64,000 bases of DNA from an uncultured Prevotellaceae bacterium (GTDB lineage Bacteria > Bacteroidota > Bacteroidia > Bacteroidales > Bacteroidaceae): NCBI GenBank assembly GCA_947168395.1, contig CAMVLT010000007.1, positions 1 through 64,000 on the forward strand, in the 5' to 3' direction. Every line of letters starts with the position of its first letter. Position 1 is the stretch's first letter. Under the pieces are notes generated by a model. The model did not search any database, was not told the origin of the DNA, and saw nothing but the letters and a program-made list of their open reading frames with translations. The position numbers and the translations under genes are program-made. Positions 1 through 64,000 of the stretch are shown piece by piece.

Positions 1-85
1 TAGAATTGACTATCGGATGGCAAGTTGATAGGGGACTTTTTAACCGTACAGGTCGCAAATTTTTAATGTGCAGTGTGCAATGTGC

Positions 86-120
86 AACAACCTAACAACC
101 TAACAACCTAACAACCTAAC
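86..120. repeat. short tandem repeat (AACAACCT)x4 plus partial unit
   Basis: Sequence reads aacaacct aacaacct aacaacct aacaacct aac. Confidence 0.9.
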
Positions 121-217
121 ATTTCCCCCTGTTTTTTACGTTAAAAATACAAGTTTCGCATGTATGAGGAGACAAGAGCAAGCGGAGCTTGCGAAACTTG
201 AATAAAAAGAAATAAAC

Positions 218-245
218 AGGGAGAGACCGTGAAGAGCCTCTCCCT
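218..245 (-). terminator. stem-loop downstream of HU gene
   Basis: AGGGAGAG...CTCTCCCT dyad just after the HU stop on the minus strand. Confidence 0.6.
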
Positions 246-267
246 ATTTCATTTTTCTTTACAAAAA

Positions 268-540
268 TTAGTTCAGGGCGTCAGCCAGTTCTGCACCAGC
301 CTTGAATTTTGCAATCTTCTTTGCAGCGATGGTAATCTTCTCCTTGGTAGCGGGGTTGATACCTTCACGAGCGGGGCGCTCGCTGATGCTAAATGTACCA
401 AAGCCTACGAGAGAGATTTTATCACCTGCAATGAGAGCGTCCTTAATAGCTGCAACTGTAGCGTCAAGAGCCTTCTTTGCATCAACCTTTGAGAGTTCAG
501 CACCTGCTGCAATCTTCTCGATTAATTCTGTTTTGTTCAT
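268..540 (-). CDS. HU family DNA-binding protein
   Basis: 90 aa MNKTELIEKIA...GFGTF...R.AREGINPATKEKI; canonical HU/IHF motif. Confidence 0.96.
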   Translation of the reverse strand: MNKTELIEKIAAGAELSKVDAKKALDATVAAIKDALIAGDKISLVGFGTFSISERPAREGINPATKEKITIAAKKIAKFKAGAELADALN

Positions 541-794
541 AATTGTTGTTAATTTAATGATTTATAAGTAATAAAAAAGTGCTTCTGCTTGCGAAATTCT
601 CCGCAAATATAGAGTAAAGTATTCATAAAAACAACAAAAAAACAGAAAAAATCACTTTTTTAATGAAAAATAGTTGGTTCGAGGCCGATTTTGCACTGAA
701 AAACAGATATTTTTAGTAATTTTGCGCCCGAAAACCATTCATTGGATGTTGTTCAAATCATAAATCGTAAATTGTCAAATCGTTATAAGCAAAG

Positions 795-1730
795 ATGTTT
801 CGAAACATACCAACCATCACGAAGAATTTGCTCATTGTCAATTTCTTGGCATTTGTGGCAACTTGGGTGCTTGAACTGAGGGGAATTGATTTGGCTGCCA
901 TCGGTGGCTTGCATTTCTTCATGGCCAGCGACTTCCACCTATACCAGTTTTTCACTTATCTGTTTTTGCACGCCAACCTGACCCACATCTTTTTCAACAT
1001 GTTCGCATTGTGGATGTTCGGCGTTGTCGTTGAAAATGTGTGGGGGCCCAAGAAATTCCTTTTTTATTACATTTCGTGCGGCATTGGAGCTGGATTAATG
1101 CAGGAATTTGTGCAGTTTGTGGAGTTCTATTACCTCATCAGCTCGCAGGATTCGAGTGTTACATTCAGCGAACTCTTCACCATTGGTCACCAGTTCAGCA
1201 ACCAGCTGAACAGCTGGACCACCATCGGCGCTTCAGGTGCCGTGTATGCCATTCTGCTGGCTTTCGGTATGATTTTCCCCAACGAGCGTATTTTCATTTT
1301 CCCGCTGCCCATTCCCATCAAGGCCAAATGGTTCGTATGCGGCTATGCTGCCATCGAGCTGTTCAATGCCTTCAGTTCTACGGGCGACAACGTGGCCCAC
1401 ATGGCTCACTTGGGCGGTATGCTGTTCGGATTCCTCATGATACGTTACTGGAACCGTCATCCTGACTCCAGCTACAACAGGGCAGGCGGCCAGGAATTCT
1501 TCGAAAAGCTGAAACGCAACTTCGAAAAGCGCAAGGGCGGCAGCGGCACCAACAGCCACATGCACGCCGAACGTGGCGGCTCGAAGGAGGCCGACATGGA
1601 GTACAACGCCCGAAAGAGGCAAAACCAGGAAGAGATAGACGCCATCCTCGACAAAATCCGCAAGAGCGGCTACGACAGCCTGACTAAGGAGGAGAAGCAA
1701 AAGCTCTTTGACGCCAGCAGGAACTCATGA
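795..1730 (+). CDS. rhomboid family intramembrane serine protease
   Basis: HANLTHIFFNMFALWMFG, GASGAVYAIL and AHLGGMLFGF motifs. Confidence 0.95.
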   Translation: MFRNIPTITKNLLIVNFLAFVATWVLELRGIDLAAIGGLHFFMASDFHLYQFFTYLFLHANLTHIFFNMFALWMFGVVVENVWGPKKFLFYYISCGIGAGLMQEFVQFVEFYYLISSQDSSVTFSELFTIGHQFSNQLNSWTTIGASGAVYAILLAFGMIFPNERIFIFPLPIPIKAKWFVCGYAAIELFNAFSSTGDNVAHMAHLGGMLFGFLMIRYWNRHPDSSYNRAGGQEFFEKLKRNFEKRKGGSGTNSHMHAERGGSKEADMEYNARKRQNQEEIDAILDKIRKSGYDSLTKEEKQKLFDASRNS

Positions 1731-2821
1731 TCAAGCAACTGAAGAAGCTCACCATCAACATCATAGCCGGAGCCAACGTGGCTACGGTGATATTCATGCT
1801 GATAACGGGATACTCCGACCGACTGGACCCCGTCCGCTTCCCTCTGTCGTCGTGGTTGGGCATGGTTTTCCCTGTTTTCCTGATTATCAACCTGCTGTTC
1901 CTGCTTTTCTGGCTGTGCTTCAAATGGAGGAAGATATGGATTCCCGTCGTAGGATTCCTCCTCGCGTACATACCTATTAGTATATACATGCCGCTGAACC
2001 CTCCGCAAGAAGTGCCCGACAACTGCATCAAAGTGCTGTCATACAACGTCTGCTCGTATGGCGGCAACTACAAATATGAGGATGCCTTTGAGCGCATACT
2101 CGACTACTTCGGCCAAGAGCAGGCCGACATTGTCTGTCTGCAAGAAGATGTCGACACCTGGCGGCAGTACGTTTTCAACAAGTACCACAAGATTTACCCC
2201 TACAACGACACAACGGTGCTGGCCCACACGGAGAAGTCCTACAATTGCTTAGGCATCCACACCCGCTACCCCATCATCCGAAAGGAACGCATAGCCTACG
2301 AATCAATGGCCAACGGCTCGATGGCCTACTTCCTGGACAGAGGGACCGACACGCTGCTGGTCATCAACAACCACTTGGAGAGCAGTCACTTGACGAAGGA
2401 AGACCGCTCGCGCTATGAGGACATCCTGCGTGGCGGTGTCAAGAGAGACACCATGCGGGCAGAGTCCATCAACATCATCAGCAAACTGACCGAGGGAGCC
2501 ACCATGCGGGCACCAGCGGCAGAGGCCGTCCGCCACTACATTGATGAGCACAACCAGTACCCCGTCATCGTCTGCGGCGACTTCAACGACACCCCCATTT
2601 CATACGCTCGTCGTACCATTGCCGAGGGACTTACCGACTGCTTTGCCAAATCAGGTTACGGCATCGGTTTGTCATATAATCGGAAAGGCTTCTGGGTAAG
2701 AATTGACCATATTTTATGCTCAACCGACTTTACTCCCTACAATTGTCATGTTGATTCAAAAATTGACTATTCTGACCACTTCCCCATCGTTTGTTGGTTA
2801 AAAATGAAGGATAAACCTTAA
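1727..2821 (+). CDS. endonuclease/exonuclease/phosphatase family protein with N-terminal membrane helices
   Basis: LSYNVCSYGG, CLQEDVD, VVCGDFNDTP-like, SDHFPIV motifs; overlaps the rhomboid stop by 4 nt. Confidence 0.92.
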   Translation: MIKQLKKLTINIIAGANVATVIFMLITGYSDRLDPVRFPLSSWLGMVFPVFLIINLLFLLFWLCFKWRKIWIPVVGFLLAYIPISIYMPLNPPQEVPDNCIKVLSYNVCSYGGNYKYEDAFERILDYFGQEQADIVCLQEDVDTWRQYVFNKYHKIYPYNDTTVLAHTEKSYNCLGIHTRYPIIRKERIAYESMANGSMAYFLDRGTDTLLVINNHLESSHLTKEDRSRYEDILRGGVKRDTMRAESINIISKLTEGATMRAPAAEAVRHYIDEHNQYPVIVCGDFNDTPISYARRTIAEGLTDCFAKSGYGIGLSYNRKGFWVRIDHILCSTDFTPYNCHVDSKIDYSDHFPIVCWLKMKDKP

Positions 2822-2870
2822 ATTTTGAACGAAAATGGCCAATAAATTTTCTTAACCATAAAAAAATGTG

Positions 2871-2879
2871 TATATTTGC
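2871..2879 (+). promoter_or_regulatory. Bacteroidetes-type -7 element (TATATTTGC) upstream of secDF
   Basis: TAnnTTTG consensus about 45 nt before the ATG. Confidence 0.55.
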
Positions 2880-2925
2880 AGGCTCAAATGCGCAAAGTAA
2901 TAAATAAATATTATAAACATCAAAA

Positions 2926-5900
2926 ATGCAAAACAAAGGAATTGTAAAGTTTATTGCAGTGCTTCTGGTGCTCGTATGCTGCTTCTACCTCTCCTTCTCG
3001 TTTGTGACACGCCACTACGAAAGTAAGGCTGCCGCAATGGGTGAGAAGGCTGGACAGGAGTATCTTGACAGCATCAACAATGAGAAAGTCTACATGGGCA
3101 TTTACTCGCTGAAGCAGTGCCGTGAGATGGAAATCGGCCTGGGTCTTGACCTGAAAGGCGGTATGAACGTTATTCTTGAGGTGTCGGTGCCCGACGTTGT
3201 CGATGTGCTGGCCGACCACAAGCAGGACGCTGCCTACAAGAAGTCGATGGAGCAGGCCAAGAAGGAAGAAGAGACCAGTCAGGATGACTTTATCTCGCTC
3301 TTCATCAAGTATTGGAAACAGAACTCGAACGGTCGTCCCTTGGCCGCCATCTTCGCTACGCAGCAGATGAAGGGCAAGGTCAGCACCCAGTCTTCCGACT
3401 CTGAGGTCGAGAATGCCCTGCGTGCTGAAGTGCAGTCGGCTGTCGACAACTCGTTCAATGTGGTTCGCAACCGTATCGACAAGTTCGGCGTTGTTCAGCC
3501 CAACATTCAGAAGCTGGAGGGTCAGAGCGGCCGTATCATGGTCGAAATGCCTGGTATCAAAGAGCCCGAGCGTGTTCGTAAGCTCCTCCAGGGTAGTGCC
3601 AACCTCGAATTCTGGGAGACTTATAACTCTCAGGAGATTGTGCCCCTGCTGTCACAGCTGAACCAGAAGTACGCTGCTTTGGGTGGCGACGCTTCTGCAA
3701 GCAACGACACCATAGCTGCCGACACTGCCGCTGTTGACACCACCAAGGCCGCTACCGCCAGCGACTTGGCTACGAAACTGACCAAGAAGGCAGCCGACAC
3801 CAAGGACGAGAAAGCTATGGCTGAGGCTAAGAAGATGAACCCGCTGTTCTCGGTATTCCAGCCCGTTCAGGGTCAGGGTCTGGCCGTTGTGGGTTATGCC
3901 AATGCCCGCGATACCGCAGATGTCAACAAGGTTATTTACTCGGAGATTGCCGCACAGGTGCTGCCCGCAGAGTGTAAGCTCCGTTGGGGTGCCAAGCCCG
4001 AAGACTTCGGTGGCGAGAATACTCACGGCGACATCTTCGCCCTCTACGCCCTGAAGATTACCGAGCCTAACGGCCGCGCTCCGTTAGAGGGTGACGTCAT
4101 CACCAACTCCAAGGACGACTTCGACCAGATGGGTCACCCCTCTGTGTCGATGCAGATGAACTCTGACGGTGCCCGCCGCTGGAGCCAGATTACCAAGCAG
4201 AACATCGGTCGCGGTGTTGCCATCGTGCTCGACGACGCTGTGTATAGCGCTCCCCGTATCCTCACCCAGATTGATGGCGGTAACTCGCAGATTACCGGTA
4301 ACTTCACGATTGAGGACACCAAGGACCTTGCCAACACGCTGAACTCTGGTAAGATGCCGGCTCCCACCCGCATCGTGCAGGAAGAGGTTGTCGGTCCCTC
4401 GCTCGGTGCACAGTCTATCCAGCAGGGTATCATCTCGTTCATCGTGGCCTTCGTGCTACTGATGGTCTACATGATCATGCTGTATGGCTTCGTCCCGGGT
4501 CTGATGGCTGACTGCGCTCTGCTGTTCAACCTGTTCTTCACCTTAGGTATTCTGACCTCGTTCCAGGCGGCACTTACCATGCCGGGTATTGCCGGTATCG
4601 TGCTGACGTTAGGTACTGCCGTCGACGCCAACGTGCTTATTTATGAACGTACAAAGGAAGAGCTGCGCAAGGGTCTGAAGATGAAGGAAGCCTTGAACAA
4701 GGGTTATTCCAACGCCTTCTCTGCTATCTTCGACTCGAACGTCACTTCGTTGATTACCGGTTTCATCCTGCTGTTCTTTGGTACGGGTCCTGTCAAGGGC
4801 TTCGCTACCACCTGGATTATCGGTATCTTCTGCTCGTTCTTCACCGCCGTGTTCCTGACCCGTCTGGTCTATGAGCACATGCTGAAGAAGGACAAGTGGA
4901 CCAACCTGACCTTCGAGACCGCCTACTCGAAGAACCTCATGCAGAACACCCACATCAACTTCATGGGTGCCTACAAGAAGTCGTTCATCGTGTGGGGAGT
5001 CGCTGCCGTCATCTTCTGCATCTCGTTCGCCGTCCGCGGACTCAGCCAGAGCATCGACTTCACCGGTGGTCGTAACTACGTCGTCGTGCTCGACAAGGAG
5101 ACTCCCGTTGAGGAGGTTCGCCAGGCACTTGCCGGTGCCTTCGTCAACACCATCGGCGAGAAGGCCAACCAGGAGGCTAACACCAGCGTCATCGCACTCG
5201 GTACCGACGGCAAGACCGTACGTATCTCTACCAACTGGGACATCGAGTCGAACAATCCCGAGGTTGACGACAAGGCTGAGACCATCCTGTACAACGCCCT
5301 GAAGAAGGCCAACCTCATCAATCAGGCTGAGGTGAGCGCCTTCAAGAACCCCGACGTCCGCGAGGGTGGCTCCATCATCTCGTCGGCCAAGGTCGGTCCT
5401 TCGGTGGCTAAGGATATCACGTATGGTGCTATCATCAGCGTCATCATCGCCCTGATTGCCATCTTCATCTACATCCTCATCCGCTTCCGCAACGTAGCCT
5501 TCTCTGTTGGTTCTACCGTGGCTCTGTTCTTCGACGCACTCGTGGTCATCGGCTTCTACAGCGTACTGTGGGGCTGGGTTCCCATGTCGCTCGAAATCGA
5601 CCAGACCTTCATCGGTGCTATCCTGACGGTGATCGGTTACTCTATCAACGATAAGGTGGTGGTCTTCGACCGTGTACGTGAGAACATCCAGCTCTATGGA
5701 AAGCGCGACCGTCAGACATTGTTCAACGACTCGCTGAACCAGACCCTGGCCCGTACCATCAACACCTCTGTGACGACCTTGATTGTGCTGCTGTGTATCT
5801 TCATCCTTGGTGGTGACAGCATCCGTTCGTTCTCGTTCGCAATGATTCTCGGTGTTATCTTCGGTACGCTCAGTTCACTCTTCATTGCCGCTCCTGTAGC

Positions 5901-5952
5901 TTACCTCACTATGGGTAAGACCATCCGCGAAAATGAAGTGGCCGAGGCATAA
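2926..5952 (+). CDS. secDF: protein translocase SecDF fusion
   Basis: 1008 aa; SecD (GLDLKGGMNVILEV, GTAVDANVLIYERTKEEL) followed by SecF (IDFTGGRNYVV, GYSINDKVVVFDRVREN). Confidence 0.97.
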   Translation: MQNKGIVKFIAVLLVLVCCFYLSFSFVTRHYESKAAAMGEKAGQEYLDSINNEKVYMGIYSLKQCREMEIGLGLDLKGGMNVILEVSVPDVVDVLADHKQDAAYKKSMEQAKKEEETSQDDFISLFIKYWKQNSNGRPLAAIFATQQMKGKVSTQSSDSEVENALRAEVQSAVDNSFNVVRNRIDKFGVVQPNIQKLEGQSGRIMVEMPGIKEPERVRKLLQGSANLEFWETYNSQEIVPLLSQLNQKYAALGGDASASNDTIAADTAAVDTTKAATASDLATKLTKKAADTKDEKAMAEAKKMNPLFSVFQPVQGQGLAVVGYANARDTADVNKVIYSEIAAQVLPAECKLRWGAKPEDFGGENTHGDIFALYALKITEPNGRAPLEGDVITNSKDDFDQMGHPSVSMQMNSDGARRWSQITKQNIGRGVAIVLDDAVYSAPRILTQIDGGNSQITGNFTIEDTKDLANTLNSGKMPAPTRIVQEEVVGPSLGAQSIQQGIISFIVAFVLLMVYMIMLYGFVPGLMADCALLFNLFFTLGILTSFQAALTMPGIAGIVLTLGTAVDANVLIYERTKEELRKGLKMKEALNKGYSNAFSAIFDSNVTSLITGFILLFFGTGPVKGFATTWIIGIFCSFFTAVFLTRLVYEHMLKKDKWTNLTFETAYSKNLMQNTHINFMGAYKKSFIVWGVAAVIFCISFAVRGLSQSIDFTGGRNYVVVLDKETPVEEVRQALAGAFVNTIGEKANQEANTSVIALGTDGKTVRISTNWDIESNNPEVDDKAETILYNALKKANLINQAEVSAFKNPDVREGGSIISSAKVGPSVAKDITYGAIISVIIALIAIFIYILIRFRNVAFSVGSTVALFFDALVVIGFYSVLWGWVPMSLEIDQTFIGAILTVIGYSINDKVVVFDRVRENIQLYGKRDRQTLFNDSLNQTLARTINTSVTTLIVLLCIFILGGDSIRSFSFAMILGVIFGTLSSLFIAAPVAYLTMGKTIRENEVAEA

Positions 5953-5986
5953 CCTCAAAATACACCATAACTAATTCACAAACGAG

Positions 5987-6019
5987 GGCCGGACTCAGTC
6001 ATTGAGTCTGGCCTTTTTT
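5987..6019 (+). terminator. rho-independent terminator after secDF
   Basis: GGCCGGACTCA-GTCAT-TGAGTCTGGCC followed by TTTTTT. Confidence 0.85.
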
Positions 6020-6036
6020 CCAAAACCTAAGGCTAT

Positions 6037-8370
6037 ATGATACTACGAGACCTGCTCCTTACCGCCGCCATTGTCATGACATCCAACATTCAGGCGCAAC
6101 AACAACAGCTGTTCGATGCAGGATGGCAATTCACCCGCAACGGAAAGACCATCAACGTCGATCTGCCCCACGACTGGGACATCTATACTGCCCCCGACCC
6201 AAAGACGGGAGCCACAGGTACTGGCGGAGGCTGGTACCCAGGCGGCAAGGGCGAGTACCGCAAGACGTTCAAGACACCAAAGGGAGAACTCACGAAACTA
6301 CACTTCGAGGGTGTCTATCAGAAAGCCGAGGTCTACGTCAACGGACAGAAGGCGGGGCAGCATGCCTACGGCTATACGCCGTTCACGGTTGACATTACAC
6401 CTTATCTATATAATAAGGGACGTGACAACGAGGTCGTTGTCAAGGTCGACAACTCCGAGCAGCCCAACTGCCGCTGGTATTCCGGCTCAGGCATCTACCG
6501 CCACGTGTGGCTTCAGACGCTGCCAGCCTTGCATATCAAAGAGAACGGCGTAATAGTCACCACGCCCAAGGTGACAGAACGGCAGGCCGTAGTGAATGTG
6601 GAAGTGACCGTTCAGAACGAAAGCAACAGCGAGCAGAAAGCAGTGGTTGCCGTTGACTATTTACAGCATAAACCTATAACGCTGAAAGCCGGCGAATGTA
6701 AAGCCGTGACATTCTCCTTTGGAATTGACAACCCGAAACTATGGTCACCCGACACCCCACACCTGTATGAAACAATTGTAGAGCTTTACTCTGACCTTGG
6801 CCCTATAATTGCTCATAACGCTGTTCACTTCGGCATCCGCTCGTTCTCGTTCGATGCCGAGAAAGGCTTCTTGCTCAACGACAAGCCGCTGCTCATCAAT
6901 GGCGCCTGCGTGCATCACGATGACGGCGTGCTGGGCGCGATGGCCTTTGACGCAGCCGAAATCCGTAAGGTAAGGCAGATGAAGGAAGCCGGTTTCAACC
7001 TCATTCGCACCTCGCACAACCCGCCGAGCCGTGCTTTCCTCGATGCCTGCGACTCGATAGGCATGCTGGTCATCGACGAGGCTTTCGACGGCTGGCGCTC
7101 GGCCAAAACACCATACGACTACTCAACACTTATCGACTCGTGCTACCGCGAGGACATCCACGCCATGGTGCTGCGCGACCGCAACCACCCCAGCGTCGTC
7201 TGCTGGAGCATCGGCAACGAGGTGATAGAGCGCAAGGACATCCGCGTCATCACCACCGCCCGACAGCTGAAAAAGGCCATACTCGAGGCCGACGACACAC
7301 GCCCCGTCACCGAGGCGCTCTGTGCCTGGGACAACGACTGGGAAATCTACGACCCGCATGCCGAGGTGCTCGACGTGGTAGGCTATAACTACATGATTCA
7401 CAAGCACGAGGGCGACCACCAGCGCGACCCCAAGCGAGTAATGTGGCAAACGGAGAGTTATCCGCGCGATGCCTTCCGCAACTGGGCGCTGGTACACGAC
7501 CATCCCTACATCGTCGGCGACATCGTGTGGACAGGTCTCGACTACCTCGGTGAGTCGGGCATTGGCCGCACCTACTATGACGGCGAACGTCCTGGCGAGC
7601 ACTACGTCAGCGGCGGACAGCCCGACTGGCACGGAGCCTACTGTGGCGACGTAGACATTACGGGATGGAGGAAACCGATAAGCCATTATAGGGAGATGCT
7701 GTGGGGACCCACCCCCGGCCCCTCCCTGTTGAGGGAGGGGAGTGTATACCTTGCCGTCCGCGAACCTAATGGCTATTTGGGGACAATACGTGAGACTGCA
7801 TGGAGCGTATGGCCTACCTGGGAGTCATGGAACTGGCCAGGCTGGGAGGGCAAGCCCATTGAGGTGGAGGTCTACACCCGTCAGCCCGAGGTGTCGCTCT
7901 ACCTGAGCGACCAGCTCATCGGCACAAAGTCGGTGAGCCGCGAGACTGAGTTCAAGGCCGTATTCTCCGTGCCTTACCAGCCGGGAACCCTCCGTGCTGA
8001 GGCGGGCGGGAAGTCTGTCACCCTCATCACCGCTACTGAGCCAGCCGCCTTGCGCCTCACCCCCGACCGCTACGTCATCACTGCCGACGGGCAGGACCTC
8101 GCGTTCATCACCGTCGAAGTGGTGGATAAAGAAGGGCGCGTCTGTCCCAATGCCGCCATCCCCTGCGAAGCCACTGTGAAAGGCCAGGGCCAACTATTGG
8201 CCTTTGCTTCAGCCGACCTCAAGGACCGCGAACCTTACACTTCGCCCAAGGTGACCACGTGGAAAGGCCGTGCCCTGCTCGTAGTGCGCAGTACAAAGAA
8301 GAAAGGAAACGTCGAGGTGAACATCAACAGCAGCCTGCCCACCTCCCGCCTCACCGTTAAAGCCAAATAA
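6037..8370 (+). CDS. glycoside hydrolase family 2 (beta-galactosidase-like), secreted
   Basis: 777 aa; PHDW, GSGIYRHVWL, RTSHNPPSRAFLDACDSIGMLVIDEAFDGW, WSIGNEV, WTGLDYLGE. Confidence 0.95.
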   Translation: MILRDLLLTAAIVMTSNIQAQQQQLFDAGWQFTRNGKTINVDLPHDWDIYTAPDPKTGATGTGGGWYPGGKGEYRKTFKTPKGELTKLHFEGVYQKAEVYVNGQKAGQHAYGYTPFTVDITPYLYNKGRDNEVVVKVDNSEQPNCRWYSGSGIYRHVWLQTLPALHIKENGVIVTTPKVTERQAVVNVEVTVQNESNSEQKAVVAVDYLQHKPITLKAGECKAVTFSFGIDNPKLWSPDTPHLYETIVELYSDLGPIIAHNAVHFGIRSFSFDAEKGFLLNDKPLLINGACVHHDDGVLGAMAFDAAEIRKVRQMKEAGFNLIRTSHNPPSRAFLDACDSIGMLVIDEAFDGWRSAKTPYDYSTLIDSCYREDIHAMVLRDRNHPSVVCWSIGNEVIERKDIRVITTARQLKKAILEADDTRPVTEALCAWDNDWEIYDPHAEVLDVVGYNYMIHKHEGDHQRDPKRVMWQTESYPRDAFRNWALVHDHPYIVGDIVWTGLDYLGESGIGRTYYDGERPGEHYVSGGQPDWHGAYCGDVDITGWRKPISHYREMLWGPTPGPSLLREGSVYLAVREPNGYLGTIRETAWSVWPTWESWNWPGWEGKPIEVEVYTRQPEVSLYLSDQLIGTKSVSRETEFKAVFSVPYQPGTLRAEAGGKSVTLITATEPAALRLTPDRYVITADGQDLAFITVEVVDKEGRVCPNAAIPCEATVKGQGQLLAFASADLKDREPYTSPKVTTWKGRALLVVRSTKKKGNVEVNINSSLPTSRLTVKAK
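7706..7750 (+). repeat. GC-rich palindromic element inside GH2 CDS (class I)
   Basis: ACCCACCCCCGGCCCCTCCCTGTTGAGGGAGGGGAGTGTATACC; encodes PTPGPSLLREGSVY. Confidence 0.75.
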
Positions 8371-8577
8371 GTCAGACTATACGAAATTCGGATTCGGCCG
8401 CGCGAACCAACCATTTTGGCCGCCCGTCCTCAAAGTTGGGGGCGGGCGCTCACCCTACCCCTCACGCCCGCTCCTCCCGTACCTTACTCCTGCTTTGCCC
8501 TATCCGTTCATCGCCGTTACCGTAAGGCGGCAACAAATTTTAAACCTTTCGTTTATCACTTTTCCGTTTTTTTTTCG

Positions 8578-8586
8578 TACCTTTGC
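8578..8586 (+). promoter_or_regulatory. -7 promoter element TACCTTTGC
   Basis: Ends 7 nt before the probable ATG at 8594. Confidence 0.6.
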
Positions 8587-8593
8587 AGTCTGT

Positions 8594-9826
8594 ATGGTAT
8601 TAAATTACATTTGGATAGCTTTTTTCGTTATTGCGTTTGTCATCGCAATTGTGAAGTTGGTGTTGTTTGGCGACTTCGACGTGTTCCCCGCCATGATGGA
8701 CAGCACGTTCTCGTCGTCGAAGACGGCATTTGAAATCTCGCTGGGCCTGACGGGCGTGCTGGCCCTCTGGCTCGGCATCATGAGGATTGGCGAACAGGGA
8801 GGTGTGGTCAATGTGCTGGCACGGGTGCTTTCACCCGTCTTTACCCGTCTGTTCCCTGAAATCCCGAAGGGCCACCCCGTAACGGGCAGTATCTTCATGA
8901 ACATTGCCGCCAACATGCTGGGCCTCGACAATGCCGCCACACCGCTCGGCCTGAAAGCTATGGAGCAGATGCAGGAGCTGAACACCAAGAAGGACACGGC
9001 CTCGAACTCGATGATTATGTTCCTCGTGCTGAATACCAGCGGCCTGACGCTCATTCCCATCAGCATCCTGGTGTACCGTGCCCAAATGGGAGCTGCCCAG
9101 CCCACCGACGTGTTTATTCCCATCCTGCTGGCTACCTTCTTCTCGACGTTGGCCGGCATCATCGTCACCTCGCTCTACCAGCGCATCAACCTGCTCAACC
9201 GCACCATCCTGCTCACGGTGGGCGGAGCGTGTGCCGTCATTGCCGCCGTCATCTGGGGTTTCTCGCAATTGGACAGCGAGATGATGAACAAGGTGAGCAC
9301 CACCGTCGCCAACATCCTGCTGATGACCATCATCATCGGGTTCATCCTGGCTGGCGTACGCAAGAAGGTCAACGTCTACGACGCCTTCATCGAGGGAGCG
9401 AAGGACGGTTTTACGACGGCTGTGCGCATCATTCCCTATTTGGTGGCTATCCTGGTGGGCATCGGCGTGTTCCGTGCCTCGGGAGCTATGGACATGCTGA
9501 TTGACGGCATCAAGTGGGGCATCGAGGCAACAGGCATGAACAGCGACTTCGTGGGTGCCCTGCCTACGGCTCTGATGAAGCCCCTTTCGGGCAGCGGTGC
9601 ACGTGGCATGATGGTCGATGCCATGACCACCTTCGGTGCCGACTCGTTCGTGGGTCGTCTGTCGTGCGTCTTCCAGGGAAGTACCGACACCACCTTTTAT
9701 ATATTAGCCGTCTACTTCGGCTCCGTCGGCATCCGCTATACTCGCCACGCCGTGGCCTGCGGCTTGCTCGCCGACCTGGCAGGCATTGTTTCGGCCATAG
9801 CCATCTGCTACATGTTCTTTGGGTAA
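8594..9826 (+). CDS. SpmA-SpmB-like fused nucleoside-recognition (Gate) domain membrane protein
   Basis: Two Gate-like halves (NIAANMLGLDNAATPLGLKAM; LSGSGARGMMVDA, CVFQGSTDTTFYILAVYFG); start chosen at MVLNYIWIAFF after the promoter. Confidence 0.88.
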   Translation: MVLNYIWIAFFVIAFVIAIVKLVLFGDFDVFPAMMDSTFSSSKTAFEISLGLTGVLALWLGIMRIGEQGGVVNVLARVLSPVFTRLFPEIPKGHPVTGSIFMNIAANMLGLDNAATPLGLKAMEQMQELNTKKDTASNSMIMFLVLNTSGLTLIPISILVYRAQMGAAQPTDVFIPILLATFFSTLAGIIVTSLYQRINLLNRTILLTVGGACAVIAAVIWGFSQLDSEMMNKVSTTVANILLMTIIIGFILAGVRKKVNVYDAFIEGAKDGFTTAVRIIPYLVAILVGIGVFRASGAMDMLIDGIKWGIEATGMNSDFVGALPTALMKPLSGSGARGMMVDAMTTFGADSFVGRLSCVFQGSTDTTFYILAVYFGSVGIRYTRHAVACGLLADLAGIVSAIAICYMFFG

Positions 9827-9849
9827 TAACGTTTTAACGATTATCAGAA

Positions 9850-11307
9850 ATGGGAAAGCTAGAAACCATTTTTAAGGATACCGTCATCTATGGCCTGTCA
9901 AGCATCATTGGCAGGTTCCTGAACTATCTGCTGGTACCATTGTACACGGCACAGTTCTCGGCTGCCAGTGGCGGGTATGGTATTATCACCAACCTCTATG
10001 CATACGTGGCATTGGTGCTGGTGCTGCTGACGTTTGGCATGGAGACGACTTTTTTCCGTTTTACCAATAAGCCCCATACCGACCCGCAGACGGTGTATGG
10101 CACCACACTCATCAGCGTAGGGTCGGTCTCCTTGCTATTTGCCATACTGGTGCTGCTGGCGCTGAAGCCTGTCAGCCAGCTGATGGGCTATGGCGACCAT
10201 CCTGAGTATGTGGGCGTGATGGCTGTCACTGTGGCCATCGATGCCTTCCTGTGCATACCCTTTGCCTACCTGCGTCAGCAGAAGAAAGCATTGAAGTTTG
10301 CCGCCCTCAAACTACTGAACATCGTGGTAAGCATCATGCTGAACCTCATCTATTTCTACTACATGGACGGCAAGGACGTGGGCTATGTGTTCTATATCAA
10401 CCTGACGTGTACTGCCATGCTTGCCGTCTGCCTGATTACGGAATACACGGGATTCCGCTGGAAGCTCGACATGAAACTGCTGCGCACCATGCTCAGCTAC
10501 TCCTGGCCTATCCTGATACTGGGCATTGCCGGAATCCTGAACCAGACTGCCGACAAGATGCTGTTCCCATATATCTACGAAGGCAGCGACATGCGCGAGC
10601 AGCTGGGCATCTACGGTGCCTGCTCGAAGATAGCCATGATTATGGCTATGATTACGCAGGCCTTCCGCTTTGCCTACGAGCCCATCGTCTTTGCAGGCGT
10701 CAAGGACAAGGACCAGCACGAGATGTATGGCAAGGCCATGAAGTTCTTCATCATCTTCACCCTGTTGGCTTTCCTGATAGTGGTAGCTTATATGGAAATC
10801 CTGAAATACATCGTCAGGACTCCCGACTACTGGGTGGGACTGAAGGTTGTCCCCATCGTGATGGCAGCTGAAATCATGATGGGTGTCTACTTCAACCTGT
10901 CGTTCTGGTATAAGCTCATCGACAAGACCATCTGGGGAGCTGTCTTCTCTGGCATCGGCTGTGCCGTGCTGCTGGCAGTCAACTTCATCTTCGTTCCGAA
11001 ATACGGCTACATGGCCTGCGCCTGGGGCGGGTTTGCCGGCTATGGCGTAGCAATGGTCGTGTCCTATCTCGTGGGACAGAAGTACTACCCGTTAGACTAC
11101 CCGATAAAGGATATTTCCCTCTACGTCGTGCTGGCCCTCGTGCTTTATGGCCTTATGCGTGTAGCCACCGGCTGGCCGCTAATACTCTCGTTGGCATTCA
11201 ACACCCTGCTCATCGTGGGCTTCATGGCAGTCATCGTCTGGCGCGACCTGCCACTGTCGAGCCTGCCCGTTATCGGAAGGAAATTCCGAAAGACCAACAC
11301 AAAATAA
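9850..11307 (+). CDS. polysaccharide/oligosaccharide flippase (MOP superfamily)
   Basis: 485 aa polytopic protein; KDTVIYGLSSIIGRFLNYLLVPLYT start typical of Wzx-like flippases. Confidence 0.9.
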   Translation: MGKLETIFKDTVIYGLSSIIGRFLNYLLVPLYTAQFSAASGGYGIITNLYAYVALVLVLLTFGMETTFFRFTNKPHTDPQTVYGTTLISVGSVSLLFAILVLLALKPVSQLMGYGDHPEYVGVMAVTVAIDAFLCIPFAYLRQQKKALKFAALKLLNIVVSIMLNLIYFYYMDGKDVGYVFYINLTCTAMLAVCLITEYTGFRWKLDMKLLRTMLSYSWPILILGIAGILNQTADKMLFPYIYEGSDMREQLGIYGACSKIAMIMAMITQAFRFAYEPIVFAGVKDKDQHEMYGKAMKFFIIFTLLAFLIVVAYMEILKYIVRTPDYWVGLKVVPIVMAAEIMMGVYFNLSFWYKLIDKTIWGAVFSGIGCAVLLAVNFIFVPKYGYMACAWGGFAGYGVAMVVSYLVGQKYYPLDYPIKDISLYVVLALVLYGLMRVATGWPLILSLAFNTLLIVGFMAVIVWRDLPLSSLPVIGRKFRKTNTK

Positions 11308-11328
11308 CTAAACCTCCTAACGCCTATA

Positions 11329-14300
11329 ATGTCAAGCATCCTAAGCATCATCCTTGTCATCAACGAACTGATGGCGTCGAATGTGGGCTCGGTCATGAGC
11401 CCCGCCTGCAACTTCGACAGCTGGATAGAAATCTACAACCCTACGGAGCAGTCCGTCAACCTCTCGGGCATGTATCTCAGCAAATGGGCCGACAGTCTGA
11501 AGAGCTGGCGGATGCCCTCCAACATCGGCATTGTTCCGGCCAAGGGATTCCTCGTTGTGTGGTTAGGCTCCAACGACATCAGCACCAAGCAGGCACCCTT
11601 CAAGCTCGACTGCGACGGAGGCACCATCTACCTGAGCGACCGTTACGGAGAACTCATCACCAGCGAGCAGTACCCCAAGGCCATGAGCCGCACCGCCTGG
11701 GCACGTACCACCGACGGCGGCAGCACGTGGGGCTGGACCGACAATCCGACGCCTGGCAAGACGAACGCCACTTCCGTCTTTGCCGACAAGCGGCTCGACC
11801 CGCCCGTGGTCAGCGAGGGTAGCCAGATTCTCAACGGCACGCTCACCGTCAAGGTCGATATTCCCCCAGGCACTACCCTGATGTACACCACCAACGGCAG
11901 CATGCCTACGGCTTCGAGCAGCACCAATAGTGCAAGCCACCAGAGCATGGACGGTGTGTTCACCGTTTCGCGAACCACCAACTACGTGTTCCGCCTGTTC
12001 CGCGACGGCTACCTGCCCAGCGTGCCCGTCACCCGCAGCTTCATTCAGACCAGCAACACATACACCATTCCCATCATCTCCATCGTCGGCGACCAGCGAT
12101 ACTTTGCCGACGCCATGTGGGGCATCGACGTGAAAGGCTCCAACGGCATTCCCGGCAATGGCCGCGACGACCCCGTCAACTGGAACCAGCCGTGGGACCG
12201 CCCCGTCAACTTCAGCTATATCAGTCCTACGGAGGGCATGCTCTTCAACCAGGATGTCAACATCAGCGTGTCGGGCGGCTGGTCGAGGATGAACAGCCCC
12301 CGCTCGATGAAGCTGAAGTCGAACAAGGTGTTCGATGACCAGAACCACCTCGACTACTCCTTCTTCCCCCAGAAACCTCATATCCGCAACAAGACCCTGC
12401 TGGTGCGCAACGGCGGCAATGACTCCTACTCGCGCTTCATGGACCCCGCGCTGACCACCATTATCCAGCGTTCGGGCATCGACCTCGACCTGCAAAGCCT
12501 GGTGCAGGTGGCTGAATACATCAACGGCACCTTTAAGGGGGTGCTGAACCTGCGCGAACCCAATAACGACAAGTTCGTGTATGCCAACTTCGGCTACGAC
12601 GACGACGAAATCGACATGTTCGAGAACACAACGTTCACCAACGGCACCGACAAGGTGTTCAACCACATCGTCGAGCTGAGCAAAGAAGTAGCCTCAACCA
12701 GTGGGGGGAGGATGGAGGAGGCTTACGACGAGGTGAAGCAGCTGCTCGACATCGACGAGTTCACCAACTACATGGCCGCCGAGCTGTTCCTCGGCAACGA
12801 CGACTGGCCCAACAACAACGTCAAGGCCTACCGCAGCCAGCATGACGGCCGCTACCGCTTCATCATCTTCGACCTGGACCAGCCCTTCAATGCGTGGGAC
12901 CACACCATCACCTCCTCCATCGACAACTACCAAAGCTACAAGATGATGCAGCTGTTCAAGAACCTGCTCCATCACGACGGGTACCGCAAGAAGTTTATCG
13001 ACACCTTCTGCATCATGGCGGGCAGCGTCTTCGAGAAAGAGCGCGCCACTGCCATTATCAACGAACTTGCCGACGCCATGCGACCGATGCAGCGACTCGA
13101 CAGCAGGACTCCTGACGGTACTGCCAATAATATCAAGAACAAGCTGTCCACCCGCTTGGATGTGACGATGAACCAGTTAGAGCAGTATCGGCCCATGCAA
13201 CTGAGCGGCGTCAGGAAGATGAACGTACAGCTTGCTTCCGATACCGATGGTGCCAACATCTACATCAACGGCATCAACGTTCCCTACGCTTCGTTCAACG
13301 GCAAGCTCTTCGAGCCTGCCCTCATTGAGGCAAAGGCTCCCGTTGGCTACACCTTCACGGGGTGGCGCAAGTCATCGGGCTCCTCCGTCGAAGTATTCGG
13401 CAACAACGGCACCTGGAAATACTATGACCGTGGGCAGCTGTCGGGCACCACCTGGCGCACCACCTCTATCAACGATGCGTCGTGGAACTCTGGAACAGCA
13501 CCGTTAGGCTACTCCATGTCCGGCATACATACCACCATCAGCTATGGCACTAACTCCCAACAGAAGTATCCTACTACCTACTTCCGCAAGACGTTCACCC
13601 TCAACGACGCCCCGACGACGGGCGACGTGTTCCAGCTCAACTATCGGGTTGACGACGGATGCGTCATCTGGGTCAACGGTCAGGAGGCTGGCCGCGTGAA
13701 CATGCCGGCGGGAACCGTCAGCTACACCACGTTCTCGACCACCTACGCCGGCGACACGCCCATGACGGGCACCGTCGACCTGAGTCCACAGCTGTTCAGG
13801 AAGGGCAGCAATGTCATTGCCGTCGAGGTTCACAACACAAGCTATACGTCGAGCGACCTCTACTGGGACGGCGAGCTTCGCACGTCAGTAGGCACAAGCA
13901 GCGACGAGACCATATTGGAAGACCGCATCATCGACCTGGCTGAGGCAAGCGGACAGGGAACGGGAGCCGGCGGGCGACTCATACTGACCGCCTGTTTCAC
14001 GCCGATAGACGATGCCGGACTCATGGCGCAGGGCATTACGCCCGTCCGCATCAACGAGGTGAGCGCCGACAACAGCATCTACGTCAACGAGTACTTCAAG
14101 CGCAACGACTGGGTGGAGCTTTACAACACTACCGACGACGACATCGACGTGGAAGGCATGTACCTGAGCGACAATCCGGAAAAGCCCAAGAAGTACCAGA
14201 TTACTGCAGCCTCCCCTACGGGGGGAGGTTCGGAGGGGGCCACCATCATCCCCGCCCACGGGTACCTTATTATATGGTGCGACAAGCTTGAGCCGCAGTC

Positions 14301-14658
14301 GCAGTTGCACGCCTCATTCAAATTAGCTGCCGAAGGGGGCGACGTGCTGCTGACGGCTGCCGACGAGAGCTGGACTGACCAGTTCACCTACACGCCGATG
14401 AAGGACGACGAGACCGCAGGCCGCTATCCCGACGGTAGCGGTGACGTTGTCACCATGAATGTGCCCACCATCGGCAAGACTAACATCGCAGGCAGCTACT
14501 CCGTGTCTATCCCACAAACGGACGTATCTGGCATCCACGAGGTGAGAACGCCGCAACAAACCTCTACGCAGGTCTACAACCTGAAGGGTCAGGCCGTTCA
14601 GGGGGCTTTACGACCAGGCATCTACATTATCAACGGACGAAAGTTTATTAAGAAATAA
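11329..14658 (+). CDS. CotH kinase family protein with lamin-tail domains and T9SS type A C-terminal sorting tail
   Basis: VINELMASN...WIEIYNPTEQSVNLSGMYLS (lamin tail), DWPNNNVKAYR...RFIIFDLDQPF (CotH), tail VYNLKGQAVQ..LRPGIYIINGRKFIKK. Confidence 0.92.
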   Translation: MSSILSIILVINELMASNVGSVMSPACNFDSWIEIYNPTEQSVNLSGMYLSKWADSLKSWRMPSNIGIVPAKGFLVVWLGSNDISTKQAPFKLDCDGGTIYLSDRYGELITSEQYPKAMSRTAWARTTDGGSTWGWTDNPTPGKTNATSVFADKRLDPPVVSEGSQILNGTLTVKVDIPPGTTLMYTTNGSMPTASSSTNSASHQSMDGVFTVSRTTNYVFRLFRDGYLPSVPVTRSFIQTSNTYTIPIISIVGDQRYFADAMWGIDVKGSNGIPGNGRDDPVNWNQPWDRPVNFSYISPTEGMLFNQDVNISVSGGWSRMNSPRSMKLKSNKVFDDQNHLDYSFFPQKPHIRNKTLLVRNGGNDSYSRFMDPALTTIIQRSGIDLDLQSLVQVAEYINGTFKGVLNLREPNNDKFVYANFGYDDDEIDMFENTTFTNGTDKVFNHIVELSKEVASTSGGRMEEAYDEVKQLLDIDEFTNYMAAELFLGNDDWPNNNVKAYRSQHDGRYRFIIFDLDQPFNAWDHTITSSIDNYQSYKMMQLFKNLLHHDGYRKKFIDTFCIMAGSVFEKERATAIINELADAMRPMQRLDSRTPDGTANNIKNKLSTRLDVTMNQLEQYRPMQLSGVRKMNVQLASDTDGANIYINGINVPYASFNGKLFEPALIEAKAPVGYTFTGWRKSSGSSVEVFGNNGTWKYYDRGQLSGTTWRTTSINDASWNSGTAPLGYSMSGIHTTISYGTNSQQKYPTTYFRKTFTLNDAPTTGDVFQLNYRVDDGCVIWVNGQEAGRVNMPAGTVSYTTFSTTYAGDTPMTGTVDLSPQLFRKGSNVIAVEVHNTSYTSSDLYWDGELRTSVGTSSDETILEDRIIDLAEASGQGTGAGGRLILTACFTPIDDAGLMAQGITPVRINEVSADNSIYVNEYFKRNDWVELYNTTDDDIDVEGMYLSDNPEKPKKYQITAASPTGGGSEGATIIPAHGYLIIWCDKLEPQSQLHASFKLAAEGGDVLLTAADESWTDQFTYTPMKDDETAGRYPDGSGDVVTMNVPTIGKTNIAGSYSVSIPQTDVSGIHEVRTPQQTSTQVYNLKGQAVQGALRPGIYIINGRKFIKK
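14209..14243 (+). repeat. GC-rich palindromic element inside CotH-family CDS (class III)
   Basis: GCCTCCCCTACGGGGGGAGGTTCGGAGGGGGCCACC; encodes SPTGGGSEGAT in the second lamin-tail domain. Confidence 0.55.
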
Positions 14659-14670
14659 CACATAACACTT

Positions 14671-16752
14671 ATGAAAGCAAAAAGAATTGTTCTATCACTT
14701 GCCTGCATGGCAGTTCTCGGCGCTAAAGCCGATGAAGGTATGTGGACACTCTACAACCTTCCCAATGCCGTCTACGAACAGATGCGGTTGGAAGGCTACC
14801 AACTGCCCTACGACAAACTGTATCAGGCCGACGATGCCATTATGAAGGCCGTCGTCAACTTCTCGGGCTACTGCTCGGGTGTCGTAGTCAGTCCCGACGG
14901 TTTGGTCTTTACTAACCATCATTGCGGCTTCGAGTCCATCCGCTCGCACTCCACCGTCGAGCACGACTACATGATTGACGGTTTCATCGCCAAGTCGTTC
15001 GAGGAGGAACTGCCGAACGAGAAAATGTTCGTCTCGTTCATGGTCGAGCAGAAGGACATCACCGAACAGGTGCTCACGCCTGCCTACGAAAAGATGAGCG
15101 ACCGAGAACGCTCGGTTTTCCTCGACTCCATCGAGAATGCGCTGTCGAAGCAGGTGAAGGCTCAAGACTCTACCCTGCGTCTGGAGCTGAAGCCCTTCTA
15201 CGAAGGCAACCGCTACTTTGCCACCACCTACCGCGACTTCTACGACCTGCGTCTCGTCTTTGCCATTCCCAAGTCGATGGGTAAGTTCGGCGGCGAGACC
15301 GACAACTGGATGTGGCCCCGCCAGACGTGCGACTTCAGCGTCTTCCGCATCTATGCCGACCCCAAAACCAACGGCCCCGCCACCTATTCGAAGGACAACG
15401 TGCCCTACCATCCTAAGCATTGGGCCCGCGTATCGAACGAAGGTTACCAGGACGGCACGTTCTCGATGACGATGGGCTATCCCGGCTCTACCTCGCGTTA
15501 TCTGTCGAGCTACGGCATTCAGGAACGCTATATGCAGAACGATGCCCGTGCCCAGGTTCGAGGCGTGAAGCAGGAGGTGATGAAGCGCCACATGGATGCC
15601 TCCGAGGCCGTCCGCATCAAGTACGACTCCAAGTACGCCTCCTCGTCGAACTACTGGAAGAACAGCATCGGCATGAACAAGTGTATCGACAGCATCGGAC
15701 TGATTGGCCAGAAGCAGCAGTTCGAGCACCTGCTGCGCCAGTGGCAGGACTCCACCGGCTTCTATCAAGGCCAGCTCGACTTCCAGCTGCTCGAAAGCCT
15801 CTACGCCAAGCGCTTAGAGGTGGCAAAGGCCTTGATAAACTTCAGCGAGACTTTCCGCCGCACGGATGAGTTGTCCACTCGTGCCATGTTCGTCCACAAC
15901 GGTGCCCACCCCGTAGGCCACGGCAAGCGTCAGCATATCAACATCAAGGACAACAGCGAGACTTGGGACTACGACACCGACCGCGAAATCCTGGGCACCC
16001 TGCTCAAGAACTACCGTGGGAAAATGACCACCAACCAGCAGTATCTGCCTGAATTCTACCAGACCATCGACCAGCAGTATGGCGGCGACTGCCAGGCCTA
16101 CGCCGATGCCCTCTACGCCAAGTCGAAGCTGATGAAAAAGGGCAAGCGCCTGTACCCTAACAAGAAGTCGTTCCTGAAAGACCCCGGCGTGAAGTATGGC
16201 CTTGACCTGACCACCATCATGGCCGACTTGCGCAAGAACTTCATGCAGCTCGACGACAGCATCGCTGCCCAGGAGCGTCTGCTCTGTGCCGCCAAGTTGC
16301 GCATGGAGGAGGACATGCCCCACTACAGCGACGCCAACTTCACCATGCGACTGAGCTACGGACAGGTAAAGGAGTACCGCTTAGGCAACTGGCGTTCCGG
16401 CTACCGCACCACCGCTCCGAGCATGGTGGCAAAGATGAAAAAGGGCGATTCCATCGAGGATTACAAAGTGCAGCCCGAAATGATTGACCTCATGCAGCAG
16501 GCTGGCGACATGCCCCTCTGCTTCCTCACTACCAACGACATTACAGGCGGCAACAGCGGCTCACCGATATTCGACGGCAAGAACCGCCTCATCGGCCTCG
16601 CCTTCGATGGCAACTGGGACAGTCTCTCCAGCGACATCTTCTTCGACTCACAGCTGGCTCGCTGCATTGGCGTCGACATACGCTACGTCCTCTTCATGAT
16701 GGACAAGTGGGGACACGCCGACCGCCTCATCAAAGAAATCAACGCACAATAA
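14671..16752 (+). CDS. S46 family dipeptidyl-peptidase, DPP7-like
   Basis: VVVSPDGLVFTNHHCGF and NDITGGNSGSPIF motifs; LAFDGNWDS has Gly at the specificity position. Confidence 0.93.
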   Translation: MKAKRIVLSLACMAVLGAKADEGMWTLYNLPNAVYEQMRLEGYQLPYDKLYQADDAIMKAVVNFSGYCSGVVVSPDGLVFTNHHCGFESIRSHSTVEHDYMIDGFIAKSFEEELPNEKMFVSFMVEQKDITEQVLTPAYEKMSDRERSVFLDSIENALSKQVKAQDSTLRLELKPFYEGNRYFATTYRDFYDLRLVFAIPKSMGKFGGETDNWMWPRQTCDFSVFRIYADPKTNGPATYSKDNVPYHPKHWARVSNEGYQDGTFSMTMGYPGSTSRYLSSYGIQERYMQNDARAQVRGVKQEVMKRHMDASEAVRIKYDSKYASSSNYWKNSIGMNKCIDSIGLIGQKQQFEHLLRQWQDSTGFYQGQLDFQLLESLYAKRLEVAKALINFSETFRRTDELSTRAMFVHNGAHPVGHGKRQHINIKDNSETWDYDTDREILGTLLKNYRGKMTTNQQYLPEFYQTIDQQYGGDCQAYADALYAKSKLMKKGKRLYPNKKSFLKDPGVKYGLDLTTIMADLRKNFMQLDDSIAAQERLLCAAKLRMEEDMPHYSDANFTMRLSYGQVKEYRLGNWRSGYRTTAPSMVAKMKKGDSIEDYKVQPEMIDLMQQAGDMPLCFLTTNDITGGNSGSPIFDGKNRLIGLAFDGNWDSLSSDIFFDSQLARCIGVDIRYVLFMMDKWGHADRLIKEINAQ

Positions 16753-16758
16753 CCGCTT

Positions 16759-19308
16759 ATGAAAAGACTGACGTTACTGCTGCTTGTCCTGACAGCCCTG
16801 CAGGCCTACGCCCAGCAAAGCATAGACCTGAGCGGCACGTGGCAGTTTGCCCTCGACGAACAGGGAGTCATCACTCCTCAACAGCCATTAAGCGACAGCG
16901 TTCAGCTGCCTGGCACCACCGATACAAACCGTCGGGGGCACGCCGCCACCCGCAAGGACGAGACCACCCACCTGACGCGCCACTTCTCGTACAAGGGAAA
17001 GGCGTGGTACAAGCGCACAGTCAATATCCCCAAAAGCTGGAAGCGTAGTCACGTCAGTCTTTTCTTAGAGCGCACCAAACCTACTCAAGTGTACGTGGAC
17101 GGCCACTACTGCGGCTCGTCGAACGACATCTCCACCCCGCAGGTCTACGACCTCACCCCATGGATGAAGCCCGGCCGCCACGAACTGGCCATCCTCGTTG
17201 ACAACGGCAGCGGCGTGCCTGAGCAGATATATGCCAACAGCCATGCCTATACCGAGGACACGCAGACCAACTGGAACGGCATCATCGGCCAGATAGCCCT
17301 CCTACCCTCCCCCGTCAGCTATGCCGCGGCGTCGCAGCAGTCCCCCACCTCCCCGTCCCCCAATTTCCAGGACTTCCACATCGAGGGTCACCACTTCTAC
17401 GCCAACGGCCACCGCATCTTCCTGCGAGGACGCCACGATGCCTGCGTCTGGCCCCTGACGGGACACGTCGCCATGGACTTGGAGTCGTGGCGTAACTACA
17501 TGCAGACTTGCTTGGACTATGGACTGAACCACGTGCGCTTCCATTCCTGGTGCCCTCCCGAAGCGGCCTTCGTGGCAGCCGACGAGGCTGGCATCATCCT
17601 GCAGCCCGAACTGCCCTTCTGGGGCGACTTCAACGACAAGGATTCCGTCCTCATGACGTTCCTTCACAAAGAGGGTGAGAACATACTGCGCTGCTATGGT
17701 CACCACCCCTCGTTCCGCATGTTTGCCTTGGGCAATGAACTGTGGGGCAACATCGACAAGATGGCCGAGTTCATAGCCGATTTCCGTCGCATTGCCCCCG
17801 ACAAACTCTACACCTTCGGCTCCAACTACTACTTAGGTTACCAGGGTGTGAAACCTGGCATGAACTACTTCACCACCTGCCGGGTAGGCGGCGAAGCCTG
17901 GGGCAGCTACAACACCCACACCCGAGGCTCATTCTCGTTTGCCGATGCGGCCGACGGCGGCATGATCAACCACTTCCGCCCCAACTCGACGATGAACTTC
18001 GAGCAGGGCTGCTCACTCAGCGCCGTACCCGTCATCAGCCACGAGACTGCCCAGTTCCAGACCTATCCCGACTACCGCGAAATAGAGAAGTACACGGGCG
18101 TGCTCTACCCCTACAACCTGGAGCAGTTCCGCTCCCGCTTAGAGAAGACTGGCATGGGGTCACAGGCTGAGGACTTCCACCGCGCCAGCGGCCTCTGGTC
18201 GCTACTGCTCTACAAGCAGGATATCGAAATGGACCTGCGCACCCCCAACATGGCTGGCTTCCAACTGCTCGACTTGCAGGACTATCCCGGCCAGGGGTCG
18301 GCCTACGTGGGCATCCTCGATGCCTTCCTCGACCCGAAGGGACTCTGCACGGTGAGGGAGTGGCAGCAATGGTGCAACGACGTGGTTCCGCTGCTGGTCA
18401 GTCCGCAGTATTGCTTCACCAACAGCGAAGGACTGCACGCCAAGATTCAGGTGGCCAACTACGGAGGACGGTCGTTGCAGGGCAAATCGCTGTCGTGGAC
18501 GCTTGATGGAAAGACAGGAAAGCTGACGCTGCCTGACGGCGAGGGACTGCTCGACGCTGGAACGCTCGACATCGACCTCTCAGCGTACCGCCAAGCCACC
18601 CAGCTGCAGCTGCTGCTCAACATCGACGGCACCTACTACCACAACACCTACGACCTATGGGTGTATCCTGCTGAGGACCCATTGGACCAGCAGAGGCAGG
18701 ACATTGTCATAACGCACCGGATGACCGATGAAATCGGCAAAAAACTGCAGGACGGAGCCTGCGTGCTTTGGATGCCCGACAGTACGGAGACGGCCAGCAA
18801 CACCGTTGGCGGGCTGTTCCAGACCGACTATTGGAACTACCGCATGTTCAAGACCATCAGCGAGAACAATAAGAAAGAGGTGTCGCCCGGCACCCTCGGC
18901 ATCCTTTGTCATCCTGAGCATCCCCTGTTTCGCCAGTTTCCAACGGAGGAACACACCAACTGGCAATGGTTTCCTGTCATCAAGCATTCCCGTCCGCTCA
19001 TCGTCGACCGCTGGCCTGCGACCAAGCCTATCGTGCAAGTCATCGACAACATCGAGCGTAACCATCGGCTGGCTTTAGTGTTAGAGTTTACCGTAGGTAG
19101 TGGCCGACTGCTCATCTGCATGAGCGACCTGGAGCAGGCTTCGGCCTACATCGAGGGACGCCAGTTCTTCCGCAGCATACTCAGCTACATGCACTCCGCC
19201 GACTTCCTGCCACAAAACCGCCTCTCCCTCGACGAGGTGAAGACCATGATGCGCACAAAAACAGACGAGATGCAGTTGGAAGAACTCAACAACATCTCGC
19301 CCTATTAG
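16759..19308 (+). CDS. glycoside hydrolase family 2-type beta-galactosidase/glucuronidase-like protein
   Basis: 849 aa; LSGTWQFALD, sugar-binding jelly roll, NHVRFHSWCPPEAAFVAADEAGIILQPELPFWG, FRMFALGNELWG. Confidence 0.93.
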   Translation: MKRLTLLLLVLTALQAYAQQSIDLSGTWQFALDEQGVITPQQPLSDSVQLPGTTDTNRRGHAATRKDETTHLTRHFSYKGKAWYKRTVNIPKSWKRSHVSLFLERTKPTQVYVDGHYCGSSNDISTPQVYDLTPWMKPGRHELAILVDNGSGVPEQIYANSHAYTEDTQTNWNGIIGQIALLPSPVSYAAASQQSPTSPSPNFQDFHIEGHHFYANGHRIFLRGRHDACVWPLTGHVAMDLESWRNYMQTCLDYGLNHVRFHSWCPPEAAFVAADEAGIILQPELPFWGDFNDKDSVLMTFLHKEGENILRCYGHHPSFRMFALGNELWGNIDKMAEFIADFRRIAPDKLYTFGSNYYLGYQGVKPGMNYFTTCRVGGEAWGSYNTHTRGSFSFADAADGGMINHFRPNSTMNFEQGCSLSAVPVISHETAQFQTYPDYREIEKYTGVLYPYNLEQFRSRLEKTGMGSQAEDFHRASGLWSLLLYKQDIEMDLRTPNMAGFQLLDLQDYPGQGSAYVGILDAFLDPKGLCTVREWQQWCNDVVPLLVSPQYCFTNSEGLHAKIQVANYGGRSLQGKSLSWTLDGKTGKLTLPDGEGLLDAGTLDIDLSAYRQATQLQLLLNIDGTYYHNTYDLWVYPAEDPLDQQRQDIVITHRMTDEIGKKLQDGACVLWMPDSTETASNTVGGLFQTDYWNYRMFKTISENNKKEVSPGTLGILCHPEHPLFRQFPTEEHTNWQWFPVIKHSRPLIVDRWPATKPIVQVIDNIERNHRLALVLEFTVGSGRLLICMSDLEQASAYIEGRQFFRSILSYMHSADFLPQNRLSLDEVKTMMRTKTDEMQLEELNNISPY

Positions 19309-19322
19309 GGCAAGCGCAAAAT

Positions 19323-19405
19323 AACCTCACAACCTCATATAATCGTTCGAAATGCCTTTGTATAAAGGCGTTTCAGAGCATGAGGTATATTTGAGATACC
19401 TCATG
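19323..19405. repeat. left copy of ~83-bp direct repeat bounding the cohesin/dockerin island
   Basis: 83-bp match to 24391..24473 with about 7 differences by eye; contains GCCTTTGTATAAAGGCGTTTC and ATGAGGT/ACCTCAT heptamers. Confidence 0.9.
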
Positions 19406-19445
19406 GAAACCTCATAGGAACCTCATCTATAGGTGTGGGTATTTA

Positions 19446-20033
19446 TTACTTCACCATCTTCTTACCACCAACAATGTAAATGCCTTTCGTTGGATTAGTG
19501 ACACGGCGACCGCTCATGTCATAAACGGTCTTTTTATCAGTCTGAGTGGTATTAACATTAACGATGGACGTTGCATCTTCCTTCACCTTCACCGTAAATG
19601 CTGCATCATTGCACTTATGACTTACCAAATCGGTCGAAGCTGTGCGAATGGTGTAGAGACTGCCGCTGAAGCTGCCGGTCTGCTGACCCACGGTGATGGG
19701 CAGGCGCAGCAGCGTGCCGTTGGATACCGATTCCAAGTCCGTATGGTAGAGCACGACGAGGCGGTCGCCGCTGTCCATCGTCTGTACACTCAGCGTATGG
19801 CTGCTGACGGCTTCGCCCGTCGTGATGGCACTCTCGTTGAGCGTTATGCCCTGTGGCAGCGCGAGGTTGAACTGCAGGGCAGTCACGCCAGTCATGCCGC
19901 TCGCTCTCACCACCAACTCAGCCTGTCCGCCCTTCGTCGCCTCAACGGAAGCCACGCTAAGTGTCTGTGCCGTTGCACCGCCGGCTATCGCCAGCAGCGC
20001 AACTATGGTTTGTAGTATTCTTCGTTTCATCAT
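19446..20033 (-). CDS. secreted cohesin-like domain protein with T9SS-type C-terminal tail
   Basis: signal peptide; SVEATKGGQAELVVRASGMTGVTALQFNLALPQGI...GTLLRLPITV resembles cohesin; tail VYDMSGRRVTNPTKGIYIVGGKKMVK. Confidence 0.75.
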   Translation of the reverse strand: MMKRRILQTIVALLAIAGGATAQTLSVASVEATKGGQAELVVRASGMTGVTALQFNLALPQGITLNESAITTGEAVSSHTLSVQTMDSGDRLVVLYHTDLESVSNGTLLRLPITVGQQTGSFSGSLYTIRTASTDLVSHKCNDAAFTVKVKEDATSIVNVNTTQTDKKTVYDMSGRRVTNPTKGIYIVGGKKMVK

Positions 20034-20034
20034 A

Positions 20035-20790
20035 TTATAATATCTTAATTAAAATATCTCCGCCTTTAGCAATACGTCCTCCAATAGAAGTTATTTTATA
20101 TCCATTAATTGTTGATGTATCTTCTGTTTTAACTGTTGGCGTATTAGGATCAGATGGATCATAGAAATTAACTGTCTTATCTAAAGTAGTTAATACATAA
20201 ACATAATTCTTTTCAGTTGTACTTGGATTTGTAAATGTTTGTTCAGCAGGATAAGATTCAACGACACTTGCTTGTGACAATGATGTTGGCTTTGTTGTTC
20301 CTACATAGAAATAATTAGCCGTTGGCGCCACATCTGTAATTCTTATTTTTATTGAACCTGTATTTGCTGTTCCAACAGCTGTCTCAAAAATCTTATATCC
20401 TGGTATTGTTGTAATATCTACTTCATTTTGATCAACAGGATTTCCAGTTGCTATATTAATAAATGTTACATTCTTATCACTATTTGTCAATACAAATATA
20501 TGAGATTTAGCTCCTGAATTATTTGTATAAGTTTGCTCAGCCGGATAAGATTCAACGACACTTGCTTGTGACAATGATGTTGGCTTTGTCGTTCCTACAT
20601 AGAAATAGTATTTGCTATCTCCTGCCGTACCGCCAGCTTCCTTCATAATGTTGAGGATAGCTACGATGTCGGCAATATCCACTTTGCCATCTTCATTCAC
20701 ATCACCCACCAGCGGAGTGTTGTTGTCCTGTGCAAACGAGCACACACTCATCAGCAGCATGGCTGCCATCAGTAATATTCTTTTTGTTTT
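20035..20790 (-). CDS. secreted dockerin-like (EF-hand) protein with two ~98-aa tandem C-terminal modules
   Basis: MKTKRILLMAAMLLMSVCSFAQ signal; GDVNEDGKVDIADIVAILNIM dockerin-type loop; YFYVGTTKPTSLSQASVVESYPAEQT occurs twice. ORF-track start at 20823; the MKTKRI start is preferred. Confidence 0.75.
   Translation of the reverse strand, partial: KTKRILLMAAMLLMSVCSFAQDNNTPLVGDVNEDGKVDIADIVAILNIMKEAGGTAGDSKYYFYVGTTKPTSLSQASVVESYPAEQTYTNNSGAKSHIFVLTNSDKNVTFINIATGNPVDQNEVDITTIPGYKIFETAVGTANTGSIKIRITDVAPTANYFYVGTTKPTSLSQASVVESYPAEQTFTNPSTTEKNYVYVLTTLDKTVNFYDPSDPNTPTVKTEDTSTINGYKITSIGGRIAKGGDILIKIL
20245..20610 (-). repeat. tandem module repeat, ~70 bp near-identical core with 294-bp period
   Basis: ATAAGATTCAACGACACTTGCTTGTGACAATGATGTTGGCTTTG at 20251 and again at 20545. 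Confidence 0.85.
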
Positions 20791-20835
20791 CATAATCGTT
20801 TGAAATTGTTGGTTATTTATCATTTTGTTCTGAAA

Positions 20836-20979
20836 TTATTGCGGATCTAATCCTTCTTCCGTATTGTCCACACCGCCATAGCCAATGCCAAAGTCGCTGC
20901 TGACGGGGCTGGCAGCTATCATGTCCTCGACGGTCAACTCTATGATTTCCGTTTCAGGTGCTCTGTAAATCTTCTTCAT
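20836..20979 (-). CDS. unlisted small protein (47 aa)
   Basis: MKKIYRAPETEIIELTVEDMIAASPVSSDFGIGYGGVDNTEEGLDPQ*; AAGGAGG Shine-Dalgarno-like sequence overlaps the stop of the upstream gene; in-frame ATG also at 20985. Confidence 0.65.
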   Translation of the reverse strand: MKKIYRAPETEIIELTVEDMIAASPVSSDFGIGYGGVDNTEEGLDPQ

Positions 20980-20993
20980 TGTCATTGCCCTCC

Positions 20994-22148
20994 TTATTTA
21001 ATGATTACTTTATTGCCGTTCTTCACATAGATGCCCTTGGCAGGACGCTCCACTCGCTGGCCCTTCAGGTTGTAATACGTTGAACGCTGCACACCAACTG
21101 TTGAACGTTGTGCGTCGCTGATGCTGGTCGTTTCGTCGAACGAAAGAACGACACGTGAATCGTAATGGACGCCAGCGGCGGCAAGGTCGAAGTAGGCACG
21201 GTAGGCCTTCATCTTCGTCTTGCCCGTAGAGAAATAGAACTTTCCCTCGTTCAGGAACAGCCATCCGTCAGTCAGCGTCAGTCCGTTCTCGTAGTTGCCA
21301 ACGAACGAATTGTACTTCCCGTCCTTTCCGTCTTTCTTCACACTGGCCTCCCCAGCGGCTATGTCAACTCCATCCACCGCGAAGCTCTCGACGCCGGCCG
21401 TCACCTTAATAATATAAGGATGGTTGGCCTCGATGGCGTCGGCCTCCGTGAAGTTTACCTTCACCGTCTCTCCGTCAACGGTACATCCCGTGAAGTCGCC
21501 CAACTGCACATCATCGCCGAAAGCCGCTTTCACCTGGGCCTCAGTCATGGCAAAGGGCAGGCAGATGGTGCTCCAGGTGTCGGCAGGAATAGTGCGTTTC
21601 ACCGTCGCCTTCACACCTTCCACGCTCTTCGGAGCCTCCGTGGCGTTCTCGTCGAGCACGACGTCTGACTTCACCGTCAGGGCAAACGCGGCATCGGCGC
21701 ACTTCTGGCTCACGGACTCCGTGGTTGCCGTACGAATGGTATAGAGGCTGCCGTTGAAGCTTCCAGCCTGCTCTCCTACGACGATGGGCAGTCGCAGCAG
21801 CGTGCCGTTACTGACCATTCCTAAATCCGTATGATAGAGGGCGACAAGGCGGTCGCCATTATCCAACGTCTGAACTGACAGCGTGTGACCGCTTGCGGCC
21901 TCGCCCTTCGTGATGGCACTCTCGTTGAGCGTCACTCCCTGTGGCAGCGCGATGTTGAACTGCAGGGCAGTCACGCCAGTCATACCGCTGCCGCTGACCA
22001 CCAGCTCAGCTTGCTCACCTGCTTTCGCCTCAACACTTGCTATGCTGAGCGTCTGTGCCGTTGCACTACTAACTATCGCCAGCAGCGCAACTATGGTTTG
22101 TAGTATTCTTTGTTTCATCATATCACTTTTCTTTTTCTGCTTCGCCAA
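20994..22148 (-). CDS. secreted cohesin-like domain protein with extra beta domain and T9SS-type tail
   Basis: Paralogous to 19446..20033 over the N-terminal ~150 aa; tail YYNLKGQRVERPAKGIYVKNGNKVIIK; ORF-track start MAKQKKKSDMMKQRIL, likely real start at MMKQ or MKQ. Confidence 0.75.
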   Translation of the reverse strand: MAKQKKKSDMMKQRILQTIVALLAIVSSATAQTLSIASVEAKAGEQAELVVSGSGMTGVTALQFNIALPQGVTLNESAITKGEAASGHTLSVQTLDNGDRLVALYHTDLGMVSNGTLLRLPIVVGEQAGSFNGSLYTIRTATTESVSQKCADAAFALTVKSDVVLDENATEAPKSVEGVKATVKRTIPADTWSTICLPFAMTEAQVKAAFGDDVQLGDFTGCTVDGETVKVNFTEADAIEANHPYIIKVTAGVESFAVDGVDIAAGEASVKKDGKDGKYNSFVGNYENGLTLTDGWLFLNEGKFYFSTGKTKMKAYRAYFDLAAAGVHYDSRVVLSFDETTSISDAQRSTVGVQRSTYYNLKGQRVERPAKGIYVKNGNKVIIK

Positions 22149-22197
22149 CCTTTGTGAATTAAGTTTCCCGATTCACAAATCTCGGCGAATCACATTG

Positions 22198-22464
22198 TTA
22201 ATTACCTTTTAATGTCCCTCTAATGATTTCACCAGTTGTATTGATTGTAATACTTGTTCCAAATGTTGTATTTGAATTAGGTAAAACTGCTCCATTCCAA
22301 TCAATTAATACTGATTGAAGATTTCTATATTCTTCACCTTCATTTATATAATCTTGTAAATCAGATTCAGATGTAATATCTGGATTTCTTACATTTCCAA
22401 TTGCAGTTCCTTTACCAATTCTACTTAAATTTGTAAAATTTATTCCATTTATTGTTTTTGCCAT
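22198..22464 (-). CDS. hypothetical protein, AT-rich (88 aa)
   Basis: ORF MAKTINGINFTNLSRIGKGTAIG... in a strongly AT-rich stretch. Confidence 0.5.
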   Translation of the reverse strand: MAKTINGINFTNLSRIGKGTAIGNVRNPDITSESDLQDYINEGEEYRNLQSVLIDWNGAVLPNSNTTFGTSITINTTGEIIRGTLKGN

Positions 22465-22487
22465 ATATTATAATATAATCTATATTT

Positions 22488-23027
22488 TTAATAAATATCA
22501 ATTGCTAATTTTCTAGATTTACCAACTGTTTCATAAACTTTATATGTTACTCCAGAAATAGTCACATTAGAAAGTTTAGTATACATATCTACTGTAGAAG
22601 CATCATTACCTGCGCCATCTCTTGGACATGCAGAACTATTAGCAGGAATTGCAATATATTGTTTAGCAAGTGAAGTGCCGGTAACAATTTCTCCACCTTC
22701 AACATATTCAAATAATTTGTTTGAAGAACTATACGTTGGTAAAGTTGTTCCAATTAATCTCCATCCCGGTGAACTTGTATCAGTAACAATTGGCGAAATA
22801 CTCGTCATTGTTGAAGGATCTGTCTGTCCTACATACCAATAAAATGTTGTTGCCTCCTTAGTCCCTCCAGCTTCTTTCATGATTTTGAGCACGGCCAACA
22901 CGTCATTGTAATCCACCTTGCCGTCCCCATTCACATCACCCTTCAGCGGGGTGTTGTTGTTCTGTGCAAACGAGCACACACTCATCAGCAGCATGGCTGC
23001 CATCAGTAATAGTTTCTTTGTTTTCAT
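22488..23027 (-). CDS. secreted dockerin-like (EF-hand) protein with a divergent AT-rich C-terminal module
   Basis: MKTKKLLLMAAMLLMSVCSFAQNNNTPLKGDVNGDGKVDYNDVLAVLKIMKEAGGT near-identical to 20035..20790 N-terminus; then YWYVGQTDPSTMTSISPIVTD. Confidence 0.72.
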   Translation of the reverse strand: MKTKKLLLMAAMLLMSVCSFAQNNNTPLKGDVNGDGKVDYNDVLAVLKIMKEAGGTKEATTFYWYVGQTDPSTMTSISPIVTDTSSPGWRLIGTTLPTYSSSNKLFEYVEGGEIVTGTSLAKQYIAIPANSSACPRDGAGNDASTVDMYTKLSNVTISGVTYKVYETVGKSRKLAIDIY

Positions 23028-23053
23028 AATTATTGTTTGTTATTTGGTTAATA

Positions 23054-23686
23054 TTATTTCATTTGTATATATGTCAATGTTTTATCTCTATCAGAAATCA
23101 AGCCTCTTGGACCAGAATCGAGATAGTCTTTCATAACACAGAAGAAATCTTCAATCAGATTATTAGGCAAAGCCCGAAGGCTAGTAATACCCGCGACCGC
23201 CAAAGCTTCTGGATACGAGAAGAATGTAGATAGGACTTCTTTAGAACTTAGTTTCCTTCCTCCTAACAATTTCCTTGCGCCTTCCATTGCTCCATTATTG
23301 AGATATAGTATTTTCCGAGGATATATAGGTTTATCAAACAAATGGCCGATTCGTAAAGACGTATCATAAACTGTTAATGGACCAATATTGTTAAGGTTTC
23401 CAATAAGGTTATTTACCGTATTGAACAAATCTTCAAAGTCCTTAAATGGAGTTGAAAGGATAGACAAAATATGTACTTCAATTATACTAATAGCGGGATT
23501 CTTGTATTTGAAAGGAATTCGACGCTGATGTCCTCCAACAACACAAACTTCCGCCAATTTATGTAATGCTGCTTTAGAACGCGTTGCTGCATAACAAATA
23601 TAAGCTTTCTTGACGTCATCCAATTCTTCAAGATGTCTTTTGCACAGAAGGCAACGATAACATTTTACTGCTTCTTTAAAATTCAT
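23054..23686 (-). CDS. hypothetical protein, AT-rich
   Basis: 210-aa ORF MNFKEAVKCYRCLLCKRHLEEL...VYDTSLRIGHLF..PIYPRKILYLNNGAMEGARKLLG; family not assigned. Confidence 0.6.
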   Translation of the reverse strand: MNFKEAVKCYRCLLCKRHLEELDDVKKAYICYAATRSKAALHKLAEVCVVGGHQRRIPFKYKNPAISIIEVHILSILSTPFKDFEDLFNTVNNLIGNLNNIGPLTVYDTSLRIGHLFDKPIYPRKILYLNNGAMEGARKLLGGRKLSSKEVLSTFFSYPEALAVAGITSLRALPNNLIEDFFCVMKDYLDSGPRGLISDRDKTLTYIQMK

Positions 23687-23997
23687 AACCAATTGTTTTG
23701 TCGTTTGTAATTAAAGGATGAAATACTCTCGAAAAACACACAGAAAAAGAAAACGTGGACTTGTTGCTTCGTCTACGTATTCCGAGGTATTGGGGACAAC
23801 CTTACTATCTTAAACGAGTAACAGTCCACGCCTTCCAGCGTGAACCATCTACTTCAGTTCTTGATAGTATCTTCAAATTCCCCAATTATCGGAATACAAG
23901 AATCAAAAGCGGACGCTTCTATTTCAATATGTCGTTATGACTGATATTATGTCATGGGCAATAACTTTAAAGGGTTCAACAATTATTTCGTTTCTAT

Positions 23998-24300
23998 CTA
24001 CGCGGCTCTCTCATATATTAGAATTCCATCGCGATTTACACTTTCACGGGCAAAGGATGCCAGTGTTCGGTCTACTACTAAGTCTACGTTTCGACCTAGT
24101 ATCTCCTTCAGGTCTTCATACATACCAAAAAACCTTAGGCCAACAGGCTGTGAGTGATCAAGCACAACAAGTATGTCAACATCGCTGTCCTCCCGTTGCT
24201 CGCCGCGGGCAAAGGAGCCAAAGAGCCAAGCCTTCACAACGGGTTGCGTCTTGAAGTACTCGGCTATCTGCCTGCTGATGATTGTTGTTTCCGTACTCAT
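23998..24300 (-). CDS. nucleotidyltransferase domain protein (MNT/MntA-like)
   Basis: VVKAWLFGSFARGEQREDSDVDILVVLD motif; start chosen at MSTETTIISRQ. Confidence 0.85.
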   Translation of the reverse strand: MSTETTIISRQIAEYFKTQPVVKAWLFGSFARGEQREDSDVDILVVLDHSQPVGLRFFGMYEDLKEILGRNVDLVVDRTLASFARESVNRDGILIYERAA

Positions 24301-24390
24301 AAGGTATATTAGACGTGGCAAAGATAAGAAGAAAAAACGAAAGTTCCAAGAAAAACGAACAAAAAATGCTTTCAAGCGAAAATCAAAAAG

Positions 24391-24473
24391 AACCTCATAA
24401 CCTCATATAATCGCTCGAAACGCCTTTGTATAAAGGGGTTTCAGAGCATGAGGTATGTTCAAGATACCTCATG
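24391..24473. repeat. right copy of ~83-bp direct repeat bounding the cohesin/dockerin island
   Basis: Matches 19323..19405. Confidence 0.9.
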
Positions 24474-24550
24474 AATACCTCATGTTGACCTCATCAGCTG
24501 CATCTGTGGAGTGAGGTGTTTATGAGGTCTGTATGAGGTATCTCAGAAAC

Positions 24551-24614
24551 ACCTCATGTACCGAAATGCCTTTGTACAAAGGGGTTTCAGAGGATTATAT
24601 GAGGTTATGAGGTG
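24551..24614. repeat. inverted third copy of the CCTTTGTA(T/C)AAAGG / ATGAGGT repeat
   Basis: ACCTCATG..CCGAAATGCCTTTGTACAAAGGGGTTTCAGAGGATTATATGAGGTTATGAGGT resembles the reverse complement of 24391..24455. Confidence 0.75.
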
Positions 24615-24682
24615 TTTTTGCAAAAATGCTCTCCGCAGGAGCATTTGTTCCTATGGATGAACTGTCACTGAGGGGATGCTGG

Positions 24683-24748
24683 GTTTACCGTAACTAAACC
24701 CGAGGTTTACTTACGGTAAACTCCGGGTTTAGGTAGGGTAAACTATCG
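24683..24748. repeat. three 22-bp-period GTTTACC/GGTAAAC units
   Basis: GTTT unit starts at 24683, 24705, 24727. Confidence 0.75.
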
Positions 24749-24749
24749 G

Positions 24750-26486
24750 CTACTTCTTTCTGGGTTTCCTACGTGCCCAGCCCTCATCCTTGGCAGGCCG
24801 CTCGTTCCTGGCAGGCTTCTTCATGCTTTCATCGGCATCGTTACAGCGGACGGTGCGTCCCTTGAAACGGATGCCCGTCAGCTGGAGCATCACCTTGCGG
24901 GCGTCCTTCTCGGGCACTTCAAAATACGAGATGGTGTCGAGCAGGTCGATATGCCCCACCGCCTGACGGCCGCCGACGTAGCGGTTCAGCGTCTGCATCA
25001 GCACCCCAGGAAAGAAACCGTCGCGCTTGCCCAGGTTGATGAACAGCCGCTTGTAGCCCTTCTCGGCCTTGTTCTGTAGCTTCTGCCGGTCGGTCTGCCA
25101 CTTCTCGCCTCCATCGGTCTTCCAGGCATTGCCGCCCTTCCCCTTCTTGGTGCCTACCTCCACCTTCTCTATTTCAGGAGCGTCGGCGTAGTAGGCCAGG
25201 AACTTGCCGAACTCCATCGACACGATTTTCTTGATGATCTCCTCCTTGTCGATATACTCGAAGTAACGGTTGATGTCCTGCATGAACGGGGCTATCTCCT
25301 CGTCGTCGATGTCGGTCTTCACTATCTGGTCCATCACCTTGTAGAGCTGCTTCTTGCAGATTTCCTCGCTGCTGGGGATGTCCTGCTCCACAAACTTCTT
25401 GCCTATCTCCTTCTCGATGTTGCGAATCTTGTGCTTCTCCTTCAGGTGGACTATCGAGATGCTGGTGCCCTTCTTGCCGGCACGGCCCGTTCGTCCGCTG
25501 CGGTGGGTGTAGTTCTCAATGTCGTCGGGCAGTCCGAAGTTGATAACATGCGTCAGGTCGTCCACGTCGAGTCCACGGGCTGCCACATCGGTAGCCACGA
25601 GCAGCTGCACGGTGTGCTGGCGGAACTTCTGCATGGTCAAGTCGCGCTGCTGCTGGCTCAGGTCGCCGTGCAGGGCCTCGGCATTGTAGCCGTCGCGTAT
25701 CAGCTTGTCGGCTATCTCCTGGGTTTCCAGCTTGGTGCGGCAGAAGATGATGGCAAAAATCTTGGGATTGTAGTCCACAATGCGCTTCAAGGCCAGGTAC
25801 TTGTCCTTCGCCTGCACCATATAATAAAGGTGGTTGACGTTCTCGGCGCCCTCGTTACGGCTGCCGACAACAATAGTCTCGTAATCCTGAAGGTACTTCT
25901 TGGCCACTCGCTCCACCTCGCGGCTCATGGTGGCCGAGAACATCAGCGTGGAGTGATAGTCGGGCAATGCCTCGAAGATTTCATTGATGCTGTCGGAGAA
26001 ACCCATGTTCAGCATCTCGTCGGCCTCGTCGAGCACAATGTTAGTCACCTCCTCCAAGTGGGCAAAGCCACGGTTCTTGAGGTCGATGAGTCGGCCCGGC
26101 GTAGCCACGATAATCTGGACGCCCTTCTTCAGCGAACGCATCTGCGGCTCGATGGCAGCACCGCCATAGACCGCCTCCACGTGGACGCCGTCCATATACT
26201 TCGCAAAGTCGCGCAGGTCGTCGGCTATCTGCAGGCACAGCTCTCGGGTAGGACTGAGCACCAGCGCCTGGGTGGTGCGGCTCGACAAGTCGATGCGCTG
26301 CAACAACGGGATGCCGAATGCCGCCGTCTTGCCCGTACCCGTCTGGGCAAGGGCTATCACGTCGCGTCGCATTCCCAACAAATAAGGAATTACCGCCTCC
26401 TGTACAGGCATGGGCTGTACAAATCCCATCTCTTCAATGGCGCGGCGAATCTGTTCGCTGACGCCCAATTCATCAAATGTCTTCAT
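24750..26486 (-). CDS. deaD: DEAD/DEAH box RNA helicase with C-terminal RNA-binding domain (DbpA/DeaD-like)
   Basis: AQTGTGKTAAFGIP, PTRELCLQ, DEADEMLNMGF, SATMS, HRSGRTGRAGKKG; start at MKTFDELG. Confidence 0.95.
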   Translation of the reverse strand: MKTFDELGVSEQIRRAIEEMGFVQPMPVQEAVIPYLLGMRRDVIALAQTGTGKTAAFGIPLLQRIDLSSRTTQALVLSPTRELCLQIADDLRDFAKYMDGVHVEAVYGGAAIEPQMRSLKKGVQIIVATPGRLIDLKNRGFAHLEEVTNIVLDEADEMLNMGFSDSINEIFEALPDYHSTLMFSATMSREVERVAKKYLQDYETIVVGSRNEGAENVNHLYYMVQAKDKYLALKRIVDYNPKIFAIIFCRTKLETQEIADKLIRDGYNAEALHGDLSQQQRDLTMQKFRQHTVQLLVATDVAARGLDVDDLTHVINFGLPDDIENYTHRSGRTGRAGKKGTSISIVHLKEKHKIRNIEKEIGKKFVEQDIPSSEEICKKQLYKVMDQIVKTDIDDEEIAPFMQDINRYFEYIDKEEIIKKIVSMEFGKFLAYYADAPEIEKVEVGTKKGKGGNAWKTDGGEKWQTDRQKLQNKAEKGYKRLFINLGKRDGFFPGVLMQTLNRYVGGRQAVGHIDLLDTISYFEVPEKDARKVMLQLTGIRFKGRTVRCNDADESMKKPARNERPAKDEGWARRKPRKK

Positions 26487-26566
26487 CTTGGTTGCAAATA
26501 TAGGCAAAAATACCGAAAGTACCAAAATAATTATCAATTATCAATTGTCAATTATCAATTTATTCG

Positions 26567-26575
26567 TACCTTTGC
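26567..26575 (+). promoter_or_regulatory. -7 promoter element TACCTTTGC of ribD
   Basis: Ends 4 nt before the ATG at 26580. Confidence 0.6.
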
Positions 26576-26579
26576 ACCC

Positions 26580-27518
26580 ATGAGCAACAGAACTGAAGAC
26601 GAGAAATACATGCGGCGCTGCCTGCAACTGGCCAAGCAAGGCCGGCAGAACGCGAAGCCGAACCCCATGGTGGGCGCTGTCATTGTGGCACCGCAGGCCC
26701 AAACAACCAGAATCATCGGCGAGGGTTACCATGTGCGCTGCGGCGAAGGGCACGCCGAGGTGAACGCCTTTGCCTCCGTACGACAGGAGGACGAGCCGTT
26801 GCTGACGGAGGCCACCATCTACGTGTCGTTAGAACCTTGTTCGCACTACGGCAAGACGCCCCCTTGTGCCGACCTGATTATTAAGAAAGGTGTGCGCCGC
26901 GTCGTCGTGGGCTGTATCGACGAGTTTGCCGAGGTGCAGGGCCGTGGCATCCGCAAATTGCGGGAGGCAGGTATCGAGGTGGAGGTTGGCGTGCTCGAAG
27001 AGGAGTGCCGCGAACTGAACCGCCGCTTCTTCACCTTCCACCGCGAGCACCGGCCTTACATCATCCTGAAATGGGCACAGACGGCCAACGGACTGATTGA
27101 CGACCACGGCAAACCTCTCGCCATCTCGACAGACTTCACCCGCATGCTCAACCACAAACTGCGCGCCGAGGAGGACGCCATCCTCGTGGGCAGGGTGACC
27201 AACGAGCGAGAACACCCGCAGCTGACCGTCCGCGACTGGTGGGGCAGCAACCCCAAACGCTTAGTGGTAGACCGCAACCACCCGCTGAACCTCAACAGCC
27301 TACACGCCCACGGCGTGCAGTCGCTCATCGTAGAAGGCGGTGCCAAGACCCTGAAAAAGTTTATAGACGACGGCTTGTGGGACGAAATCCGCGTGGAAAC
27401 CAATCATCAGCTGACCGTTGCCGACGGCACTCGTGCTCCGCTCATTCCCGGCAACGCCATTGTCAGCCGCCGCGAGCAGTACGGCAGCAACGTCATCATT
27501 ACCTATCGGCGAGCCTGA
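26580..27518 (+). CDS. ribD: bifunctional riboflavin biosynthesis deaminase/reductase RibD
   Basis: KPNPMVGAVIV, GEGYHVRCGEGHAEVNA, LEPCSHYGKTPPCADLII. Confidence 0.95.
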   Translation: MSNRTEDEKYMRRCLQLAKQGRQNAKPNPMVGAVIVAPQAQTTRIIGEGYHVRCGEGHAEVNAFASVRQEDEPLLTEATIYVSLEPCSHYGKTPPCADLIIKKGVRRVVVGCIDEFAEVQGRGIRKLREAGIEVEVGVLEEECRELNRRFFTFHREHRPYIILKWAQTANGLIDDHGKPLAISTDFTRMLNHKLRAEEDAILVGRVTNEREHPQLTVRDWWGSNPKRLVVDRNHPLNLNSLHAHGVQSLIVEGGAKTLKKFIDDGLWDEIRVETNHQLTVADGTRAPLIPGNAIVSRREQYGSNVIITYRRA

Positions 27519-27551
27519 CCTGTTGTTTTTTCCATGTAAGTTTGCATCTTT

Positions 27552-27656
27552 GGCTGTCACCCCGATTTGGGGGCAGTCCGAGTTTCAGTAGGGTAAACTG
27601 GAGGTTTGGGTAGGGTAAACCCCAGGTTTCAGTAGGGTAAACTCCGAGTGACAGCC
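27552..27656. repeat. three 22-bp-period GTAGGGTAAAC units inside a GGCTGTCAC/GTGACAGCC inverted repeat
   Basis: Unit starts 27582, 27604, 27626; arms 27552-27560 and 27648-27656. Confidence 0.8.
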
Positions 27657-27771
27657 GAGTGAAGCAAACATTTTCTACTCATAGAAATGTTTGAAAGCTA
27701 CCTTCACCGTCACTTTTTGAGCGTTAATTATTGATATACAAATAGTTATTGCCAAATCATCTATCACTTTA

Positions 27772-27817
27772 CTATCACCTTCTGTCACTTTTTTTTGCAA
27801 GTGACAGAAGGTGATAG
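27772..27817. repeat. 19-bp perfect inverted repeat hairpin
   Basis: CTATCACCTTCTGTCACTT-TTTTTTGC-AAGTGACAGAAGGTGATAG; nested in weaker outer arms near 27701 and 27872. Confidence 0.9.
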
Positions 27818-27964
27818 CAACCAAACAATACTTTCACTCTTATCTTATTAAATGCCAAGTACATACATTATAAAGTGACAGAGTGAAGGTATATTTCAAA
27901 CTTTTTCTGTAGAGAGTGTTTACCCAATGAGAGCAGCTACAAATCTGCACACACTCTTGGACAT

Positions 27965-28981
27965 TTATCGCGCTTCTTCTGCAAATGCGGCAGCCTCGGC
28001 AGCGGCAATAATGTCCTCGCGTTGAAGCTCCTGCGGGGTGGCGGTGATGTCAGAAAGGTCGAATTCATCGGTATCTTCCGACGCTGTCGGCTGAGCGACA
28101 GTTGGCTCCAGAGGGGTTGCTGGCTTTTCTTCCTGATGAATGACGAACTCCTGCTCCGTTTCCGTGTCGGGGACGCTCATGGTGGGCATTTCCTCCATCT
28201 TGGTGCGCTCGGTCTTGGCGGCAAAGATGGCATCGATAAACTGCGGTTCGCGTTTGAGGCGCTTCAATGTAGCCTCGGACGCCAGCTGCTGTGCCTCCTT
28301 CTTGGAAAAGCCTTGGCCTGACTCGCCAGGAATGTTCTCCATGAACACCTGGAACTTGAAAACGGGTGAGCCGCTCTCCTTGTCCTTATCCTGCTTCTGC
28401 ATGCGGAACTCCATACGGACGCGGTTCTTCTGGCTCCACTCCAACAGCTTCGACTTGAAGTTCACCTCCTTATAGGCCACCTTGTCGATGTTGATGAGGC
28501 GGGCCAGGATGCGCTTTTTCATGAAACGCATGACGGCATCGTAGCCCTGGTCCAGATAGATGGCTCCCACGAGTGCCTCGAAGGCATTGCCTGCGACGTA
28601 GCTATTGTGGGAACTGCTGTGGCCCGACGACAGTATCAGGCGGGTAAGTCCCATTTCCTCGGCCAACTTGCCCAAGGTGTCGCGGCTGACAAGCTTGGAA
28701 CGGGTGTTGGTGAGGAAACCTTCGCGCTTGCCTTCGAAATGGTCGTACACGATGTGCCCCACGACGGCATCGAGCAGGGCATCGCCGAGGAACTCCAGCC
28801 GCTCGTTGTTCAGCGGCTTGCCTTTTTCGTTGCGCTTCGAGATGCTTTTGTGCATCAGCGCCAGCTTATAGTACCCGATGTTGCGAGGATAGAACCCCAT
28901 GATGCCGTAAAGAGAAGAAAAAAGCTCCTTCTCCTTGCGGAAAGGGAGCTTGATGCGGTCGATGATTTCACTAAGCCTCAT
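27965..28981 (-). CDS. rnc: ribonuclease III
   Basis: NERLEFLGDALLDAVVGHIVYDHF, GNAFEALVGAIYLDQGY, C-terminal dsRBD; start at MRLSEIIDRIK. Confidence 0.94.
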   Translation of the reverse strand: MRLSEIIDRIKLPFRKEKELFSSLYGIMGFYPRNIGYYKLALMHKSISKRNEKGKPLNNERLEFLGDALLDAVVGHIVYDHFEGKREGFLTNTRSKLVSRDTLGKLAEEMGLTRLILSSGHSSSHNSYVAGNAFEALVGAIYLDQGYDAVMRFMKKRILARLINIDKVAYKEVNFKSKLLEWSQKNRVRMEFRMQKQDKDKESGSPVFKFQVFMENIPGESGQGFSKKEAQQLASEATLKRLKREPQFIDAIFAAKTERTKMEEMPTMSVPDTETEQEFVIHQEEKPATPLEPTVAQPTASEDTDEFDLSDITATPQELQREDIIAAAEAAAFAEEAR

Positions 28982-30233
28982 ACTTTTTGAAAACGACACA
29001 GGCGTTGTGGCCGCCAAAGCCGAACGTATTGGAGAGTCCGGCACGCACGGTGCGCTTCTGTGCCTTGTTAAAGGTGAAGTTCAGATTATAGTCTATCTCG
29101 GGATCCTTGTCGTCCTCGTCGTGGTTGATGGTGGGCGGCACGATGTCGTTCTTTATGCTCAGCACGGTGACCATAGCCTCAACGGCTCCGGCAGCACCCA
29201 GCAGGTGACCGGTCATGGACTTCGTGCTCGAGATGTTCAGCTTGAAGGCAGCGTCGCCGAAGACCTCCTTGATGGCCTTGGCCTCGGAGATGTCGCCCAC
29301 GTGGGTGCTGGTGCCATGAACGTTGATGTAGTCAATGTCCTCGGGCTGCAGCTGGGCATCCTCCAAAGCGCTCTGCATCACGAGCTTGGCACCGAGTCCC
29401 TCAGGATGAGAGGCGGTGATGTGGTGAGCATCGGCACTCATGCCGGCACCTACCATCTCGGCGTAGATCTTGGCTCCACGGGCCTTTGCGTGCTCCAACT
29501 CCTCAAGGATAAGACAGCCGGAACCCTCGGCCATGATGAAACCGTCGCGGCTGGCGCTGAATGGGCGGCTGGCCTTCTCGGGCTCGTCGTTTCGGGTTGA
29601 CAAGGCGTGCATGGCGTTGAAGCCGCCTACGCCAGTAGCGCAGATGGCAGCCTCGGCTCCGCCGGCCACAATAGCGTTGGCCTTGCCCAAGCGGATGAGA
29701 TTGAAGGCGTCGGCCAAAGCGTTCGACGACGAAGCACAGGCAGAAGCGGTGATATAGTTGGGGCCGTGGAAACCGTACTGGATGGAAATCTGTCCGGCGG
29801 CAATGTCGGCAATCATCTTCGGGATGAAGAAAGGATTGAACTTAGGACCGTCGGCCTCGTGCTGGGCATAGTATTTCACCTCTTCCTCAAAAGTCTTGAT
29901 GCCACCGATACCCACGCCGAAGACAACACCGATGCGGTTCTTGTCCACAGTCTCCAAGTCCATCTGGCTATCCTCGACAGCCTGCTTGGCAGCAATCATG
30001 GCCAGCTGGGTGTAGCGGTCCATCTTGCGGGCCTCCTTGCGGTCCAGGTAGTCGTTCACATTGAGGTTCTTCACCTCGCATGCGAACTTGGTCTTAAACA
30101 ATGTTGTATCGAAAAGTGTAATGGGGGCAGCACCACTGACTCCGTTGAGCAGGTTCTTCCACATCTCCTCGGGAGTGTTGCCGACCGGCGTAACTGCGCC
30201 AAGTCCCGTTACAACTACTCTTTTTAATTCCAT
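28971..30233 (-). CDS. fabF: beta-ketoacyl-ACP synthase II
   Basis: RVVVTGLGAVTPVG, ITASACASSSNALADA, NVHGTSTHVGD, SSTKSMTGHLLGAAG. Confidence 0.97.
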   Translation of the reverse strand: MELKRVVVTGLGAVTPVGNTPEEMWKNLLNGVSGAAPITLFDTTLFKTKFACEVKNLNVNDYLDRKEARKMDRYTQLAMIAAKQAVEDSQMDLETVDKNRIGVVFGVGIGGIKTFEEEVKYYAQHEADGPKFNPFFIPKMIADIAAGQISIQYGFHGPNYITASACASSSNALADAFNLIRLGKANAIVAGGAEAAICATGVGGFNAMHALSTRNDEPEKASRPFSASRDGFIMAEGSGCLILEELEHAKARGAKIYAEMVGAGMSADAHHITASHPEGLGAKLVMQSALEDAQLQPEDIDYINVHGTSTHVGDISEAKAIKEVFGDAAFKLNISSTKSMTGHLLGAAGAVEAMVTVLSIKNDIVPPTINHDEDDKDPEIDYNLNFTFNKAQKRTVRAGLSNTFGFGGHNACVVFKKYEA

Positions 30234-30246
30234 AAATTAAAGGTAT

Positions 30247-30340
30247 AGTGAAAAAGGAAAAGCGAAAAATTTGCTACCGCTCACCAAAGTGAAAGGAAGG
30301 GCGGCAGCAAATTTTTCACTTTTCACTTTTCCTTTTTTTA
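30247..30340. repeat. palindromic repeat between acpP and fabF (NNLLPP family copy 1)
   Basis: GCGAAAAATTTGCTACCGC ... GCGGCAGCAAATTTTTCAC. Confidence 0.85.
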
Positions 30341-30342
30341 CT

Positions 30343-30579
30343 TTATTTTGCGTTCTCCTCGATATAAGCAATAGCGTCACCAACGGTGCCAATCTTCTCA
30401 GCCTTATCATCGGGGATAGAAATGCCGAATTCCTTCTCGAACTCCATGATGAGTTCAACGGTGTCCAAAGAGTCAGCACCGAGATCGTTTGTGAAACTTG
30501 CTTCGGGCTTAACTTCTGCCTCGTCAACACCTAATTTGTCTACAATAATTGCCTTTACTTTGCTTTCAATTTCTGACAT
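30343..30579 (-). CDS. acpP: acyl carrier protein
   Basis: 78 aa with [16 protein letters not shown] motif. Confidence 0.97.
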
Positions 30580-30870
30580 AATTTCTAATACTTTAAACTG
30601 TTAATAATTACTTGCTATCTTGAAAAAATAACGGCCTTACGCCGAATTCGGGTGCAAAGTAACACATTTTCCGTCAGTTATGCAAATTTTTGGGTGAAAA
30701 AGTGATGTGCGCCTGCACATTTTTGGTGCAATTGTGCAAAAAACGGGGCTCTTTTCGTGTATATTGTACGTTTATTTTGCAAATTAAAATGAAAAACAAG
30801 GGATTTAGTTGCATGTTTCGAAAAGTTTCAGTAGCTTTGCACGGAAAAACAAATTACCATTGATAATAAC

Positions 30871-31473
30871 ATGTCATTTACAGAACAAGCAAACAAGATT
30901 TTTAATCAGGCGATAAAGGACTATCATCTGACAGACAACGTTGATGCACCCATTCAGAATCCATACGAACGCGACACAATAGAATACTCGCTCTATCTGA
31001 AGTGCTGGATTGATACCGTACAATGGCATTATGAGGACATCATTCGCGATCCGCACATCGACCCGGTGGAGGCATTGTCGCTGAAAAGGCGCATCGACCG
31101 CAGCAATCAGGACCGTACAGACCTGGTGGAGCAGATAGACTCCTATTTCCGCAAAGTGTACAGCGACGTTCAGCCGTTGCCCGAAGCACGGCTGAACACC
31201 GAGAGTCCGGCATGGGCAGTCGACCGTCTGAGCATCCTCGCCCTGAAAATCTATCACATGCAAGAGCAGGCACACCGTACCGATGCCTCCGACGAGCACC
31301 GTCAGCGCTGCCAGGCCAAGCTGGAGGTGCTGATAGAGCAGCAGGCAGACCTGTCGGCAGCCATCGACCAGCTGTTAGAGGACATTGAGGCCGGACGCAT
31401 CTACATGAAGGTGTATCGCCAAATGAAGATGTACAACGACCCGTCGACAAATCCCATACTGTACAAAAAGTAA
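30871..31473 (+). CDS. DUF4254 domain-containing protein
   Basis: 200 aa; NPYERDTIEYSLYLKCWIDTVQWHYEDIIRDP; adjacent to GT9. Confidence 0.8.
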   Translation: MSFTEQANKIFNQAIKDYHLTDNVDAPIQNPYERDTIEYSLYLKCWIDTVQWHYEDIIRDPHIDPVEALSLKRRIDRSNQDRTDLVEQIDSYFRKVYSDVQPLPEARLNTESPAWAVDRLSILALKIYHMQEQAHRTDASDEHRQRCQAKLEVLIEQQADLSAAIDQLLEDIEAGRIYMKVYRQMKMYNDPSTNPILYKK

Positions 31474-31478
31474 AAAGG

Positions 31479-32549
31479 GTGAGAAAAGAACATATCCTTA
31501 TTATCCGCTTCTCGGCCATGGGCGATGTGGCGATGGCGGTGCCCGTCGTTTACAGTCTGGCAACTCAGTATCCCGATATCCGTGTCACGGTGCTGAGTCG
31601 CAAGTACGCCCGACCGTTCTTTGAAGACCTCGCACCGAATGTCAGCTTCATGGAAGCCGACCTGAAGCGTGAGTACCGAGGCGTAAAAGGGCTCAACGCC
31701 CTCTACCGCCGGCTCACAGCCAAGCAGTTTACCAAGATTGCCGACTTCCACAACGTATTGCGCTCAGAGTATCTGCGAATGCGGTTCAACATGGGGCGCT
31801 ACCGGGTGGAGCACATCAACAAGCACCGCCGTGAGCGCCGAGCTTTGGTATCTAATAAGAATAAGGTACGCGAGCAACTGCGTACCCCCTTCGAGAATTA
31901 TGCCGACGTGCTGGCCAAACTCGGCTACCCCGTCAAGCTGGAATTCACGTCGCTATTCCCCCCTGAAGGCGGCAACCTCAACATGCTGCCCGCCATCATC
32001 GGTCCGAAGAAAAGCTTCGAACAATGGATAGGCGTAGCACCCACAGCAGCCCACCCCGGCAAGACCTATCCGCCCGAGAGGACCCGCCACATCATAGAGC
32101 AACTGCTTCAGAAGCATCCCCGTGCCCGTATCTTCCTCTTCGGACGCGGACGGATGGAGGAACAGTTGTTCAGCGAGTGGTGCCGCGACCTGCCACAATG
32201 CGTCTACGTCAGCCGGCATCTGGAGAATATGCACCAGGAACTTATCCTCATAAGTCACCTTGACGTCATGTTCTCTATGGACTCATCGAATATGCACCTG
32301 GCCTCGCTCACGTCCACACCTGTAGTCAGCGTCTGGGGTGCCACCCATCCCTTGGCCGGCTTCATGGGCTGGAAGCAGAAGGCTGAGAATGCCATACAGG
32401 CCGACCTCGACTGCCGTCCATGCAGCATCTACGGCAACCGCCGCTGCCGACGGGGCGACTTTGCCTGCATGAACTTGATAAAACCCGAAACCATCATTGA
32501 GAGAATTGAACATATTATTAACCCTCAAACAACAGAAACAAGCTTATGA
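31479..32549 (+). CDS. glycosyltransferase family 9 (heptosyltransferase-like)
   Basis: [64 protein letters not shown]. Confidence 0.92.
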
Positions 32550-32710
32550 AAAAGTATGTGTGCGACGTATGCGGTTATGTGTACGACCCCGAAGTAGGCG
32601 ATCCTGATAGCGGCATCGCTGCAGGCACAGCCTTTGAAGACATTCCCGAAGATTGGGTATGCCCCATCTGTGGTGTAGGCAAGAGCGACTTCTCGCCTGC
32701 TGAAGACTAA
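32546..32710 (+). CDS. rubredoxin (not in ORF track, 54 aa)
   Basis: [54 protein letters not shown]; two CxxCG motifs; ATGA overlap with GT9 stop. Confidence 0.96.
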
Positions 32711-32739
32711 AAAGAGGAGCCATAAGTGCTCCTCTTTTT
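32709..32739. terminator. bidirectional rho-independent terminator between rubredoxin and rnr
   Basis: AAAAAGAGGAGC-CATAAGT-GCTCCTCTTTTT perfect 12-bp stem. Confidence 0.9.
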
Positions 32740-34952
32740 CATTGTTCAGCCAGCGTGAAGTCCAACTGTCGCTTCTCGATGTTGGCGCGGGCCACCTTGA
32801 TGCGGATGGGGTCGCCCAGCTGGTACTTGTTGTGGTGGCGGCGGCCTATGAGCTGATAGTGGGCTTCGTCGAACTCGTAATAGTCGCCGCTCAGGTCGTG
32901 CATCGGCACCATACCCTCGCAATGGTTTTCGTCAATCTCGACATAGATGCCATACGACTGTATACCCGAGATGTGGCCGTCGAACTCCTGCCCTATCTTG
33001 TCGGCCATAAACTCCACCATCTTGTACTTGATGCTGTCGCGCTCGGCATTCTGAGCCGTCTGCTCCATGTCGCTGGAGTGCTCGCACAGTTCTTCGTAAT
33101 GCTCCTGATTAGCCGAGCGGCCGCCCTCCTGATACTTCGTCAGCAGCCGGTGCACCATCGTGTCGGGATAGCGGCGGATGGGGCTGGTGAAGTGGGTGTA
33201 GTAGTCGAAGGCCAGTCCGTAGTGCCCTATGTTGTGGGTGGAATACTTGGCTTTCATCATAGCACGCAGAGCGACGGTCTCGATGAGTTTCTGCTCACGG
33301 CTGCCGGTGGCCTCGTCCATCAGCGCATTCAGCGAGCGGGAGATGGCTCCCTTCGTGCCGCTGGTCTTCAGCTTGTAGCCGAACGGAGCTACCACCTGGC
33401 GCAGCGACTCCAGCTTCTGGGGGTCGGGCTGGTCGTGGATACGATAGACGAAGGTCTTGGCCTTAGTTCCAGCCTTTTTGACTGCTCCTATGCTCTCGGC
33501 CACCGTACGGTTGGCCAACAGCATAAACTCCTCTATCAGCTTATTGGCATCCTTCGACTTCTTGAAATAGGCCCGCGTGGGCTTGCCGTCGGCGTCAATG
33601 TCGAAGTGCAGCTCTTCACGGTCGAACTTCACGGCCCCGTTCTTGAAGCGGCGTTCGCGCAGCTTCTTGGCCAGCGCATCGAGCTTGATGAGCTGTGCGG
33701 CATATTCACCCTTGTAGGGCTTATTTTTCGTGGCAGGCGGAGCAGGCTGGCCTGTGCCGTCAACGACGCCGTTGTCCTCCAACAACTGCTGAACCTCCTC
33801 GTAGGCATAGCGGCGGTCCGAGCGGATGACAGTATGTGCCAGGTGCCAATTCTTGACGTTGGCCTCGTCGTCCATCACGAAGATGACGCTGTAGCACAGC
33901 TTATCCTCATCGGGGCGCAGGGAGCAGATGAAGTTGCAAAGCCGTTCGGGCAGCATCGGGATAGTGCGGTCTACCAGATAGACGCTGGTGGCACGCTTCT
34001 GAGCCTCCTTGTCGATAATCGAGTTTTCCTTTACGTAATGACTGACGTCGGCAATGTGGACGCCGACCTCGTAAAGCCCCCCTAAGTTAGGAGAGGAAAT
34101 GGTACGGATGCTGAGTGCATCGTCAAAGTCCTTGGCATCCTTCGGGTCGATGGTGCAGGTGAAGACATCGCGGAAATCCTCACGACGGGCAATCTCCTCG
34201 TCAGTAATACCCGGGTCTATCTTCATAGCGGCATCCTCCACATGCTTCGGATATTTGTAAGGCAGGCCGTACTGCGCCAGAATGGCGTGCATCTCAACGT
34301 TGTTGTCGCCCTCCTTGCCTAATACGTCGATGACCTCGCCAACAATATTCTTCGATTCCTTCGATGGCCATTGGGTAATCTTCACCACAGCCTTCTCGCC
34401 GTCCTTGCCGCCCTTCAGCTTCTTCTTCGGAATCAGGATGTCGTGTACGAAGATGTTGCCCTCTGTGATGAGGAAGGCAAAATCCTTCTCCACCTTCAGC
34501 TTACCCACGGCCTGGTCAGTCTTGTGGCTCAGTATCTCCGTCACCATAGCCTCCTTGATGTGCTTCTGGCGGCGGGCCATCATCGCTATACGCACACGGT
34601 CGCCGTTCAAAGCAAACATCGAGTTACGCTCCGAGACAAAGATGGGCTTGCCGCCGTCGTCGGGCAGGAACGAGTTCTTGCCGTTTGCCTTGCGGATGAA
34701 CGTGCCCTCCTGCACCTGTCCCTTCTGGTTCAGGCGGTACTGGTTATCGCCCACTTTGCTGAGATAGTCGTCCCAGCACATCTCGTCGAGTGCATCGATG
34801 GCGAGCATCTTGGCGGGATGTGTGTCCAACTTCAGAGCCTTGAAAATGTACTTCAGCGAGAATGTCTCGTTCGGACTTGCCGTAAACAGCCCCTGCAGGG
34901 CATCGGCCACGGCTTTCTTCGAAAGCCTCTTTCCACCTTTCTTCTTTCCCAT
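32739..34952 (-). CDS. rnr: ribonuclease R
   Basis: DPKDAKDFDDALS, GVHIADVSHYV, HFTSPIRRYPDTMVHRLL, C-terminal S1 domain; start at MGKKKGGKRL. Confidence 0.95.
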   Translation of the reverse strand: MGKKKGGKRLSKKAVADALQGLFTASPNETFSLKYIFKALKLDTHPAKMLAIDALDEMCWDDYLSKVGDNQYRLNQKGQVQEGTFIRKANGKNSFLPDDGGKPIFVSERNSMFALNGDRVRIAMMARRQKHIKEAMVTEILSHKTDQAVGKLKVEKDFAFLITEGNIFVHDILIPKKKLKGGKDGEKAVVKITQWPSKESKNIVGEVIDVLGKEGDNNVEMHAILAQYGLPYKYPKHVEDAAMKIDPGITDEEIARREDFRDVFTCTIDPKDAKDFDDALSIRTISSPNLGGLYEVGVHIADVSHYVKENSIIDKEAQKRATSVYLVDRTIPMLPERLCNFICSLRPDEDKLCYSVIFVMDDEANVKNWHLAHTVIRSDRRYAYEEVQQLLEDNGVVDGTGQPAPPATKNKPYKGEYAAQLIKLDALAKKLRERRFKNGAVKFDREELHFDIDADGKPTRAYFKKSKDANKLIEEFMLLANRTVAESIGAVKKAGTKAKTFVYRIHDQPDPQKLESLRQVVAPFGYKLKTSGTKGAISRSLNALMDEATGSREQKLIETVALRAMMKAKYSTHNIGHYGLAFDYYTHFTSPIRRYPDTMVHRLLTKYQEGGRSANQEHYEELCEHSSDMEQTAQNAERDSIKYKMVEFMADKIGQEFDGHISGIQSYGIYVEIDENHCEGMVPMHDLSGDYYEFDEAHYQLIGRRHHNKYQLGDPIRIKVARANIEKRQLDFTLAEQ

Positions 34953-35168
34953 AGTAATATCTTCATTAAGTTTTCGGCAAAGATAATCATTAAATTTCAA
35001 TTAGCAAAATAAAATGTTCAAAAACAGCAGCGACCCCCACATTTTTATCCTCAAAATCAAACAGATATGGACAATCCATTCGCAACAAAAGGATATGCAG
35101 GGGCCAACAGCCAGTATTTTTAGAAGTGTTGCCTTTGGCAAGTAAGAATTATGAGTTAATAATCTGCT

Positions 35169-35310
35169 GCGCAAGGTAGGGTAAAGTCATCTGATACCGT
35201 AGAGTAGCTTGAGGTTACCCTACGGTAAGCTTTGGAATTCTCTCGAGAATTGGAGAGTTTACCCTACCTAAACTTTTACTCTACCTACGGTAAACCCTCA
35301 AATTCTCTCG
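35169..35310. repeat. 142-bp GTAGGGTAAA/TTTACCCTAC repeat, module A copy 1
   Basis: Aligns over its full length with 58281..58422. Confidence 0.9.
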
Positions 35311-35435
35311 AGAATTTAAAGCCCTGCTACGGCTTCTGCTTCTGTGACAGCGGTACTTCACCTGAGTTTAGTGGGGGCAAACTGGTACTTTCTGCCCGCT
35401 ATTTTAGCTGTGTCCGCACCCAACGTGACAACGTT

Positions 35436-35513
35436 GTGTCACCCTGTGTCACCCTTTAAAACGTTGTACAGCCTTTGTACATCGGGGTTGTGTCAGCGTG
35501 TCACCCTTTTTCA
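35436..35513. repeat. 78-bp GTGTCACCC repeat, module B copy 1
   Basis: Reverse complement aligns with 58170..58247. Confidence 0.9.
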
Positions 35514-35530
35514 CAAATATCTTTAGTGAT

Positions 35531-37195
35531 TCAATAAGCCTGCTCATGTACACCCTTGACGGCACGACCGCTGGGGTCGTTCATGTTGCGGAAGGCGGCA
35601 TCCCATTCGAGGGCAATGGCTGTCGAGCAGGCAACGCTGGCCTCGGAAGGTACGCTGCGGGCGGCAGAGTCGCTGGGGAAGTGCTCGGCGAAGATGGAGC
35701 GATAGTAGTACTCCTCCTTGTTCTTCGGCGGGTTGATGGGGAAGCGCTCGGCAGCGTGGGCCATTTGCTCGTCGGACACGGCACGGGCGGTGATGTCCTT
35801 GAGGGTGTCAATCCACGAATAGCCGACGCCATCAGAGAACTGTTCCTTCTGTCGCCAGGCCACTGCATCGGGCAGCAGGTCGGCAAAGGCTTCGCGGACA
35901 ATCTTCTTCTCGATGGTCGAGCCTGGACACATCTTTGCCTCGGGATTGGTGCGCATGGCGACATCCAGGAACTCCTTGTCGAGGAAGGGAACACGGCCTT
36001 CGACGCCCCACGCCGACAGGCTCTTGTTGGCACGCAGACAGTCGTAGAGGTGGAGCTTGCCTAACTTGCGGACGGTTTCTTCGTGGAAGTCACGGGCTGA
36101 CGGAGCCTTGTGGAAGTAGAGGTAACCACCGAAGATTTCATCGGCACCCTCGCCCGAGAGTACCATCTTGATGCCCATCGACTTGATGACGCGGGCCAGC
36201 AAGTACATCGGTGTGGAGGCACGAACGGTAGTGACGTCGTAAGTCTCGATGAAGTAGATAACGTCGCGGATGGCGTCGAGTCCTTCTTGGATGGTGTAGT
36301 TGATTTCGTGGTGGACGGTGCCGATGTGGTCGGCCACGAGGCGGGCTTTGGCTAAGTCGGGCGCCCCCTTCAGACCAACGGCGAAGGAGTGTAGACGGGG
36401 CCAGTAGGCGCGTGTTCGACTGTCATCCTCGATGCGATGCTCTGAGAACTTTTCGGCGAGGGCTGAGATGACGCTGCTGTCGAGACCGCCAGAGAGGAGC
36501 ACGCCGTAGGGCACGTCGGACATGAGCTGGCGCTTGACGGCAGCGGTGAGGCCGTCGCGAATGGCCTCGACTGAGGCAGGGTTGTCCTTCACGGCATCGT
36601 ACTGCATCCAGTCGCGGCAATAATATTGCCGCATACAGGACTCGCGGCTCCAATAGTAGTGGCCAGGCAGGAAAGGTTCGTACCGGTCGCACTGGCCTTC
36701 GAGGGCTTTCAGTTCGGAGGCCACATAGACGGTGCCATCGCCGTCGTAGCCTATATAGAGGGGTATGACACCAATAGGGTCGCGGGCTATCAGGAACTCA
36801 TCGCGCTCCTCGTCGTAGAGTACGAAGGCGAAGATGCCGCTGAGGTCTTCGAGGAAATCGATGCCTTTTTCACGATAGAGCGCCAGAATGACCTCGCAGT
36901 CGCTGCCCGTCTGGAAGTCATACTGTCCGGCATAACGGCGGCGAATCTCCTGATGGTTATAGATTTCACCGTTAACGGCCAGCACCTGCTTACGGTCAGA
37001 GCTGTAAAGGGGTTGTCCTCCGCTTTCAGGGTCAACGATGCTCAGTCGCTCGTGAGCTAATACGGCACTCCCGCCGCAATATATTCCACTCCAGTCAGGC
37101 CCGCGATGACGGATTTTCTGACTCATTTTCAATGCCTTGTCACGCAGAGCCTGTGTCTGCTCCTTGACGTTCAATATTGCTACTATTCCACACAT
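35531..37195 (-). CDS. asnB: asparagine synthase B (glutamine-hydrolysing)
   Basis: MCGIVAIL; RHRGPDWSG; GVLLSGGLDSSVISA; SGEGADEIFGGYLYF. Confidence 0.96.
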   Translation of the reverse strand: MCGIVAILNVKEQTQALRDKALKMSQKIRHRGPDWSGIYCGGSAVLAHERLSIVDPESGGQPLYSSDRKQVLAVNGEIYNHQEIRRRYAGQYDFQTGSDCEVILALYREKGIDFLEDLSGIFAFVLYDEERDEFLIARDPIGVIPLYIGYDGDGTVYVASELKALEGQCDRYEPFLPGHYYWSRESCMRQYYCRDWMQYDAVKDNPASVEAIRDGLTAAVKRQLMSDVPYGVLLSGGLDSSVISALAEKFSEHRIEDDSRTRAYWPRLHSFAVGLKGAPDLAKARLVADHIGTVHHEINYTIQEGLDAIRDVIYFIETYDVTTVRASTPMYLLARVIKSMGIKMVLSGEGADEIFGGYLYFHKAPSARDFHEETVRKLGKLHLYDCLRANKSLSAWGVEGRVPFLDKEFLDVAMRTNPEAKMCPGSTIEKKIVREAFADLLPDAVAWRQKEQFSDGVGYSWIDTLKDITARAVSDEQMAHAAERFPINPPKNKEEYYYRSIFAEHFPSDSAARSVPSEASVACSTAIALEWDAAFRNMNDPSGRAVKGVHEQAY

Positions 37196-37209
37196 AATCT
37201 TCTTTATTT

Positions 37210-40092
37210 TTATAGGTACGACAAATACAGGTAATTGGTTTGGGCAGGATATTCGGCTGCGAGGGTGTCAATCTGGTTGACAGTAGGAACGACATCGAAC
37301 TCCTTACGCCAGGAGCGAACTGTGAGTCCAGCCTGCTCCATGCTCATGCGGCCTTCGAGACCGAGGGCGCGGCCTATCTGGAAATCGGAGAAGCCATAGA
37401 CCTTGGCCTCGCGAAGAAGGTTGACGAACTCGGGAGCTTCGAGGTATTCCAGCAACTCGGTGTTGTCCATAAACTCAATGAACTCCGAGACCTGTGCAAA
37501 CTGCTTTAGGCGCTGGTCGATGTCGACGATGTGCTTCAGCTTCTGCAGGAACCAGCGGTCAATCATCGTCAACTGATGAATTTGCTCGACACTATAACCA
37601 ATCTTCAGGGCCTTCGATACCACGAAGATGCGCATATCCGTAGGCTCGTGCAACGACTTGGCTATATCCTTGATCTTGATTTCGTGATTTTCTACGAATC
37701 CATGCATGCCCTGCCCTATCATTCGCAAGCCCTTTTGCAGAGCTTCCTCAAACGTGCGGCCGATGGCCATCACCTCGCCCACACTCTTCATCGACGAGCC
37801 GAGCTCACGCTTCACGCCGTGGAACTTCGTCAGGTCCCAACGGGGAATTTTAACTACCACGTAGTCGAGGGCAGGCTCGAAGAAGGCAGAGGTAGTCTTG
37901 GTGACTGAGTTCTTCAGTTCGAACAGCCCATAGCCCAAGCCCAGCTTGGCGGCGACAAAAGCCAGCGGATAGCCCGTTGCCTTCGATGCCAACGCCGATG
38001 AGCGCGACAGGCGGGCATTAACCTCGATGACGCGGTAGTCCTCGCTGTTGGGGTCGAGGGCGTACTGCACGTTGCACTCGCCCACGATACCGATGTGGCG
38101 GATAATCTTGATGGCCAGTTCGCGGAGTTTGTGGTACTCGCTATTGCTGAGCGTCTGCGACGGAGCCACGACAATCGACTCGCCAGTATGTATGCCCAGC
38201 GGGTCGAAGTTCTCCATGTTACAGACGGTGATGCAGTTGTCGTAACGGTCGCGCACCACCTCGTACTCTATCTCCTTCCAGCCACGCAGCGACTTCTCGA
38301 CCAGCACTTGCGGCGAGAACGAGAAGGCCTCCTCCGCCTGCACCAGCAGTTCCTCCTCGTTATCGCAGAAACCACTGCCCAGACCGCCAAGGGCGTATGC
38401 GGCACGTAGGATGACGGGGAATCCCAGTTCGTGGGCAGCCCGCTGCACCTCCCCGACAGTTGCGCACGCCTCGCTCTTGATGGTCTTCACGCCAATCTCG
38501 TCGAGACGCTTCACGAACAGGTCGCGGTCCTCGGTGTCAATGATGGCCTGAACGGGTGTGCCCAGCACGCGGACGCCGTATTTCTCCAGCACACCTTTCT
38601 GATATAGTTCCACGCCACAGTTCAAGGCGGTTTGCCCGCCAAACGAGAGCAGAATGCCGTCGGGCCGTTCCTTCTCGATAACGCGCTCCACAAACTCAGG
38701 CGTCACGGGCTGGAAGTAAACCGTGTCGGCCACGCCTTTGGATGTCTGCACCGTAGCAATATTGGGATTTATCAGCACGGAGTGAATGCCCTCCTCCTTT
38801 AATGCCTTCAGGGCCTGTGCACCGCTATAGTCGAACTCGCCGGCCTGACCTATTTTCAGGGCGCCAGAGCCAAGGATCATAATCTTCTTATAAGCCGCCC
38901 CAAGCCCCTCCCAAGGAGGGGATGTTTGATTACCAATATTAGCAGTAATTTCAGCGGAAATATGTTTTTCAACATCCCTCCCTTTGGGAGGGCTTGGGTG
39001 GGCTTTCAGCAATTTTACGAATTCATCGAACATCCATTCCGTATCAGTAGGTCCTGAGCAGGCTTCCGGATGAAACTGTGCCGACATCCAGGGATTCGTC
39101 TTGTGGCGGATGCCTTCGTTCGAGCCATCGTTCATGTTCACAAAGAGCGGTTCCCAGTCGGCCGGCAATGTTTTATCGTCCACTGCATAACCGTGATTTT
39201 GGGATGTAATGAAGCACTGTGTCGTGCCCACTCGCTGCACAGGCTGGTTGTGTGAGCGATGGCCGTACTTCAGCTTGTATGTCTTAGCCCCAGCAGCACG
39301 TGCCAGCAGCTGGTTGCCAAGGCAGATTCCCATACACGGGCGGACGGCCTTGTCTTCTAAGAATGTGCGTATATGTTCCACCGTCTTGCTGCATTGTTCG
39401 GGGTCGCCTGGGCCATTAGCCAGAAACAAGCCATCGAACTCTAACTGGTTGAAGTCGTAGTCCCAAGGCACACGAACCACCTCGATGCCGCGACGTATCA
39501 GGCAGCGGATGATGTTGGCCTTCACGCCGCAGTCCACGAGCACCACCCGCTTCCCAGCACCTTTATTATATGTAATGACCTCCTTGCAGCTCACCTTCTC
39601 CACCCAATTTACTGAGCCATAGTCCTCCTGTTCTGTATGCTGCGACAATGTCGCAGCCCCATCAACAATAATTTTCCCCATCATCACGCCACTCTCCCTC
39701 AGAACTTTGGTCAGGCGACGGGTATCGACGCCCGTAATGGCTGGAATCCTTTCGCGTTTCAGCCATGAGGCCAGCGACTCCTTCGCATTCCAGTGTGAAT
39801 ATGTCTCGCTGTAGTCGGCCACAACAAGTGCCTTGGGATGAATACGTTCGCTCTCCATAAACAATGGCAGACCGTCGGTGCCTAAACCGGTATCGGGTAC
39901 CCCGTAGTTGCCAATCAGCGGAAAGGTTGTCACCAGTATCTGACCGGCGTAGCTGGGGTCTGTCAGGCTCTCCGGATAGCCCGTCATGGCGGTGTTGAAT
40001 ACCACCTCGCCTGACGTTCCTTGATCGTAGCCAAACGACCAGCCGCAGAACTCTGTGCCATCTTCGAGTATCAGTTTTGCTTCTCTCATCAT
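37210..40092 (-). CDS. fused CarA - truncated CarB (N-terminal half) carbamoyl-phosphate synthase
   Basis: CarA (FCGWSFGYDQGTSGEVVFNTAMTGYPES, GICLGNQLLARAAGAKTYKLKYGHRSHN) then KKIMILGSGALKIGQAGEFDYSGAQALKAL...ending TLAAEYPAQTNYLYLSYL*; start taken as MREAKLIL, ORF-track start is 40125. Confidence 0.88.
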   Translation of the reverse strand: MMREAKLILEDGTEFCGWSFGYDQGTSGEVVFNTAMTGYPESLTDPSYAGQILVTTFPLIGNYGVPDTGLGTDGLPLFMESERIHPKALVVADYSETYSHWNAKESLASWLKRERIPAITGVDTRRLTKVLRESGVMMGKIIVDGAATLSQHTEQEDYGSVNWVEKVSCKEVITYNKGAGKRVVLVDCGVKANIIRCLIRRGIEVVRVPWDYDFNQLEFDGLFLANGPGDPEQCSKTVEHIRTFLEDKAVRPCMGICLGNQLLARAAGAKTYKLKYGHRSHNQPVQRVGTTQCFITSQNHGYAVDDKTLPADWEPLFVNMNDGSNEGIRHKTNPWMSAQFHPEACSGPTDTEWMFDEFVKLLKAHPSPPKGRDVEKHISAEITANIGNQTSPPWEGLGAAYKKIMILGSGALKIGQAGEFDYSGAQALKALKEEGIHSVLINPNIATVQTSKGVADTVYFQPVTPEFVERVIEKERPDGILLSFGGQTALNCGVELYQKGVLEKYGVRVLGTPVQAIIDTEDRDLFVKRLDEIGVKTIKSEACATVGEVQRAAHELGFPVILRAAYALGGLGSGFCDNEEELLVQAEEAFSFSPQVLVEKSLRGWKEIEYEVVRDRYDNCITVCNMENFDPLGIHTGESIVVAPSQTLSNSEYHKLRELAIKIIRHIGIVGECNVQYALDPNSEDYRVIEVNARLSRSSALASKATGYPLAFVAAKLGLGYGLFELKNSVTKTTSAFFEPALDYVVVKIPRWDLTKFHGVKRELGSSMKSVGEVMAIGRTFEEALQKGLRMIGQGMHGFVENHEIKIKDIAKSLHEPTDMRIFVVSKALKIGYSVEQIHQLTMIDRWFLQKLKHIVDIDQRLKQFAQVSEFIEFMDNTELLEYLEAPEFVNLLREAKVYGFSDFQIGRALGLEGRMSMEQAGLTVRSWRKEFDVVPTVNQIDTLAAEYPAQTNYLYLSYL
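38894..39003. repeat. inverted pair of 33-bp GC-rich palindromic elements in the carA-carB linker (class II)
   Basis: Arms 38894-38926 and 38971-39003; encodes SPPKGRDV...NQTSPPWEGLGAA. Confidence 0.85.
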
Positions 40093-40102
40093 CAGTTTAT
40101 TG

Positions 40103-41908
40103 TTATTTTTTCTGTTTGGTGTCAATGTAGTCTACAAAGGCGGCGTTGCAGAGCCGTGTACCGCCAGGCGTAGGATAGTGGCCGGTGAAATACCAGTCGC
40201 CCGGGTGGTTGGGGCAAGCCTCGTGCAGGCCTTCAATGCTCTGGAATACCAGTTCGATGGGGGCCTGCATACCCTTCGGGCGCAGCATCTCCACAATCTT
40301 CCGGTTGATTTCCTCGACGGTGAAAGGCTCGTAGAGCGCACGGACATGGTTCTCTGTTTGAGGGTCGTGCTTGCAGGCCAGATAGGTGTCGTTAACCAGT
40401 TGCCACAGACCGCGCTCCTCAATAAGTGCCATCGTAGCTCGGAAAGCGCAAAACTCCTCCAGTCGAGCCATGTCGATGCCGTAGTAGTCGGGATAGCGTA
40501 TCTGCGGCGAACTGCTTACCATCACAATCTTCTTGGGATGCAGGCGGTCGAGAATCTTGAAGATGCTCTCCTTCAGAGTTGTGCCACGCACTATCGAGTC
40601 GTCTATTATCACGAGGTTGTCCTCGTAGGGTCGCAGCGAACCGTAGCTGATGTCGTAGACGTGGGCAGCCAGGTCGTTGCGCTCGCTGTTGTCGGCAATA
40701 AAGGTACGCAGCTTGATGTCTTTCCATACCACCTTCTCCGTGCGCACTTCTCCGTGAAGTTTGAACTTCGTTCGAGCCTGCTCACGCTCTGGAATCTGAG
40801 CAAGCTCTGATTCCTCTCGCTTAATCGCAGCCTTGCGAAAGCCGTCGGTCATGCCATAGAAGGCCACCTCGGCTGTATTGGGGATATATGAAAATACAGT
40901 ATTGGTTACATCATTGTCGATAGCTTTCAGGATGGCGAGCGTCAACTGCTCGCCCAGCCGCTTACGCTCCTGATAGATGTCGCGGTCGGAGCCGCGACTG
41001 AAGTAGATGCGCTCAAACGAACAGGCACTCAGCTTCTGGGCGGGCATAATCTGCTCCAGATGGCTCTCGCCGTTACGGCGGACAATGAGCGACTCGCCAG
41101 GCCGCAGCTCACAGATGTCCTCAGTCTGCAGGTCAAAGGTTGTCTGCAATACGGGGCGCTCGCTGGCAACGGCCACCATCTCATCGTCGCGATAGTAGAA
41201 TGCCGGACGGATGCCCCACGGGTCGCGAACGGCAAACATCTCGCCCGAGCCCGTCAGACCGCACATCACGTAGCCGCCGTCGTAGTGCTCCATCGTCGTT
41301 CGCAGCACGTTAGCCATTTCTACGTGGTTGTCAATATAGTCGGTGATGTCCGTGCCCTGCAAACCCTGCTCCTTGGCGATGGCATACAGGCGCTCCACCT
41401 CGCGGTCGAGCCGGTGGCCCATCAGTTCGAGGGTGATGTACGAGTCGCCATAGATACGCGGCGACTGTCCCTGTGAGGTCAGGAAACGGAAGACCTCGTC
41501 AATGTTGGTCATGTTGAAGTTGCCACACAGACAGAGGTTCTTCGCCCGCCAGTTGTTGCGGCGCAGGAAGGGATGCACATACTGCAGTCCGCTCTTGCCC
41601 GTCGTCGAATAGCGCAGATGGCCCATATAGAGTTCGCCAGCCATCTTTTCGTTCACACGACTAAAGATTTCGGTAATGGCATCCTTGCCTTCAGCCTTCT
41701 CACGGAACATGTACTCCGTGCCTGGCTCTTTGTCCAGACTCACCGAGGCGATACCAGCACCCTCCTGACCACGGTTGTGCTGCTTCTCCATCATCAGGTA
41801 TAGCTTGTTGAAGCCATAGACCCACGTGCCATACTTCTGGGCGTAGTAGTCCAGCGGTTTCAAGAGGCGAATCATCGCCACGCCACACTCATGCTTCAGC
41901 TGTTCCAT
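40103..41908 (-). CDS. amidophosphoribosyltransferase-like class II amidotransferase
   Basis: MEQLKHECGVAMI (N-terminal Cys after short propeptide), QHNRGQEGAGIA, VIIDDSIVRGTTLKES PRPP motif. Confidence 0.85.
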   Translation of the reverse strand: MEQLKHECGVAMIRLLKPLDYYAQKYGTWVYGFNKLYLMMEKQHNRGQEGAGIASVSLDKEPGTEYMFREKAEGKDAITEIFSRVNEKMAGELYMGHLRYSTTGKSGLQYVHPFLRRNNWRAKNLCLCGNFNMTNIDEVFRFLTSQGQSPRIYGDSYITLELMGHRLDREVERLYAIAKEQGLQGTDITDYIDNHVEMANVLRTTMEHYDGGYVMCGLTGSGEMFAVRDPWGIRPAFYYRDDEMVAVASERPVLQTTFDLQTEDICELRPGESLIVRRNGESHLEQIMPAQKLSACSFERIYFSRGSDRDIYQERKRLGEQLTLAILKAIDNDVTNTVFSYIPNTAEVAFYGMTDGFRKAAIKREESELAQIPEREQARTKFKLHGEVRTEKVVWKDIKLRTFIADNSERNDLAAHVYDISYGSLRPYEDNLVIIDDSIVRGTTLKESIFKILDRLHPKKIVMVSSSPQIRYPDYYGIDMARLEEFCAFRATMALIEERGLWQLVNDTYLACKHDPQTENHVRALYEPFTVEEINRKIVEMLRPKGMQAPIELVFQSIEGLHEACPNHPGDWYFTGHYPTPGGTRLCNAAFVDYIDTKQKK

Positions 41909-41909
41909 A

Positions 41910-44988
<3,079 letters not shown>

Positions 44989-45021
44989 ATTCTATCTTAC
45001 ATTTATATATTCTTTGATAAA

Positions 45022-45054
45022 GCCCCCTCCCCATCCGAGGAAGGAGAGGGGGGA
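45022..45054. repeat. intergenic GC-rich palindromic element
   Basis: GCCCCCTCCCCATCCGAGGAAGGAGAGGGGGG between amtB and the OM barrel gene. Confidence 0.5.
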
Positions 45055-45068
45055 ACACCTGGCTAAGA

Positions 45069-45773
45069 TTAAGGTTGCAGTGTAAAACCGAGAACCAGGT
45101 AGGCTTTCTGCGAGCAGGGGTTGCCAGTCACCTGTCCGAAGATGGGAACAGAGAACGAGTCGGTCACTTTGATGTCCTTCGTGGCCCGTAGCGACAGGTT
45201 GGTGACAGCGAATCCCGTTGCGCCGTAGAAGTCGGTGGCAAAAGGGACGGCACCGGCCGTAGCAGTCCAGTCGACTGTCGCGAGTCGGAATGGGACGCTG
45301 GCCTCGACATAGCTGCTGTAGGCCCGCTTGCCGTCCTTGTTTAAGCCGTCGTTACCGGCGAAGTTGGTGAACCATTGCAATGAAGCAAAGCCGAAGTCAT
45401 AGCCGATGTTGGCTTCAAACACGTGGTTCGTCCCGTGGGCGTCGTACTTGAAGTAGCGATTGTCGGGGTCGAGTCCGGCGTTGAACCAGTAGTCGGTCAC
45501 GCCGATGGTCAGTCCGCCGATGGTGTAGCCGAGCGTCAAGTCAAACTCCTTCGTGTCGGCAGGATCAGTCAATCCGTAGCTGCCCCAGGCCGTCAGCGAC
45601 AACCCTTTGTATCCTACGCCGAGGGTCGGCTGCAGCGCCACGCTGCCCAAGTCCTGACCGCGCCAGATGTAACTGCTCACGATGTCACCACTAATTGTTG
45701 TCTCAATCTTTTCCTGTGCAAGGGCGGTGCTGCTAAGCACCATGCCCATTGCCAATATAACAATCTTTTTCAT
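45069..45773 (-). CDS. outer-membrane beta-barrel/TorF-like putative porin
   Basis: Signal peptide; ETTISGDIVSSYIWRGQDLG...; alternating amphipathic strands. Confidence 0.75.
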   Translation of the reverse strand: MKKIVILAMGMVLSSTALAQEKIETTISGDIVSSYIWRGQDLGSVALQPTLGVGYKGLSLTAWGSYGLTDPADTKEFDLTLGYTIGGLTIGVTDYWFNAGLDPDNRYFKYDAHGTNHVFEANIGYDFGFASLQWFTNFAGNDGLNKDGKRAYSSYVEASVPFRLATVDWTATAGAVPFATDFYGATGFAVTNLSLRATKDIKVTDSFSVPIFGQVTGNPCSQKAYLVLGFTLQP

Positions 45774-45803
45774 ACCTTTTTCACCTTTTTTATTTTATTA
45801 CCT

Positions 45804-47057
45804 TTAGTTATAGCAAGCCTCGCCATGTTCATAGATGTCAAGACCTTCCTCTTCGATTCGCTTGTCCACACGGAGGCCGTGCAGCTTCTTAATGCTATAG
45901 AACAGGACAAAACCGCAGGCGGCAGCCCAAAGGTCGATGACCAATATGCCGAAGCACTCAGCACCGAAGAATCCCCAGCCGTGACCATAGAAAGCGCCGT
46001 TCGATGTAGATAGCAGACCTGTCATCAGTGTGCCGAGAATACCGCAGACGCCATGCACACTCGAAGCACCGACAGGGTCGTCGATATGCAGACGGTGGTC
46101 GATGAACTCGATGGCATAGACCAGCACCAATCCACAGACAAGTCCGATGATGACAGCACCGAAGGGCGATACAAGGTCGCAGCCAGCAGTGATGCCTACA
46201 AGACCTGCCAATACACCGTTCAGAGTCAGCGAGAGCGACGGCTTACCATACTTCAGCCAGGTCAGGAACATCGTGGCCGTACCGCCGGCTGCGGCAGCGA
46301 GGTTGGTGGTCAGAAACACGTGGCTGATGGCGATGCGGTTCACTTCGCCGCTGGCTGCCAGCTGAGATCCCGGGTTGAAACCGAACCAGCCGAGCCAAAG
46401 GATAAACACACCCAGCGCCGCCATCGTCAGGTTATGGCCAGGAATAGCGCGGCTCTTGCCGTCCTTGGCATATTTGCCAATACGAGGACCGAGTGCCATC
46501 GCACCAATCAGTGCCAATACGCCACCAACGCTGTGTACGATGGCTGAGCCGGCAAAGTCGTGAAACACATCGCCGAAGGTGGTCATCATAAACCCGTCTT
46601 CGGCATCGTTGCAAAGCCAGCCGCCTCCCCACGTCCAGTGGCCCTCAATGGGATAGATGAACAATGAGATAACAGCGCTGTAAATCAAGTACATCGAAAA
46701 CTTGGTGCGCTCAGCCATAGCTCCGCTGACAATCGTTGCCGAGGTGGCGCAGAAGACGGTCTCAAAAATCAGGAAGCCTTCTACGGGCAGGTCGCCCTTG
46801 TAGAATGAGAGGTCGCCCCAGTTGGGAGCACCGATGAAGCCAGCACCCTCGCTGCCGAACATGAATCCGAAGCCGAGGAAGAAGAACAACAGCGAGCCGA
46901 ACATGAAGTCGACGAAGTTCTTCATCAAGATGTTGGCCGTGTTCTTGCCTCGCGTAAAGCCGGCCTCACACAGCGCGAAGCCCGGCTGCATCCAGAAAAC
47001 CAGCATGGCTGCCAATAGCATCCATACGGTATCGAGTGATAATCCTATTTCGTTCAT
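45804..47057 (-). CDS. amtB: ammonium transporter (second paralog)
   Basis: MQPGFALCEAGFTRGKNTANILMKN, GSAIVHSVGGVLALIGA, SSVHGVCGILGTL; start at MNEIGLSLDTVWML. Confidence 0.95.
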   Translation of the reverse strand: MNEIGLSLDTVWMLLAAMLVFWMQPGFALCEAGFTRGKNTANILMKNFVDFMFGSLLFFFLGFGFMFGSEGAGFIGAPNWGDLSFYKGDLPVEGFLIFETVFCATSATIVSGAMAERTKFSMYLIYSAVISLFIYPIEGHWTWGGGWLCNDAEDGFMMTTFGDVFHDFAGSAIVHSVGGVLALIGAMALGPRIGKYAKDGKSRAIPGHNLTMAALGVFILWLGWFGFNPGSQLAASGEVNRIAISHVFLTTNLAAAAGGTATMFLTWLKYGKPSLSLTLNGVLAGLVGITAGCDLVSPFGAVIIGLVCGLVLVYAIEFIDHRLHIDDPVGASSVHGVCGILGTLMTGLLSTSNGAFYGHGWGFFGAECFGILVIDLWAAACGFVLFYSIKKLHGLRVDKRIEEEGLDIYEHGEACYN

Positions 47058-47092
47058 ATCTTTAAAGTCTTTGTGTTGTTGTGTTATTCTTA

Positions 47093-47440
47093 TTACTTTT
47101 TGTCTCTCAATACGGTGTCGCCATTCTCGCCCGTGCGGATGGACCATGTGTCAATCATGTCGCTCACGAAGATGCGACCGTCGCCAATCTCACCCGTGTG
47201 TGCCACCTTCAGGATGACCTTCACCGTCGGCTCCACAAACTGGTCGCGGCAGACGATGGTCAGTGCCACGCGCTCTATCACGTCCGTCGAGTACTGCACG
47301 CCACGATATATCCTTTCCTGTCGGCTCTGGCCGATGCCGTGGACGTTGTGGTACTCAAACCAGTCGATGTCCGACGCGAGCAGTGCCTCCTTGACCTCCT
47401 CGAACTTGGTCTTGCGGATAATTGCTTCAATCCTTTTCAT
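47093..47440 (-). CDS. P-II family nitrogen regulatory protein
   Basis: MKRIEAIIRKTKFEEVKEAL..., VEPTVKVILKVAHTGEIGDGRIFVSDMIDTWSIRTGENG. Confidence 0.95.
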   Translation of the reverse strand: MKRIEAIIRKTKFEEVKEALLASDIDWFEYHNVHGIGQSRQERIYRGVQYSTDVIERVALTIVCRDQFVEPTVKVILKVAHTGEIGDGRIFVSDMIDTWSIRTGENGDTVLRDKK

Positions 47441-47713
47441 ACTTTTTACCTTTTTAATTAATACTTACGTGACATCTTGCAAGATTTCGGCGGCAAAGGT
47501 ACGGCGATTCTTGGAAAAAAGCCGCATATAATTCCAACTTTGCATCAACAAAATTCGGCGAAATGACAAAGTGTAAAGCACGGTGTATGGCGAACGGGTT
47601 GTTTGATTGCAATTTGCCGCAGAAACTATCGTTTACAACGCAGAGTGTTACTTGTGCGCGGTTTCAGGGTAAATAAATGTCACGAATAGTATTGTTTTTC
47701 TATCTTTTTGCAT

Positions 47714-47722
47714 TACCTTTGC
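47714..47722 (+). promoter_or_regulatory. -7 promoter element TACCTTTGC upstream of gltB
   Basis: TTG-N19-TACCTTTG spacing upstream of gltB. Confidence 0.65.
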
Positions 47723-47739
47723 ACCCGAAATCGAGATAA

Positions 47740-52389
<4,650 letters not shown>

Positions 52390-52411
52390 AAAAAGGCAAA
52401 AAAGTAAAGAT

Positions 52412-53767
52412 ATGGGAAATCCGAAAGCATTTTTAGAGATACACCGCCAGGAGGCGGGCTACCGTCCGATTCACGATAGAATCCACGACTTCGGCGAGGT
52501 GGAGCAGACACTCAACACGCACCAGCGCCGCGAGCAGGCCTCGCGATGCATGGACTGCGGCGTGCCCTTCTGCCACTGGGCCTGTCCGTTAGGCAACAAG
52601 GCGCCCGAGTGGAACGACGCCCTCTATCGTGGCGACTGGGAACGGGCCTTCCGCCTGCTCGCGTCGACCAACCCATTCCCCGAGTTCACCGGCCGCATCT
52701 GTCCCGCCCTGTGCGAGAAGGCCTGCGTGCTGAACCGCTTCAACCACGAGCCGACCACCAACCGCGAGGACGAGTGCGCCATCATCGAGGGCGCCTTCCG
52801 CGAGGGCTACATCCAGCCCCGCGTGCCCCAGAGAAACGGCCGGCACGTGGCCGTCGTCGGCGCCGGACCAGCCGGCCTCGCCTGTGCCGACGCCCTCAAC
52901 CAGATGGGCTACACCGTCACCGTCGTCGAGCAGAACGAGGCCGCCGGCGGCCTGCTGCGCTACGGCATCCCCAACTTCAAGCTGAACAAGGCCATCATCG
53001 ACCGCCGCATCCGCCTGATGCAGCAGGAAGGCATCGCCTTCCGCTACGGCGAAGCTGTCCCGTCTGTTGCTGTATCACAGCAACTTACGCAACAGTACGC
53101 CGCCGTAGTCCTCGCCACCGGCACACCCACCGCCCGCGACCTCCGCATCCCCGGCCGCCAGCTTCGCGGCGTCCACTTCGCCCTCGAACTGCTCGCCCAG
53201 CAGAACCGCGTCCTCGCCGGCATCGAGTTCACGAAGGCCGACCGCATCACCGCCCGCGACAAGGACGTCCTCGTCATCGGCGGCGGCGACACCGGCTCCG
53301 ACTGCATCGGCACCGCCCACCGCCAGGGCGCCCGCTCCGTCACCCAGATCGAAATCATGCCACGCCCGGTGGAGGGCCCCGACGACCCGCAGAACCCGTG
53401 GCCCAACTACCCGCGCACGCTCAAGACCACCTCAAGCCACGAGGAGGGCTGCACCCGCCGCTGGAACATCAACACGCTGGAGTTCCTCGGTGAGAACGGC
53501 TCCCTGACCGGCGTCAAGGTGCAGGAGATAGACTGGAAACCTAATCCCGACGGTGTTCGCCCCGTCATGGTGGAGAAGGGCGACCCCTACGTCATCAAGG
53601 CCGAGCTGTGCCTCCTGGCCATGGGATTCCTCAAGCCCGAGCACCCCGCCTACCCCGAGAACGTCTTCCTCTGCGGCGACGCCCGGAACGGCGCCTCGCT
53701 CGTCGTCCGCGCCATGGCCAGCGGCATCGAGACCGCCAAGAAAGTAAACGAATACCTATGCAAATGA
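52412..53767 (+). CDS. gltD: glutamate synthase small subunit
   Basis: [58 protein letters not shown]. Confidence 0.97.
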
Positions 53768-54648
53768 GAATCCCCTTCACCAAAATGCACGGCTGCGGCA
53801 ACGACTACATCTACGTCGATGCCATGCAGCATCCCATAGCCGACCCAGCCCGCGTCGCCATCGCCTGGAGCGACCGCCACAAGGGCATCGGCTCCGACGG
53901 CCTCGTCCTCATCGACCGCAGCCCCGTCCCGGAGGCCGACTACGCCATGCGCATCTTCAACGCCGACGGCTCCGAGGCCATGATGTGCGGCAATGCCTCG
54001 CGCTGCATCGGCAAGTACCTCTACGAGAAGACCCACCCCTGGCCCCTCCCTGTGAGGGAAGGAAATGGATACCAAGAGACCGAGATACGCTTGCTTACCC
54101 TTTCAGGCATCAAGACCCTCTATCTACGCATTGTCAACGGTATCGTCGAGTCCGTCACCGTCGATATGGGCGAACCCGTCTTCGAGGACGAGTCGCAGTT
54201 CCTGGCTGGTCGCAGTCAAGGGCACGGCACGTTCGTCTCGATGGGCAACCCCCACTACGTCATCTTCACCGACGATGTGCATCAGGTGGCCGAGACGGGC
54301 CGTAAACTTGAGCACCATCCGGCTTTCCCCCAGCGCTGCAACATCGAGTTTGCCTGCGTGCAGGCTGACGGCAGCATCCGCACCCGCGTCTGGGAGCGTG
54401 GCAGCGGCATCACCCAGGCCTGCGGCACCGGCGCCTGCGCCACCGCCGTCGCCGCCTGCCTCACCGGTCGCGCCGGCCGCACCAGCGACATCGTCATGGA
54501 CGGCGGCACCCTCCACATCGAGTGGCGCGAGGCCGACCGCTCGGCCGAAGGACGCTTTTTCCAAAAGAACCACGTCTACATGACCGGCCCCGCCGCCTTC
54601 GTCTTCGACGGCGAAATCGACGTCCCCGAAATTATCAATTGTCAATGA
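53758..54648 (+). CDS. dapF: diaminopimelate epimerase
   Basis: [51 protein letters not shown]. Confidence 0.95.
54030..54072 (+). repeat. class I GC-rich palindromic element inside dapF
   Basis: GACCCACCCCTGGCCCCTCCCTGTGAGGGAAGGAAATGGATACC; encodes [14 protein letters not shown]. Confidence 0.85.
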
Positions 54649-54662
54649 TCAATTAGAAAAAT

Positions 54663-55901
54663 ATGGCATTAGTAAACATCCACTTCCTGAACCTCCAGCA
54701 GAACTACCTGTTCGCCGACATCGCCAAGAAGGTCAACGCCTTCCGTGTGATGCACCCCAAGGCCGATGTCATCAGCCTCGGCATCGGCGACGTCACCCAG
54801 CCGCTCTGCCCCGCCGTCGTCGAGGCCATGCACCGTGCCGTCGACGAGATGGCCACCGCCGACGGCTTCCGTGGCTACGGCCCCGAGCAGGGCTACGACT
54901 TCCTGCGCGAGGCCATCCTGAAGAACGACTTCCAGCCGCGTGGCGTCCGCCTCAGCATCGACGAGGTATTCATCAACGACGGCGCCAAGAGCGACACCGG
55001 CAACTTCCAGGAGCTGCTGCACTGGGACAACTTCATCGGCGTCACCGACCCCATCTATCCCGTCTACATCGACTCCAACGTCATGATAGGCCGCTGCGGC
55101 ACCTACCGCGACGGCCGCTGGACCAACGTGCGCTACATGCCCACCACCGCCGAGAACGGTTTCATTCCCGAACTGCCTAAGGGACGCCCCGTGGACGTCA
55201 TCTACCTCTGCTATCCCAACAACCCGACGGGCACCGTCATCACCCGCCAGGAACTGCGCAAGTGGGTGAACTACGCCCTGAAGAACGATGCCCTCATCCT
55301 CTTCGATGCCGCCTACCAGGCTTACATCCAGGACCCGGACATCCCGCACAGCATCTACGAGATTCGCGGCGCCCGCAAGTGTGCCGTCGAGTTCCGCTCG
55401 TTCTCCAAGACCGCCGGATTCACCGGCGTCCGCTGCGGCTACACCATCGTCCCCAAGGACGTCAGCGTCAGCACCTTCGAGGGCGAGCGCATCCCCCTCA
55501 ACCAGCTCTGGCTGCGCCGCCAGTGTACCAAGTTCAACGGCACCAGCTACATCTCCCAGCGCGCCGCCGAGGCCATCTACTCGCCCGAGGGCAAGCAGCA
55601 GGTGCAGCAGACCATCAACTACTACATGCAGAACGCCGCCCGTATGCTCAGCGTGCTGCGCGGCTTAGGCTTCGAGGTCTACGGCGGCGAGCACGCCCCC
55701 TATATCTGGATGCGCGTCCCCGACGGCACCACCTCCTGGCAGTTCTTCGAGCAGTTGCTCTACGGCGCCAACGTCGTCTGCACCCCCGGTGTCGGCTTCG
55801 GTCCCTCCGGCGAGGGCTACGTCCGCTTCACAGCCTTCGGCAGTCACGAACAGACTGAGGAAGCGCTCAAACGAATAGAGAAATGGAAGAATCAACATTA
55901 A
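54663..55901 (+). CDS. dapL: LL-diaminopimelate aminotransferase
   Basis: [62 protein letters not shown]. Confidence 0.94.
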
Positions 55902-55923
55902 CAAACACTAAACAACAACAATT

Positions 55924-58140
55924 ATGGAAGCATTAAGATTTCAGGTTGTCGGCGAGGCGTTCAAGAAGAAGCCGCTCGACGTAAAAGCACCAATTGAGAG
56001 GCCTGCGAAGTATTTCGGTAGCAAGGTCTTCAACCGTGAGAAGATGTACAAGTACCTGCCCAAGAATGTCTATGAGAAAATGCTCGACGTGATGGACAAC
56101 GGTGCACGGCTCGACCGCGATGTGGCCGATGCCGTTGCTGCCGGCATGAAACAGTGGGCCACGGAGAATGGCGTGACGCACTATACCCACTGGTTCCAGC
56201 CGCTGACTGAAGGCACCGCCGAGAAACACGACTCATTCATAGAGCACGACGGCAAGGGCGGTATGGTCGAGGAGTTCACCGGCAAACTGCTCGTCCAGCA
56301 GGAGCCCGATGCATCGTCGTTCCCCTCCGGTGGCATCCGCAGCACCTTCGAGGCTCGTGGCTACTCGGCCTGGGACCCTACGTCGCCGGTCTTCATTATC
56401 GACGACACACTCTGCATCCCCACCGTATTTATATCGTACACGGGCGAGGCGCTCGACTACAAGGCTCCGCTGCTTCGTGCGCTGCATGCCGTCAACGTGG
56501 CCGCCACGGACGTGTGCCACTACTTTGACCCAACGGTCAAGAAGGTGACCTCCAACCTCGGTTGGGAGCAGGAGTACTTCCTCGTTGACGAGGGCCTTTA
56601 CTCAGCCCGCCCCGACCTGCTGCTGACAGGACGCACCCTGATGGGCCACGACTCGGCCAAGAACCAGCAGATGGACGACCACTACTTCGGCTCCATCCCC
56701 GAGCGCGTCGCCGCTTTTATGCGCGAGCTGGAGATTGTCGCACTCGAACTGGGCATTCCCTGCAAGACGCGCCACAACGAGGTGGCACCCAACCAGTTTG
56801 AACTGGCACCTATCTTCGAGGAGACCAACCTGGCCGTCGACCATAACATGCTGCTGATGTCGCTGATGAAACGCGTGGCCCGCAAGCACGGCTTCCGCGT
56901 GCTGCTTCACGAAAAGCCCTTTGCCGGCATCAACGGCTCGGGCAAGCACAACAATTGGTCGCTGAGCACAGACAACGGCGTACTGCTCCACGCCCCTGGT
57001 AAGACGGCCGAACAGAACCTGCGCTTCGCCACCTTCATCGTCGAGACGCTGATGGGTGTCTATCGCCACAACGGACTGCTCAAGGCATCAATCATGTCGG
57101 CCACCAACGCCCACCGCTTGGGTGCCAACGAGGCACCGCCCGCCATTATATCGTCGTTCCTCGGTAAGCAGGTCAGCGAGTTGCTCGACCACATCGAGAA
57201 GGCTGACGTCAGCGACATCCTCGCTATGGCTGGCAAGCAGGGCATGAAGATGGATATCCCTGAGATTCCCGAACTCTTCATCGACAACACCGACCGCAAC
57301 CGCACGTCGCCCTTCGCCTTTACCGGCAACCGCTTCGAATTCCGCGCCGTAGGTTCAGAGGCTAACTGCGCCTCGGCCATGATTGCGCTGAACAGCGCCG
57401 TCGCCGAAGCCCTGGTTGACTTCAAGAAGCGTGTGGATGCCCTCGTTCCCGAACTGGAGAAGACACTCGATGGCACAGGTCACAGCGCCACGTTCCATGC
57501 CATCATCGACGTGCTGCGCGAGGACATCAAGACCTGCAAGCCCATACGTTTTGACGGCAATGGTTACAGCGACGAGTGGGTTGTTGAAGCTGAGAAGCGT
57601 GGACTGGACGTAGAGAAGTCGTGTCCCAGAATCTTTGAGCGCTACCTCGACGACGCCAGCGTCAAGATGTTCGAGAGCCTTGGCGTGATGACTAAGAAAG
57701 AACTGGAGGCCCGCAACGAGGTGAAGTGGGAGACCTACACGAAGAAGATTCAGATAGAGGCCCGCGTGCTGGGCGACCTGTCAATGAACCACATCATCCC
57801 CGTCGCCACCCGCTACCAGACGCAGCTGCTTCAGAACATCAGCAACATGGCTGTGGTCTTCCCCATCGACACGGCTGACAAACTGTCTGCCCGCAACAAG
57901 AAAATCATCCAGGAGATTGCCGAGCGTACCAGTGCCATCGAGAAGGGGGTAGAGGAACTGGTTGAGGCTCGCAAGAAGGCCAACAAAATTGCCGACGAGC
58001 ACGACAAGGCCATAGCCTATCACGACACCGTGGAACCGTATCTTGACGCCATCCGCTATCAGATTGACAAGTTGGAACTCATCGTCGACGACAGCCTCTG
58101 GCCACTGCCGAAGTACCGCGAGCTGTTGTTCATCAGATAA
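55924..58140 (+). CDS. glnN: type III glutamine synthetase
   Basis: 738 aa; THWFQPLTEGTAEKHDSFIE, ARGYSAWDPTSPVFI, KTRHNEVAPNQFELAPIFEETNLAVDHN. Confidence 0.96.
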   Translation: MEALRFQVVGEAFKKKPLDVKAPIERPAKYFGSKVFNREKMYKYLPKNVYEKMLDVMDNGARLDRDVADAVAAGMKQWATENGVTHYTHWFQPLTEGTAEKHDSFIEHDGKGGMVEEFTGKLLVQQEPDASSFPSGGIRSTFEARGYSAWDPTSPVFIIDDTLCIPTVFISYTGEALDYKAPLLRALHAVNVAATDVCHYFDPTVKKVTSNLGWEQEYFLVDEGLYSARPDLLLTGRTLMGHDSAKNQQMDDHYFGSIPERVAAFMRELEIVALELGIPCKTRHNEVAPNQFELAPIFEETNLAVDHNMLLMSLMKRVARKHGFRVLLHEKPFAGINGSGKHNNWSLSTDNGVLLHAPGKTAEQNLRFATFIVETLMGVYRHNGLLKASIMSATNAHRLGANEAPPAIISSFLGKQVSELLDHIEKADVSDILAMAGKQGMKMDIPEIPELFIDNTDRNRTSPFAFTGNRFEFRAVGSEANCASAMIALNSAVAEALVDFKKRVDALVPELEKTLDGTGHSATFHAIIDVLREDIKTCKPIRFDGNGYSDEWVVEAEKRGLDVEKSCPRIFERYLDDASVKMFESLGVMTKKELEARNEVKWETYTKKIQIEARVLGDLSMNHIIPVATRYQTQLLQNISNMAVVFPIDTADKLSARNKKIIQEIAERTSAIEKGVEELVEARKKANKIADEHDKAIAYHDTVEPYLDAIRYQIDKLELIVDDSLWPLPKYRELLFIR

Positions 58141-58169
58141 CAAGAAAACTTGTTACACATAGAATTTCT

Positions 58170-58247
58170 TGAAAAAGGGTGATACGCTGACACAATGCCG
58201 ATGTACAAAGGCTGTGCAACGTTTTAGAGGGTGACACAGGGTGACAC
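58170..58247. repeat. 78-bp repeat module B copy 2 (inverted relative to 35436..35513)
   Basis: Reverse complement aligns to copy 1 with a handful of differences. Confidence 0.9.
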
Positions 58248-58280
58248 AAGGGTGACACACTTTGGAACTAAGAATTAGCC

Positions 58281-58422
58281 GCGCAAGGTAGGGTAAAGTC
58301 ATCTGATGCTGTAGAGTAATTTAGGGTTGCCCCACGGCAAACTCCTAAATTCTCTCGAGAATTGGAGAGTTTACCCTACCTAAACTTTTACTCACCCTAC
58401 GGCAAACCCTCAAATTCTCTCG
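58281..58422. repeat. 142-bp repeat module A copy 2
   Basis: Same length and orientation as 35169..35310. Confidence 0.9.
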
Positions 58423-58583
58423 TGACAACGTTGTTATACTATGCAACTCCAAGAAGACGACCTGTACTGAAACGAGGAGTGAAGAACTCTTTTGGCAGGA
58501 AATAAGGCGAAGAATCAAAAATATGGGTGATTTGTAAGGATAGTCAGTTTATTTTTGTACCTTTGCAGCCAAAAAGGAAGAAA

Positions 58584-59585
58584 ATGAAGATACTGATTAC
58601 AGGAGCCAGCGGTTTTATCGGCTCGTTCATTGTGGAAGAGGCGTTGCGACGGGGACTGGAGACGTGGGCCGTCGTCAGGCGGAGCAGCTCGAAAGCCTAC
58701 CTGACGGACGAACGCATACACTTCATTGAACTGAACCTCTCGTCGAAGGTACAATTGGTGGAGCAGCTGCGCGGCCATGAGTTTGACTATGTGGTGCATG
58801 CTGCCGGCGTGACGAAATGTCTGAACAAAGCCGACTTCTACCGCGTCAACACCGAGGGGACGAAAAACCTGGTGAACGCCTTGCTGGAGCTGCAGATGCC
58901 GCTGCAACGGTTTGTGTATATCAGTTCGCTAAGCGTCTTCGGAGCCATCCGCGAGCAACAGCCTTACGAGGAGATACGTGAGACGGACACGCCGCAGCCG
59001 AATACGGAATATGGCCGCAGCAAGCTGGAGGCGGAACGGTGGCTGGATGACCTCTCACGCAAAAGGGCTTTTCCCTACGTCATCCTGCGGCCTACAGGGG
59101 TCTATGGCCCTCGGGAGCGGGACTACTTCATGATGGCCAAGAGCATCAAGGGTCACAGCGACTTTGCCGTAGGCTTCAAGCGCCAGGACATCACGTTTGT
59201 ATATGTCACCGATGTGGTGCAGGCTGTGTTCTTGGCATTGGAGAAAGGGCAGACTGGCCGCAAGTATTTCCTGAGTGACGGACAGGTGTACCAAAGCACA
59301 ACGTTCAGCGACCTGATTCACGAGGAGCTGGGCCGCCCGTGGTGGATTCGCATTACGGCACCCGTCTGGGTGCTCCGCATCGTCACCTTCTTTGGTGAGC
59401 ACATCGGCCACTTGACGGGCAAGGTGACGGCGCTTAACAACGACAAATACAATATACTGAAACAGCGCAACTGGCGCTGTGACATACAACCGGCCATCGA
59501 CGAGCTGGGCTACCGGCCGGAAGTGGACCTGAAAGAGGGTGTGCGCCGTAGTATAAAATGGTATAAGGAGAACGGGTGGCTGTGA
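58584..59585 (+). CDS. NAD-dependent epimerase/dehydratase (extended SDR)
   Basis: MKILITGASGFIGSFIVEEAL; YGRSKLEAE; promoter TACCTTTGC upstream. Confidence 0.93.
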   Translation: MKILITGASGFIGSFIVEEALRRGLETWAVVRRSSSKAYLTDERIHFIELNLSSKVQLVEQLRGHEFDYVVHAAGVTKCLNKADFYRVNTEGTKNLVNALLELQMPLQRFVYISSLSVFGAIREQQPYEEIRETDTPQPNTEYGRSKLEAERWLDDLSRKRAFPYVILRPTGVYGPRERDYFMMAKSIKGHSDFAVGFKRQDITFVYVTDVVQAVFLALEKGQTGRKYFLSDGQVYQSTTFSDLIHEELGRPWWIRITAPVWVLRIVTFFGEHIGHLTGKVTALNNDKYNILKQRNWRCDIQPAIDELGYRPEVDLKEGVRRSIKWYKENGWL

Positions 59586-59664
59586 AAAGGAGCAACGGAC
59601 AAACACGGACGGACACGGACAAAAAGAGTAAGTCCGTGAAAGTCAGGTGCAAATAATGAATTAG

Positions 59665-60627
59665 GTGAAGTACTTTAAATATCTGTTTGGAATTGAGAAG
59701 AAGCCCCGACGGGGGTTGCTGGAGGCGGAATGGGTCGTCATGGGGTACCTGATGCTGACCTTGCTGCTGATGCTGTTTACGTGGACAAAGCTGCCCGACC
59801 CCGAGCCCATGCTGTGGGGACGTTTCAGGGTGGTGGTGTCAACGCTGGCCCTATGGGGTGTCTACCGCCTGGTGCCTTGTCGCTTCACAATGCTGTGCCG
59901 CGTGGTGCTGCAATTAGCCTTGCTGTCGTGGTGGTATCCCGACACGTTCTCGCTGAACCGCATATTTCCCAACCTCGACCACCATTTTGCCGCCTTCGAG
60001 CAGTCCATCTTCGGCTGCCAGCCCGCCTTGGAGTTTGCCAACCAGTGGACTCATCCCGTGTGGAGCGAACTGATGTATTTGGGCTACTCGTCCTATTTCC
60101 TGCTCATCAGCATAGTTGTGGTCTATTATTTCATCTGGCGCTATGAGGAGTTCCACCGCACGGTATTCATCATTCTGACGTCGTTCTTCGTCTATTATGT
60201 TGTCTTTGTCGTGCTGCCTGTCACGGGGCCGCAGTACTACTACTTGGCTGCCGGCCTTGACAACATCAGCCAGGGTGTGTTTCCCAATGTTGGCGACTAC
60301 TTCCTGACCCACGACGAAATGATGAAGATGCCAGGCTACGAAGACGGATGGTTCTACCAGATTATGGTCAATGCCCATAGCGCCGGCGAGCGTCCTACGG
60401 CAGCCTTCCCCAGCAGCCATGTCGGCGTGACCGTCATCCTGCTGCTGTTGGCATGGCGCTCCAAGAGCCGTCCGCTGATATGGTTTGTATTTACGTTATT
60501 CCTGCTGATGTGTTTAGCTACAGTCTACATCCGCGCCCACTACGTCATCGACGTGTTTGGCGGTTTATTGTCGGCAGTAATTATGTATACTACCTTACAT
60601 TATATATGTAAATATCGGCGAATTTAG
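59665..60627 (+). CDS. PAP2 superfamily phosphatase, membrane protein
   Basis: PTAAFPSSHVGV and RAHYVIDVFGGLLSA motifs; apparent GTG start. Confidence 0.88.
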   Translation: MKYFKYLFGIEKKPRRGLLEAEWVVMGYLMLTLLLMLFTWTKLPDPEPMLWGRFRVVVSTLALWGVYRLVPCRFTMLCRVVLQLALLSWWYPDTFSLNRIFPNLDHHFAAFEQSIFGCQPALEFANQWTHPVWSELMYLGYSSYFLLISIVVVYYFIWRYEEFHRTVFIILTSFFVYYVVFVVLPVTGPQYYYLAAGLDNISQGVFPNVGDYFLTHDEMMKMPGYEDGWFYQIMVNAHSAGERPTAAFPSSHVGVTVILLLLAWRSKSRPLIWFVFTLFLLMCLATVYIRAHYVIDVFGGLLSAVIMYTTLHYICKYRRI

Positions 60628-60680
60628 GGTAGTAAAGTCATTTTTCTCTCCGAAAATTTGGCAGTGTCAAAAAATATCCC

Positions 60681-60689
60681 TAACTTTGC
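60681..60689 (+). promoter_or_regulatory. -7 promoter element TAACTTTGC upstream of greA
   Basis: TAnnTTTGC, about 130 nt upstream of greA ATG. Confidence 0.55.
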
Positions 60690-60818
60690 CCTCGATAACA
60701 AGACATAATAGTCCAAGGATTCCGGCATTAGCGAACGCGTCGGAATTCTTTGTTTTTGTCTACCTAAAATAATAAATAGGAAAATAGTAATTAGTAAAAT
60801 AGTAAAATAGGAAATAAT

Positions 60819-61286
60819 ATGGCATACATGTCACAAGAAGGCTACGACAAATTGATAGCCGAATTAAAGTATTTGGAGAGCGTAGAACGCCCCAAAGCAT
60901 CGGCCGCCATCGCGGAAGCACGCGACAAGGGCGACCTGAGTGAGAACAGTGAGTACGATGCTGCCAAGGAGGCACAGGGTCATCTGGAAGCAAAAATCAA
61001 CCAGCTGAAGCTGGCCATCTCGGAAGCGAAAATTGTGGACACCTCGCGGCTGAGTACCGACGCCGTACAGATTCTGTCGAAGGTGGAGATGACCAACCTG
61101 GCCAACAAGGCCAAGATGGCCTACACCATTGTCAGCGAGAGCGAAGCTAATCTGCGCGAGGGCAAGATTTCCATCACCACCCCCATTGCCCAGGGCCTGC
61201 TGAACCACAAGGAAGGCGACGAGGTGGAAATCAAGATTCCGCGTGGCACCATCAAACTACGCATCGACAAAATAACCGTAGGATAA
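60819..61286 (+). CDS. greA: transcription elongation factor GreA
   Basis: 155 aa; ARDKGDLSENSEYDAAKEAQG motif. Confidence 0.97.
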   Translation: MAYMSQEGYDKLIAELKYLESVERPKASAAIAEARDKGDLSENSEYDAAKEAQGHLEAKINQLKLAISEAKIVDTSRLSTDAVQILSKVEMTNLANKAKMAYTIVSESEANLREGKISITTPIAQGLLNHKEGDEVEIKIPRGTIKLRIDKITVG

Positions 61287-61325
61287 AAATAGTACATAGT
61301 ACATAACTTAATAGTTAATAACAAG

Positions 61326-61721
61326 ATGGACATCTTTTCAAAAATCGCTGCTGGCGAAATACCCAGCTACAAATGCGCTGAGAACGACGAGTTCTACGCA
61401 TTCCTTGACATTAACCCGCTGGTGAAAGGTCACACCTTGGTGATTCCCCGCCGCGAAGTTGACTACATCTTCGATATGGACGACGACGAAATAGGCCGCT
61501 ACCAGCAGTTTGCCAAGCGCGTCGCCGTGGCCATCAAGAAGGCATTCCCCTGCCGCAAAGTAGCACAAGTGGTGCTCGGACTTGAAGTGGCACACGCCCA
61601 TATCCACCTCATTCCCATGCAGAGCGAGGCCGATGTTGACTTCCGCCGTGAAAAGCTACAGCTCACGGAAGATGAGTTTAAGGAAATCGCATCGAAAATA
61701 CTTGAGGAATTTTCGAAGTGA
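61326..61721 (+). CDS. HIT family hydrolase
   Basis: FSKIAAGEIPSYKCAENDEFYAFLDINPLVKGHTLVIPRREV...AHAHIHLIPM. Confidence 0.95.
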   Translation: MDIFSKIAAGEIPSYKCAENDEFYAFLDINPLVKGHTLVIPRREVDYIFDMDDDEIGRYQQFAKRVAVAIKKAFPCRKVAQVVLGLEVAHAHIHLIPMQSEADVDFRREKLQLTEDEFKEIASKILEEFSK

Positions 61722-61739
61722 AAAGGGATTAATGAATAG

Positions 61740-61816
61740 TGAAAAGTGAATAATTTGCTGCCGCCATTCCTGCAACATAACCAGCGGAACGGCGGCAGCA
61801 AATTATTCACTTTTCA
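61740..61816. repeat. 26-bp perfect inverted repeat (NNLLPP family copy 2), probable bidirectional terminator
   Basis: TGAAAAGTGAATAATTTGCTGCCGCC / GGCGGCAGCAAATTATTCACTTTTCA between convergent genes. Confidence 0.9.
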
Positions 61817-61834
61817 TTTTCCCCTTTTCCCTTT

Positions 61835-62926
61835 TTATACAAACTCTTCTTTATATTTCAAGCTAACCTCATTGACATACTTTCGGATAAGCGCCGATGA
61901 GTCGCCCTTCCTACAGATGAGCAGCACGTCGCCCGATTCTGCCACGATGTAGCCTTCCAGCCCATTGATGACGGCCAAGTGCCCCTTCGGCATCTTGATG
62001 ATGTTGTCACGACAGTCCTCCAGCATCACCTCCGAGTCAATCACCACGTTGTCGCCATCACCCTTCTGCATACCCTCATAGATAGAATGCCACGTACCAA
62101 GGTCGGCCCAGCCGAAACTGCACTTCATAACGTAGACGTTCTGTGACTTCTCCAAGATGCCGTTGTCGATGGAGAGGTTGGGAAACTTCGAGAAGTTTTC
62201 CCTGATATACTCACACTCCTGCTCCAGACTGATGCTCATGCCTTCCTGGTCGATAAGCCTCAATACCACAGGCAGGATTTTGCGCAGGGACAATACCAAA
62301 TTCTTGACATTGGACATGAAGATGCCCGTGTTCCACAGGAACTCGCCGCTCTCGACAAACAGCCGTGCAAAGTCACGCTCAGGCTTCTCCGTGAACGACT
62401 GCACTTTGTACAAGTCCTCCGGCCCAGCCGGGTCACCCATCTGAATATAACCATATCCCGGCTCGGGACGTGTCGGCTTAACGCCCATCGCTATCAGACA
62501 GTCGTTCTGCTCCACAAAATCGAAACATTCCTTAACATTACGCTCAAAAGCCTCATCACCAAACACAGCCTGGTCTGACGGCAGTATGATAATCTGGGCA
62601 TTGGGACAGATATGGGAAATGCGAAAGGCAGCCCATGCCACACTCGGCGCCGTATTACGTGCAACCGGCTCGGCCAGCACGTTATCGGCAGGCAATTCGG
62701 GTAACTGATCAGTCACCCAATGTGAATACTCCACTTGGGTGCTGATGTAGATGTTCTCACGGGGAACGATACGCACCATGCGGTCGTAAGCCTGCTGCAA
62801 CTGGGTACGTCCGGTTCCGAAGAAGTCAATAAACTGCTTTGGTTTCTGTTCACGGCTGCAAGGCCACAGACGTCTGCCCTTTCCACCAGCCAGAATGACA
62901 CAGAAATGCTTTTCTGATATTTCCAT
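61835..62926 (-). CDS. manC: mannose-1-phosphate guanylyltransferase
   Basis: FCVILAGGKGRRLWPCSREQKPKQFIDFFG; FVEKP-like SFTEKPERDFA; GWADLGTWHSIYE. Confidence 0.94.
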   Translation of the reverse strand: MEISEKHFCVILAGGKGRRLWPCSREQKPKQFIDFFGTGRTQLQQAYDRMVRIVPRENIYISTQVEYSHWVTDQLPELPADNVLAEPVARNTAPSVAWAAFRISHICPNAQIIILPSDQAVFGDEAFERNVKECFDFVEQNDCLIAMGVKPTRPEPGYGYIQMGDPAGPEDLYKVQSFTEKPERDFARLFVESGEFLWNTGIFMSNVKNLVLSLRKILPVVLRLIDQEGMSISLEQECEYIRENFSKFPNLSIDNGILEKSQNVYVMKCSFGWADLGTWHSIYEGMQKGDGDNVVIDSEVMLEDCRDNIIKMPKGHLAVINGLEGYIVAESGDVLLICRKGDSSALIRKYVNEVSLKYKEEFV

Positions 62927-63044
62927 TATTTTAGATATACGAGTTAGCTTCTAATTCGGGGGCGAAGATACGCAATAAATATGATATTTGCAAGTATTTT
63001 TAAGATTTTTAGCTGAAAGTCTTTGTCATTTCATTTTTTATTAG

Positions 63045-63053
63045 TACCTTTGC
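63045..63053 (+). promoter_or_regulatory. -7 element TACCTTTGC with -33 TTTG, 19 nt apart, driving tRNA-Leu
   Basis: TTTG at 63022-63025, TACCTTTGC at 63045-63053. Confidence 0.75.
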
Positions 63054-63065
63054 ACCGCTTTTCGA

Positions 63066-63147
63066 GCCCAGATGGCGGAATCGGTAGACGCGCTGGTCTC
63101 AAACACCAGTGGGGCAACCCGTGCCGGTTCGACCCCGGCTCTGGGTA
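63066..63147 (+). tRNA. tRNA-Leu(CAA)
   Basis: GCCCAGA/TCTGGGT acceptor, CTGGT-CTCAAAC-ACCAG anticodon arm, GGTTCGACCCC T arm; CCA not encoded. Confidence 0.95.
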
Positions 63148-63165
63148 CAAAGCTCAAAAGCGAAG

Positions 63166-63198
63166 TGCTGCAAGTCTACAGATTGCAGCATTTTTTTT
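63166..63198 (+). terminator. rho-independent terminator after tRNA-Leu
   Basis: TGCTGCAA-loop-TTGCAGCA-TTTTTTTT. Confidence 0.85.
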
Positions 63199-63264
63199 AA
63201 CCATCCCGAGACTGGCACAGGTTTTCGGTATTACAGATAAATCACAATATAAAGCTAAGATAAA

Positions 63265-64000
63265 ATGATAGACAGCATTGTTGAAAGTTTTAAAAACAAC
63301 TTGATAGCCGAGGATCGTTACCAGATGATTCTCGACGGTCTACAGGTGACACTTATTATCACGCTCTGTGCTACCGTCTTAGGCACGATACTGGGCGGAC
63401 TGGTGTGCTGGATGCGCATGAACCGGCGGGCATGGCTGCGGCAAGTGGCCAAAGTGTATATCGACCTGATGCGCGGCACACCCGTACTGGTGCTGCTCAT
63501 GCTGATGTACTATGTGGTGATGGCACCGATGGACGCTACGGGCATTGTGGTGGCCATCGTCACCTTCGCCCTAAACACGGCAGCCTACATCAGCGAGATG
63601 CTGCGCACCACCATTCAGGGTATTGACCGAGGCCAGACCGAGGCGGGACTGGCCTTAGGCTATACACAACGGCAGACGTTCTTCCGGATAGTGCTGCCAC
63701 AGGTCATCAGGGCGGTGATGCCCGTCTATCAGGGCGAAGTGGTGAGTCTGCTGAAGGGTACAAGTATCGTGGGTTACATTGCCGTGAACGACATGACACG
63801 AGCTTCCGACCTGATACGCTCGCGAACGTTCGATGCCTTCTTCCCCCTCATTGTGACCGCCATCATCTATTTCTTCATGGCATGGCTCATCGGAGTGCTG
63901 CTGATGTCGCTGGTGCAGCGCCAGCGTATGAAAGCCATTGCTGCGGCAGTAGTGCTGACGCTGTTTGGCATGGTGGCTTACGTGCCAACGCTTGCGGATG
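63265..64000 (+). CDS. amino-acid ABC transporter permease (HisM/GlnP type), truncated by window end
   Basis: MIDSIVESFKNNLIAEDRYQMILDGLQVTLIIT...DLMRGTPVLVLLMLMYYVV...GLALGYTQRQTFFRIVLPQ; not in ORF track because it is open at the end. Confidence 0.88.
   Translation, partial: MIDSIVESFKNNLIAEDRYQMILDGLQVTLIITLCATVLGTILGGLVCWMRMNRRAWLRQVAKVYIDLMRGTPVLVLLMLMYYVVMAPMDATGIVVAIVTFALNTAAYISEMLRTTIQGIDRGQTEAGLALGYTQRQTFFRIVLPQVIRAVMPVYQGEVVSLLKGTSIVGYIAVNDMTRASDLIRSRTFDAFFPLIVTAIIYFFMAWLIGVLLMSLVQRQRMKAIAAAVVLTLFGMVAYVPTLAD

Follow-up and report, generated by a model that had tools for sequence, protein, structure and literature searches.

The window, the whole 64,000-nucleotide stretch of DNA that was analysed (contig CAMVLT010000007.1 of an uncultured Prevotellaceae bacterium), contains two tandem gene pairs, each encoding a half-dockerin protein with one type I EF-hand and a cohesin-fold protein. 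The bulk of each half-dockerin protein is related to phage tail fibres, a feature overlooked in the initial annotation. We propose, with the chances evenly balanced, that the locus is a display cassette in which cohesin/half-dockerin pairs expose on the cell surface fibre domains captured from phages. The half-dockerin gene would be a mosaic of a host 5′ part, coding for a Sec signal peptide and one type I EF-hand, and at least one phage-fibre-related domain, here termed Y. The neighbouring gene would supply a cohesin-fold protein with a T9SS-like tail, which would bind the half-dockerin proteins and carry or hold them at the outer surface, thereby presenting the captured domains there.

All six open reading frames of the initial annotation are present on the minus strand where it had placed them. 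For cohesin gene 1 (20994), the ATG at 22121 is a more plausible start than position 22148, and the frame between the pairs, described as 47 aa, extends over 20836–20985 (49 aa). The likeness of the paired genes is real and supports tandem duplication, although 'near-identical' was too strong: DNA identity is 78% across 300 nt for the cohesin genes and 78% across 199 nt for the half-dockerin genes, with 75% protein identity across 167 aa between the two cohesin proteins. The features, in the direction of transcription, are as follows.

23998..24300, minus strand: MNT-type nucleotidyltransferase accessory gene, upstream and co-directional (PADLOC PDC-S09, E 2.9e-21)
23054..23686, minus strand: AT-rich accessory gene, upstream and co-directional (GC 36%; weak relative ahead of the cassette in locus L121; sub-threshold ADDT similarity)
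22854..23027, minus strand: half-dockerin gene 1, 5′ part, signal peptide and one EF-hand GDVNGDGKVDYNDVLAVL (Pfam Dockerin_1 23.0 bits, model positions 1–28 of 57; GC3 66% until the split after codon 58)
22491..22853, minus strand: half-dockerin gene 1, 3′ part, phage-related Y-domain (GC3 11%; Y family with phage fibre relatives)
22198..22464, minus strand: fibre-N ORF (phage tail-fibre N-terminal domain, 'DWNG'), 88 aa, without signal peptide, after the Y gene (match to a phage 103-aa gene; GC 27%)
20994..22121, minus strand: cohesin-fold gene 1, whose product has an additional C-terminal domain and a T9SS-like tail (75% identical to the 19446 cohesin that was modelled; cohesin part with a GC of 57%)
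20836..20985, minus strand: 49-aa ORF of the MKKIYRAPE... type between the two pairs (comparable small ORFs 3′ of the cohesin gene in L129 and L099)
20614..20790, minus strand: half-dockerin gene 2, 5′ part, signal peptide and one EF-hand GDVNEDGKVDIADIVAIL (Pfam Dockerin_1 21 bits; GC 47%)
20326..20613, minus strand: half-dockerin gene 2, Y-domain 1 (AlphaFold pLDDT ~95 over the domain; phage structural matches; sequence match to a phage protein at 35% identity, E 6e-10)
20038..20313, minus strand: half-dockerin gene 2, Y-domain 2 (match to a phage fibre-like protein at 41% identity, E 8e-12)
19446..20033, minus strand: cohesin-fold gene 2, short form with a T9SS-like tail (AlphaFold model; top 36 PDB matches are cohesins)

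The cohesin-like fold, already suspected in the initial annotation, is borne out by structure. The AlphaFold model of the 19446 domain has a pLDDT of 95+ across nearly the whole domain, and the top 36 matches in a PDB structure search with this model are cohesins, with 2xdh the best (E 9.5e-9) and 2vo8 giving a TM score of 0.81 (target-normalised). Pfam gave no direct match for the window cohesin proteins, and a PDB sequence search using the cohesin profile found no cohesin. Aligned with hhalign to Bacteroidaceae domains that the Pfam cohesin model had picked up, the majority above its threshold, the profile scored 98.5% (E 3.4e-15); this broader set replaced four near-identical clostridial cohesins, direct comparison with which was uninformative. 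Each of the two window cohesin proteins has a single cohesin domain. The C-termini of the window cohesin proteins are similar to those of many other proteins in this family of genomes. The translocon gene sprA/sov occurs in the bacterium's own genome (PF14349, E 1e-214) and in all six carrier genomes searched; no Pfam or NCBIfam model of a T9SS sorting domain matched the window cohesin proteins. Judged by curated models, the T9SS tails claimed earlier are weak; the route would be T9SS export. In eleven loci the cohesin proteins themselves include a dockerin hand or module, ten of them without a T9SS-like tail, so anchoring would differ there. The idea that a tail-less cohesin protein is always followed by a second, tailed one holds only in L112 and L137.

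The single type I dockerin hand per window protein stands as first described. Pfam Dockerin_1 covers only about model positions 1–28 of 57, scoring just above the cut-off of 22.9 bits for the 22488 product and below it for the 20035 product; the calcium-loop pattern D-x-N-x-D-G-x-V-D-x-x-D is present, and the loop residues are invariant in 15 of 15 aligned proteins. A second tandem hand is absent from both window half-dockerin proteins; L129 has two hands, and half and full dockerins swap between positions within these same proteins. Each half-dockerin protein carries one to three Y-domains, and an operon has up to five half-dockerin genes. Of the 42 cohesin genes that could be tested, 39 are preceded by a half-dockerin gene, and the pair is a conserved operon, found overwhelmingly in ruminant-gut Bacteroidales. 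Because of this pairing, a non-clostridial cohesin/dockerin pair is the likeliest reading of the two genes. To that extent the suggestion of an assembly system outside clostridial cellulosomes can be kept; what it missed is that the greater part of each half-dockerin protein is phage-fibre-related.

Y is related to the C-terminal ends of tail-fibre-like genes in large phages, for which IMG/VR contigs served as comparison loci. Fibre-like genes on these contigs are matched by 25 of 57 bacterial Y-domains (best 57% identity, E 2e-26), and in the phages the homologues of both Y and the fibre-N ORF are fibre-like genes within a tail/baseplate neighbourhood. One baseplate-type neighbour has relatives among Prevotella Lak and Tenacibaculum PTm phage genes. 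A structure search with Y found phage proteins with a probability of 1.00 and a best E of 1.8e-4, and the Y tree places one phage sequence inside the bacterial ones (support 96/94). Against PDB structures Y had no solved-fold match (best E 0.056), against Pfam no catalytic, carbohydrate-binding or other binding family, and against PHROGs nothing beyond weak scattered matches. A tblastn search of named phages with the Y and fibre-N proteins gave no match; the whole records of Lak-B1, Lak-C1 and PTm5 gave no hit for either, and that of LR756500 gave one weak fibre-N match. Its C-terminal place in fibre-like genes suggests that Y is a receptor-binding tip.

Base composition breaks at the junction. 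Across the half-dockerin/Y boundary GC3 falls from 66 to 11% and from 51 to 11% in the two window genes, and it falls at 40 of 41 supported splits (mean 49% in the N-part, 19% in Y). GC is lower in Y than in the N-part in 42 of 44 genes (p 1e-12); the phage loci have a GC of 25–30%, and a few cargo domains (L125, L130, L131) have host-like GC. The abrupt drop looks as if AT-rich phage DNA had been grafted onto host genes, and transfer would have run from phage to host. Y-domains are shuffled among half-dockerin proteins: they are 81–86% identical between loci whose cohesins are 44–51% identical, and 59–64% identical where the cohesins are 90–95%. The Y-domain of gene 1 clusters with those of L118, L122, L124 and L132. 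In gene 2, the opening 87 nt of Y-domain 2 are 94% identical to Y-domain 1, and both Y parts have a GC of 32%. Considered by eye only, with a diversity-generating retroelement in mind, the variation has the look of an exchange of whole domains.

The ORF at 22198–22464 corresponds to the N-terminal domain with which the next fibre gene of the phages begins; over 82 aa it shares 43% identity with a large phage's gene of 103 aa (E 3e-10). The order Y gene, then fibre-N gene, recurs with gaps of 16–42 nt at five phage places and of 12–28 nt in seven of eight bacterial cases. Since Y is fibre-related with phage-like composition and a fibre-N ORF accompanies it, the cargo probably consists of captured phage attachment domains and not of generic surface proteins. 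The fibre-N ORF could itself be active in the cytosol, its free N-terminal domains competing for the baseplate and spoiling the assembly of an infecting phage. Intact short ORFs without signal peptide in the window, L098, L112, L119, L123 and L132 would suit such a role, but the ORF is missing from most loci, and we think the role improbable. Stand-alone versions are also normal phage genes (103 aa in L216, 135 aa in L213), so the ORF may be a passenger of domain capture.

One alternative is that the two proteins do not bind each other. The EF-hand might only stabilise the N-terminus, the cohesin-fold protein being an ordinary secreted beta-sandwich co-expressed for some other reason. One hand in place of two would fit, as would the cohesin-like domains found in many unrelated large proteins of carrier-type genomes; we know of no demonstration that a lone EF-hand binds a cohesin, and two might need to pair. 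However, the near-universal operon pairing and the exchange of half for full dockerins argue for binding, and we regard its absence as unlikely. A cohesin fold and a dockerin hand in rumen bacteria also recall a cellulosome-like enzyme complex outside Clostridia. We give this very little credence, as Y matches no catalytic or carbohydrate-binding Pfam family and a scaffoldin with several cohesins and enzyme cargo was not found at the window locus; enzyme cargo was likewise rejected because the half-dockerin proteins have no catalytic or CBM family.

If the domains are displayed, their purpose is most likely, though tentatively, receptor masking, in which they would take up the very receptors required by the parent phages. 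Adhesion is almost equally likely. Y would then be a glycan- or protein-binding domain common to phages and bacteria, used as a changeable set that sticks to plant fibre, mucus or neighbouring cells, with phages the source of parts and not the target. Cohesin/dockerin display is established for presenting modules, and the variable number of Y-domains and half-dockerin genes and the ruminant-gut source suit an adhesin. Against this, Y lacks a Pfam binding family or solved fold, and the unameliorated phage-like DNA and its place behind MNT, HEPN or RelE genes, which occupy the position of the 23998..24300 gene in other loci, suit phage conflict somewhat better. Phage-related cargo with such neighbours is circumstantial evidence for an anti-phage role; the MNT gene was the sole PADLOC match among the window proteins tested. 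Taken further, receptor masking could amount to a protein-level phage memory, which we consider doubtful: rumen Bacteroidales would repeatedly capture their predators' attachment domains, splice them to the host secretion/half-dockerin leader, display them on cohesins and so occupy the phage receptors of their own surface. We know of no phage bearing these exact domains that infects a carrier. The cassette is not virus-borne as far as IMG/VR goes, where the half-dockerin and cohesin alignments have no relatives, and the flanking window genes look chromosomal; an HTH-like gene of ~205 aa and the 23054 gene had no relatives in the viral collections searched.

Several known systems share parts of this arrangement. 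The large Bacteroidota phages have Y at the C-terminus of tail-fibre-like genes and fibre-N opening the next gene, in matching order and spacing, whereas bacterial Y is joined to a Sec signal plus half-dockerin, and fibre-N is a stand-alone short chromosomal ORF. Phage T5 Llp, a phage lipoprotein, binds the FhuA receptor from the periplasm (PMC9586334). The likeness to such superinfection exclusion lies only in the proposed effect, a phage receptor made unavailable; here the blockers would be host-displayed fibre domains, an analogy and not membership. Were adsorption blocked, the locus would act as a defence with a store of attachment domains taken from phages, and the phage-memory reading, if true, would make it a new kind of anti-phage system with a library of exchangeable captured domains.

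Archaeal non-cellulosomal cohesin/dockerin pairs (Archaeoglobus fulgidus, ANME) are reported to bind (Peer et al. 2009, as cited in PMC9012536). They share the cohesin fold (2xdh), the dockerin loop and the lack of cellulase cargo; the present system differs in its one EF-hand, conserved two-gene operon, T9SS-like tails, Bacteroidota host and phage-related cargo. Clostridial and ruminococcal cellulosomes use the same cohesin and type I dockerin families, but the locus lacks both a multi-cohesin scaffoldin and any enzyme or CBM cargo, and it encodes half-dockerins where the cellulosomes have full ones. Cohesin/dockerin display would be put to a new use here, with a cargo that is phage-related, AT-rich and exchangeable. 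According to one study, Bacteroidetes genomes are without cohesins and dockerins (PMC5831590). Another places rumen Bacteroidetes dockerins on GH, DUF and CBM proteins and terms their role undefined (PMC7480376); those proteins share phylum, habitat and dockerin-type sequences with the present ones, which differ in having a cohesin-fold partner encoded next door. The operon gives the rumen Bacteroidetes dockerins a linked cohesin-fold partner, which brings the question of their role within reach of a direct test on two small soluble proteins.

The six ORFs of the initial annotation are all present and correctly placed, and all genes from 24300 to 19446 share one direction. A half-dockerin is here a secreted protein with a signal peptide and one EF-hand, Y the phage-fibre-related domain that follows it, and fibre-N a phage tail-fibre N-terminal domain.

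23998-24300, minus strand, MNT-type nucleotidyltransferase gene upstream of the cassette (PADLOC PDC-S09)
23054-23686, minus strand, AT-rich gene with below-threshold similarity to Pfam ADDT (amino acid:DNA transferase)
22488-23027, minus strand, half-dockerin gene
22198-22464, minus strand, small ORF, fibre-N
20994-22121, minus strand, cohesin-fold gene
20836-20985, minus strand, 49-aa ORF, MKKIYxxPE type; loci L129 and L099 have comparable short ORFs 3′ of the cohesin gene
20035-20790, minus strand, half-dockerin gene
19446-20033, minus strand, cohesin-fold gene

The proposed tandem duplication of gene pairs is clear, but "near-identical" was too strong, as DNA identity is 78% both for the cohesin genes (over 300 nt) and for the half-dockerin genes (over 199 nt). 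The 20035 gene is also duplicated internally, with two Y-domains 94% identical in their first 87 nt. A repeat of about 110 nt occurs on both sides of the cassette (19318-19427, 24386-24495, and 24512-24619, with an inverted copy at the right); about 20 more copies, often in inverted pairs, are scattered over the source genome, a 4.07-Mb draft of 117 contigs. The repeat may be a REP/MITE-like element, or else serve as a site of recombination.

Several independent computations show the architecture, the linkage, the relatedness to phage and the graft boundary. A single scan of named genomes, with the cohesin alignment as query, gave 42 loci, titled as Bacteroidales or Prevotella metagenome genomes; the animal sample, where the title names one, is always a ruminant gut compartment. 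A half-dockerin gene lies upstream on the same strand for 39 of 42 testable cohesin genes, within about 400 nt for 34; the exceptions are L113 and L137, near a contig end, and L127, with a half-dockerin fragment ~2.9 kb upstream. One genome (G021) carries the cassette at four places. At 13 loci, including the window, an MNT, HEPN or RelE gene is located 0.3-1.8 kb upstream of a half-dockerin gene on the same strand. A relative of the 23054-23686 gene precedes the cassette in L121; none was found in phage collections. A conserved protein of ~205 aa with an HTH-like stretch (KNDFEVWIF...SVELRIPExKVKRLRYE) sits amid the half-dockerin and cohesin genes of L112 (5327-5956), L119 (5114-5728), L106, L113, L116, L132, and L133; it showed no family match and no relative in viral searches.

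The cohesin proteins of the window have no Pfam match. The resemblance to cohesin was borne out by AlphaFold: its model of the 195-aa protein (45 relatives) is confident over the domain (pLDDT 95-98 in most blocks), and the 36 highest-ranked PDB matches of that model are cohesins without exception. Top of the list is 2xdh, the non-cellulosomal Archaeoglobus fulgidus cohesin (E 9.5e-9); Clostridium perfringens 2vo8 is also among the 36 (TM 0.81 by target length). Profile comparison of the family with 12 Bacteroidaceae domains, picked by the Pfam cohesin model (11 above its cut-off), gave 98.5% (E 3.4e-15, 125 columns); four clostridial sequences, nearly identical to one another, formed too narrow a set to be informative.

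As annotated, each dockerin-like protein has one EF-hand: the dockerin model is matched in its first half only. None of the calcium-loop residues varies across the 15 aligned proteins. Half and full dockerins swap among relatives, and L129 has two hands. Some cohesin proteins carry a terminal half dockerin (L116, L121, L123, L125, L128, L133, L134, and L135) or a full one (L112, L130, and L137) of their own, and these are devoid of the T9SS-like tail. Many secreted proteins of other Bacteroidaceae end in a full C-terminal dockerin. At L189-L204 in related genomes (G115, G129, G110, and G078), many terminate precisely with a complete two-hand dockerin, which apparently stands in for the T9SS-like tail. 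In a separate genome, L206 (G078:C4) encodes a protein whose N-terminus is a half-dockerin and whose C-terminus resembles Y.

Y has a confident predicted fold with no match in the PDB (best E 0.056). Against a viral structure library it matched phage proteins, including crAss-like phage proteins and tail fibres, at probability 1.00 (best E 1.8e-4); with modest TM values of about 0.4-0.47 by query length, these matches alone would be a lead. In a scan of viral contigs, a Y-domain ends a 679-aa gene of a 142-kb phage contig, directly followed by a relative of the small ORF 22198-22464. A second scan, seeded with that relative and the bacterial small ORFs, found more fibre-N copies, both here and on five further contigs (26-410 kb); there the domain stands at the N-terminus of fibre-like proteins as long as 1542 aa, several of them encoded next to baseplate-type genes. 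A Y-ending gene is followed by a fibre-N-starting gene at five places in phages (gap 16-42 nt); in bacteria the small ORF follows the half-dockerin-Y gene in eight of eight cases, seven at 12-28 nt. These phage proteins match 25 of 57 bacterial Y-domains (best 57% identity, E 2e-26), and the phage sequence L213 falls inside a bacterial group in the tree of one Y subfamily (support 96/94). A baseplate-type neighbour on one contig has relatives among the genes of Prevotella Lak megaphages and Tenacibaculum PTm phages, a sign of viruses of Bacteroidota; neither Y nor fibre-N is present in the Lak and PTm5 records themselves.

The half-dockerin/Y boundary coincides with a change in composition. 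GC3 in the 22488 gene is 66% up to codon 58 and 11% beyond it, the break lying between KEAGGTKE and ATTFYWYVG (delta lnL 27); the 20035 gene drops from 51% to 11% close to this boundary (delta lnL 20). In a comparison of 44 genes, mean GC is 46% (GC3 49%) for the signal/half-dockerin part and 34% (GC3 19%) for the remainder, which is the lower of the two in 42 (p 1e-12). A GC3 split is supported in 41 genes, with a 5′ to 3′ fall in 40, mostly 7-43 codons past the EF-hand loop. The phage loci have 25-30% GC, the small ORF 22198-22464 27% and the window 54%. Read directly, AT-rich phage fibre sequence has been joined again and again to a stable host leader; we infer the phage-to-host direction from composition and fibre-gene context. 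The Y-domains move independently, since identities diverge both ways: Y is closer than the cohesins in L098/L112 (86% versus 51%) and L098/L101 (85% versus 44%), and the cohesins are closer than Y in L099/L100 (93% versus 59%) and L099/L103 (95% versus 63%). Several array genes of L112 (4178-5302, 6537-7136, and 7941-8990) start with an in-frame remnant of a phage fibre N-terminal leader (MAIYQENNIQFTNV...) ahead of the signal peptide, resembling a recombination scar.

The T9SS tails ascribed to the window's cohesin proteins are not recognised by curated tail models; the translocon SprA/Sov is present in all six carrier genomes searched. The half-dockerin proteins carry a Sec-type signal and lack a T9SS-like tail, and transport by the cohesin partner would therefore account for the persistent linkage of the genes. 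The cohesin protein would bind half-dockerin proteins, perhaps two at once because one hand makes up half of a normal module; if the T9SS-like tail of the cohesin protein works, it would bring the complex to the surface. Fibre domains displayed in this way might mask the receptors that the phages use or, almost as probably, serve adhesion, both tentative readings, or they may have another role. The fibre-N ORF, cytosolic, might interfere with the assembly of fibres, or it might be a passenger. Phage T5 encodes Llp, which inactivates the receptor (PMC9586334), an analogy rather than a case of membership.

Non-cellulosomal cohesin and dockerin modules are found in archaea and other bacteria (PMC9012536), dockerins of undefined role have been noted in rumen Bacteroidetes (PMC7480376), and one paper reports both modules absent from Bacteroidetes genomes (PMC5831590). 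In a limited search of the open-access literature, no account of a half-dockerin joined to phage domains came up. We rate the cassette as a new variant of the non-cellulosomal cohesin/dockerin systems; a capture-based anti-phage system is a less probable reading, and would be much more novel if true. Large source-genome proteins at L093 (G000:C61), L094 (G000:C55), and L095 (G000:C9) combine cohesin-like domains, dockerins and T9SS-like tails in a single chain and are possible alternative partners.
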